Shown: positions 1-64,000 of the stretch, in pieces
Numbering within the stretch: the first letter of the stretch is position 1
Layout: every line of letters begins with the position of its first letter
Assembly: GCA_023974075.1 (NCBI GenBank)
Contig: CM043801.1
Span: 23,851,236 to 23,915,235 of the forward strand
DNA length: 64,000 nucleotides
Direction: 5' to 3'
Source of the DNA: Chaenocephalus aceratus
Taxonomy: Eukaryota; Chordata; Actinopteri; Perciformes; Channichthyidae
Notes under the pieces: generated by a model
What the model was told of the DNA's origin: nothing
Seen by the model: only the letters and a program-made list of their open reading frames with translations
The model's database searches: none
Program-made: the position numbers and the translations under genes

Positions 1-72
1 AGTGGGGCGGGAGCGGGTTTCCCAACGCCCCCTTGATCTGATGATCAAACGCACAGACCACTGCGCCACCCG
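1..72 (-). repeat. Possible tRNA-derived SINE head (partial)
   Basis: On the minus strand the sequence reads GGGTGGCGCAGTGG, close to a tRNA/RNA polymerase III A box, followed about 45 bases later by a weak B-box-like GGGAAACCC. It is cut by the window edge, so the family cannot be confirmed. Confidence 0.3.
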
Positions 73-296
73 TCCCTATCTTATCATCTTATCATCTTAA
101 AACATTACACAATGTTTATATAAACGAATGTTTGAATGTATTATATTTAATGTTCATATTTTTAACCATTGTTATGTAGATTTTAATGAACCATGCAGTA
201 CGGATAAACAATGTTTGACCATTTTGATTCTAATGAGAAATAAGGAATGTCTAACTGTACAAATGTGCACCTCTTGACCCTCTCTCTCTTCCGCAG

Positions 297-3200
297 CATG
301 TGCCTGTGAAGGGGCTGGTGTGACAGGCCGTATGTGCAGTCCCAATGGTCAGTGTATTTGCTTTCCCAACTATGCTGGGAACGAGTGTGACGAATGTGTC
401 CCTGGCTACTATGGATACCCAGACTGTGCCGGTGAGTGGCTTTGATCCCTTTTTGCCATCCACTGTAACTAAGGCAGATACACCAATTGGGTGCATCAGA
501 TCTGAGTCCAGGTGGAAAAAAAGCAGCTGCTGTGCTATCTGTGGCCTCTTCTCATGACTCTGTGGAGCAAACATGCTCATTCTCCCACAGTAGCCTGTAA
601 AAACCCTCTGTTGTCCTCCGCATGTATTTAGACTATTAATGTACTCTGCACGACACAACGTTTCACTGACAGCGGGAGCATGAGAAATATATGGACTTCT
701 TCTTTCTAGGGAATCATATTCCCAAGAATAGACAGCTGGGAATCATAGAGGGAAATCAGAATTTGGCAGGAGTATTTGTGAACAATTATTTCATACCAGA
801 TTTCGAACAGATTAAAAAAAATTGAAAAACAGAATACCGTATTGTTAGAATACAGTATTTATCAATATTCATAATAATATTTATATATTCAACATACATA
901 TTCATAATAATAAATCAGTGTCCGAAAGGTAGCAGGAGGAAGCAAATGCTTATTAATTCCCACCCCTTAGTTACTGCTGATCAATGATTATCCTTTAAAT
1001 GATTTCTGCAAGTTATTCCTACTTACATATTTATACATAAATGTACAATAATTTCTCATCTTCAATCACCTTTCTTCATTCAGATTCACCTAACCTTAAT
1101 GAAAGGCTTATGTAGTGGCCAAAATCATATAGAAATGAAACTGATAATTAACTTAAAATAACACTGAGGCACTAGTTAGCGGAACTTACCCAGTGCAATG
1201 ATCCAGGTCCAGACAAGAATCTCCGTTTGTGCATGTATTATATGATCCAATATCCTTAACAAAGGACAATCATCAGGTTTCCTATATTTCTTTCCTTTAG
1301 CCTTTCCTATGGCTTCCTTCCTTGTGGCTTGGAATACCCTGGTAAAAAACCATGTGCCTACTAGTGCTCTGGCTCCCACCACTACCTGTTTCCAATAAAT
1401 ACAATTACACCAGGTGCTCTAATAACCCAGTGCCCAAACATGCCTTCAAAATAAAAGCATAGAAACTACTTACTATAATGACAATAACTACTAATACATT
1501 TACTATAAACAGCAGGAAAATCAATGTTAAACTATTACATAATATAAAGTGATATATAGCTCCAACTGCTTATATTGAACAAGTTCTTACTTCAACATGT
1601 TTCCTGTCCACAGTCTGCCAATGTTCACCGGAAGGCTCTTATGGCAGTATATGCGACCCCCTGTCGGGTCAGTGTCTGTGTCTCCCAGGGGTGGTGGGCC
1701 AGCAGTGTGACCGCTGTGTCTCTGGACTCCGGTTCCCCCAGTGCTCAGGTAACCACATCAGGAACCATCATGCTCACAAATAAAATCTTATTGTGGAAGC
1801 AGTTACATTTAATCATTTAAGTTCAGTAATGTGCTTTTGTTGAAGGATATCATTTCTAAATGTTGACAACCTTTAAGCCATGTTTTTGTTAACTTTGTGG
1901 TGTGTTTCTTTGTGCTTCTAGCCCCCATCAGTGCGTGTAACCTATCAGGAACCGAGGTCACTGATCCTCAAACGGTATGGCACTCTTGATAAACGTACTT
2001 TATTATCTACCAAAGCCCAACTTTTATCATTTCTTTATTAGCCTTGATAACATAAATGGTCACTGTCTAAATCGAGCACTGGTCCCTTTGGGTGTGGATT
2101 TGCATTACCTCAATGTTATATAACTGATAACACAGATGTTCCTCAGTAGATTTTTTCTAGGAAGTGTTTTTTTAAATGCAATTAAAATGACGGAAATAAG
2201 ACTTCCTTTCATTTTGAAGTGGAAGAAAAACAATGCCTTGTTTCTGGAAGTTTGCTTCCCACTCTATTTTGGACCATGTGATATGTATGAAAGGCAGAAA
2301 AAAGCTAATTTCCAGTCAGAAAAGTTGCAGTGCTGCCAACGGATACCCTGCCTTTCAATAGTATTCTCAGTTAGAACAACCCTTAGATTATTTTCTATTG
2401 TTTCAGGGCTTCTGCCGCTGTTTACCAAGCGTAGAGGGAACGCTGTGTGACAGCTGTAAACCTCTCTACTGGAACCTCGCTTCTGAGCCCTCCCGTGGCT
2501 GTATAGGTAAATGAACAGTCTGGAAATCTTTTCTATAACTATTATCAACCTAACTTTGTGAACAGTATAATACAAAAATAGGTAATACTTTGTTGTCCTC
2601 CTATCAGCCAAAAGTATCCTGGTCTCATTTGTTTTCTCGAGGAGTCTTAGTTCTTGTTTCCCACTGTAATAAATCCCCAGTAGCACTTTTACAAGGCACT
2701 GATATGGGTCTTGGCACCTCTTACCCAGAGTATATGTCAACATTGCCCCTGTCAACAAGGTCGGATCTGCCTTCGTGTCTCTCAGAGGGGATTTGAGGAA
2801 CAACACATAAATACACGCAAATTCCTGTTAACAGCTTTGAGTGTGGAGCTGCAGGTGAACCTGTGAGCGTTCATGCTGTGACTTTGCAGTAATGAGCACC
2901 CAGTAGCACACCGAAAACAAAACCTTTGGACTCTTTCACCATCACAGAGAAATTACTCTAATCCTTTAAAAATGCTTGATTTTGGGAATAATAACATTGA
3001 TCCCATTATCCAGCTAGTGAGGGAACAGCTTCTGGCTTTGTCCAGACACCTGTCTAATGTTACAGAACAAGAATGTTGTCACAACTGCACTGCTTGAAGA
3101 AACAAGACGGGGGATAAAATAGCTTTTTTAATATCCAAAGAATGCCTCTGGTTGACTGGCCGGACATTAAGGGGAAGTTGTTTTTTTCACTTAGTTGAAA

Positions 3201-4017
3201 GCAAGCCAGGGCGGAAAAGCTTCTCTGGACCTTTGATGTGTAGATCTGTAAAGATTGTAGGGATTTCTGCCATTGCGTTTCACCCATGAAAGTGACAAAA
3301 TCCTGTAATCAGAGTCTATTCACTGTGGATCCTCCTTTATACTCTCACAACCTCTCCCCCCCTCTCATTCCAGAGTGTCGGTGTGATGTGAAAGGGACCC
3401 TGAGTGGAGTAGGAGAGTGTGAGCAGGTGAGTATTTTATTATTACCTGCAGTGCCTGATACTCATCTATTAATCAAATTGTCATTCAAATTAGACACATG
3501 TCATACAGAGTTTTGACTGAATGGCTTATGTTGTAACAATTATGTAAATGTTGTAACAATTATTTAGTTTGTCTTGAATTCTCCTGATCATCTGTTTTTC
3601 TAGAGAAATGGACAGTGTCACTGTAAACCTAATGCATGTGGACATGAATGTGAAACCTGTAAGGATGGATTCTACCTGCTGCAGAGAAAGAATTATGTTG
3701 GCTGTCAAGGTAAGTCATCTTTCACACAATGTTTTTTCTGAGCCTTGCAGCGGTTTAACGTAACATCATTGGATGGTTAGAGTTGCAACACATTTCAATA
3801 TTCCAGCCAGTGAGAGCAGGGGAACATTGTGTTTCAGTCTGGTATTAAGTATTCTTTTAAATATATATATATATACATATACATATATCAAATAATGACT
3901 TGTACTCTCTCTGACAGGTTGTCAGTGTGATGTAGGCGGTGCAATTGGCACGGCGTGCGATGACATCTCGGGACAGTGTTGGTGTCGTAAGAATGTAGTG
4001 GGCCGTCAATGCACTGA
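297..4017 (+). CDS. LAMA3: LAMA3 exons: C-terminal part of first LE (laminin EGF-like) array
   Basis: Exons 297-431, 1614-1748, 1922-1974, 2407-2506, 3374-3426, 3604-3709 and 3918-4017, in phase with one another. They encode about five eight-cysteine laminin EGF modules (rod-like spacers), with typical wording such as [14 protein letters not shown] and [14 protein letters not shown]. The first two exons each hold one whole module, the usual one-exon-one-LE layout; the next modules are split by introns. The last exon ends in the first part of a module that opens onto the globular domain starting at 4126. The larger introns (432-1613, 1975-2406, 2507-3373) show AT-rich unique-looking sequence and no other gene. 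Confidence 0.9.
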
Positions 4018-7000
4018 GTAAGATGTGGCTGCTTTGAATTTCAAAATGCATAGAAGTCTAGAAAAACGCACAATATACACTGTAAATGTAACAGTTTGAA
4101 TGTAAGTCTTCCTGCACCTTGTTAGGCCAGCACCAAGCTACTACTTCCCCTCTCTGCACCAACTAAAGTTTGAGGTCGAGGATGGCACCACGCCAAATGC
4201 CAGACCAGTGCGCTTTGGTTTTAACCCCAAAGAGTTCCCAGATTTCAGCTGGAGAGGTTATGCTGTAATGTCTCCTGCACAGGTTAGTACATATTCACAA
4301 CAATACCTTGATATATTTGATACAATAATGTGATTATTCTTATAGTATGAGCAGTCTATACTTGGATCTATCTGCTGCTTCAATCAACTTCTATAGCTTC
4401 CTTTTTCAGTCTATCCTGATGATTGTTTTGCTTTTACCTCTGCATTGATACTCTTATTCGAAGAACACACTCTCTATTATATCATGGCTGTTGGAGAAGT
4501 GGACACCAGCTCTCTTTGAACTAACACCATCTCTCTTCAGCCGGAGGTGATCCTCTCGCTTACCCTTGGCTTTCCTGGCTCTTTCCATATTGTAATGCAC
4601 TACTCCACCCCTAAAAGAAAGGGGAGAGCACGAGTGAGAGCAAGGATCTTGGTGGTGGATGAAGCTGGTTTTCATTCTTGCTGTGACTGTAAGTGAAGGG
4701 GCTGCCTTCGTTTGGCTGTGTTTTCCTCTCTTCATCTTGCTTGTTGTCTGTTGATTAACCCTCTCACTGCTATAGATCTCTGCCCATCTGACACTATTTT
4801 ATCCTTTAACATTAAACCCTCATTTACCCTTGTCTACTCAAAGCCATGCAGATTTAGTCAGCTGTGTGTCACTCTCCTCCCCGCAGAGTGAAGTCAGAGT
4901 AACTGTGCATGTTGACCCAAAAGATGAGAAGCAGAACTTATACCGTGTGGTTCTGAGGTTCACTAACCCGAAAGGCACCAGTGTGACCGGTAGCATCAAG
5001 GCTACCAATAACAGAGGCACTCAAGGTGAGGCTGCCTCTGATTCAGCTCTTACATTTCATATCATCATAACCCATCATTGAATAAATACAATTAATAACA
5101 CATTTCCTGTATTTATTAATATTCAAGCCCGAGTGTCATTCTTATGCTGATGTCCCAATCGTCAACCGTAGATGTGTGGCATTTAAAACATCCGTGCTTG
5201 CTGTTTTCCAGGGTCTGATCAGAGTAAGGAAGTAATATTCCCTGAGAGCCCCTCCCCATCCTTCCTCACCATCCCAGGAGAGGGCTTCGCTGAGCCCTTT
5301 GCAATGACCCCTGGGACATGGACCATTCACATAAGGGCGGAGGGGGTCCTGCTGGTGAGAAAAAGAAAGATGTAGAATAACAATAAATGTACAAAAGACT
5401 GAAATAGGGATGTCACAATATTAGATTTTCACTACACAATTATTGTGTCCAAGATAAGACATAATACCACTGTTATGGCAATATCTTTTATACAATTGAA
5501 AAAATAGTGAGAATGCTTTCAGTCAAATCAGTTATTTTGTTGTTTTTGGGCATATTGTCTTCTTTATGCTAAATTAAGTTCACCTAAAAAATACTATTGC
5601 AATGCACTTAGACTAAATAGCGTACACATATCTCTCTCCCTCTCCAGGACTATTTAGTGCTGCTGCCCCGGGATTACTATGAGGCTCCTCTGCTGCAGGA
5701 GAAGATCACCCAGCCCTGCACTTACTTACTCCCTGCAGACAAGGATACAAAGTAAGTCTTTAGATAGTCTGTGACTATGACTTATTACTCCTGCATGGGA
5801 TAGGAATGTTTTGTTTTTATAGCCATACATCATTTTCTATGTACCGCACACACAGTTCATACAGATAATGGATGGTTCCTAACTTAACACAGGTGTTTTT
5901 GTAGGCTAGAATGAACCATAAAATATATATGATTTGCTACACGCCAAAGGAAAAGAAGAACAATTAACAACTTTTTCAAAACTATGCAGAGGGTACACAA
6001 AGCATATGGCAATCTGTTCCAACATTTTCCTTACAATAACTAGCATGCTAAGCAGTGTTTTGTATATATGTTACATTTTCTTTCTTCTAAAACAGCATGA
6101 TTATATAGATATATTTCATCTTTCCTGCTCACTGCCTCTGCCTGTATGTCTCTCTCAGCTGTCTGCTGTATAAGCATGTGTCCATGGATGGCTTCAGCTC
6201 TGCTCTGGGATCACAGGGAATCCTCTCCAGCCGCAGCGGGCGCAGGAGGAGGCAGGCTCGTGTGCGCCGTCCCACCCCAGCTCACCCTGAGATGGCCGCT
6301 CTCAATGGCCGACAGGTAGGAAAGACTGGATTTACGTACAAGCCCATACAGTACTACAGAGAGTTTTACCCAATTACTTTTGGAGTCCTTATTTTGTTTC
6401 AATATTTTACCTTTCAATCAGGAGTAGGTGGAATACAAAGCTATAAAATAGACTGAGGTCATTTGGCCGGATCTTATCTGCCGTTTCAAAGTCCAGAATA
6501 ATAGTTGGCTATTGAACATACCATTATAATCTGTACTGATTGCTTTTATACCTCCCTTAAGCAGATTTTTCTTTTATTTGAGCTGCATAAAGGAATACTT
6601 CACACCCAGTGACCTTATCTATATCAATAAACGACCCTGTGTTACAATTAATTTTTATTTTATTGTGTTGTTATTGCATGCCTCTTTGGTGAACAGGTAC
6701 CTATTTAAGTTTATTTAGTGAGCATATAAATGGATAGCTAGAACTATGAGTAAAACAAGGATATACACAGGATCATTTTGGGGGTAAAGTATCTCCTTTA
6801 AATTCACTAAACTGACTTTGTATGACCTCTGTCCTGTAGTCTCAGCTCCAACTCAGTCTACGTGTGCCTCGTCCTGGCCAGTACGCTCTTGTCCTGGAGT
6901 ATGCCAGCGAGGTGGACACTGTCCAAAATGTCAACATACTCATCAGTGGCGAATCAGGGGGCCAGATCCCAGCCAGGGCCAACATTTACAGTTGTGCGTA

Positions 7001-10000
7001 CAGGTGAGTCTGAATTTGTATTTGTTGCTTCACCTTCCCAAACAATTGATGTACAAGTCGTTTTTTGAGCTTTGGCTTTGGACACAAAATGAGTGTTTCA
7101 AAGCTAGAAGTATATTTTCAACTGTTGTGTCGTTTGCAGCTTTTTGTGCCGGAGTGTTGCAGTGGACAGCAGTAATAAGGTGACAGTGCTGCAGCTGGAT
7201 CACAAGACGGAAGTTCTTCTGCAAACCCCCACTACATCATTCCTGCTGGTGAGGGAAATATTTTCACAAAAGAGGTATAATAGCTCTAGATAGCAGCATG
7301 TAATTCAAATTAATATTGTTTTCTTTCTGTAGTATAAAGTGTATGCAGTCCCTATAGAGGAGTTCTCCCTGGAGTATGTGGATCCAAAGGTGCTGTGTGT
7401 CTCCACTCATGGCTACTTTACTGAAGACAGGTAGGTCACCTTGAATAAACTCCATTGCATGATTTTAATAACAACACTTGTGTAGTAATTTTAGGAGAAG
7501 CTGCTAAATGACTAGACATCTGTATTGTGTTGTTGTTCTGGAGGGTGGAGACACACACCTGTTTTCTAGGTTCTGTTGCATACATTCTTCCAGCTGTGTA
7601 AGGTCATTTAACTGAGTTGGAACTGAGGGTCAAACTCTCTCTTACTCTCGCTGTCACACTCAATTTACACTCTAAAGACCAGGTCCCAGTTACACATGTG
7701 TTAACAGCTGTCTGTAAGTATGTAGTAATTCACCATGAACAGTGTGGAAAAAAACACCTCAAAAGGGAAACATGTCACAAATGAAATTGTGGGAATTGTT
7801 TTGAAAATAAAGATACATTTTTCAATTGAACTTACACACACATAGACATGCAATGATGGCAAAAAGAATGCAAGAAACACACTTTATGTTCATGGTTTTG
7901 AAACAGTTTTTGTTTCTGTGCTTTTGATTCATTTATCTCATGGGTTATTTAAATACTTTGAGTTACATTTCCTATTGTTCAACCATTTCCAATACTTGTT
8001 ATTGGATCATTTCCAATAACACGTTCCATATTTACAGATTATTAAATATTCTTTGAAAAGTAGAGAGAAAAAGTAGGAAATGTTGTGTTTGTGCCTGTTT
8101 TTGTGCAAATTGAATACCAAATCTTAAAAGAAAATTGCACACAGGGAGGCAGACGAGAAGAAGGTTAACCTGAAGCCAGAGTGTTAGCCTGTAAAACGAA
8201 AGCTTTCCTTAGAAGTGTGTGTATATTTAGGATTATTGGAGATTATTGTTGTTTCACTAGCAACTGACACATCTCCTAACAAGTGACATTGTTCTGCTAC
8301 AATAGCGCTTGGCCAATCCTATCAACAGGCTTTCAGTAACAACCTCTTGTTGCTGTTTACTGTTTCCAGTCGGGACTGTGTTCTGAGGCAATTCGACAAG
8401 CCAGCCTCAGCTTTGATACTGTACGCTGCCACTGATGGACAGCTCTCTTCAGCACCGGCTGTTTCTCCCCAACAAGGAGAGAATGAGGATTGGAGACAGA
8501 GACGACAGACCGGGGTCTTCCCTGTCTGTGAACCTAACAGTGATGGGATTCTACTTAAATTCCCTCAGGTAAAAAACCTTGTTGAATAATTTGAGCTTTT
8601 CTGGACTGCTGGGAGCTGGAGGAGTTCAATGAGCCACCTCTGCCGTGACATTAATTTTCAATTACACCACGACTGTTTGACACTGAAGCTTCCTTCTTTT
8701 TTCCTTCCACAGACGGAGATCAGTTTCACTCCCAATGTGCCCCTCCCGGGCAGGTATGTGGTGGTGGTCCATTATCACCAGCCTGAACATACCTCCTTCC
8801 CCGTAGAGGTTAAAGTGAACGCAGGGCGGGAATGGAAGGGTGAGTGTGTGGGAGGAAGTCTAGGCGGACTCCTGTTAAATGAAATATAATTAAATTGTTT
8901 ATCGGCTCCCATTGGATAAGTGTGGTTACTCACAGGGGAATAGGAAAGCCTTCTCAGTGAGGGGGTTTTCCTCCATAAAAGTAGATTAAGTCTCTTGGAG
9001 GATCAAAGGACCCGGACACACTTCCCTATATGGCTTCAGTTGTGGGACGGATTATTGTGCAGCATCCTCTTTCTCTGCTTAACTTAATCTTTGCTTTTCT
9101 ATTACAGGTTCAATAAATGCCTCTTTCTGCCCCGCGGTCTCAGGCTGCAGGGCGGTTGTGATCGCTGATGGTCGTATTGCCCTTGACTTTGAGCCAAATT
9201 CTTGGCAGCAGCCCACCATCTCTGTGATTGTGCCACCTAAGAAGACACTTACTCTGGTCCGTGGTTGAGTCAAACACAGTTCAAATGATTTTTCCCTGCA
9301 AAACTAAAGAAATGAATAAAGAAAAGAAATAGCAAGACATACTTCTGTGCAAGTCTACAGGTTTGAGTGACAAGTCTGTGTTTTGCCCTTGAGTAGATGC
9401 TGTAGAGAGAGCACTTGGCATGCTTAGGTCCTCTTTCCTAAGTGTTGTTCCATATCCCAACAAAAACAATGAAGTGACTGTATTCCACCTGACAGCCCCT
9501 CTCAGCTTTCTTAAAGCTACACTTCCAACCTCTGTAAGACAGGCGCAGGTTGGGCTGTAGTTGCCTGTTGTTCACTTGCTTTTCTTTCCCTTCTTTGGAT
9601 CAAATAAAAGACTCATATGTCGCTGCAGGTGAAATCCTCAGTTATCGGTTTATCATCTTCTGCACACTGATCCTCACACTGATGTGAATACATAAAGCAC
9701 ATGACAAACAAACTTTAAGTTACTGGTGAGATATTTTTAAATAATTTGTTGTGCCTTTTTATTCTTCTGTGCAGGATTATATCATGTTGGTTCCTGATAG
9801 CAGTTACACCCCAGATCTCCTGAAAGAGAAGCCACTGAATAAATCTGCAGATTTCATACAGCAGTGTCGAGGAGAAGGGTTCTATATTGAGTAAGTATCC
9901 ACCATGTCTGTAGAACAAGCTTGACTCAATTTAAAATCTAAACATTTAATCAGTTTTTTATTTATCTTTATCTTATCTTACTTTTGATATGCTCTTCTGT

Positions 10001-10822
10001 CTTTATCTAAGCTTCTGTTGTTTTTTTAGTGCATTTATTTGTTTGGCAGTGCTGCAGTTTCACAATCATAAACAGTACAGTGGAAGTTTTTGAAAATGGT
10101 GCCCTCTAGCTGTAAGAGTAGAGGTTAAAACCACATACTCTTTTCTCCCCTCAGCCCGAATACTTCTCCCCAGTTCTGCAGAGACTCCGCCCGTTCTCTT
10201 GTAGCAGCCTTTAATGACGGAGCCCTGCCTTGCAACTGTGATAAGTCTGGCTCTACAGGCACCACCTGTGAGCCGATTGGAGGACAGTGTCCCTGCAGGC
10301 AGCATGTCATTGGTCGTCAGTGCACAAAGTGTGCCACGGGATACTACGGCTTCCCCTACTGCAGACGTGAGTCAACGGTTACTTCTGACTTCTGAATGTG
10401 AGACTAACCTAAATAGTTTTTAAATGTAATTGAAATCCCTTCTTTCCTTTCTCCAGCATGTGAGTGTGGCCGCCGCCTGTGTGATGAGGTGACAGGAAGC
10501 TGTATCTGCCCTCCTCAGACAGTCAAACCTTCCTGTGATGTGTGCCAGAGTCAGACTTTCAGCTATCACCCGTTGCTAGGCTGCGAGGGCTGTGAGTGCT
10601 CTCCAAATGGCATTCAAGCAAACGCAGGGCCTGACTGTGACCGAACCACAGGACAGTGCAGGTGAGGGGGAAACATACTTAAAACAAAGCTGTGCACTTA
10701 TTAAGAGTAATGGTTTGGCTTTCAATAGATACAAAGGTTAATTATGGGTGTCAAACTCAATTTCATCGCGGGCCACATTCCCATAAAGGTTGCACTCAAA
10801 GGGCCGGTTGTAACTATATAAG

Positions 10823-10860
<38 letters not shown>

Positions 10861-13800
10861 ATGTATTATATTACATTATTGCCTCTGAATTGGATTATTA
10901 TCGGATAGGATAATAACGTAGTAATTAACTACGTCTGAAAGCAGAAGTCCAGGGCAAATAATTAGAAGTCTCTTCAGTGTGCATGTCACAAAACGAGATG
11001 CATTGTGGGACATGTCGTTTTTGGGCATCCTGCTTCTGTAAAGTGGCATGTAAACGTATAATAAACTATATTATATTCTTTGCAAGCTCTAGTGGGGCCG
11101 CATACAATGAAGTCGTGGGCCGGATTTGGCCCCCGGGCCTTGAGTTTGAGACCCCTGAAGAGTGTTCACAATATGTTTGATCTTAATTCCTGCATATAAT
11201 ACAAGGGAACATAATTGGACATGTTTCAGAATTTCTTAATTTACCTAACCTAATGCTTTTATACTGTTTCTGTGCTATTTCATTAATTTATCTCATGGGT
11301 TATTTAAATACTTTGAGTCACATTTCCTATTGTTCAACAATTTCTAATATTTGTTATTGGATCATTTCCAATAACAATCTCCATATTTACAGAATAAATA
11401 TGTTTTCGGAAAGAGACAAAAAGGAGGAAATATTGTGTCTGTTTTTGTGCAAACGAAATACCAAATCTTGAAAGAAAAGGGCACACAGGGAGGCAGACCA
11501 GAAGAAGGTTAGCATGCAACCTGAGTGAATAAAAAATCCACATTACTTTAAAACTCAATAACCACATGCAATGTTTCTGTTATGTATGCCTTTTTTATGT
11601 TAACTATAGATTTGCTTTAGTCTACTCCTGGTCAGTTGTGTTGTCACTTTATTACAAAAGTTGTATTATTTCACTTCTTAATTTCTATTACTTATATGAT
11701 TGTTTATTTTATCTGTAATTTACAATAGTGAACAGCGGCACACAAATTGGTTGTCCCTTTCATGCTCTCAGTTTTGAGTTACGGAAAAGCTGGAATGTGA
11801 GGCCTGAAGCCTCTAACGAAAAGCGTGCACCTTAAAGTGATTAATGAGCGGATCCGTTTACAGACTAGTCATGTTGATCATATTTTCTGTCATATAGATT
11901 TGCGGTCTTTAAATCAGCCTGACCTCTTTGTTAATAAAGAACCAATGGAAAGCATTCCCAATCAGCATTTTAAAGCAATATACTGTACAGGAATGCATAA
12001 TGGGATTATATTTAAGGCTATTCAATATAGACTTAAATACCTTTTAAATCTATGAATCATGTTTGTCTGGTTTATCATCCAGATTTTGACAAAAAATAAT
12101 GTGCATGTGTATTTTTCTGTAGTTGCAAGCCTAGGATTGCTGGCCGGCAGTGTGATCGCTGCGCTGCAGGTTACTATCGCTTCCCTGACTGTGTACCATG
12201 TAACTGTAAAGAAGATGGCGTCACAGCCGAGATCTGCCACCCAGACACAGGGAGGTGTCTTTGCAAAGTGAGTTCATCCAATTAGCTGATTCAAAAACTC
12301 TCTATCGCTTATTATTAGTCTTTCCTTGCTTTGACCTTCTCTTCATTATTGCTGCCATGTTTGTAGAGAAATGTTGCAGGCGTCAAGTGCGAAACCTGTC
12401 GGGAAGGTTCCTTCTATTTTGACCCCTCCAACCCTCACGGCTGTACTAGCTGCTTCTGCTTCGGGGCGACTGACCTGTGTCAGAGCTCCAGCAAACGCAG
12501 GGGGAAGGTGTGTTTGCTTTTCGTGCCCATGCATGTCTATAAATGCCTTTGGAAATGTTGTGCCCTGCAGAGGTTTCTGGCTGATGGCAGCTATATGGTG
12601 AAAGTAATTTATTTAATGAAAAGCTACGCATACAGATGTTCAGTAAAGAACCGACAATTGCATGGTGGTGATTTCTTTGGGATCTGGGTCAATTCTGGGA
12701 TTCATCTCTTATTGTTTGTAACATGTCTATATGTATAAGATAGAAGACAGCTATCATTTGTCAATCGTGAATACTGTGAGATTTTTGGATGGATTTTTCA
12801 ATGTACTGTACGCCCCGAACTCTCCCCGTTATAAGTTTGTTGGGATGCGAGGCTGGCGTTTGGAAAGTCCCGACCAGGAGGAGGTTACCTCTGTCCTGAA
12901 CACAGCCAGCAACACAGTGGTGGCAGACATCCAGGAGCTTCCCCCAACAGCTCAAACTCTACACTGGGTGGCACCATCGTCCTACCTGGGAGACAGGGTG
13001 AGTGATTGAAGGAAGATAAGGCAAGGCAAGGCAAGGCAAGTTTATTTATATAGCACTTTTCAACACAAGGCAATTCAAAGTGCTTTACAAAAAATGAAAG
13101 ACATTAAGAAAATGGCATTTAAAATCAGTAATTAAAAAGAAAAGCTAATAAAATAAACATTAAAAGAAAAAATACATGGATAAAAGTTACAGTGCAGTTT
13201 AAGATATGAATAGTTCAAGTAAAAGCAGCGACAAAAAGAAAAGTCTTCAGCCTGGATTTAAAAGTAGTAAGAGTTGCAGCGGACTACCATGATGGAAGAA
13301 TGAAAATAAATGAGTTAAGGTTTAGGTAGGGAAACAGATACAGTATTTCCAGAGTTGGAGCTTTAAGGTAATGTTATGGACCCATCAAAAGAAAATACAA
13401 AAACAATAAATAGTTGTATTATTTTATTTATACCTTTCACATATGTTTTCACTTCCTTAGTTATAGGACTCCATTTTAAGAAATGTTACAATGTTCATAA
13501 CATCTTTATATAACAAATCATATATTTATATTATTAGATACAATTCTATCATAAATGATTTATAATAATTTATAATAATGATGGTATTCTTAGTTGTGAT
13601 ATAAGACCCAGGTTATATACTCTAGATCAGTGGTTCTCAAACTATTTTCAATAATTCAGCCAAGTACCCCCTGATCAGCGCAAAAACTATTTGTTAAGGA
13701 AAAAATGCCTATAAAGAGGTACAGTACAGCGTTGCACCATGAGTGTCTGATTTATTAAAACAAAATTGTAACTGAGAAACACTTAAATGCTACATTTCAA

Positions 13801-16800
13801 ATGTTTACAATCCATCACTAAATTCATGGCAAACAAATGTTAACATCATGCAATAACACTAAGACGACATTAGTTGCATTGAACTGATCTTTTTAATAAA
13901 TTGTACTTACAATTTAGTGAGAAACATGGGCTTGTGCTTCACTGAGGATCTTTGTCATTCTGACAGGGAGGCACCCTGCAGTTATTACACTTCACGTTTT
14001 GAAATATGTGTAACTCTGTTAATATAAAACCCACACTGCTCAAACTTCGTTACTTTTCCTAAAATTGGTATATCTATTTATTTATTTATTTTGGGGCGTG
14101 GGGAATGAAGAGAACAAAAGATTATGAGCATTTTATGAGCATGGGATTTTGACCCCTCCTATGCATAATGCTGCGCTATACTTTGCGGCCACACGCCGTT
14201 GACAAGCAACGCTTATTGTTTAGGTGTCCTTTGATAAGCAGGCAGTCATTTAATTAACTAGAACTAGCTAGATCTGATAGATTTGGACATAAACACGAGT
14301 GAAGTATAACCGGACGCGAGAGAGAGATCAGAGATCAGATCAGCTGCTGCTGACGGAGAACACGCAGCTCTGCATGATCACAGCTCCGCCGCTGTGACGG
14401 ACCGTTGAGTGGAGCAAAATTAAAAGTTAGACCTAACACACTTAGCTAGTTTATCTACTCTGGAACTAGCTAAACTAGTTATAAATATATTTATTATTTA
14501 CTGTCGGGTCACTTATTACAGGTTCAGCGAGCTGCACGAGACTGACGGGCTGTCAGGAGAGGGAGAGGAAAAGAGAGCACCCCGTTTATTTCCCCCATTT
14601 TATTATCCAGAATTAGTGTAAACTTTTGAATAAAGTAGTTAATCTACTATTAGTAGTTTGTTTAAATGCATTACTTATGTTTTTCATTAACATAAAATAA
14701 ATCTCATGTACCCCCAGTACTCCAACGTACCCCTAGGGGTCCGCACCCCCATTTGAAAACCACTGATATAATAAACGTATTATATTCTTTGCAAGCTCTT
14801 GCGGGGGCACATAAAATGAAGTCGCGGGCTGGATTTGGCCCCCGGGCCTTGAGTTTGAGACCCCTGCCCTATATACATACTTTTCCTTTAAACCAGGAAA
14901 TCTGTTATTTCAGATTAGCTGACAGATATGTATTTGTGTGTCTTTCTCTTAGGTTTCATCTTATGGTGGATTCCTCACCTATCAGTCCAAATCCTTTGGG
15001 ATTCCCTCTGAGGGGATGACCCTCATGGACAGGAGACCTGATGTTGTGCTGACTGTGCGTAGTGCTACTGGTTTCTCACTCACAAACCTCTTATTTTGTT
15101 ATCACTGGCTTATTTATCCATCTTATTTATCCATCCTATTCTCCCCCCCCCCCCCTTTAGGGTCAAGATATGACCCTGATCCACATGGCTCAACAAGTCC
15201 CACTCCCAGACAAGCCGTATCAGGGCAGAGTCCAGCTCTTAGAGGTAAAGTACAAACCAGTTCCTCCATTCTGTTAAAAACAGTAAGCATTTAAAAAATG
15301 TATTCATTAAAAAAAAGTTATTTTTATTCAATGGGAATCTACCTATTAGATTTCAAAATGTGTTTTTGTAACTTGTGTGATGTATATATTGAAAGTGACA
15401 CTATTTGAATTATTTAATTGAAAAAGGCTTAATCATCTGTGGAGTTTAAATGTGCTTGCGGGAAGTTTACAGCAATTTTGATTAGTGTTCTTACAAATGT
15501 TTTAAACTGGGAAAAAAGCTGAACAATCATAACAAAGGGAAGTTAAATCTTACAAAAGCACTCATTACTGATTACCTTCAGACCTTCTTTTTTTAAATCT
15601 TCAATTTAACTTTAAGATCGGAAAAGAGCAAAAAATAAACTAATGTTTTGTTCTTCATATATTTCAATGTAACTCCTTTCACCAACATTTTGATTAGTAT
15701 TTGTAATTTGAATACAATATCTCTCTCTCTCAGTAACTGTAATTGTTTTCAATAACATTCATTTTGTTATTTCATGTTTATTGCTTTTATTTTGTATTCT
15801 TATTATCCCTCATTTGTACTATCTGTGTTTCTCACTTATTCTGTTGCTGCTTTAACACCTGAATTTCCCTACAGGGATTAATTTGAGGTCCATCTTATCT
15901 TATCTTATAAAACGTTTACATTATTCTCAAAACACTGTGTATAGTATTGTGCACTCTTCCTATTTATTATGATGTGGAATCCAGTGTAATATAATTCTTT
16001 GAAATGCAGATTTCTCAGCATTCATCACTAACTGACCTTTGGTGTGCAGGGGAACTGGCGCCATGCGGTCAGCAGCAGGCCTGTCTCCAGAGAGGAGCTG
16101 ATGACGGTCCTGGCTGCTCTCGCTGGCCTGAGGATCCGAGCCTTGTACTTTACTCAGACCCAGCGACTCAGCCTGGGGGAGGTGGGCCTGGAGGGGGCCA
16201 CAGAGACGGGCACTGGGGGTCCTGGAAACACTGTGGAGGATTGTTCCTGCCCCTCTGAGTACAGTGGAGACTCCTGTCAGGTGAGGAGTTAAAAGACAAT
16301 CAAATATCCCTCAATACTGCTTCCTCTTTATTGGTTCTTGAATACAAGGTGTAAAGGTGTGGATAAATGTTAAAATATTTTATGATTTACACTTCATGTC
16401 ATTTTCAAATAAGATGCTGTCTTAAATTAACTGTATAGGTTGTAACACAATAAGGACAAATTAGTAAAACAATATTTAAAGCAACATACAAATGTAGAGT
16501 CTTTTTAAAGCGCAGCATGTTTTGAATACTGTCTTGGATGTAGCCAAACCTTAGGAAGGAATTTCTTTTAATTAATTTTTCCGTACTGTAAAAAACGTCC
16601 TTACCAATAAAATACATAAGTGTGTCAACGAACTAGACAGGGTGCATTTTTTATATTTTGTTAAGGTCTGAGAAACAGTAGAGATAACAAGCAGGGTGGA
16701 GCACTATATTCATTAAAATGGCATCTTGTCACCTTTGAGGAGCTGGGCCTCCTCCTCATATCTTTGAGGGTGTCCTGACACGCCTGAACCAAGTACCACA

Positions 16801-17775
16801 CCCTTTTCGAAGAGAAAATTCATCAGCGGAGGAGCTTTGTTTGTAATGTACTGGAAAATACCAGCCGTGGATCTTCACAGTCAAATTGTGTAGCCCCAGG
16901 CTGGGGAGATGATGCACAATCACGCAGACATGATATCAGTGATTATAAAGCTATAATCACTGGCATAGCTACGGCTCACAGGAACATAGTGCAAACAACG
17001 TTGATGTAGTTGGTCAGGAAAGGCTTTACTTGAATTCCCTTTTATCCTGGGAATGGTGCTGACTTGACTTGAGTGTGTGCTTCTCAGATATTTGTATACA
17101 GATGAAGAGAAGCAGTTTTACCCACAGAGACTAATTCAAAATGAGTTAGGAGCAAACTGTAATTAAAGGGGATTTTATTTTCATGTAACAGCAGCGTTTG
17201 TTAGTGTTACTGTGTTGGAATACTGTTGCCATAGATGTGGTTACCTACCTGTGTGTGAATATGAGCAATAGCCTGATCGGGAGTGTTTAGAGGAAGTCGA
17301 TAGCCTGGAGGCTATATGACAAACGCCTTGCCTTGACACATGGGGTGCGGCATTTGGCAACACACTGTTACTCATAAACACAAGTGCGTTCACCTGAGTG
17401 TATGTATGTATGTATGTGTGCCCGGAAGACCCGACACACCTAGTTGTGGTGATGTGTGTTTGAGTAACGTGATTCAGGTGTGAGTTTGTTGTCTGTGTTG
17501 TCTGAGGTTGTCTGACTTTCCTTTCAGTCATACAGTATATGCTTGCACAAACTCCGTTATAAACCACACACATTAATAGAATTGAACATGAATGAATGTT
17601 TAAGTTGCTTTTTTAAGCAGAGGTTTTATTACCACACCCTTGCAGCTTTAAGTAAACACAGCAGCATATATTTTTTGTGATGGTTATTTTCTCTAATATT
17701 CAGTAATGCCAATAGTGGATTTCCTGTGTGCGCATGAAAGTACCCAAATGTTATTGTTTGTTTGTATCTAAAGCA

Positions 17776-17859
<84 letters not shown>

Positions 17860-20800
17860 GAGAGAGAGAGAGAGGGGGGGGCACTTGCATGTGTGTGCTT
17901 GTGTGTCTATATCCACTCATGCTGATCTGCAAGGCTGATTCAGGTAGGAGGTGGGGCGTTTCCTGAGTGTGTGTGTGTGTGTGTGTGACTGTATGTATTT
18001 AAGAGGCTGAGGCAGGGGAGAGACGAGCATTATTTCACACGGACTAAACGTTAGGAATGTCAGATACTTGTATGGATAAGCAACGGCGCACAGGGCTTTT
18101 GTTACAGACCCTACTATGTTGGACTTTGATTGGACTTTGCTGCGCTGGCCACAGACCCCGAGAGAGAGGGGAGCGAACCCGCTACGCCAGGCATCATGAG
18201 AGATGGACTCAGAGGATAGAGTTCCCTTCACTAAACGACCAGGGGACTCAGCGGATAGAGTTCCCTTCACTAAACGACCAGGGGACTCAGCGGATAGAGT
18301 TCCCTTCACTAAACGACCAGGGGACTCAGCGGATAGAGTATCCATCTTTGAATGATGAAGGGACCCAAGGGGTACAGGGGAGAGGACAGGCTGTTCTCTT
18401 TCCTAATGTTAATGACGGTTCTGCCAATTATGAGAATGAGGTAAAAATCTGGAAATAGTATTTTTGTGCCTGAAGGGATGTTTTAGCTTCGCTGTAGGAT
18501 ACACTTCTCAATGCCTCAGGGAGGGTTGGCCTAAATATGTTATCTCTGAAAGCAAAGGGCATGCTTTGGGGCTTCTTGAGTTAATTGTTAATCAAACTAA
18601 ACTCAGGTGAAGTTCATTGCTGTGTGCTCGGCCAATTATCTTACTTCTTAGCAAAGCAAACAGAGGTGCCGTCTGGGACAGTGTTTTTATTAATCCTCTG
18701 CTACGTTAAGTCAAAATTAGAAAGAAATGTTGGTATGATATTTTATAAACTACATTTGGAAATGTGTTAGCATTTGTAGGGTTATGAGAAATGTGTTTAC
18801 ATTTAAACTGATGATAATTGTAGTTACAGGCAATGTTGCAAATCATAAGCAGGAGCGCTTTTTTACTAATATTACATTTGCAGGATTTCTACAACATTTT
18901 GACATTTTCATTTAAAAATATTTAAATCAATGATTTGCCAGCAATAGACACTCCTTTAAGGTTATGTATTCTATAAGAAAGGTTTTCAATTGAATTGAAA
19001 AATTCACTCAATATCCAAATAGAGAATCTTAAGTATTTTGCCAAGCCCCTAGCATCAAAAAGGTTTTACGAGCTAGCCAGGATTTAACAATTGCCATTTG
19101 AAGTTGGTTAATCATGTCTTTATATTTGTTTTTTCCAGAAATGTGCTCCTGGTTACTACAAAGAAGGCAGTGGGTATTTCCTGGGTCGCTGTGTGCGCTG
19201 TGAGTGCAACGGTCTGGCTGATGAGTGTGAAGACAAGACAGGGAGGTGCAGGGTAAGAAACACACAACCCTCAAATCTTGATTCATGACCACAGGCGTAC
19301 AATACATAGACACCATAGATGTCATACAGGAAGTGGACCTAGTCTATGTGACGGCACCCATTTTTGCACCGTTTTGAAGCCTTGAGTTAGGACTTTTGGC
19401 CATTACGATCATGTTTTTCTCTTACCAGAAGTGTTGCACTAATAACCACGCAATTCGGAACTAAATATTTGTAGGCCAACAAGATGTTACAATTAACTTT
19501 CTTGAACTGAAAACCAACTGTAAAAGTACCTAAGACTTGAGCTCATTCTTTAGCCCAGCCTCCTACAGTATGGCTCCTTATTCTCCAGGCATGGGGCCCT
19601 CCTCACTCAATATTCCACTTGATGGGAGAGTGAGCCTTTGTGCAATTTAAAATCCAGCCGTCTCTCTCTGTATTTTTATGAAAGCAATCAAGACCGGGCC
19701 TGTATGTGAAAAGTATGCAAGGATCCACACCCTAGCAGCTTTAAAGCCAGATGGACACAGATGGTTGCATTAGTACTTGAGGTGTTCTTTAATACTTCGA
19801 CTGCCAGGTATTTTGCTTCTCAACATTTAGTTTCCAAGTGGTAATAATGTAATTAAATACATTATGTCTTTTTCAGAACTGTCAGTATAACACGGCTGGG
19901 GACAGATGTGAACGCTGCAAAGAAGGTTACTATGGAAACGCAGCTCTGAGGACATGCAAAATGTGTCCGTGCCCATCCAGCATGAACAGGTGTGGGAAAA
20001 AAATAAAACTCATGTACTCTAAATACATTTTATTATATATTTCAAGAATTTAATCATGATCTCCCTATCAATTTGCAGTTTTGCAATCGGTTGCAAAGAG
20101 GTGTTTGGAGGCTTGGAGTGTATATGCAGAGTCGGCTACAGTGGAGACAAGTGTGAGAGGTAAGTGTCTGTATGGACATGCAATGATTTAAAATCCTTTG
20201 CAGATACCTTGTAGTTTACAATACTTGACGTTTTCTCATTTCTCATTCCCTTAGTTGTGCTCCTGGTTTCTATGGTGCTCCACTGACGCTAGGAGGAAGT
20301 TGTCGGCCCTGTTTTTGCAACGGCAACAACTGCGATTCCAGGACTGGAGGTGAGATTGTGAACTCCCATTTTGAAACAATTCATTTGTTTACTATTTTAT
20401 TCTTCACAGTGCTAGCTCATGTTGTTCTATAGATACAGTTAATTTACATTTCCTTTTCTTTTTTCCTTTTCTCCAGTTTGCAAGAACACCCTTGAGCCAA
20501 AAGACACAAACACAGATGATCCCTGCCAAGGTGAATTAACAATAAGAACTGAAGTTTGACGCTGTGACATTGCAGTTTACAATAATTAGAGTAATTAGAG
20601 GGGGGATGCCTTGGCTAATCCAATCCTCTTTTGTGTTTCAGAGTGTGATAATTGTGCCCAGACTTTACTCAATGATCTGGAGAAGCTGGATGATGAGATA
20701 GGAAGGATTAAGACTCAACTGGACAACGCTTCTGCCAGTTCCTCGTCTCAGGACAGGCTGAAGAAGCTGGAAAAGCTTGTGGCTGACACCAAGGTAACAC

Positions 20801-23800
20801 GTCAGTGGGCTGTAACCCAGCACTGTCACTCTGAAGGCTACAGATACAGCTAAAGATGAGCAGTAGAACACTAAAAGATATTGGAAAGAGTCATAGAGTA
20901 TGTTCCTGATGCCAAATGCATCATCACAAAACATTAAGATCCATAGTTTTTTTTTAATTGTTTGCATTTTGCACATGTCAGTTATTTTTCACAGAAATAC
21001 ACACGTATGATAGGACACGATGGGTGTGCTTGTTCAAACATTCAGGATTCCTGCTGATTAGCAATCTCAGTGTATTTCGTCACACAGATTGAGTGTCAAC
21101 ATGAGTTAGCAACCACACCACCGAATGCCAGTGCTTGCTGCGCCGACTCGTCCTTCCTTGTTTTTTCATAATCTCAGTGTTACATCCACTTTGTTTGAGT
21201 GTGCATCGTTTCTGCATTTACTGAGACACAAGTAAATAGGCACAGCACAATTTCAAAAACAGCCCCTATCAGCCTCAAGCAATCACTCCGCATACAGCAT
21301 CTATATTCTCCTTTATGCAGCTTTGTTGACATTTCTGCTACTGTGCTCTCTGCAGATTATTGTCAACAACTTTAACTCTGCCATCAAAAAACAAAAGCCC
21401 AAAGTGAACCAGCTTGAAGAAGATGAGAGCACTCTCTCAGATGACATCGACTCCCTGAGAGATAAGGTAGAGCGATGGAGACCGGGCCTACAGTAGCATT
21501 TTATAAAAAATATAAGCATGCAATAATACGTGTGAAAATGTGTATGGTTGGTATGTATTTTTATATAGGCAGATAAGCGGGCTACTGATGCTGAGAAGGC
21601 CATGGCAGATGTTGATAAAACTGACAAGAGGGCTAAAGATCTGGCCGCAGAGATTCAAAACATGCTGAAGAAAATTCAAGGTAAAAGGAACAAAAATGCA
21701 CTAACTTTGTCTGTTCTGCCTGTGTCTTCATTTCTTGTTTTTAATATACTAAAGTTTATATTTACAAGTAGTAAAATAGTTTCTAATACAATTCACTGGC
21801 AATCAGTTCCTAAATATTTGCTTGACTGGTTGTTTTTTGTGTGTTTAAAGCTCTGCTAGACCAACTCAAGGATACAGGCACCAGTGGTGATAAGCCACCA
21901 AATGAAGACCTGAGTCAAATGCTAAAAGATGCTCAGCGCATGGTGAAGGAGATGCAGGACAGGAACCTTACCCCTCAGAAGACCGCCGCTGAGAAAGAAA
22001 AAGATGCGGCCAAGAAATGTACGAGTCTTACTACATAGTTAGATAGTGGAAACATCGTTCAAACCCCTCCAAAACTGCGTTATTAAAGCACTCATGAATT
22101 GAAAAGTTAAACATCACTGCAGATCCAATAACATATTCTATTCCATTTTCTAGTGCTAGAAAACATCAAGACTAATGTAAGCAAGCAGTGTGACCAGAAC
22201 GAGGTTGCAGCGGAGAAGCTTCGGGATGACTTGAAGGGTTTCGGGGCCAAGCTGAAGGACCTGGACAAGGCTCTGAAGGAGGCAGTGGACTTGCTGAAAA
22301 AAACCAATTCCCAGAACGGGCTCAATGCTCAGGCACTGGCAGATCTGAAGGTAATAACTCAAAAGTCAACTAGTAAATCAGTGAAATAACACATGATCTT
22401 GATGCTTAATGGGTATTCAGAAAATAAATTGTAATGAAGATATTTGTAACCATACAATTTAGCATTCATTTCATAACCAATCAGCACATAAATAAGGATA
22501 GTGGATGTGCTGCTTAGTGGTTTATAACATAAAAGACTGTTTTACATTGATTTGTGTAAGGTATTTGAATGGAAAGGGAAAGCCCTGTAGGTTGTTATTC
22601 TATTTATGGTCATTCTGTACAACTAACTGACTTATGTGCTCCTTACAGAAACGCATTAACGACATTCAAACGGAGCGTGAGACTGTTAAGAACCAAATGA
22701 CCCTGGCGGAAAATGAGCTGCAGAAGACCGAGGATTTGGTGGAAATGCTATATGACAGCAAAACAGTATGTTGTTTCCCGCATGTTCTTTGCCTGAAATA
22801 CTCTCTGTACCTGCATATCTCTTACAGAATGTGTCCCACTTCAGCGTGAGACAAGACATTTTTGACAAACTGTAGCTATGTTAAAATAAAATTCCTTTTC
22901 TTCGATCTCAATTGAGCAAGAGGTCAGGTCCCAACATGCTTTCACTCAGATAATGATCAGGGTTTTCGTTTGCTGTGCTTTGAGGCAAGTTAAACGGCAT
23001 TTCCTGCTGTTGTGAAAATCTTGCACCCATTCACATGTCCTTCTCCTCTGTAGGAATATGAACAGCTGGCAGCACAGCTGGATGGGGCCAAAACTAACTT
23101 GAATAAGAAAGTGAATGACATTACCAAGGCTGCAGACAAGGAGGACCTTGTGGTGAGAGCAGAGGATCATGCAAAGAACATTGCAAAGACAGCAAAAGAA
23201 CTTGAGGAGTAAGACTTTTCTTCATACATTAAAGACCGTTGATCTCATTTGAACCTGAAATGTAATTAATGGATTTAAGCTAAATAATGTCAGATGTATT
23301 TTGCTATGAAAGATGTCTGTTTTAGTGCACAGTCTGCTTAGTTGTGTGTCATTTTCATTATTCTGCTTCTTTCTTGGGATTAATTTTGTTCCCTTGTTAT
23401 CCTGCATCCCAGTACGGTGAAGAGCGCAAGTGGACTTACTGAGGTGCGTGATGCCAAGGACGCTATTGACGCTTACAAGAACATCACAGATGCAATTAAT
23501 GCTGCTGAGACTGCAGCCAAAGAGGCCAAAAGTGCTGCCGACAACGCCTTGAATGTAAGAAACACCCTTGGTGCCTTCTAATATTAAGCATCCGTTCGAA
23601 CCTCTTGGAATTATAGGAAAATCCTGCAACCATTTTTTTAACCTTCCGTTTAGAATGTGAAAAAAGAAAACCTCAAAGAAAGAGCAAAAGACCTAAAGCA
23701 GAATGGCGAGGAACTGCTGAATGATGGAAAGGCGGCTGAGACAGACCTTCAAGGTATTTAGCGCTACTTTCAAAATGTGGTTTTAAAAAAAAAAAGGAAA

Positions 23801-26800
23801 AGAAAAACTTAAGTTGTTTTTCTTTAATAGGTGTCAACGAAGACATCACTGACCTGAAGAAGCGCCTGGCAAAGGCTGACACGAAGAAGAACACTCTTGC
23901 GAAAGACCTGCTTGATGCACAAAACCAATTAAACGGCAACAAAAGAGGTAATACAAGTCGAGGCTTTAAAGCATTAGCATAGCGCTGTTTAACTCAAAGC
24001 GTCTGAGTGTATTGGCAAACAAAAGATGTATCCTCATTTCTACCACTTCAAATCTTCAAATCAGATGATATTGGTCGAATGATTGATGAAGCCAAGAGGA
24101 AGGCAGCATTAGCCAGTGACACGGCCAGCAACACTATGGACACGTTGAATGACATTAAAGAGGAAATGAAAAAGATCAGTGTCATACCTGTGGACTCCAA
24201 CCTGGGCAGTGTGTTGGATGATGTGAGCAAGTCAGGTGAGATTTTGAAAAGATGTCTTAAGACACATTAGGGTATACATTTTTATTATTCTTTATGGTTC
24301 GAAATAATACATATTATTATTAATGGGAATAATAGAAAAGGATGCTTCATTTTTTTTTACACATATCAATTTTCTTTCTTTCTCTCATCTTCTACTTCCA
24401 GTGAATGACTTGCTGAAAACCATCCCATCTCTTAATGACAAGATCTCCGAAGTGGAAGACCTGACCTCTCAGTTCTCACCCATTAGCAACATTTCTGAGA
24501 ACATCAAGAATATCAAAAATCTCATTGAACTAGCCCGGGACGCAGCTAATAGGGTGAGCTCCCTCGCTGTTAAAGCACAGCCAAGCGCTAATGAAGCCAA
24601 CATGTCCCTTATATTTCCTTGACGGGTCTGGTTTTCGTTTTTCATTATTTTCTCCAGATTACTATCCCGATGATGTTTAAAGGCAATGGCCACGTGGAGC
24701 TGCGTACGCCAAATAATCTGGACGATCTGAAGGCCTACACCGCGCTTTCTCTGAAGCTGCAGAGACCTTCAGGCAGGGGAGATGGAGCACGCAGACGTAG
24801 ACAATCCATCGACAACGGAGACATGTTTGTGATGTACCTTGGCAATAAAGATGTAAGTTACTCCACATTGATATGAATAGCTTAATATAAACATTTTGTT
24901 AATGAATATACACAAGGTACTAACAAACTGTCTTGTAGTCTTCTAAGAACTACATCGGAATGGTCCTGAAGAGCAACCAGCTGTACGGTGTGTACAAGCT
25001 CAATGGTGTCACGCATCAGATAGAAACGGACTTCATCACCACGTCCACGTCTGAACCGGCCAAGTTTGATCAAGTTGATCTACGCAGGTAAATTGACATG
25101 ATAATTATTTTTGTATTTCTCCAGCATACCTTTTTACGTTGTATTTAAAGTAAATCACTACAAAATACCAAGGAAGTTTGTGAAGATGGTGAATGTTGAT
25201 ATTTGCCCTCTTCCGAATATAGGATTTATCAAGATGTACAGATGTCCTTCACCAAAGTTGTCACGGCAAGACCACCCGGTTTAAAAACTGAGTACAAGAA
25301 CAAAGGAGAAGAGGACAAAAACCTTCTGGACATCAGTGCCGATGATTTTGTATTCTACGTTGGAGGCTACCCTGACACTTTCACTGTAAGAACATAAGAA
25401 CAGAAATGCATTTCTTCATTTTTAATGAACATAATATTTGTATTAATATATTTTTCTGATTTGCTTCTCCTCAGCCACCACCATCTCTCACCTACCCCAA
25501 GTACACAGGCTGCATAGAGTTCTCTTCTTTTAACGACAAAGTCGCCAGTCTCTACAATTTCCAAAACGCAGTGGATATTAATAAAGATTCTCCATGCAAG
25601 AGGTACACAGTATGAGTAGTATGAATAGTATTGAGAATCACTCAACTCTTGATGTTTTTCAACTATTAACAGAAACTATTAACATTTCTTACTATGAAGT
25701 GAAACCGTAAGAAATGTGGAAAATATCTTCTGGTATTATTGATTTCTTTGTCTTGATGCCTTGTTTTGTAATGACATGTTAACCTGTGACATTATGAGCT
25801 CTTTGTACCTGCCTCTTCAGTGGATGTGTAAGTATGCACCAGAACCACTGTGACCCTTAATATGTGGGTTAGAAATGGAAAACATATTTTTGTTGTTTGA
25901 CAGACAGATGTGCAAAGCCTATTTATCCGTAACATCAGACATTCATTCAAGAATCCGATTTTGTAAATACTATTTTCTGACTTATTTCTCTCGTCTATCC
26001 AGATATGTACCTCCTGTGGTGTCTTTCTACTATGAAGGCAGTGGATATGGAAAAGCGATTATAAAATCAATCCCGGCAGTCCTCAGGATAAAGATGGATG
26101 TCTTCATTCGTTCAGAAAACAGTCTGCTCTTTTACATAGGGGAAGCGGTAAATAATGTCCATATGGCTACTTATAATTCTTCTGTATTGATGAATTTGGA
26201 ATAGAATTATATACGCTATTTGCAAGACTTTGATGATGCTGTTTTTCCCCCACCTAAAAGAGCAATTACTTCACCGTGACGGTAGAAAATGGCATGGTTT
26301 TCCTGAATAGCAATTTGCTCGATGCACCTGCTACAATAAGCAAAAAAGTCTTCCCGGTAAGAGCCATTTTTCGTTTTCTTGCATTAACTCAAGTTTGTCT
26401 TGACAATTACCATTACATAACCGGATAACATTTGTTAAGAATCACTAATTCAACTGCATTTTGCTCTGCTATCCTTTCTTCAGATAAGTGACTGGGTAGA
26501 GTTTTTCCTAATTTTTAAAGCCGGTGAAATCGAGGTCCGCATGGCCAAAGAAGAAGTGGCCCGTGCCACCGTTGTGTACAACTACAAGGCATTTAAAGAT
26601 TTCTACATTGGTGGTGCTCCAACAGAATTGAGGGAGAAGTATGTGGTTATCAATTTTCCTCTTAATTATTGTGTGTTGTGAGTGAATTGGGCAACCTTTT
26701 TTCTCCTTTTTATTGATAATAACTTGATAACTGCTTTTACTCTTCACAGATATAACATCACCATGCAGCCCTTCAAAGGATGCATGAGGAACTTAAAGAT

Positions 26801-29800
26801 TGGGTCGGAAAATGAACATCTTGAAGAGCAAGTGGGCATCAGCAACGGTTGTCCACAGGAGTCCTTGGTAGGACATTAACATATGCATCTATCCCACGTC
26901 AAACCAAACGTATAGGCTTACTGTATATGTCAACTAATTAACTGATGCATAATGATCTTGTTCTTTTCTAGGTTTCTCGCAAAGCAGAGTTCAACTTGAA
27001 AAGCTCCCTGTCAGCTACCCTTCAAGATTTCAGTCTGGCTGATGATGAAGTTACTGTCTCCCTCGGATTCAAGAGCACAGAAAACCAGGGTCTCATTCTG
27101 CAGGACAAACAGTTGGTCAGTCATTGCATACATTTTTAAATAATGTTCAAATTGTGACTTTTATTAAAGAAGAACTTGGTCAGATTTAAAAAAACGTTGT
27201 TTCATTCTGTTTTCCAGGCTAATGGGATGAATCTTAAGTTGGAGAATGGCCATGTGATTCTCAATTTTAACAACAAGATCTGGAAATCAAACAAAGTATA
27301 TAACGATGGCCTGTGGCATTATTTGACTGTTACCAGAAGAAGTGGAAGGTATGAAAAAGGAAATTCAAACACATCCATAACATTGTTTAGACAACTGCAC
27401 ACTTTAGTCTTTGGTTTGGTTTGATTTACATTTGTATGCTAAGCAAATTAGTTACACAGACATAATAAATAAACACTTTTAGTGACAGCAGTTGCCCAGA
27501 AGATACATTTGTTAAATACCCTGCAATCTAAAGCTAGTGTACATAATATACTATGATGTTTTTTCCAAACAGTATTAAGCTTGTTATTGATGACGAAGAC
27601 AAGGGTCTGGAGCAGAGTGGCAGCTCTGCCATACCCAACACAGGTGGCGCCATTGTTCTGGGAAAAGACACGTTCAAAGGCTGCATTTCTAACCTCTACA
27701 CAAGACGGTAATGTTATGCATCATTTTATACAGCTTGTTTGCACACCAAAAATGTCTGTTATTTGATGTATGGTGTTTTAAATTATATTGGTACATTTTC
27801 TGTTTGCAGGCCAACAAATCTGTACAAGGCTGAGGACCTCAGCACCTTCACGCCATCTGGAAATGTAAAGATTGATGTGTGTACTGCTGACACACTCGCT
27901 CAACTGATGATGGACCGTGCCTCTAAGAAGGTGAGAGTTTGTTTATTGATTTTTGTAGATAAGTGAAAAAACATTTGGATTAAATAATTTAAACTTCTTT
28001 CCAAAGCAAATCCATCTTTATTCTTGAACGACTAGAGCAATCCATCTTATGTAAAGCTTTAACAACTAGCCTGTTTCTTATAAACATGTTTGATGATTGA
28101 TTCCACTCTCTATAAGTAAGTCATACCCATCTTCTTAATTCATATATACAGTGGAGCCATGTTGTAATACTACTGTTGAAAGCTAATTAAAAATCCCAGT
28201 CTTATGTTGACATTGTTTACATTCTACTTTGCTGCCTTATTTCCAGAGATGAAGAAGAAGGAGCCCTGCCTGAGGATGCTGACAAGAATCTATTACTGAA
28301 ATAAAAACTGTCAGTTTGCACCATAATGTTCTGTTGCTTACTGTATGCACAAGCTCATTCATCTGCAGTGTACTTAAATAAACAAGTTGCATGAACAATT
28401 CCAATAATCATGAGTTATAAAATGTAATGTATCTCTAATGTGTCTAATCTATTCAAAAATCCATTAATTACAAACAAAACCTTGTGAATAACAAGCTTGA
28501 AATCAGTTCATGTCTCTTTCATTCTTTTCATTCTTTCATCTTACTCAGGACTGAAAACATGTACTAATAGTCATTCACAAGCACGTGACCTCTCACTATT
28601 GTCATAACTATTGGAAACACAAAATATGCTTGATTATAAAATGATATACCTTTTAACCTCACTGTAAAATAACATGACTAATCATTACAGTTAATGCACA
28701 ACACATTCAAAAGGATCTGCCTCCATGTTCCCATCATCATTGACTAAGCTCCATGCATTTGATTTGTAGCATGTGAATAACAGACACCATATCAACAAAA
28801 CAACCTCTTCCCCAGCAAAAATATTGTTGATATAATTATAGCACACTGTTATATTTTACTTTTTGAGTAAATTATCTCACACATTGTGTCAAAAAGACAC
28901 AAATTATATTGTAAAGGGTTTGATAAAAAATGTAGTTCTGGGGTAGTAAAGCCTTTCTAAGTAAACTCTTAAAACTGAATGGGATCCCAGCATAAAGCTT
29001 GAGAAACACTAACCTACATTGTATTACACTTTGTAGCCAATGGGACATTGGGAAGCATCTCCTAAGACGAAATGTTGGTATTTCAAAGCTAAGCCAGACT
29101 TCATGTTGAAATATGTGAGGCGTAGTGGAGCTGACGGTGTTCAGACACATTATCAAAGCATGATTACTTTATTTCTTCAAACACTGTAGTTCTTGCATGC
29201 CCATCATAAATGACTAAGCTCCATTTGATTTGGAGCATGTGATTAACAACACAACAACCTATTCTCCAGCAACCCACAGTCCACTGATCCATGCCTTCAT
29301 GCCGCTGCAATAATAACTTGATACTACAGTCTGGGTTTAGTGGAAGCATCAAAGCTAAAACATAAGAAAGGGTTTTTTTTAATTCTGTCATGAAATCTTT
29401 TTACACTGTGTAATGAGATTCTTTTCGGTGGTGTTTTGTATATAATAGGAGTCATATAGGACTAAATGAGTTATTTCAAAAAAACATTTGAGTGTTAAAA
29501 GTAAAACAAATATCTGCAACTTGCAACTAGCGGTTCGTCCTTGTTATCTTTGAGTGTATGCCAAATTGAATAACCCAAATCCTACAAGCATGTACCTGCA
29601 TGCTGTACCGAATAAGGACAATACAACATTCCTAACTATGTTGAAACCATCCACAGCCCTGAGTAAACAGGAGGTTAATATGGGTGGTGCTGCTACAGGA
29701 AACTATGCCTGACCTCAGTGTCACCAAAATAAAGAATCTGATGTGTGTTATTTTGTAACTGATTACAAGATTCACTCCGACCAACTTGTAATAACTACTT

Positions 29801-32800
29801 ACTACTTGGGTGATGAAATCATTACTACCATGCATGCTAGACTTGGCTTCTTATCTAAACTACTGTATGAAAGGCTGGTTATTAAGTCTCTTTGGGAGAA
29901 ATGTGTTATGCGTAGAAGCACGAGTCGATTAATCATAATAGTAGATCCACAGTCATTGTATCTGCATTATTTTGATTTGCGTCATTTAAATGCAAAACAA
30001 CATTTTCAAGCTTCTTAGTTGGACAGGTTTGCTGTTTTTGTTCTTAGATTCTATGATTACTAATTATATTGGGGTTTTGGACTATTGGATGGGCATTTTC
30101 TGACTGACTGAATTGTATTTTTAGTCAACCTACACAAAAATTGACAGATGAGTAAAAAATGAAAATAACCTTTGGTTAAAGCCCTCCATTTATTTATTTA
30201 TTCAGTGTGTCATTGGTGTTCTCACCCGCGGAAAAAACTATTGTGTTTCACTGTCTGTGAGTGGAGCCATAACAACGCCATACAAATACAGTAGCCTATT
30301 TATAATATTTGATATACTAACCACAATTGTAGTCATGTTTAGGCTACCACTAACATTGCCATACCCTCCCATCTTTATTTACTTACAGGGTGGAACCGCA
30401 TTGGAGACTTCCCCAAATGTGAGTTAGCAAACAATAATTGCTAACTTTAAACCTTGTGCTGAGTTTCTCTCTTGTTTGTCTGTGCTGTTTTAGGATTTCG
30501 TGATGCAGGCGATAAATGAGAGTCTATCAGCGTGCCGATTACCAACCATGGTTCAAAATGCTTATCGCCTGGGAGGCCCTGTGAGCAGCCTGAGCTACAG
30601 CCTTCCACTTCAGGTCCTGCAGCCCAGGTGAGAAACCTGTCCCACGCCACCATTGCACAATACACATACATGCACACACATGTAGTGGTTGATTTATGTT
30701 ATAAATAATGTGCTTGGATGAGTCTGTCATCTCAAGAACTATGCCGCAGTTATATTCGAGCCAACAAAAACAAACACTAAAAATGTGGTATTTTTTCATC
30801 TTCCCCAGGCCCCACTTCTCTCTGGATATCAGGACTCGAGCTGGTGAAGGCCTGCTGTTCTTTGCTGCTACCAGAGGGGGGCGCTCTCATCTCGCTTTAT
30901 ACATATCCAAAGGCAGGATTAGACTGTCTGTAGGCAAACAGAAGGAGATCTTCAACAGGGAGAAATACAATGATGGAAAGTGGCACTCGGTCAGTGGATT
31001 TATATCATACTAATTACATAATATACATATCATACTAACCACATAATATGTTGCCGCTACCACTCAGTCCAGATTATAAAGCAAGGGTCAGTGTTTAATT
31101 ATTCTTTATGTCTATGGTGACAATATTGCCTGCAGGTCATATTCAGTTTGGAGAAGAAGAAATTTCGATTGGTCGTGGATGGGATCAGAGCCCAGGATGG
31201 TCAGCTGACCACTGCTGAGTTGAACTCCATGCAGCAGTTTGTGTCACCTGTGCACCTGGGCAGTGCTCCAGAGTCCCTTCACAAAGAGCTTAAGGTAAAA
31301 TGAAATGAAATAAAATGAAGTACTCACTGACCGATTCACACACATGTTACATTTTCTTTTTTCGTTCTTTTAAGTTGAAGGCTCTTCCAAGACAAAGTGT
31401 ATCCGGGTGTATCCGCAATTTTAAAATGAATGGAGCACCAATGTCAAATCCAACCTCCAACCACGGCGCGGGCCCCTGCTTTGAGGGACAGACACAAAGA
31501 GGGGTTTATTTCTCAGGGAATGGAGCACATGTCGTTATCAGTGAGTAAACGTTTTCTGAAGAAGCATTGCTCATTCCAATGATTATCTCCATCAGGTTCT
31601 GTTGGAGATACAGTACGAAGGAATTGCAACCACCCCCACACAATTTGGCTTCTCAACAAGTCAAAACTAATTTTACATGGATGACCGAAAATATATTGTT
31701 TTACAGGTCTATAGGATTATTTAATTTTGCCTAGTTAGCATACTTCCACAACATTTAAATGTAATTCAATTTGACTGGGAGAAACCTGGGAATTAGTTAG
31801 AACAGTTGGCGATGTTATAAAATCATAAACTCATCAATATAATATTAACATAAATGTAAGAAAAGATACATTAAACCCAAGTAATGTTTTTTTTTAAATA
31901 ATAATTTAAAAAATTGACTAAATTCCCTTTTTTTAAGTTTCTGCATGTTCAATTTACTTTCTGTGCACTGAGTAAATATTTATATTATATATTACTTGGA
32001 ATGGATTTATTCGTGAAACCATTTAATTTTCTTTAAAATTATTAACCAAATTAGATTTAAGAAAACTTTGTTGGATTTAGATGTTTTTATTTAATTAGAT
32101 TCCACTTTATTTCATTGCACAGTCTCCTCATTATTCTGATATGCCATGTCCAAATTATGTAATCTATAACAATGCCAATGCTAACATGTTTTCTGTATTT
32201 CAGATGACTCTTTTGTTGTGGGCTCGGGCTTTGAGCTGCTGTTTAATATACGTCCACGGAATCAAACTGGACTCCTGCTACATGTTGGTGCTTCCAGCAT
32301 GAACCAGTATGGGCCTGCAGAGGGTCACTACCTCACTGTGTACATGCTCAGAGGAGAGGTGAGTTCTCTTTAATGCTACCAAACCAGATACTCCTACCAA
32401 AAAAACATGTTTTTTTCTGGAAAATAGACTAAAGATTCAGTTGAACTGGATCTGAAATAAAACTAAAATTATTTTTATTCCTGTTTTGGGGACTTAAATT
32501 CCATATTTAAGTGTGTTCCCTGACATTGTGACTAAAAGCACTATGTTTGGATATGCTCCCATTTTTAGGTTGTGGCACGAGCAAACAATGGCAAAGGGGA
32601 ATTCATGGTGTCAGTGAAGCCAAAAGCTTCTTTATGTGATGGAATGTTTCATAAGATTTCAGGTAAATTGCACACAGTCACTTGATGAAAGACATATTTC
32701 AAGAAAAACTAAACTGCTTTTAGAGTCTTATTAGGACACTGATATACAGTAAATCACCTTTCATGTTGAGTCACTGTCTGCTTGTCTTGTAGTAATCAAA

Positions 32801-33155
32801 AGGAAAAATGTTGTGCAACTGCACGTGGACACAATGGACAATTACAAGATTGGACCACCATCCTCCACTACAACTTTGACCAAAGACTCTGTGTATGTGG
32901 GTGGCATTCCTCGTGAGTATTAATCTGTTAATCTGAGAGTTAATCTACTATGATTTCAGTGAATCTTATTCACACATATCAGATATTCACCACATGCACC
33001 TTTCTGCTGCAGAGATGTCAATGCAACAGACGCTCCCAGTCACATCGTCCTTTATGGGATGCATTCAGGACATGAGGATCAACGGCGAGTCCATCTCTTT
33101 CGACAAGTTGTCCGGTGCGTTTGGTCCGGTCAACCTCAAAGAATGTCCAGGCTGA
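297..33155 (+). CDS. LAMA3: Laminin subunit alpha-3, 3B-type transcript (5' partial)
   Basis: Alpha chain of laminin-332/311-type heterotrimers, secreted into epithelial basement membranes, where the LG domains bind integrins and dystroglycan-like receptors. From 297 onward I could chain about 65 coding exons with matching phases: LE modules, an alpha3/alpha5-type globular domain, LE modules, an L4 domain, LE modules, a coiled coil, then five LG domains ending at TGA 33153-33155. The LN domain and first LE modules must lie upstream of base 1. Assignment to alpha-3 rather than alpha-5 rests on the L4/LE/coil wording (for example [18 protein letters not shown] and [20 protein letters not shown] segments), the alpha-3A promoter exon, and the TTC39C-OSBPL1A neighbours. 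Most splice sites are consensus GT-AG; the exon ending at 9256 has a weak donor. Sub-blocks are listed separately with exon coordinates. Confidence 0.95.
4126..9890 (+). CDS. LAMA3: LAMA3 exons: alpha3B/alpha5-type N-terminal globular domain (domain IV'')
   Basis: Twelve exons: 4126-4282, 4887-5025, 5212-5354, 5648-5751, 6159-6315, 6840-7003, 7140-7248, 7333-7430, 8370-8568, 8713-8839, 9108-9256 and 9775-9890. The product opens with [20 protein letters not shown] and is a beta-rich non-EGF domain of about 530 residues, of the kind that separates LE arrays only in long alpha-3B and alpha-5 laminins. Two basic clusters stand out: [10 protein letters not shown] in exon 6159-6315 and RQRRQ in exon 8370-8568. 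The donor after 9256 reads GTCCGT, but the reading frame (TL joined to DYIMLVP) leaves no better option. Intron 7431-8369 carries a 240-bp sequence repeated in intron 10662-12122. Confidence 0.87.
7926..8170. repeat. Intronic dispersed repeat, copy 1
   Basis: About 245 bases (TTATCTCATGGGTTATTTAA ... GGGAGGCAGACGAGAAGAAG) closely similar to 11277-11520 in another LAMA3 intron. No terminal inverted repeats or poly-A tail seen, so a repeat class cannot be named. Confidence 0.75.
10155..12507 (+). CDS. LAMA3: LAMA3 exons: second LE array
   Basis: Exons 10155-10366, 10457-10661, 12123-12267 and 12367-12507. They encode cysteine-rich LE modules ([47 protein letters not shown]), leading through SSSKRRGK into the L4 domain. 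The acceptor of the last exon is ambiguous between two overlapping AG dinucleotides (12365-12368); 12367 keeps the frame. Intron 10662-12122 contains a hAT-like non-autonomous element with a (TA)n core and the second copy of the 240-bp intronic repeat. Confidence 0.9.
10746..11157. mobile_element. hAT-like non-autonomous element with (TA)n core
   Basis: Left end GGTGTCAAACTCAATTTC and right end GGCCTTGAGTTTGAGACCCC are imperfect inverted repeats, with subterminal CGGGCCACAT and GGGCCGGATTTGGCC. A (TA)n run lies at about 10825-10853. No ORF. The right 100 bases recur at 14766-14866. Confidence 0.65.
11277..11520. repeat. Intronic dispersed repeat, copy 2
   Basis: Second copy of the sequence at 7926-8170, same orientation, roughly 85-90% alike by eye with small indels. 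Lies just right of a hAT-like element in intron 10662-12122. Confidence 0.75.
12836..16280 (+). CDS. LAMA3: LAMA3 exons: laminin IV type A (L4) domain
   Basis: Exons 12836-12997, 14953-15054, 15161-15244 and 16050-16280, all in phase 0. They encode the laminin B/IV domain: [16 protein letters not shown], then [37 protein letters not shown] and [20 protein letters not shown], ending in an LE half-module ([12 protein letters not shown]). These are the strongest alpha-3 signatures in the 3B part. Intron 12998-14952 is almost entirely repeats: an antisense LINE 3' end, a 1.1-kb hAT element and a hAT fragment. Intron 15245-16049 shows nothing recognisable beyond AT-rich sequence. Confidence 0.92.
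13016..13290 (-). mobile_element. LINE 3'-end fragment in LAMA3 L4 intron
   Basis: Begins with CTTGCC tandem units (plus strand GGCAA repeats, 13017-13041), then the common fish LINE tail reading TTTATTTATATAGCAC and CAAAGTGCTTTACA on the plus strand. It continues into the antisense of the reverse-transcriptase end (CTTCAGCCTGGATTTAAA). The same family appears at 35140-35310 and as a short tail at 44995-45066. Confidence 0.7.
13628..14765. mobile_element. hAT-like element, CAGTGGTTCTCAAAC ends
   Basis: Starts CAGTGGTTCTCAAACT and ends TTTGAAAACCACTG, matching inverted ends of the Charlie-like hAT group. Just inside, GTACCCCC and its mirrored copy near 14706-14737 extend the inverted repeat. 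1138 bp, no intact transposase. I see no clear 8-bp duplication. It abuts a fragment of a second hAT-like element at 14766. Confidence 0.7.
14766..14866. mobile_element. Right-end fragment of the 10746-type element
   Basis: TATTATATTCTTTGCAAGCT through TTGAGTTTGAGACCCCTG closely matches 11057-11157. It directly follows the CAGTGGTTCTC hAT element, as expected if that element inserted into, or replaced the rest of, a second copy. Confidence 0.7.
16281..17777. other. LAMA3 intron upstream of the alpha-3A promoter
   Basis: No exon or recognised transposon. If the alpha-3A promoter is real, this 1.5 kb is the most likely place for its proximal enhancers. A TGAGTAACGTGATTCAGGT word at 17461-17479 contains two AP-1-like half matches. 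Everything beyond that is inference. Confidence 0.4.
17778..17855. repeat. (GT)n microsatellite upstream of the alpha-3A promoter
   Basis: About 38 uninterrupted GT units, followed by a GA-rich and G-rich stretch (17860-17881). Alternating purine-pyrimidine; likely length-polymorphic. It ends about 200 bases before the alpha-3A ATG. Confidence 0.95.
17990..18056 (+). promoter_or_regulatory. Putative internal promoter and 5'UTR of the alpha-3A transcript
   Basis: A TATA-like TATTTAAG lies at 17996-18003. About 25-30 bases downstream is a GC-richer stretch that would hold the start site, and the first ATG follows at 18057. Upstream are TGATTCAGGT at 17936-17945, an earlier copy at 17470-17479, a GGGGCG box near 17953 and a long (GT)n tract. 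In mammals the LAMA3A transcript starts from an internal promoter controlled by AP-1 in keratinocytes. TGATTCA differs by one base from the AP-1 consensus, so an AP-1 role is inference. Confidence 0.5.
18057..18440 (+). CDS. LAMA3: LAMA3A alternative first coding exon (signal peptide plus 13-residue repeats)
   Basis: 128 codons from ATG 18057 to donor GAG|gtaaaa at 18440, phase 0, matching the phase-0 acceptor of the shared exon at 19139. Residues 13-31 ([18 protein letters not shown]) form a signal-peptide core; a second ATG at 18072 could also serve. After a basic stretch come four tandem copies of [13 protein letters not shown] (18207-18362), then a degenerate half copy (LFPNVNDGS). Position, phase and signal peptide match the mammalian alpha-3A exon, which also sits just before the KCAPGYY-type LE module. 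I know no mammalian counterpart of the repeats. Joined to the downstream exons it gives a chain of about 1798 residues, close to human alpha-3A (about 1724). Confidence 0.85.
18207..18362 (+). repeat. Four tandem 39-bp coding repeats (13-aa units)
   Basis: Units at 18207-18245, 18246-18284, 18285-18323 and 18324-18362, each [13 protein letters not shown] or [13 protein letters not shown]. Units 2 and 3 are identical; unit 1 differs by one silent base (AGG/CGG); unit 4 is more diverged at nucleotide level. The array is in frame and lies inside the alpha-3A first exon. The near-identity points to recent unit gain, so copy number may vary between individuals. Confidence 0.95.
19139..20530 (+). 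CDS. LAMA3: LAMA3 exons shared by 3A and 3B: third LE array
   Basis: Exons 19139-19252, 19877-19989, 20079-20159, 20255-20349 and 20477-20530. They encode about three LE modules ([60 protein letters not shown]) and lead into the coiled coil at CQ/ECDNC. From 19139 on, sequence is common to the long and short transcripts. Confidence 0.93.
20642..24553 (+). CDS. LAMA3: LAMA3 exons: coiled-coil domains II and I
   Basis: Twelve exons: 20642-20793, 21356-21466, 21569-21680, 21851-22018, 22154-22350, 22649-22765, 23054-23208, 23413-23554, 23654-23753, 23831-23947, 24065-24235 and 24402-24553; about 565 residues. The block begins with CDNC, the cysteine pair that links the three laminin chains. It continues as heptad-rich, Lys/Glu/Ala/Leu-rich sequence (for example [16 protein letters not shown]) with few cysteines, and ends with [14 protein letters not shown] just before LG1, as in other alpha chains. 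Length is close to the mammalian coil. The donor after 22018 is GTACGA, slightly off consensus. Confidence 0.93.
24658..27930 (+). CDS. LAMA3: LAMA3 exons: LG1-LG3 integrin-binding globular domains
   Basis: Twelve exons: 24658-24852, 24939-25087, 25223-25385, 25475-25602, 26003-26147, 26261-26356, 26484-26638, 26750-26867, 26972-27115, 27218-27348, 27573-27707 and 27810-27930. LG signatures recur: [58 protein letters not shown]. In laminin-332 this triplet carries the alpha3beta1/alpha6beta4 integrin site. LG1 has an unusual surface loop with RGD followed by a tetrabasic run ([11 protein letters not shown], about 24777-24809). The block ends phase 0 at SKK, where the transcript could continue to the 30389 exon or use the 28247 terminal exon. 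Confidence 0.93.
28247..28383 (+). CDS. LAMA3: Candidate alternative terminal exon ending LAMA3 after LG3
   Basis: A good acceptor (pyrimidines then ttccag at 28241-28246) follows the exon ending at 27930. In the required phase 0 it gives one Arg codon and TGA (28250-28252). If the overlapping second AG at 28247-28248 is used, it gives about 16 residues ending at TGA 28297-28299. Polyadenylation signals AATAAA follow at 28300-28305 and 28377-28382. Such a transcript would end at about 1406 residues for the 3A form and lack LG4-LG5. Mammalian alpha-3 loses LG4-5 by proteolysis after secretion; here the same end might also be set by alternative polyadenylation. No expression evidence is available to me. 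Confidence 0.5.
28718..29290. repeat. Pair of ~80-bp similar segments in LAMA3 intron
   Basis: The segment near 28722-28820 (ATGACTAAGCTCCAT-type, then GCATGTGAATAACA and CCCCAGCA) recurs in diverged form at 29196-29280 (AATGACTAAGCTCCATTTGA, GCATGTGATTAACA, CTCCAGCA). Class unknown; probably remnants of one repeat or a local duplication. Confidence 0.5.
30389..31294 (+). CDS. LAMA3: LAMA3 exons: LG3-LG4 linker and LG4 first part
   Basis: A 30-base exon 30389-30418 ([10 protein letters not shown], phase 0 on both sides, so skippable without frame change), then 30494-30627, 30809-30989 and 31136-31294. The linker between LG3 and LG4 is the region where mammalian alpha-3 is cut by extracellular proteases. 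LG4 follows with [38 protein letters not shown] and PVHLGSAPE. Confidence 0.9.
31375..33155 (+). CDS. LAMA3: LAMA3 exons: end of LG4, LG5 and stop
   Basis: Exons 31375-31540, 32204-32358, 32569-32662, 32793-32912 and 33013-33155. LG4 closes with [14 protein letters not shown]5 runs through [29 protein letters not shown] and VYVGGIP to [17 protein letters not shown], and the chain ends NLKECPG with TGA 33153-33155. In mammals the LG4-5 pair binds heparin/syndecan and is removed after secretion. Intron 31541-32203 is AT-rich with nothing recognisable. Confidence 0.93.
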
Positions 33156-34468
33156 ACGTCTCCATGCATCATCATGAAAACAAACCTTGGGACCACGTCC
33201 ACCGCCAACCATGTGCAATCTGTTACCCAGACAGAGAATGTGTTTGTGTGTAAGAATGTATATTTTACGAAGAGTGTGTTTCAATGTGAATGAGTGTGTG
33301 CTAGTGTGAGAGTCTGCATGTAAAATAGAAATATGATCAGCCGCTTACAGGTTCATATTATTTGCTGCTCGGTTAAGTATTTCTGTATTTATTTTGTGAT
33401 AAAAAAAAAAATCATGTATCAGGGCACCAATTCACACATTTCAACAGTTATTTTACAGTCTGATGTGTTGGTCCATTCATTTAGATAAATGTTGACAATC
33501 AAATGCTACTGAATATGCTTGTGATTGGTCAGGGCTGCAGCAGGAGCAATCCGGCACTTTAAGAAAACAAATAATGCCTTTTGTGATGGTGCTTTAATGG
33601 AAATCAACATTATTAGTGGATTTTCTTTGTTTGTTTGTTGAAAAGTTTTTACTAGAAATATTACGTTTACACCAAGGGTGCTCGTTTTATTGCTGTTTTA
33701 ATTTCATATCCAAATGCCAGCATGTAGAATCTACATTTTACCTGGTTTAGTAGAGTTTTCAAACAGGCCATGAAATCAAATGGTTTTCCCCCATGTTTTT
33801 TCCCCTAAACTGTACACGTATTGTTCTGAATCAATTTTCCAGTTTGCATTCCTTTTTCATGCATGGGGATGTTCTGTGTGGCTGTCAATATCAGTTACAC
33901 AAGAAAACAGCATGTACTGAAGTTTGTGTAGCATTTTCTATGAGTTAAAAAACAATATAAATGCAATTAGCTTCAAATAAGTCTCACAAGTAATGTTTGG
34001 GACCATTTAGTCCATATTACTATAATGCTGTGTGTAACATAACAAAAAACATCAACACTTTATGTATTTAAACCCCCAGCAAGTTTTTACCTACCTGTGT
34101 TGTTCATTTGTGTAAAACAATTGTGATATGAGGAAAAATATGCATGATGATTGGACATGGGGATTGTTATATGCATTCCTGTCTTGTGACCACTGATTTG
34201 TAAGCCATTTTGTAATCACTGTTCTTTATAAATACTTGTCAGTGCCATAGGTCTTGATTTGTGATCATGGTGACAGCTGAAACTATTATGGACTGAACCA
34301 TGCTTTTTCATCACAGAAATGTGGGATTAATTGTTGAATTGATTGTACAGGTTACAGAAATGTAATTAGCAAATAATTATATTTGTTGTAATGATTTGTA
34401 TGAATACAGTACATAATGGTAATGTATCTCAGTGTGCCTACTTTTTGGGAGTAGAGTGGCTCAGCTAA

Positions 34469-34499
<31 letters not shown>

Positions 34500-34903
34500 A
34501 ATATATAAATGTGTGTCTTGTGTGGAGCAGGCATTGACTCTGATTTAATTTGACCTCAGTATTTCCAAAACCATATCTCAGGCCCTAACATCTATCGATC
34601 TGGTTGACGACAGCCCTCAATCACAAACCACCACGCCCACTCTGATGCTGCCTTCAAGGACTTGGTGAACTCAAGACTTAAAGCTGCAAGGTGCTTCACT
34701 AAATGATGTGACCCAATTCAATATGTTTAGCTATAAGCACATGCCAAAGAAAATGTAACAAATGACGATGCTTCCAAAATATTGAATTGTGTCATTTGAA
34801 TAATAATAATTGTTCACATTATGATAGCTGTAATAACCCAATTATTGGCGACGCAATAAGTAAACAGTTCGGTAACAGCTATCAATATACAGTTTGCAAT
34901 AAA
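33156..34903 (+). other. LAMA3 3' untranslated region (inferred)
   Basis: No further LAMA3 exon follows the stop. The first clear AATAAA on the plus strand after the stop is at 34898-34903, suggesting a 3'UTR of about 1.75 kb. It contains an (AT)n run near 34468-34509. The end position is inferred from the signal only. Sequence from 34904 to the TTC39C start holds a LINE fragment and the TTC39C promoter. Confidence 0.5.
34466..34510. repeat. (AT)n tract in LAMA3 3'UTR region
   Basis: Mostly perfect AT dinucleotides with AAATAT interruptions. Similar short (AT)n runs occur at 3858-3875 and 10825-10853. Confidence 0.8.
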
Positions 34904-35139
34904 ATATGACAGAAAGCGTGCTGTTCTGGTGAAATATCAAAGGGCAAACATTTGATGGGTCAATGACATATTGTTCAAACATTTTCCATGTGATCTTATT
35001 ACTCCAAATCAATGCAACATTGTATTACTTACACACATACATTGATTTTAACATTAGTGTTATGTAATATTAATATGCTCTAGTTTTATGACAAAACTAG
35101 CTGATATAGAATACAACAGGTATTAAATACATTAATTAA

Positions 35140-35310
35140 AGTAACAGTGTGTAAGATATGAATGGTTCAATTAAGGGGTGGCAAAAAGAAAAGTATTTAG
35201 CCTGGATTTAAAGAGTAAGAGTTGCAGCGGACCTGCAGGTTTCTGGGAGTTTGTTCCGAATATATGGAGCATACTAACCGAACGCTCCGGTTGCGATAGT
35301 TACGATAGCA
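35140..35310 (-). mobile_element. LINE fragment upstream of TTC39C
   Basis: Shares about 100 bases with the 13200-13290 LINE fragment (AAGATATGAATGGTTCAA, TTTAGCCTGGATTTAAA, GAGTTGCAGCGGAC). It then extends further with CTGCAGGTTTCTGGGAGTTT, the antisense of the usual reverse-transcriptase end. It lacks the 3' tail. Confidence 0.65.
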
Positions 35311-35339
35311 CCCAAAGGCAGCACATTTCCTGTACACAC

Positions 35340-43989
<8,650 letters not shown>

Positions 43990-44615
43990 CATTTTATCCA
44001 CACCTCAGAAAGAACTGGACGATACCACAATACCATTGGAATCACTAATGTTACACTGTCAGGATTTATTTATTTTTATTTTTATATTTCCATATTCTGA
44101 GCCAATGCATACTTTTAAAGTGTGCAATATACAGTAGGCGTTATAGGAGAACAGTCAAAAGGTATTATTCATGTTACTGTTTTTTGTACATGTGCAAATC
44201 GAATCAGATGACAATCTTTAAATACAATTGTGAAAAGCATCAGGCATTGATCCACAGAGGGACTACTTTTCCTCTGATTAGGAGAAAAGTCAGGTTAAAT
44301 AGAGCAATGGCACAAAGCGTTGACTGACAAAGCAATCAAATTAATGACTCAGCCACCTCAGTGTTGTTTGACAACGTGACATTTGTGATTTAAATGCTTT
44401 GCTAATCCATAAGCATGAGTACTAAATGATTTTTTAGCATACTGTAGCCTCTTTTTTACCGGACTCGTGTAAATATGTCTCGCACACAGGTTTTAATAGT
44501 TGTGCCAACATCATGTGAGAGGCCTAGGTGCAGCGTGCTACTGTCGGCCATACAATGGTCTTTATTTATATTGTTTGTTTTAAGATAATACAATAAATAT
44601 TGTAAAATGGATTAT
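43990..44615 (+). other. TTC39C 3'UTR with polyadenylation signal
   Basis: After TGA 43987-43989 the first canonical AATAAA on this strand is at 44592-44597, giving a 3'UTR of about 620 bases. The sequence is AT-rich with no other gene. The convergent OSBPL1A 3'UTR probably ends near 45160, so the two transcripts do not appear to overlap if these signals are used. Confidence 0.6.
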
Positions 44616-44994
44616 GGTTGTCCCCTCTTCACTTTTAATGCACATACAACAAATAGAAGTGATGGCAAACTTTTTTTTTTCATCAATTATAAACAAACAA
44701 ATGAACAAGGTGTATCTGGTGCATTCATTAAATACTTTTAATGGGGTTATTCTAACCTCAATGCTATAATTGCGATGCATAAAATATAAGAACACCTAAA
44801 AATGGAAACAAAAATAAATCTTAAGAAAGGGGCTAATTACTGCCAATGATTTTCAAACTTGTTTTTTTTTCCTTTCAAATCCTTTAGGGGTCCAAGGATA
44901 AATTGTGAAAGCATTAAGCATCATTTGGTTGTAAATCACCAAAAACAGGAAGGCCAAGACAAATGTCATGACTGGTCGCCAGGATATGGCCAAT

Positions 44995-45066
44995 GATAAT
45001 AACTTTATTCGTATAGCACCTTTCATACAGGGGATTGCATGTTCAAAGTGCTTTACATCAGTAATG
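44995..45066 (-). mobile_element. Short LINE-tail fragment between convergent genes
   Basis: Plus-strand text AATAACTTTATTCGTATAGC followed by CAAAGTGCTTTACA is the common fish LINE 3' tail in antisense. Only about 70 bases remain. Confidence 0.5.
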
Positions 45067-45159
45067 TCTGGTAGGCCAGACGGTGGGGTTGACATTACCT
45101 TGTAAAATGTCAATAACGCTTAGCAAGCATGAGAAGAATAGCACAAACCAAAAAAGTCC

Positions 45160-46806
45160 AATCAACAATAAGCTTTTATTTAGCAACAATAGAAATTACG
45201 TTCTGATACCCAAAAGAGCGATAACAGAAACACCTAGAACCTACAGCAGCTATCCACAACTTTAGAAAGGGAATATTCAGTGCTTGATTGTGAGGGTAAG
45301 GCTTGCATAGTTATAGTGATGCACATGCGTTTATTGTCACAGTTTCATTTTAAATAGATATAGCTAAATATAATCAACTATGGCAAGACTTTAACAAACA
45401 CACGTTTCATAAGTGCAGAGCCAGCGTCCCTGCTTTAGTATAGTTAGAAAAAAGGGCTACTGTGTCCAGAGTCAGGTAGACTTATGTGCAACGCTTTTAG
45501 TCTCTATACACATCTATACAGTACATAGTTAAGGACTTAATGATATTATATTTAAACATTTATTTAATTGAAAAAGCTTTGTTGTTGTGGTAGTGGATAT
45601 GATTCTTGTTGGATGTGGTGACAATTTCCTTGCTATTAAATTCACAGAGAAACGGTTAGACAGATCAACAACCGATTGCAGGACACCGAAAAACAATCTG
45701 TTAAATTAGTCAAATTACATGCACCATTAATTTAGCTACAAATTGAAAACATAGGGAATGTTTCCAAATTGCCTATTTGCAAACCTCATTGCACTATAGT
45801 ATGCAAGCAGTGTCCGAGTTGAATAAACGCTTATCAGTGTGCTCAAAATGCATCGTGCGTCTCTGCACTGAAGGGAAATGTTTCCAATACCAGCAGGAGT
45901 TATCTACAACTACAAAATTAAGGTTGCACTCCATCTATCTTAACATATAAATACATATTTCTAAAATACATTCTAGTTTTTCCAATACATGCCTCTACCA
46001 TACTCAAGTGGACATGAACCACAATAAATAAGAAAATGTTGTTGTGCTTCATTGTTCACACATCGAAGAATGTCTCCGTGTTGCCTTCAGACTTTTGAAG
46101 CATACTTGTTTAACCCTACCTGGTGTTCTGCAAGAACTCCATGATATTAAAGTGGTGCAGGGACCACGCATTTTTTTAGGCCGACCTGGAAGTTAGCACT
46201 GCATTAATCCCATAACAACAAGTCAATAGGATTTGTCTATCAGGCTTTGGATTAGACTCTTAAATATCTCAGTGACAAACAAAAGGTTAAGTACACGTAT
46301 TGTTCAGAAAGACAATCTTAACAACTTAAACCCACATCTATGTTTGAGGCATAAATTCAACCGCCAGGAGACCATAGCTAACGTAAGGCTATAAACAATC
46401 TACACAGTTGCATAGCTGAGGTCACCACCACGACGCTAAAGGCAGACTAGTGTTTGGCGTGATGCAGTTTAGTAGTTTAATTTAGCCACTTGTTAGCAAC
46501 CACCTATTTAAAGACAGGTAAAAGCTTAAAGCCTGGTATTTATGTAGAGCAACAGAACAGTACAATATCTTAAACTAGTGTTAATCACCAACCTCCGTCA
46601 TTTATATCAAAAGCAAGTCACCAAAAACATATTGACTTTGTCACAAAGGACCTGGAAATGTTAAAACTTTAAAAGCCAACTCATTTAAGGATTCATTCCT
46701 GCATCACGAATGGAGCCCTTGCATAAACCCCAGTACAGCAGTTAAAGTTCAAAGATGGTAAAAGAAGACATCCGTTTGTATGCAATTTGTGTGTATTTTA
46801 TACATA
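45160..46806 (-). other. OSBPL1A 3'UTR (inferred)
   Basis: About 1.6 kb without coding exons or recognised repeats lies downstream (minus strand) of TAA. AATAAA signals on the minus strand occur at 45564-45559 and 45180-45175, and either could end the transcript. A 70-bp LINE-tail fragment follows near 45000-45066. Confidence 0.5.
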
Positions 46807-49800
46807 TTAGTAGATTTCAGGCAGATTAGTGTAGTTTCTCCCCCAGTAGCCTTTCGAGTAGAGCCAGTCCTGAGCTTTGGTGTGAGGGTTGGGTCCTTGT
46901 TGAAACCACCTGCAGAGTTTTAACAATGAGAAACATCTACTTAATAAGAGTAAAGCACTTTGAGGTAGCAAATAGATGACAAAATTAAAAACACACAAAT
47001 ATCACAACACTGCAAAAATTATTGTTCAAACTAAATTCCAATGAAATGTATGAGAGTCTTGTCAAATCCATCAATAACACACAGCTGTAGTTGCATATGT
47101 TATCCTGGGGAGGGTGGTGTAGTGCAGCACTTCACATAAACACAAAGCAAAGCTTAAACCAAACCTTGGACCAAGTGCAGCGCTCCTTCTCAATTATTAT
47201 ACAGGGTTGGCATAATTGATAACACAAGACAACAGGGAGGCATTAGTGTAAACAATAGCAATGGGGCAATGAGCGCACAACATCATATTTACTAACTAAC
47301 CTGTTTTTCCATTCATCTGTGGATTTGGTGCGATTTTTCCGGGCCATTCTCTGTTTTTCCTCAAGTCTCTTCTTCTCTGCACTTGCCAAATCTATAAAAA
47401 AAAGGCATAGATTTAGAAACATGAATACCACCAGGGAAGGTATTTAAGCAGATGTAGTAATATGGCCTCATTCTAGGTTATCCAATGTACCTATATCTCC
47501 ATTCTCCATGGCGCATATATCAGGTCTGAAGCGACTGTCTGTTTGGGGAATAACTCCCTCCATGCTCTTCTCCAACTCGTTTAGGTGCATGGCGAAGGAA
47601 GAGAATGCATAGAACTGAGAGAATATATTACCACAACATTTCAACTGTCAGAGGATGTGCAGCAACATACAGGGTTTCCTCACATTTCCGGACTTTAATA
47701 GATTTTCGACTTTTATCTTTCGTTATGAAAACAATACTTTTCTTTTTTGCAATACTGTTTTTTCAAGACATGAAAATCACAAAACATCCAATTCAATACT
47801 TCATAGGATTCCACATCATACACAAGTCCTAACATTATAGTTTCACTATGTAAAGAAAGCCATGCAAAAAAGTTTAACAAAAAAGACTTCAAAAAGTCCA
47901 GTATGTTATAAAAAGGTCAAAAGTCAAATACTATTTTAAGTATTATTTTTCACAAAAAAGTCATAACAAGTCGGAGTATAGTGTTGTTGTCCTGTCTCCG
48001 GTACCTTGGCAGAGTTGTCTGGCCGTGGCGTTATCTTCCAGATGAGCTCGCTGCCGGGGATCACCGTCACCGTCTCAGCGTCAGGTGGAGGAACCTCCTC
48101 CGGCTCCTCGTCCACACTGCTCTGGGGTAACAGAGACACACAGACATACGTTTCACCCAGAACAAGAGGCAGAACACAGTAGACTTTTAAAGCAATGCAA
48201 TACCTGTTTATTCCCCTTCTTTTCATCCAGATTCTTTTTGTCACTCTTTTTGTGGGCATCAAAGGCAGCGGGGTCTACTGTGTAAAGGCAATCAGTCCAT
48301 TTGCCATATATTGCACAGAGCTTCTTTTTGCTGCAAACGTACGAAGAAGAAGAAATGCTATAAAAACACAGCTTTGGATGCCTTTGATATTTGACATGTA
48401 TTTCAGTGTAACTGTTCTGAAAGCTTGAGGAGTAAAACTGATTTGACATAAACTGATTAAACATAAGACACAACTGTCATATTCACGTTGCTTTCAGGCA
48501 ATACTAAACATCAGAAATTCAAAAAGGTAATTACAAATAAGGAAGATACCTTTTATCCAAGATGAATCCCTCCACTTTATGGAGCTCTTTCCCAAAGAGG
48601 CCACAGGGTTTGAACATCATGCTGCATCTCTCTCCGGTCCTGCCACAGAACGACAGACTGTTTACCAATTCTCTTTCACTTTTCTCCTTCTGCGCGCTGA
48701 GGCTCTCAAACATTAATTATCCTGCGCCTCTATTCTGATGGCAAGTGTCCCAGTTCTGCTTCCATGATCAATAAGCTGAATCTCAAAGTAGACCAACACC
48801 CCACTGGAGAGCGCAGACTACAGAAGAATATGCCCATGCACCCCGGTCTCTGTGCATGCACATTCACCAGGCGAGAACGCATTTGCAGACAAACAGAGAA
48901 GCACAAAGAGAAGGGAATCATTCTTACTTGTGATTGATCACTTCCACACTGCCATACTGCTCAATCCAAAGCTGACCGACAATGATGTTATGGACACAGC
49001 AGGTGGGGTTTGTCCAGGTGTAGCTTTCATTATATCTGCAATAAAGATAAAAGATGAAACTCATTCAAAAAGGCGTCCGGGCAGACTTGTAAAGCAGTTT
49101 TAAACCGTGCACTCACTTGGGCAGCTCCAGTGTGATGAGTCCTTTGGGCTCAGCTTCTATACTTTTACCCCAAAACTTGAGTTTGGGGTAGATGGAGCCA
49201 TGGAAGACAAAATCCTCTTTGAGGCCCTCAGCATGAAAGGCACTGACTGGAGGGTGGTGGCTTACCTGCTCCGACACCCACCTGAAGCCCAGATCGTCTC
49301 TGATGGAGAAGAGGGAGGAGCTTCTTATGTTATACATCTTCAATTAATGTTTAGTTTAATATGACCCATAAAACATTTGAGCATTGAAGGCACCAATGAC
49401 TCCATTGTCTCACCTGATGAGCTCATAGGTCTCCCCCAGCAGGGGGTTGAAGGGTTTCCCAGTCCTGTCCCACTGCGACGCTACTGCCGACACAGCAAAC
49501 GCTGCAACACACTACAGAGCACTGGTGTATTATAACCAAATTACGAGTGACTCATTCCATTTTTGATAATGACAACAAATATACTAGGAAAAGAGCTAAA
49601 ACATAACTTTAATGATAAGCGACAGATGACACTGTTTTTTAAGCAAACTTTGAAGTGCAGTACCTTCATCCTCTCAACGGAGTCTGTCGCTGTGTTGGCC
49701 TGGTGGATGAGGTAGGTGTGCTCCATGTACTCTGATAACCGCTGGAGGAAACTCAGAGGCTCATTGAATATCACAGGCATGGCAATCTTTGACAACTCCT

Positions 49801-52293
49801 GAAAAATATGTGGGAGAAGACAGGATCATTGAAACGTGGAAATACTGTTAAATACAAATATTTTATGACCAAAAAATGTAGGTCTTTTGAGACCTGGATG
49901 GATGTATACTCATAACATCCACAGTTATATTACATGTTTTGGTTGTGTTGCAAACTGACTCTTTTCCATCTATTCAAACACTCAACTGCAACAACTATGT
50001 TTTATCCGACACACACAAACCAAATGCACTGATTTCAAACACAAGGAAAGGAAAAAGTGGTAAAACAATGAATAATTAACTTATCTCTACACAACAACCA
50101 CATGATTGCACTCTTTCACAAACTCTATGCGTACCCCATGTCTGTATATCTATCCGTCTACCCTCTGAATTGCGTATTCATGAATCATTAGCCACGTTTA
50201 ATTGGGGAATAAAACATTAATAGACATTATTAAAGGTAATTAACTTCAGGCAGGCACTGGGTGAGGAGGACTGCGCTCCCTTAGGACTTGAAGACACTGA
50301 TATTAATGACTATATTTCCAAAGCCAGAAGTTAGGGAGGAAGTACAAGAGCAATTTATCACAACCCAAAAACTTTGAGTAAGATACATTTCACAAGCCTA
50401 CTTAAAAACAATACCTTTGTTTTTGCCCAACAGTAAAGTGAAGCAAATATAAGGGTACATCTGCCTAAGGAAAATAGTGTTCTCACCATGCCAATGCATT
50501 TTTTCAGGATACTCCAGATGCTGACGTCATTCCTGGAGAACATGGGAGCCGGTAGTGATGTTCTGGAAAGAGAGGGAGAATACAGTCAACCTTGAGAGAA
50601 AATGTCATTAGAAGATTGTTTGTTTACTTTTTGTGTAAAATTCAAACAGCAAAAACTGGCATCTGAGGATAGGACATCTGGTCTCCTCCACACTCAAAAT
50701 AATGTACTTCCATTACAACAATACTATTTTGCTTGCACTATTTAAAAGCAGACACCACAGCTTGAACTGATGTTTGGATACACAGTCACCTGACACCTGT
50801 AAGCTAATGAGCTTTCAGCTGGCCTTTCCAAGCCTCATGCAATACACATGAGTGGATTTACAACTGCATGTGTTGGTTTACAAGACCAGTTATAAGATAC
50901 ACTCCTTAAATTGGTATTTCATGTGAAACTTGGCTCAAAAACATCAACATTTCTGTAGATTCATTGTGGTTGAGCGTTTTAACTCACGCAGTACACACAC
51001 AACTGCTTTTCTCCTCCCTCATATGAAGCCTTTGCGGCTGCACTAAATCCTCTTTGTGCTGTTGTTGAGTTGATCTTCCAGCCTGGCTAACAGCTGTAGT
51101 GAGGAGTGTTTTACAGGTATGCTTGCTGGAGGCAGATGGTGCGCTTGTTTAAAAGTGTGTGGAAGCAACTACACAAATAAAAGCCATTACTTCAGCTAAA
51201 TAAACAGAGAGGTTAGGAGTGGGGGTTTGCTCCATCTGTGGGATGAGCAGCGCGGTGATGCATGGCAGACTTGACGTCTGGCCTAGCTTGTGTTCCTCTG
51301 CCCAAAACATTTGAAACTGAAACACAGGCCAACTTAAAGTGAGAAAGGACTTTCTATACACATGGACATGCTATATCCAAATGTTAAGCATTCAGATCTT
51401 ACAGCCAAAGAGCCAACTGATAAATGCAGACCAATTATCCATTATCCTAAAGAGTGTACAGTATACTGTAGTAAGCAGTCCTTGTAATACAGAACAGGAA
51501 GAGCAGAGAGATGTTGTCCAACCCATCTTCAGGCAAACGGGGACAGCTGTATCTTTGAACGACAGGAGCAATTCCAAATAAACAGACACCTCATAAATCC
51601 TTAATGCACAACACACACAAGTATACACGCAGAGCTAGCCAGCCAGTCCCCTTTCCTCCAACTCTGAGCCAGCACTTGTTGAATTATTCATGGCTCACTT
51701 GTTGGATTAAGGGAGAGAGGCCGAGCCAGAATCAGCATCCACGGAAATGAAAGAGATTGTCGAATCTTCACGGGAATATGAAAAAGAAAACCCGCGCCAA
51801 TCACCAAGCACTACGTTGATTATTCGCCTGGACAGTTGGATCCGTCAGGAAAAACCAACCCGGCTATTCTCTGTGGATTGGGTGCTCAAACAAAAACACC
51901 TGACTAGAACAGAGCGGAGTGTAAAGCTGGTTTCTCATTACACCCACTGTGCCTTATTACCTGCCTATCCTCCTGCTGACTGAGGTCTGCAACCAGTCAT
52001 CAGGCACACATACTAACAAGTCACATTTATGATATTCAATTTAGTTTCAATTCAAAGTTATACACTACTAAATCCAGCCACCAGTAGTGAATATCATCTT
52101 AAACAAAGCCTTGCACATAATAAACAGTGAATGGGCTGTACTGTGAAGAGTATTCTGTATGTCCACTTGTCCCTTAGCCATCTTTGAAATCCAGAAAACA
52201 AGCATGACATCATAACTGGAGCACGTCCCACCTTTGATTCTCCACTCCGTTCTGTTGGGCGGGTGGGTTGCCATGGTTACCCTCCCCTGACAT
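46807..52293 (-). CDS. OSBPL1A: OSBPL1A short form (ORP1S-like) from internal ATG
   Basis: ATG 52293-52291 inside exon 52418-52232 starts [11 protein letters not shown]. Read to the shared stop it gives 437 residues, the same length as human ORP1S, whose start lies at the equivalent place before the [11 protein letters not shown] segment. The ORD contains [35 protein letters not shown], the OSBP signature EQVSHHPP (exon 49299-49117), [15 protein letters not shown] and [17 protein letters not shown]. This domain binds sterol and PI4P-type lipids in a closed barrel. The use of this start needs a separate promoter in intron 52419-53769, which I cannot demonstrate. Confidence 0.65.
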
Positions 52294-55200
52294 TCCGGTA
52301 GGCCCCCTGAGTGCGCTGGGACGGTGGAGACTGCTGCGAAGAGGGGCGTCTCTGCCCTCGTCCTCTTCACAGGAAGGACTGGCCACAGACAGGAAGCCGC
52401 TCACCGAGAGCTCCGACTCTGTGGGATGATGAGAGGGGGCAGATGCCAGGTCATGCCAAACACACACACACACGGACACACACGGACTCGAGTGGCCGGC
52501 TCGGAAAGCTGCACGACACTGTCTGCGAAATAAGCACTTGTGCTCGAGTTGCTCTCCAACTTCCTCCTTCCTCCCCAGCCAAACCCCACCTGAGGATTGT
52601 GTTCCAATGAGAGGCCACACAGAGGCTTCATTTCCTCCAACATTGTTTGCTCTGTGCTCTCTGGATGCTACTCCTCCCCCACCAGGGACATTACAGGTAC
52701 TGTCAGTGACACAAAGGGGAGGAGAGGATAGTGTGTACAGTCTAAAGACACAACAGCTGCATGTCTGTAGTCTCTAAACAGTCATCGAGGTTTTATATCT
52801 TAACATGTGAAAATATAAATGTGCACAGTTTAGTGTACAGTCAGTGTGTCTGGCTAGAGGATAACTCGGGAGATATCGATAAATAATGCAATGATTCCCG
52901 ACAGAAACATGGTGTAGAAGGAAGTCTAGTGTAAATAATCACCATGGGGAGAAGCTATCTTTGTAGAATCCATTATAGATGTTGCTGATGTGTATGCTCC
53001 ACATGGTAAACATGCTCGCACTGTACATTTGTTTTGAAAATGCTTAAAAGACTTATGTTGAAAACTAAAGCAGTAAGGCTAATCACCAGCTCATAAGCTC
53101 TCAGTAGAAGAGAAGCGGATATTGGCAGTGTTGTCTTGGCAATTTAAGAGACGGATAAGGTGCCAAAGGAGTGTCATTGGGTTCAACCAAATACACACAC
53201 AAGCACAGTGAAGCTTAATTTCTTAACAACCTACTATTCTTTTATTTAAGTGAGAATGAAACACTGAAGAAGTTCAAAGCAAGAACAACATGCATTGCTG
53301 GAGGTACATGTAATTACAGTTACAATTCTTAAAGTTACCCTGTGGAGCTTCTTTTTTTATAACCATACAAATGTCCTTTTCTAATAGTTTTCACTGACAC
53401 TATTAAATGCCTTCTTCATTAAAAAATTGCAGATTATTTATTTGTTAATGTGCATTGTTTACATCGATGTTTGCAAACCAGCACTCTTCTTCCCTGTCCT
53501 ACTTCTCTGCGCTGTGCTGCCTAACTGCTGACAGATGTTAAACAGCAGAAAAGGGAGAAACCATCGGCAGACATGTGTGTCCTTTTCCTGAATAAACAAA
53601 ACAAGGACCCACCAGGAAAACCCTCGGGAGCTTTACAATCAGAGAAATGAGCACGCCGTGGCCGTGCAACTGTATGAAGCACGAGATATACTATACTACA
53701 GTACTGATGTAGTTTAACTCCAGTAGTGATATTAACTCCTTTACTTCAGTAACACTCCAGGTATCTCACCTGACACAGCGTCATAGAAGTCATCTTCAGT
53801 GAGGGTACTGAGGGTGGACGACCTCCTGCTCTCACTCAGGGACTGCCTGAGTTCGTAGTGGTCGGTTGATAAGGTCTCCAGAGCCTCTGTCAGAGCTTTG
53901 TTCTTCTCCTCCTCTTGCTCCAACTGCAGGCTCCACACCTGAAAACACAGGACCACCAAACAGATGAAACGTACACAGACACACACTTATTTATATATCG
54001 TTCCAACATGTGAGCAGTATATTTGTCATGGAAAATCAGATTTGTGACTGACTGGTGGTTTGATTGATATGAAGGTATTGATCTGCTTATCTAGCTGCCA
54101 GTGTGTGCGTCTTTGTGGTTCTCATGGCAGGTCATTGTTCTGACCCTGCCCACATATCTGGTTTCCTCCAGTCGGAACAAAACACCCAGTCTCGGACAGT
54201 TCTGAAGCCCAGGATTGAGTGTCCCTTCATGGCAACCCGAGCCAGGCCACTGAGGGACAGACCAGCTGAGTGTTTCCTATTGTCTAACGCTGCCGTTGTA
54301 CGTCCTTTGCTAACCACACAGAAGGCGGGAAAGTCAACCAAAATCCACAGATGCTCGCACAAATTACATAACATTTGATAATCGCTATAATCACACCTTT
54401 TGTTAAAACAATTAGAAAAGGACATTTAGGACTTCAATGCATCTCTAATTAATATAAAAGGAGAGAAAAAATATTCTCAAAGTAAAGAAAGCAATAATTT
54501 ATGAAAGCCTCCACGGTTTATAAACACTCAGTCACCTTGGGAAAGGCAGCGGAGAGAAACAGGAGCTTGTAAATCTGAGACGGCAAAGCAGAGCAAACGT
54601 CTTCTTTTGAAGACCAGAAGTTTATCCTCATCTCTTACACTGCCTGAGTTACTAACAGCTGTGTGCACAGCCATGCAAAGAGAAACACCTGCCAGTGCAC
54701 CTGCTCGAGGGTAGGGTTAGACTTCATGCCCGTTACTCCAACTCACTGATTTCCTTTTCAGATAGTTGGTTTAAACGGAGACAATGTTTAGGTTATCACC
54801 TTCCTCCTTATGTGATCAACAAGCTCACACAAATCATTTCTAAGATATTAACTGTGGTATTCTCATAAAAGGAGTACATCAAATGGCCCTGAGTGTCTGT
54901 CAGCAGCTCAGGAACATGAAGAGCTCCAGACTCTTGTGGTCGAGATCAGGCCACATGAGGAAGTGGAAACTCTGAGGGGCATATCAACCAATTTGCTGAT
55001 TGTTTTTTCCTTCAAGGCTGACGATCTAGCTTTTGGTAATAAATATTGATCGGTTTAAATGCACGCATTGTTGACCCGAGTCACACAAATACAAGCCAAG
55101 GGTTTATCATGTAAATACTTTCCTGAAATACATTCTGTAGACCCGATTCCTTTTGTGCCGTAGACTTCACTCGGCACAACTTCATCATAGATACAGTAAA

Positions 55201-58200
55201 CAAAGGTGAGAATGACTCATGTGCAACAATACACAGATCCTAACTCAGCAACAGAGAATAACACAGCTCTGGTCCATGTGCTAAAGTTGATATTAATATA
55301 AAGCTGAATATCGGAATGTATCCAAAAACACACAATCACAGTTATCCAAGTCCATGCGAAAAATAATAGACTAACGTCGCAATAAGATCTTTGCTGTAAC
55401 TGTGAGAGAAGCTCATTAGCAGCTTCATAAACACGAGACTCAACAGCTGCCTGGCACCTGCAGCCAGGAGAAACTTCACTGTTGCAGTCATGTCCTCACT
55501 CTTCCTATGCTCTATGTTTAGCTCCTGTAGGTCATGTTCCTAAATAAGATACATGTAAATACAATTCTAAATGTGAGAAACTCACACAAATATATATTTT
55601 TCCTCCAACTGTGAGATATGTCCTACACACAGCTATATAAAAAGTATGGACACTAATTGGATTTTTATCACGAGGAAAAAATACATCTAGGGAAAAGCAG
55701 TATTATCATACTGTTCCAAGTTGTGCAAGTCTTCAAGGAACAAGCTCTTGCTAATGAGACACATTTCACAAAATAGAATGCCTCCCCAATAATTAAATTC
55801 TCTTTTTTTTTTTTAAACGTATGGTTATAAAGTAAATGAGTCTGCTGTTAGGGAGCTGGTGTTAACACTTCCTGTCCCAGGCACTTGGCTTAAAAGCCCT
55901 TCCAGGAACAGAACACTTTGTTGTGTAACTATCCCAGCCAGCTCTTTAATTCTCCCAGCATCCTCTCGCCTGAACACAAACAGCGCTATTTTAAGCCCTG
56001 CTGAGGCTGTGCTGTCGCTGGAGCCCGGGAGGGAAGCTTCTCCTTGGCCAACACCCCACAGGGGAGAGCATCGTCTTTGTTTTCAAATGTAGCTTTCTCT
56101 ACTGAGAGGGGAAGCACATTATTATAGCTTTACACAGTACTGAAATATGTAACCGTTTGTCAAACTGTACATGACTATATGTTGCCTGGAAGCAACTACA
56201 GTACAACTATTTTAAATCGAGAAATACAGTACCAATTACACAGAAAAACTCTGTATCCCAAGCTTCTCTCTGTGCATCCACACCATTGGCTTTAAAGGTC
56301 AGATTCTGATATGAGTTGAGATACGGTTGAATAAACACTTCCAGATCTCGTATGACCCGGAAAAGAAGAAGGGCAGTGCAGGGACCAACAGGAACATTTA
56401 TCCGTGCCCAGTGAAGTCTATCCTGGGTGAGAGATGGCAGTCAGCAGGTCAGATACCCATGTGGCGACACTTGTTGATGTTAAGGTCAAACGGTACTTTG
56501 TGATTGTTCAAATCCCCAAGGTGTTGTAGGGTGTTTTACAGACTGTTGACAGAAAGCTATGACATACAGCTTAGAAAAAAAAATGTTCTGCCACTCTCCT
56601 GGCTTCAGAGCAAAGCAATATAAACTGACAGATATGTGTATCTTCGTGTCACCACTAAGTGGTTTCACGCTGGAAGCCCCCCATTCGTTTTCTTGACAGG
56701 TGTGGAAGCCTGCTGCCTGAGAAACACTAAGAAAGGATGGGCTTATGAATCTGCGTTGTGTGCATACAAGTTAACAGCAGCGATGTCTCCACTTTACATT
56801 TCGTACAGTCACCAAGCAGTCAGTCAAACTGTGCCCAGTATGCACTGTATACATGTGGCACTCTCACTGGCACTTACTTCCCCTGCAGCTGAAATGGGTC
56901 AGACCACAGATACTCACCGAAGGGGAACACTGCCTTTGCTTTGAAACATGCTTCTTTACATCACATATGCCCGGACGTCATAGTACATCTGTACTGTACA
57001 TTACGCACTGTGTAGACAACACATTGCAGTCTAAGTGGCAGCATCAGAAAGGATCAGTGGCAGACAATGCTAATGGAGGATTAGAGTTAACACTGCCTAA
57101 TACAGCCAATCACAGCAGTGTAGAAATATAATCCAATAAGTACATCTAGTAGAACCAGTTTAGCATGAGATCACTAGTGGATATAGCATGCTTGTTAAGA
57201 CATTTCCTTTTCATTATAATAATCTGGTTGTCGGAAATTAATTGTCTGTCCATATGATACTTCTGGATGATGAAGGCTGCCATAAATGTTCTCAGCCTCC
57301 CTGTGATAACAGTGCCGAGTTATTCCTTGTGACAGGACAGCAGCTGTTGCCAATTCATACTCACATAATGTGGTTTGGCTGTGTGTACAAATACACACAC
57401 CTGTAGATATGGGAATCCATACAATTATAATCCAAATTGCTGTTTTGCTAATAGTTTTTTTCAAAGTACACATCATACATTACAGTGAAACACAAAAGAC
57501 AGCTGCTGTGTTATAATGATTTACAGCCTGGTTAGAAGTGTTACTTTAAATAACACAATATCAAAAATATAATATGTCCCTCTTTATGCTTTTGCTTTGA
57601 CAGAACTCATTACACAATGAGAAGATCTCAGTAAAAAGAATCAATGAGAAGTGTAATGCTCAGTACCACTTTAAATATGCTCAATTTAACACTCAGAATG
57701 CAGATCATTACATACCTGATAATGACTTCCGCATATTGATGAATACCATATGCACAATATGCCAACGCTCAACAATCAGCCATCAAATCAAAGCCACTAA
57801 AAACATCAGAATCAATCAATTCAAACACTTCACGCTACAGTGAGGCACCAGGGACCAGCCCATATGCAAGCACAGCCATTGCTTAGCCAACAATGAAACA
57901 ACCAGATTAGATACAAGAAGAACAACTGTTTGGTTTGTACCTGTGCAGATACTGGATGAGTGCCGTCACTGTCTCCTCTTGCTCCTCAGTTTGGATGCTC
58001 TGGCATGTGAAAGTGTGCCTGCAAGCGTGTATTTTCACTGAGTGAGGGTGAAAGCATGTATCTCCAGCTGAGCCTGTGAATATGCACGCGCTTCAGTTTC
58101 CCCGCTCAATGCACAGCCTTTCCCTAGAGCGGGAGTGTGTGGAACCAAGTCCAAGGGTGTGTGACTGTATGTGTGTATCAACACTGATCTGCAAGCTGAA

Positions 58201-61200
58201 TGCAGACCCAAGCATAATAGCGGATCTCGCCGGTGTCCTTCTTAGAGTCATGCCACTGATTACCTCACTGTTCCATTACTACAGCAAGGACACAGCCCAG
58301 CCGATGGGACAGCTGGACAGGGACACACACAAACTTCAAGCCTGATCTGTATGAGGGAGATAACACTAAAAGGGAGAACTTGAGGATTTTGTAATCATTC
58401 AATATAATTTACTCAGCCAATAGGAGCCGAGCACGTTGGTGAATATATGGGTATCAATGAGATGGAAATTAAGCCGAGTGGACTGCAAATTGTCACAAAT
58501 GTCACATTTCTGCATCACAAGGATAACACCGTTTCACGTGCATAAAAACAATAATTACAACAAAACACCATATTAGACTAACCTTTGTTTAAATGGCTGC
58601 ATTTCATTGTGTGTCAGGAATGGTATGACCCCAAAGGAAACTGTAATGTGTGGAGTCTGTTAGTTCACATGCTGATGCAGGCTAGTTTAGAAAGATGGAA
58701 GGTTCCCGATACCTCCTCCTGTTTTGACAGCAGTTCAAGGCACAGATGGAGAGCAGCACAGGTTTCACTGGAGAGCTCACTGGTCTCTTTGGCTTTCAGT
58801 AGAAGTGGGGCAGGCAGTGCTGTTTCAAAAACAAAAGAAAAATAATACATGTTCAGTGCAGATACATTGGGCTACAACTGAGTTAGCATTAATTAATGTG
58901 TTGTTTTTGTCACAAACATTGGAGCAGTTGTGTGATTTAATCATTCTGGAGCAGTTGAAACAGTCTGTCCCTGAGAACATTGCAATATATATTAATGAAC
59001 ATGAAGTCACATATCCTAGGGAGGCAGCAGTACTGGCTGATGAGTATGTGTTGACGCACAGGCGCATCTTTGGTGAGCGTAATGATAGGAATGAATCTCG
59101 GAAAGCAGGATCTTTGTCCCCAACGTTTGCACAGCATCCTAATGGCACAAGCAATGCAAAGGTGTGTCATTATTGCCATCAACAGGGTGATTGGAAAAAA
59201 GAATGTCCTTTGCTAGAGGGGGAAAGCAACCATTTTCATGTGAAGTCAGTTGGTTTGGCTACAACTGTTCATAATCCCAGAGTTGGTGAAACAGAAGTTT
59301 TGGCTCCATTGCAAATGCAGGGTAAGCCAATTGATATCTCAGAGGTTGACTCGGGTTATGCTTCGTTTATGTCTGACGGTTTCGTAACCCTAGTTGGGAG
59401 TGACAAGAAAGTTCAAGTCAGGATTTTGAGGGACTCGGGCGCTTTGAATACTTTGGTGAGGGAGGCCATCTTGCCTTTTTCTCCAGATTCAAACATGGGG
59501 CGCTGTGTTCCAGTTAGAGGGATTGGTCTGCAAACCATTTCTGTGCCTGAGCATAAACGGTTTCTGTCCTGTGATTTGGTCCAGAGAGAAGTGGAGGTTG
59601 GTGTTCGTCCAGAGTTGCCCGTGACTGGAGTGGAAATCATTTTGGGAAATGACCTGGCAGGTGGTCGTGTTTGGCCAGATCATGCAAAGCCATTCAGGGG
59701 TGACAAAATAAACATTGCAGGAAAGAGTGTTCATGTTAGAGGCGAGGACTGGTTTTGTCCGGATAAGTGTGGAATGATGAACTTTGCTAGAAGAAGCAGT
59801 TGTTACAGATGTGGCAGGAAGAAAACCATGAGGGCACAGATGATGAAAGCTGGAGGAACAGATAGTTGGCGATGGCTGGGAAGAGCAGGTACTTCAGTGT
59901 AAATGATTGGAAGTGCAAAACATGTGGCAATGTCAATTGGGCTAGAAGGTCAGAGTGCAACATTTGTAACACACGGAAGTATGCAAAAGAGAGCTACTTC
60001 TTTGGGTAAGGTCGGGCAGGCAAGGGGAGCTTCGTCCCATTCTTCTTGAAGTTTTGGCCGTACAGGCATTCCCTGTTTCGTCCACTAAGCAGCAGTAGTT
60101 GCTTTTCCTGGGGTTAGGCTGTAATGATTGCGGGTTTTGTGCAAATTTCGGTAGTCACTTCATGTACCTTTTTTCATAGTTCCTTATTTGCCTAGTATCA
60201 CTTTTGATAGGCTTATAATGCAGTTTTTATGTGCTCTTAAACGTGCTACTCGGATTTATGAATTGGAAGAAAATGTTGTGTCTAATGTTCTTGTTTTGTT
60301 TCAGGATCTGAGGTGATACCTCATTCTTAAGGGGGAGGTGTGACGGCCCCTAGGCCTTAGACTCAGGTCCCTGGTTAGCCACTCCCCAAATCAGGAGAGA
60401 TTGCTGACACCTAATTTGGGTTGACTGCTCAGCTACAAGTATGGGTGCCTGAGCAGTCAGACTCTCTCTCCTCTTGGGTTGCTTGGCTCTACTGGACCTT
60501 GGTTTGTTTGTTTTTGCTTTATATACTGCTGCATGTTCACACACCCACACACTACACACATTACTGATTAACTGACTTCATTGTTAACTTAGTTTCTTTA
60601 AATAAATGCACTTTAATTGGACATTAATCATGTGTGGTCTCCTTCTTTTGTCCGTCCTTGAGCCAGGGCGTGACAATATGTCAGAAAATAGGGTTAAACA
60701 AATCACAGTGGTGTCTACAAGACCAACAAGCTAAAGATTTGCTCATTCAATAAAACAGATTTATGTTTTATGTGTCCATGCTAAAAGATCAATTAAAGAG
60801 TGAGGGGTTAGGTCACTGTGTCGAATAGCAAAAGGCTAAACGACTCGTGACATTTTATATCCATGCCTATTTGTGACCCCGTCATAAAGGTTGAGCATGT
60901 TTATCAACTCAGAAGGTCAAGCGCTGTGGTTCTCAACCTTATCGAGTTGCACCTCCCCCGCAAACAATGATTAGATAAAAGTTGGAAAAGACGTCACTAA
61001 AATGTTACCTTCTTTATCGTTCTTTCCACTCACATTTATCCTAAAGCCCCTTGAAAGGACCGACACCCAGGTAAGTAAATCGCAAGGTTAAGGTTTCATC
61101 TCACAAAATAGTTTTTTTTAATTCGTTTTTCTATCCATTTACTAAATAATCAATTATCAAATCATTTCAGCACTAGGATGAAATTATCGGAAATAAAAGG

Positions 61201-64000
61201 ACACTGAATTAACAACAATAATACAGGAACAATTCCAGGACTCCTACCACTGTTCTCCTCATTCTTCACCATTGAGAGAAATATTGACACTTCACTCTCC
61301 AATTTCTGCTGGGAAGCGTTGGCTGCCTGCAAGAGCAGAAGACAAAAGAGACACTCACTTATTGGAATCCTCTTCCTTAAAAATAGCGCTTCCTTCCCAC
61401 TGCCACCTTATAAAACACCTGATTAAAAAAGGTCTGACATTTATTTTACCTGAAGGGCTTGTGACAGATTCCTCACTGTTTCTTCAGCACAACCATTGGC
61501 ATCGATGATCAATTCTTCTTGGGTGCAGTGGCGAGTGCTGTAGGATGAATGTGCCTCAAAAGCATCTAACCATCTCTAAGTGCACAAATATCAGAAATAT
61601 TTACAAATGTCCACCCTTTCGGATTCACTTAGACCAGGGGTGTCCAAACTACGGCCCGGGGGCCAAATGCGGCCTGCGGACCATTTTGATTCGGCCCTCA
61701 GCAAATAAAAAAAGTATAATGAAATATGGCCCACAAAAAGGAAACTTGTGCTTGTCTTATATTGTACTTCTTAAATGTAAAAATATATTACACAGTAGTA
61801 TTCATGTGTCAATAAGACCACTTTTCAAATAAATTCAGTCAATTCAAGTTGGAAACATTTTCTAACATATCTTTGATAAGAATAAAGCCCAATAACTTCT
61901 TTATATAACAAGGTTGAAATACACCCTTCCTATGTCTCCTTTTTATAATCAATCTGAGGCTTCTGTTTTAAGGGATGAGCTGCCAACACTCACAAGCATA
62001 ATTTTGCCAACTTATAACTGAACTTATGAGGCAATATACCTCCAGTGAGTGGCCCAGCCCTTCGTATATTTTTCTGTACGTGTCCCTCGGTGAAAAAGGT
62101 TTGGACACAACTGACTTAGACAAATCAGTCAGATTGTTCAGAGAAGAGATATTGCATTAGCACAGAAGGTGAATATCAACTCACTTTTCTTGTTGCCACT
62201 GAATCAGTCTTTGAGGAGACCTTGAAATAATGTACAGTGTCATCAAAACACTTAAGCATGAAGAAGCAATGATCCCATGGTTTGACCTAGAATGACACAA
62301 TTAAATTACTTACAATCACTCTTGCTGCACAATCTGTCAAACATCACCATGTCATCACAACGGAAACATCCAAGGGGCATTCTTGTATAGTCATGAATGT
62401 TCAATCAATTACTTACCATGCAGTAGGCTTTTGTTAGAGACTTACACCCTTGTTTTCTGACACCAGCCAGGGCATCAGCCCTGAAAAAACAAATGAGAGA
62501 GCACATAGACACACTGTATAATAAAACTGAACTAATTGACCAACAGTACACATGTAGAAGCCGTTTAAAGTTCCAGTTTCCCTGAATGCTTTGGAAACTA
62601 CTGATGTCGGCATCTCCAAAAATATTTATTTGGTGAAAATTGGATTTACTTTTATTACAGCCACTGCAGGCAATAAGGCATCGTCTGATTAAATGTACTA
62701 AAACACAGAGCCAATCAAGGATAGCAGGAGCAGCTAAAGAGACATTTCTACCATGACAAACAGTAGCATACATAATGTACTAAAAACTATACTATACATA
62801 CTATATATTTTGTATCTAAACAATTGGCATACATAAAGTTATCTTACTTCTTGGGATACCAGGAGAGCGTTCCATCCTCAATGACCACCCAGTGGGATCG
62901 CCATCCAAGAAATCGTGAACTCTGTCAGAGACATGTGGAGTCAAATCAGAAACTATTTTGCAAAAGTAGAAGATATAAATGGTTCAATATATTATAGAAC
63001 ATATAGGTTTGAATATATTTTTTAATCCGTTTTGATAATATTCAAAATAAACTGACAGATGACACAAGTCATTATATACAAAACAAAGAATAAAAAGGGT
63101 TTTGAGAAATTTCTTAAATATAAAATAATGCTATTGTGTGGCAGAATGTATTGTCTTCTGTTTGCGATTGTAGTAATGTGTTATTTATTATTTGCATGTA
63201 CAGCACTTTGGCTAAAATGTGCTATATCAATAAAACCAAATTTTATTTGATAATAAGAAAAAAGTAAAGTCTAAATGTGTCTAAATCAAATGTGTCTGAA
63301 AAGAATCATTGCCTGACATATTGGAAGTAGAAAAAGAATACACTTCAACATCTGGGTACCTTCCAAAGAGGGCCTTCAATCTTCTTCACCCCACTGCTCT
63401 CATCCTTTGTGGAGAAAAAATAATAACAGGCTGATTGACAGGCTTGAAGAGGTTTTGTTAAGACCAGACACACTCAACTCAGTTTTCCTTTTGTATTACA
63501 GTAAAACCTGCATCATGTCAGAAGTTTATACATTTAAGTGTTCTTAGTAGACAAGCACTAGTTTTTTCTTCATCACAATGACTAAGCAATGCTCTGCAGT
63601 GAAGCTGTGCCAATTACAGTATATTACACATTGAAGAAAATACAAGGACGGCTGACTTGCAAGGCTTTTCTCCACAGCGACCAGACCTCAAGTGAACACA
63701 TTTAGAAATATATGAAAGAGGAGAGTGAACAAATATAGTTGTGTGGACCTTTATCTTGGCCCAGAGTAAGATAGCAATAAGGAGAAAAATACAAACACCT
63801 AATAAGGTGCTAGAAATAATTAATTTAGACTTGTAGTCAGAAATTCCCTCGTGGATAACCCAATTTTGAAATGTTTAATCTTCTGGGAGATGTGAAGGAA
63901 CTTAGTTATTTTTACTGGATATTTGTTTATTAAACTGAGATTTTTCCTAGCTAGATATTGCCAAATGGTTGTGAAAGAGGAGAGAGGATCACAAAAATGC
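46807..64000 (-). CDS. OSBPL1A: Oxysterol-binding protein-related protein 1, long form (5' partial)
   Basis: Twenty coding exons on the minus strand, 734 residues in the window, from the PH domain to TAA 46809-46807. In transcript order: 63404-63360, 62921-62848, 62480-62417, 62286-62185, 61575-61450, 61326-61248, 58819-58713, 53938-53770, 52418-52232, 50562-50487, 49798-49664, 49511-49414, 49299-49117, 49035-48928, 48639-48550, 48330-48204, 48121-48005, 47614-47491, 47391-47301 and 46909-46807. Order: PH domain, coiled coil, FFAT-like motif, sterol-binding ORD. ORP1L sits on late endosomes, senses cholesterol and makes ER contacts through VAP; the short form ORP1S is cytosolic/nuclear. The ankyrin repeats expected for ORP1L must lie beyond 64000. 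The C-terminus ([17 protein letters not shown], ending NLPEIY) and EQVSHHPP identify the family firmly. Confidence 0.95.
50563..52231. other. OSBPL1A intron without further recognised content
   Basis: 1.67 kb between coding exons 52418-52232 and 50562-50487. No repeat family or open frame with family resemblance was found on either strand. Confidence 0.5.
53770..58819 (-). CDS. OSBPL1A: OSBPL1A exons: coiled coil and FFAT-like motif
   Basis: Exons 58819-58713 ([19 protein letters not shown]) and 53938-53770 ([20 protein letters not shown]) encode a helical, heptad-rich linker. The second ends in [10 protein letters not shown], the FFAT-type VAP-binding motif: an acidic tract, then an aromatic pair and Asp-Ala. 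An intron of phase 1 interrupts the motif right after its core. The 4.8-kb intron 53939-58712 shows no further convincing exon. A LTR retroelement lies directly upstream (in transcript sense) of the 58819 acceptor. Confidence 0.88.
53939..58712. other. Large OSBPL1A intron
   Basis: 4.8 kb between the two coiled-coil exons. Non-repetitive on inspection. A stretch at 57939-58000 (minus) ends in CAG|GTACAA and could be a small unannotated or non-coding exon, but its frame has stops. Nothing else supported. Confidence 0.45.
58905..59902 (+). pseudogene. Retroelement gag-protease remnant fused in frame to ZRANB2-like finger 1
   Basis: An open frame (TAA at 59900-59902) runs through [28 protein letters not shown] (SCAN C-terminal half), then [14 protein letters not shown], a zinc knuckle whose His position is Asp. 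Next is LRDSGA at 59429-59443 (retropepsin active site, DSG) and [11 protein letters not shown], the usual C-terminal protease motif of fish Gypsy elements. From about 59714 it changes to [34 protein letters not shown] and MMKAGGT, matching the N-terminus and first RanBP2-type finger of ZRANB2. The open frame extending upstream into 58724-58904 is antisense to an OSBPL1A exon and is not part of the element. Confidence 0.8.
59902..60009 (+). pseudogene. ZRANB2-like second RanBP2 zinc finger, in a shifted frame
   Basis: In another frame than the gag-protease-finger 1 segment: [19 protein letters not shown], then CNTRKYAK and TAA at 60007-60009. This is the W-x-C-x2-C-x3-N-x6-C-x2-C RanBP2 pattern and is nearly word for word finger 2 of ZRANB2. 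The linker between fingers (about 59857-59890) carries the indel that breaks the frame. In finger 1 one Lys codon is missing between the first two cysteines. In ZRANB2 the fingers bind AGGUAA-type 5' splice-site RNA. Confidence 0.8.
60339..60675 (+). repeat. 3' long terminal repeat of the retroelement
   Basis: 337 bases starting TGTGACGG and ending GCGTGACA, that is TG...CA with short inverted ends, immediately after a polypurine tract. Inside are a TATA-like TTTATATA near 60518-60526 and AATAAA at 60601-60606, as expected for a promoter/polyA-bearing LTR. The flank to the right is ATATG; with no 5' LTR the target-site duplication cannot be checked. Confidence 0.8.
61248..63404 (-). CDS. OSBPL1A: OSBPL1A exons: PH domain and following helix
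   Basis: Exons 63404-63360 (ending EGPLWK), 62921-62848 ([19 protein letters not shown]), 62480-62417 ([16 protein letters not shown]), 62286-62185 ([16 protein letters not shown]), 61575-61450 ([16 protein letters not shown]) and 61326-61248. The first five form a pleckstrin homology fold, including the beta-strand pattern and the C-terminal helix with its conserved Trp. In ORP1L the PH domain contributes to phosphoinositide and late-endosome binding. The intron between 61575 and 62185 is about 80% one hAT insertion. Confidence 0.9.
61635..62113. mobile_element. hAT-type non-autonomous transposon with perfect 8-bp target duplication
   Basis: Inverted ends CAGGGGTGTCCAAACT and GTTTGGACACAACTG, with subterminal GGCCCGGGGGCC. 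It is flanked on both sides by ACTTAGAC (61627-61634 and 62114-62121), an exact 8-bp duplication that defines a hAT insertion. 479 bp, no transposase ORF. It lies in the OSBPL1A intron between 61576 and 62184. Confidence 0.85.
63405..64000. other. OSBPL1A intron at right window edge
   Basis: About 600 bases with no exon seen on the minus strand. The ankyrin-repeat exons of the long form should lie further right. Confidence 0.5.

What the first reader, a model, noticed from the sequence alone, without database searches (positions are those of the whole stretch)
59395..60009. Retroelement gag-protease fused in frame to a ZRANB2-like zinc-finger segment
The sequence shows LRDSGA and EIILGNDLAGG (retrotransposon protease) continuing without a stop into GKSVHVRGEDWFCPDKCG...MMKAGGT, followed in a shifted frame by NDWKCKTCGNVNWARRSEC. 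These match, from memory, the N-terminus and both RanBP2-type fingers of ZRANB2, a splicing factor that reads 5' splice-site RNA. Homology seems to begin at the ZRANB2 start region, and the two fingers adjoin without an intron, as in a cDNA capture. I know of no described LTR element carrying an RNA-binding RanBP2 finger pair.
Basis: partly seen in the sequence, partly recalled or inferred. Interest (0 to 1): 0.9.

Follow-up and report, generated by a model that had tools for sequence, protein, structure and literature searches.

The report
Fish retrotransposon carrying stolen splicing-factor fingers
A family of mobile elements in what is likely a fish genome carries, fused to its own capsid and protease and in the place where its relatives carry integrase, the two zinc fingers of the host splicing factor ZRANB2 without the host gene's introns; the fingers were most likely copied from a messenger RNA and would help the element choose which RNA to package.

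Summary
Window 58917-60675 is a 5'-truncated copy of a non-autonomous Gmr1-like (SCAN-type Gag) Ty3/gypsy element. Its Gag-protease frame runs into the ZRANB2 finger pair. The frame is broken here but open in 8 of 20 sister copies fetched (609-615 aa).

The own genome (1.06 Gb) holds at least 40 places with the PR-finger segment, the window included. Complete elements are about 3.4 kb: two LTRs, primer-binding site, Gag-PR-ZF1-ZF2, 3' UTR, no polymerase genes. Of 14 two-LTR copies, 11 have 4-5 bp target duplications; median LTR divergence is 0.7%.

The host zranb2 gene splits the same segment with three introns; the element has none, and its homology starts in the host 5' UTR, so the source was spliced RNA. 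A decayed copy keeps a longer zranb2 stretch.

Mobilisation in trans is inferred. RNA selection by the fingers is less certain: finger 2 is nearly unchanged, element-host dN/dS is 0.16-0.19, and four AGGTAA motifs recur in all 14 two-LTR copies; but recent copies show no constraint on the fingers and finger 1 is altered. Literature searches listed no description.

The parts
58917..60675 (+). 5'-truncated copy of the LTR element (5' LTR, leader and start of gag missing)
   Evidence: blastn against sister copies; 13 of 14 copies with both LTRs are 3.36-3.45 kb long
58917..59400 (+). 3' part of gag: end of the SCAN-type capsid domain and degenerate zinc knuckle (59165-59206); right bound approximate
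   Evidence: Pfam SCAN E 1.4e-5 on residues 75-124 of the ORF; letters checked
59360..59680 (+). retropepsin-type protease domain (D-S-G at 59432-59440, ILGNDLAGG near the end); approximate bounds
   Evidence: sequence; the model of P0002 is matched by retroviral and related aspartic proteases, none at E 0.001 or less
59688..59994 (+). zranb2-derived segment: piece of 5' UTR, then coding exons 1-4 without introns; finger 1 about 59747-59820, finger 2 about 59902-59976; frame broken in the linker between them
   Evidence: BLAST of sister copy L011 to the host gene L041; PDB matches of the window's own fingers
59714..59716 (+). position of the former zranb2 start codon, now ATT
   Evidence: alignment with host exon 1; letters checked
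60010..60338 (+). 3' untranslated region ending in a polypurine tract (about 60328-60338)
   Evidence: shared by sister copies; letters checked
60339..60675 (+). 3' LTR, TGTGACG...CGTGACA, 337 bp
   Evidence: matches both LTRs of sister copies; 220 candidates of the first look genome-wide, 40 scored

Best explanation
This is a copy of a non-autonomous Gmr1-like LTR retrotransposon family whose single long protein is capsid-protease fused to the two RanBP2-type fingers of the host splicing factor ZRANB2; the finger segment was likely acquired from spliced zranb2 mRNA by template switching during reverse transcription, and the fingers likely act as an added nucleocapsid that selects the element's own RNA. 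Shown: the fusion, the missing introns, the two-LTR multicopy structure with target duplications, the open frames, and the absence of polymerase domains in the two ORFs scanned. Inferred: enzymes are borrowed in trans from unfused Gmr1-like elements of the same genome, one of which shares the LTR tip, a G-rich polypurine tract and the primer-binding site. Least certain: that the fingers bind AGGUAA sites in the element's leader and gag RNA and so favour packaging.
For: Fusion and copies. LTRs, perfect TSDs in 11 of 14 two-LTR copies (two of the 11 share flanks), median LTR divergence 0.7%. Spliced source: host introns of 673, 99 and 212 bp absent, homology from the 5' UTR; older copy L070 continues through the exon 4-5 junction and ends in an AAGAGAG repeat at which the modern form is shorter. 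No polymerase domains in the 609- and 615-aa ORFs of L009 and L022; two unfused relatives scanned have SCAN-Gag followed by integrase. A young unfused element (C24, 1503-aa frame, identical 309-bp LTRs; its domains not scanned) shares TGTGACG, a G-rich PPT and the PBS TGGGGGCTCG. Fingers: dN/dS to host 0.16-0.19 in 8 copies; fixed S:N 22.5:17.5 against 13:81 among 39 copies, Fisher p 1.6e-6; finger 2 of L009 keeps all four Cys and NVNWARR. Motifs: four AGGTAA at corresponding positions in 14 of 14 two-LTR copies, against 0.9-1.0 in shuffles of three copies and 0 in 8 of 10 unfused control loci.
Against: Among the 8 intact copies the finger segment shows pN/pS 1.13, against Gag 0.49 and PR 0.63, so no recent constraint is visible (few sites; Gag against fingers not significant, p 0.32). 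Finger 1 has lost a residue between its first two cysteines and changed positions that are the same in nearly all 15 ZRANB2 aligned. The host branch adds synonymous changes, so dN/dS overstates constraint. AGGTAA ranks only 31st-84th of 4096 hexamers in three copies, two of the ten control loci have two or three of their own, plain GGT is not enriched, and the copies are related, so their shared sites are not independent. Most of the C24 LTR is unlike that of the finger family. The finger model has low confidence (pLDDT 51.5). No expression or binding data.
Confidence: 0.62

Rival explanations
1. Passenger: the fingers are translated with Gag-PR but do nothing; the element is an ordinary deletion derivative mobilised in trans and the finger frame survived by youth and chance.
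For: Neutral-like change among recent copies; finger 1 altered; in simulation a branch with 30-40 neutral substitutions stays free of stops in 20-30% of cases.
Against: The segment is old (dS about 0.85), yet within the 92 codons the frame of intact copies differs from the host by only one 3-nt deletion. If the element branch were neutral, 17-20 of 22.5 fixed synonymous changes would have to lie on the host branch (p 0.0001-0.009 for an equal split; this assumes that the donor was this host's own lineage). Finger 2 is nearly unchanged.
Confidence: 0.33
2. The zranb2 segment entered as a LINE-made processed retrocopy that landed in the pol region of an element and was later trimmed.
For: Homology starts in the 5' UTR and the older copy L070 runs on into a later exon, as a retrocopy would.
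Against: By eye I saw no poly(A) tract or target duplications around the segment. The PR-side junction falls on AGCCA, where the codons of the parent lineage (WPD-x-x-R/K-P) and the host UTR coincide, which suits template switching.
Confidence: 0.2
3. The fingers act on the host: they occupy 5' splice sites of element or host RNA and shift splicing, for example keeping the full-length element RNA unspliced.
For: AGGUAA is 5'-splice-site-like and four sites lie in the element RNA; ZRANB2 is a splicing factor with ssRNA-binding fingers (PMC8034646, passages).
Against: The RS and acidic regions that ZRANB2 carries after the fingers are missing, and the fusion partner is a capsid protein. Not tested directly.
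Confidence: 0.15
4. Single-copy assembly artefact.
For: None found.
Against: At least 40 places on many contigs and a separate ENA protein record.
Confidence: 0.01

Closest known systems
Gmr1-like Ty3/gypsy retrotransposons
   Same: SCAN-type Gag, zinc knuckle, retropepsin; LTR tip, G-rich PPT and PBS shared with one unfused element. Gag-PR about 70% identical to unfused relatives P0003/P0004; Gag up to 54% to other elements of this genome
   Different: Integrase and polymerase domains absent; a host RNA-binding finger pair in their place
Maize Bs1 and other plant LTR elements with transduced host genes (PMC13317346, passages)
   Same: Host gene pieces inside an LTR element, forming a hybrid reading frame
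   Different: Animal Gmr1-like element; the captured piece is an RNA-recognition module kept in frame with Gag-PR and repeated as a family of at least 40 places
Acutely transforming retroviruses (recalled)
   Same: Intron-less host sequence replaces pol and is fused to Gag; helper needed
   Different: Germline retrotransposon; captured splicing-factor fingers, not a growth gene
Host ZRANB2
   Same: Fingers 1 and 2 and the linker, 63-67 of 92 residues identical in 8 copies
   Different: No introns, no start codon of its own, no acidic/RS C-terminus; finger 1 altered

Membership tests
Gmr1-like Ty3/gypsy element | SCAN-type capsid domain in Gag | tested here: met
   Pfam SCAN E 2e-13 in the ORFs of L009 and L022
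Gmr1-like Ty3/gypsy element | LTRs TG...CA, 4-5 bp target duplications, PBS and PPT | tested here: met
   11 of 14 two-LTR copies with a perfect duplication; PBS TGGGGGCTCGTC in the three copies looked at (assignment to tRNA-Pro recalled)
Gmr1-like Ty3/gypsy element | pol with integrase upstream of reverse transcriptase | tested here: not met
   no pol domains in the two ORFs scanned; integrase follows Gag in relatives L043 and L050; position of their RT not tested
LTR element with transduced host gene (Bs1-like) | host coding sequence inside LTR-bounded copies, without introns | tested here: met
ZRANB2 gene or processed pseudogene | stand-alone zranb2 transcript unit or poly(A)-tailed retrocopy | tested here: not met
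   segment lies inside the Gag-PR frame and LTRs; no poly(A) seen by eye
TRIM or LARD (non-coding non-autonomous LTR element) | no coding capacity | tested here: not met
   609-615 aa open frames in 8 of 20 copies
ssRNA-binding RanBP2-type finger | four Cys plus the aromatic, Arg and Asn contacts of ZRANB2 finger 2 | tested here: met
   finger 2 of L009 keeps C69, C72, C83, C86, N74, N76, W77, R79, R80, N84 of alignment A2; which residues touch RNA is recalled, PMC8034646 passages give their number. Finger 1 is altered and was not shown to qualify.
ssRNA-binding RanBP2-type finger | binding to AGGUAA RNA | not testable with these tools
   needs protein and RNA

The most novel reading that the evidence does not exclude
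An LTR retrotransposon replaced its polymerase genes with a sequence-specific host RNA reader fused to Gag, and its RNA carries matching AGGUAA addresses in the leader and gag, so that particles built by this parasite-of-a-parasite pick out its own RNA and starve the autonomous elements it depends on.
Probability: 0.35. Interest if true: 0.9.

Novelty: new variant of a known kind. Interest (0 to 1): 0.78.

Why it matters
It is a natural animal case of a retroelement capturing a host RNA-recognition module by way of a spliced transcript and spreading it as part of its structural protein. It makes a concrete question testable: can a retroelement change its RNA packaging specificity by borrowing a host RNA reader? 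Finger and motif are both known, so binding can be measured directly. It also mirrors the other known traffic, in which the SCAN domain of host zinc-finger proteins came from Gmr1-like Gag (PMC3257199, a passage of its reviewer report citing Emerson and Thomas 2011).

Tried and rejected
Assembly artefact: rejected. Unrelated repeat protein as a better match to the fingers: rejected. Autonomous form with fingers: none seen. Gag matches fall into 72-100% and 54% or less, from 121 of 1602 candidates scored. By comparing coordinates by eye, nearly all of the upper group are finger loci; a few short or deleted ones, such as C2076 and C13:27718379, could not be classified. IMG/VR scan: nothing. Region-limited protein search: only P0002 again, of 8 candidates. 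Structure of the finger part: not usable. Fold search of the whole model: proteases and capsids, none at E 0.001 or less. Plain GGT and paired GGT: not enriched. Never answered: a search with the 3' UTR (not repeated) and one with the leader DNA, so a partner sharing those parts was not looked for genome-wide. Papers PMC2667063 and PMC3209298 are not held.

Rows dropped: the 39-copy count used 39 of the 44 loci aligned; L064, L066, L067, L069 and L070 were left out for short alignment. Of the 20 loci brought in by the searches repeat fetched copies and were skipped. Some known places (for example C2414, C17:20845692, C23:20902549 and one of the two C76 places) were not fetched. L011 and L013 share flanks, and other pairs have near-equal scores, so some copies are likely assembly or segmental duplicates.

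Full report
What is in the window. The ORF 58691-59902 holds the 3' part of a Gag with a SCAN-type domain, a zinc knuckle whose His is now Asp, and a D-S-G protease. It runs straight into a RanBP2-type finger and ends at TAA 59900-59902. Finger 2 follows in another frame to a stop at 60007-60009. Then come a 3' UTR, a polypurine tract and an LTR, 60339-60675. The 5' LTR, leader and start of gag are missing; homology to sister copies begins near 58917.

The fingers are those of ZRANB2. Finger 1 finds 1n0z (ZNF265) first, E 3e-10; finger 2 finds 2k1p/3g9y (ZRANB2), E 4e-15, with 57.7 bits; the next match, 27.1 bits, is finger 1 of the same protein. A protein search with the PR-finger part of P0002 gave 475 matches; the 120 listed are 63-75% identical and mostly named ZRANB2 of fish and other vertebrates. 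P0002 residues 428-521 align with zebrafish ZRANB2 residues 1-95.

It is a family. The segment 59395-60009 has 40 places in the own genome, the window included (61 candidates, 40 scored); the other 39 are 88-96% identical. A ZRANB2 protein search finds further copies. I fetched 20 of the 39. Fourteen of the 20 have both LTRs; 13 of these are 3.36-3.45 kb long and L018 is 4.3 kb. Eleven of the 14 are flanked by perfect 4-5 bp duplications (my reading of the flanks printed), two of them (L011, L013) sharing the same flanks; L016, L023 and L024 are not. LTR divergence is 0-3.2%, median 0.7%: recent integrase-type insertions. Eight of 20 copies have one frame of 609-615 aa with Gag, PR and both fingers. 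In two of these (L009, L022) Pfam sees SCAN, a weak zinc knuckle and RanBP fingers, and no polymerase domain. P0002, an ENA protein from a 3344-nt contig of unstated origin, is 93.6-97.7% identical to the eight ORFs.

The source was spliced RNA. The host gene lies at C4:31354987-31358123, minus strand (fetched). Within the captured part it has introns of 673, 99 and 212 bp; the element is continuous across all three junctions. Homology begins in the host 5' UTR: host AGCCACTCAGTGTTAACACCACAAACATG, element AGCCATTCAGGGGTAACAAAATAAACATT, the start codon having become ATT. Unfused relatives P0003/P0004 match the element up to WPD-x-x-R/K-P, that is, to the same AGCCA, so the junction could be a short-homology template switch; this is inference. 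A decayed copy, L070, keeps zranb2 sequence across the exon 4-5 junction and then the element's 3' UTR. The modern form is shorter, as if by deletion between two AAGAGAG repeats. So the capture was longer at first and was cut back to the finger pair.

Partners. Gag of this family matches the rest of the genome in two clear groups: 72-100%, nearly all of them finger loci by their coordinates, and 54% or less, unfused Gmr1-like elements (121 of 1602 candidates scored). Two unfused relatives were scanned; both carry integrase after Gag (H2C2 in L043 and L050, rve in L043). One element on C24 has a 1503-aa frame (domains not scanned) and two identical 309-bp LTRs, so it is young. It shares TGTGACG at the LTR start, a G-rich PPT and the PBS TGGGGGCTCG with the finger family, with weak similarity in the leader, while most of the LTR differs. 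It or its kin could supply enzymes in trans; this is inferred.

Do the fingers do anything? For: dN/dS between element and host is 0.16-0.19 in 8 copies, with dS about 0.85. Differences fixed between host and 39 copies are 22.5 synonymous to 17.5 nonsynonymous, whereas differences among copies are 13 to 81 (p 1.6e-6). ZRANB2 is almost invariant in this part in the 15 vertebrate sequences aligned, so synonymous changes on the host branch lower the ratio. Even so, an equal-rate neutral element branch would leave an unlikely split (p 0.0001-0.009), unless the donor was another lineage. Finger 2 keeps its four Cys and NVNWARR in L009; finger 1 has lost a residue between Cys 1 and Cys 2 and changed several others. 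The RNA of all 14 two-LTR copies carries AGGTAA at four corresponding positions, one in the leader and three in gag, the offsets agreeing within small indels except for the first site of the longer L018; L022 has a fifth (offsets compared, not aligned). In shuffles of three copies 0.9-1.0 is expected, and 0, 3 and 6 of 300 shuffles reach the observed count. Of ten unfused loci of about 3.3 kb, related among themselves, eight have none, one three and one two; the two C24 end pieces have none. The window copy, being truncated, has none. Against: among the 8 intact copies the fingers show pN/pS 1.13, Gag 0.49, PR 0.63, though the site counts do not differ significantly (p 0.32). AGGTAA is 31st-84th of 4096 hexamers, the copies are related, and four patterns were tried: AGGTAA and GGTAA exceeded the shuffles, GGT alone and paired GGT did not.

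Organism. The record is unnamed. The host zranb2 5' end translates (my reading) as SEPLSVNTTNMSGKSF, identical to that of Pogonophryne albipinna P0025, so I take it for a notothenioid fish; this is inference. The element keeps CGR where this host has CGS, which fits a capture older than that host change, or another donor.

Literature. Searches for ZRANB2 with retrotransposon, Gmr1 with SCAN, host gene capture in fish, Bs1, RanBP2-type finger with gag, notothenioid gypsy elements and template switching list no paper whose title or abstract start describes this element; I read listings, and passages of PMC3384923, PMC4131045, PMC13317346, PMC8034646 and PMC3257199. The library holds open-licence papers only, and RepBase was not available, so an unnamed entry there is possible.

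Noticed in passing
L070 (C13:11310600-11311400): Decayed older copy with a longer zranb2 stretch across the exon 4-5 junction, showing that the capture was later trimmed.
   Followed up: partly
L072/L073 (C24:5549400-5556200, ends only): Young unfused Gmr1-like element with two identical 309-bp LTRs and a 1503-aa open frame.
   Followed up: partly
Own genome: Several LTR matches do not lie beside any listed finger copy (for example C1:20783804, C17:31159585): likely solo LTRs.
   Followed up: no
L011 and L013; C370 and C2414; the two C76 places: Pairs with shared flanks (the first) or near-equal scores (the others), likely segmental duplicates or unmerged haplotypes.
   Followed up: no
window 62847-62918, minus strand: Exon-like stretch SRFLGWRSHWVVIEDGTLSWYPKK with weak matches, several of them PH-domain proteins (E 0.03-0.13), so the element seems to lie in or beside a minus-strand host gene with a PH domain (oxysterol-binding-protein-like, recalled).
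   Followed up: partly
L021, L022, L027: A subfamily with changed residues beside the Cys of both fingers (CVMMN, CDNVN), spreading recently.
   Followed up: no
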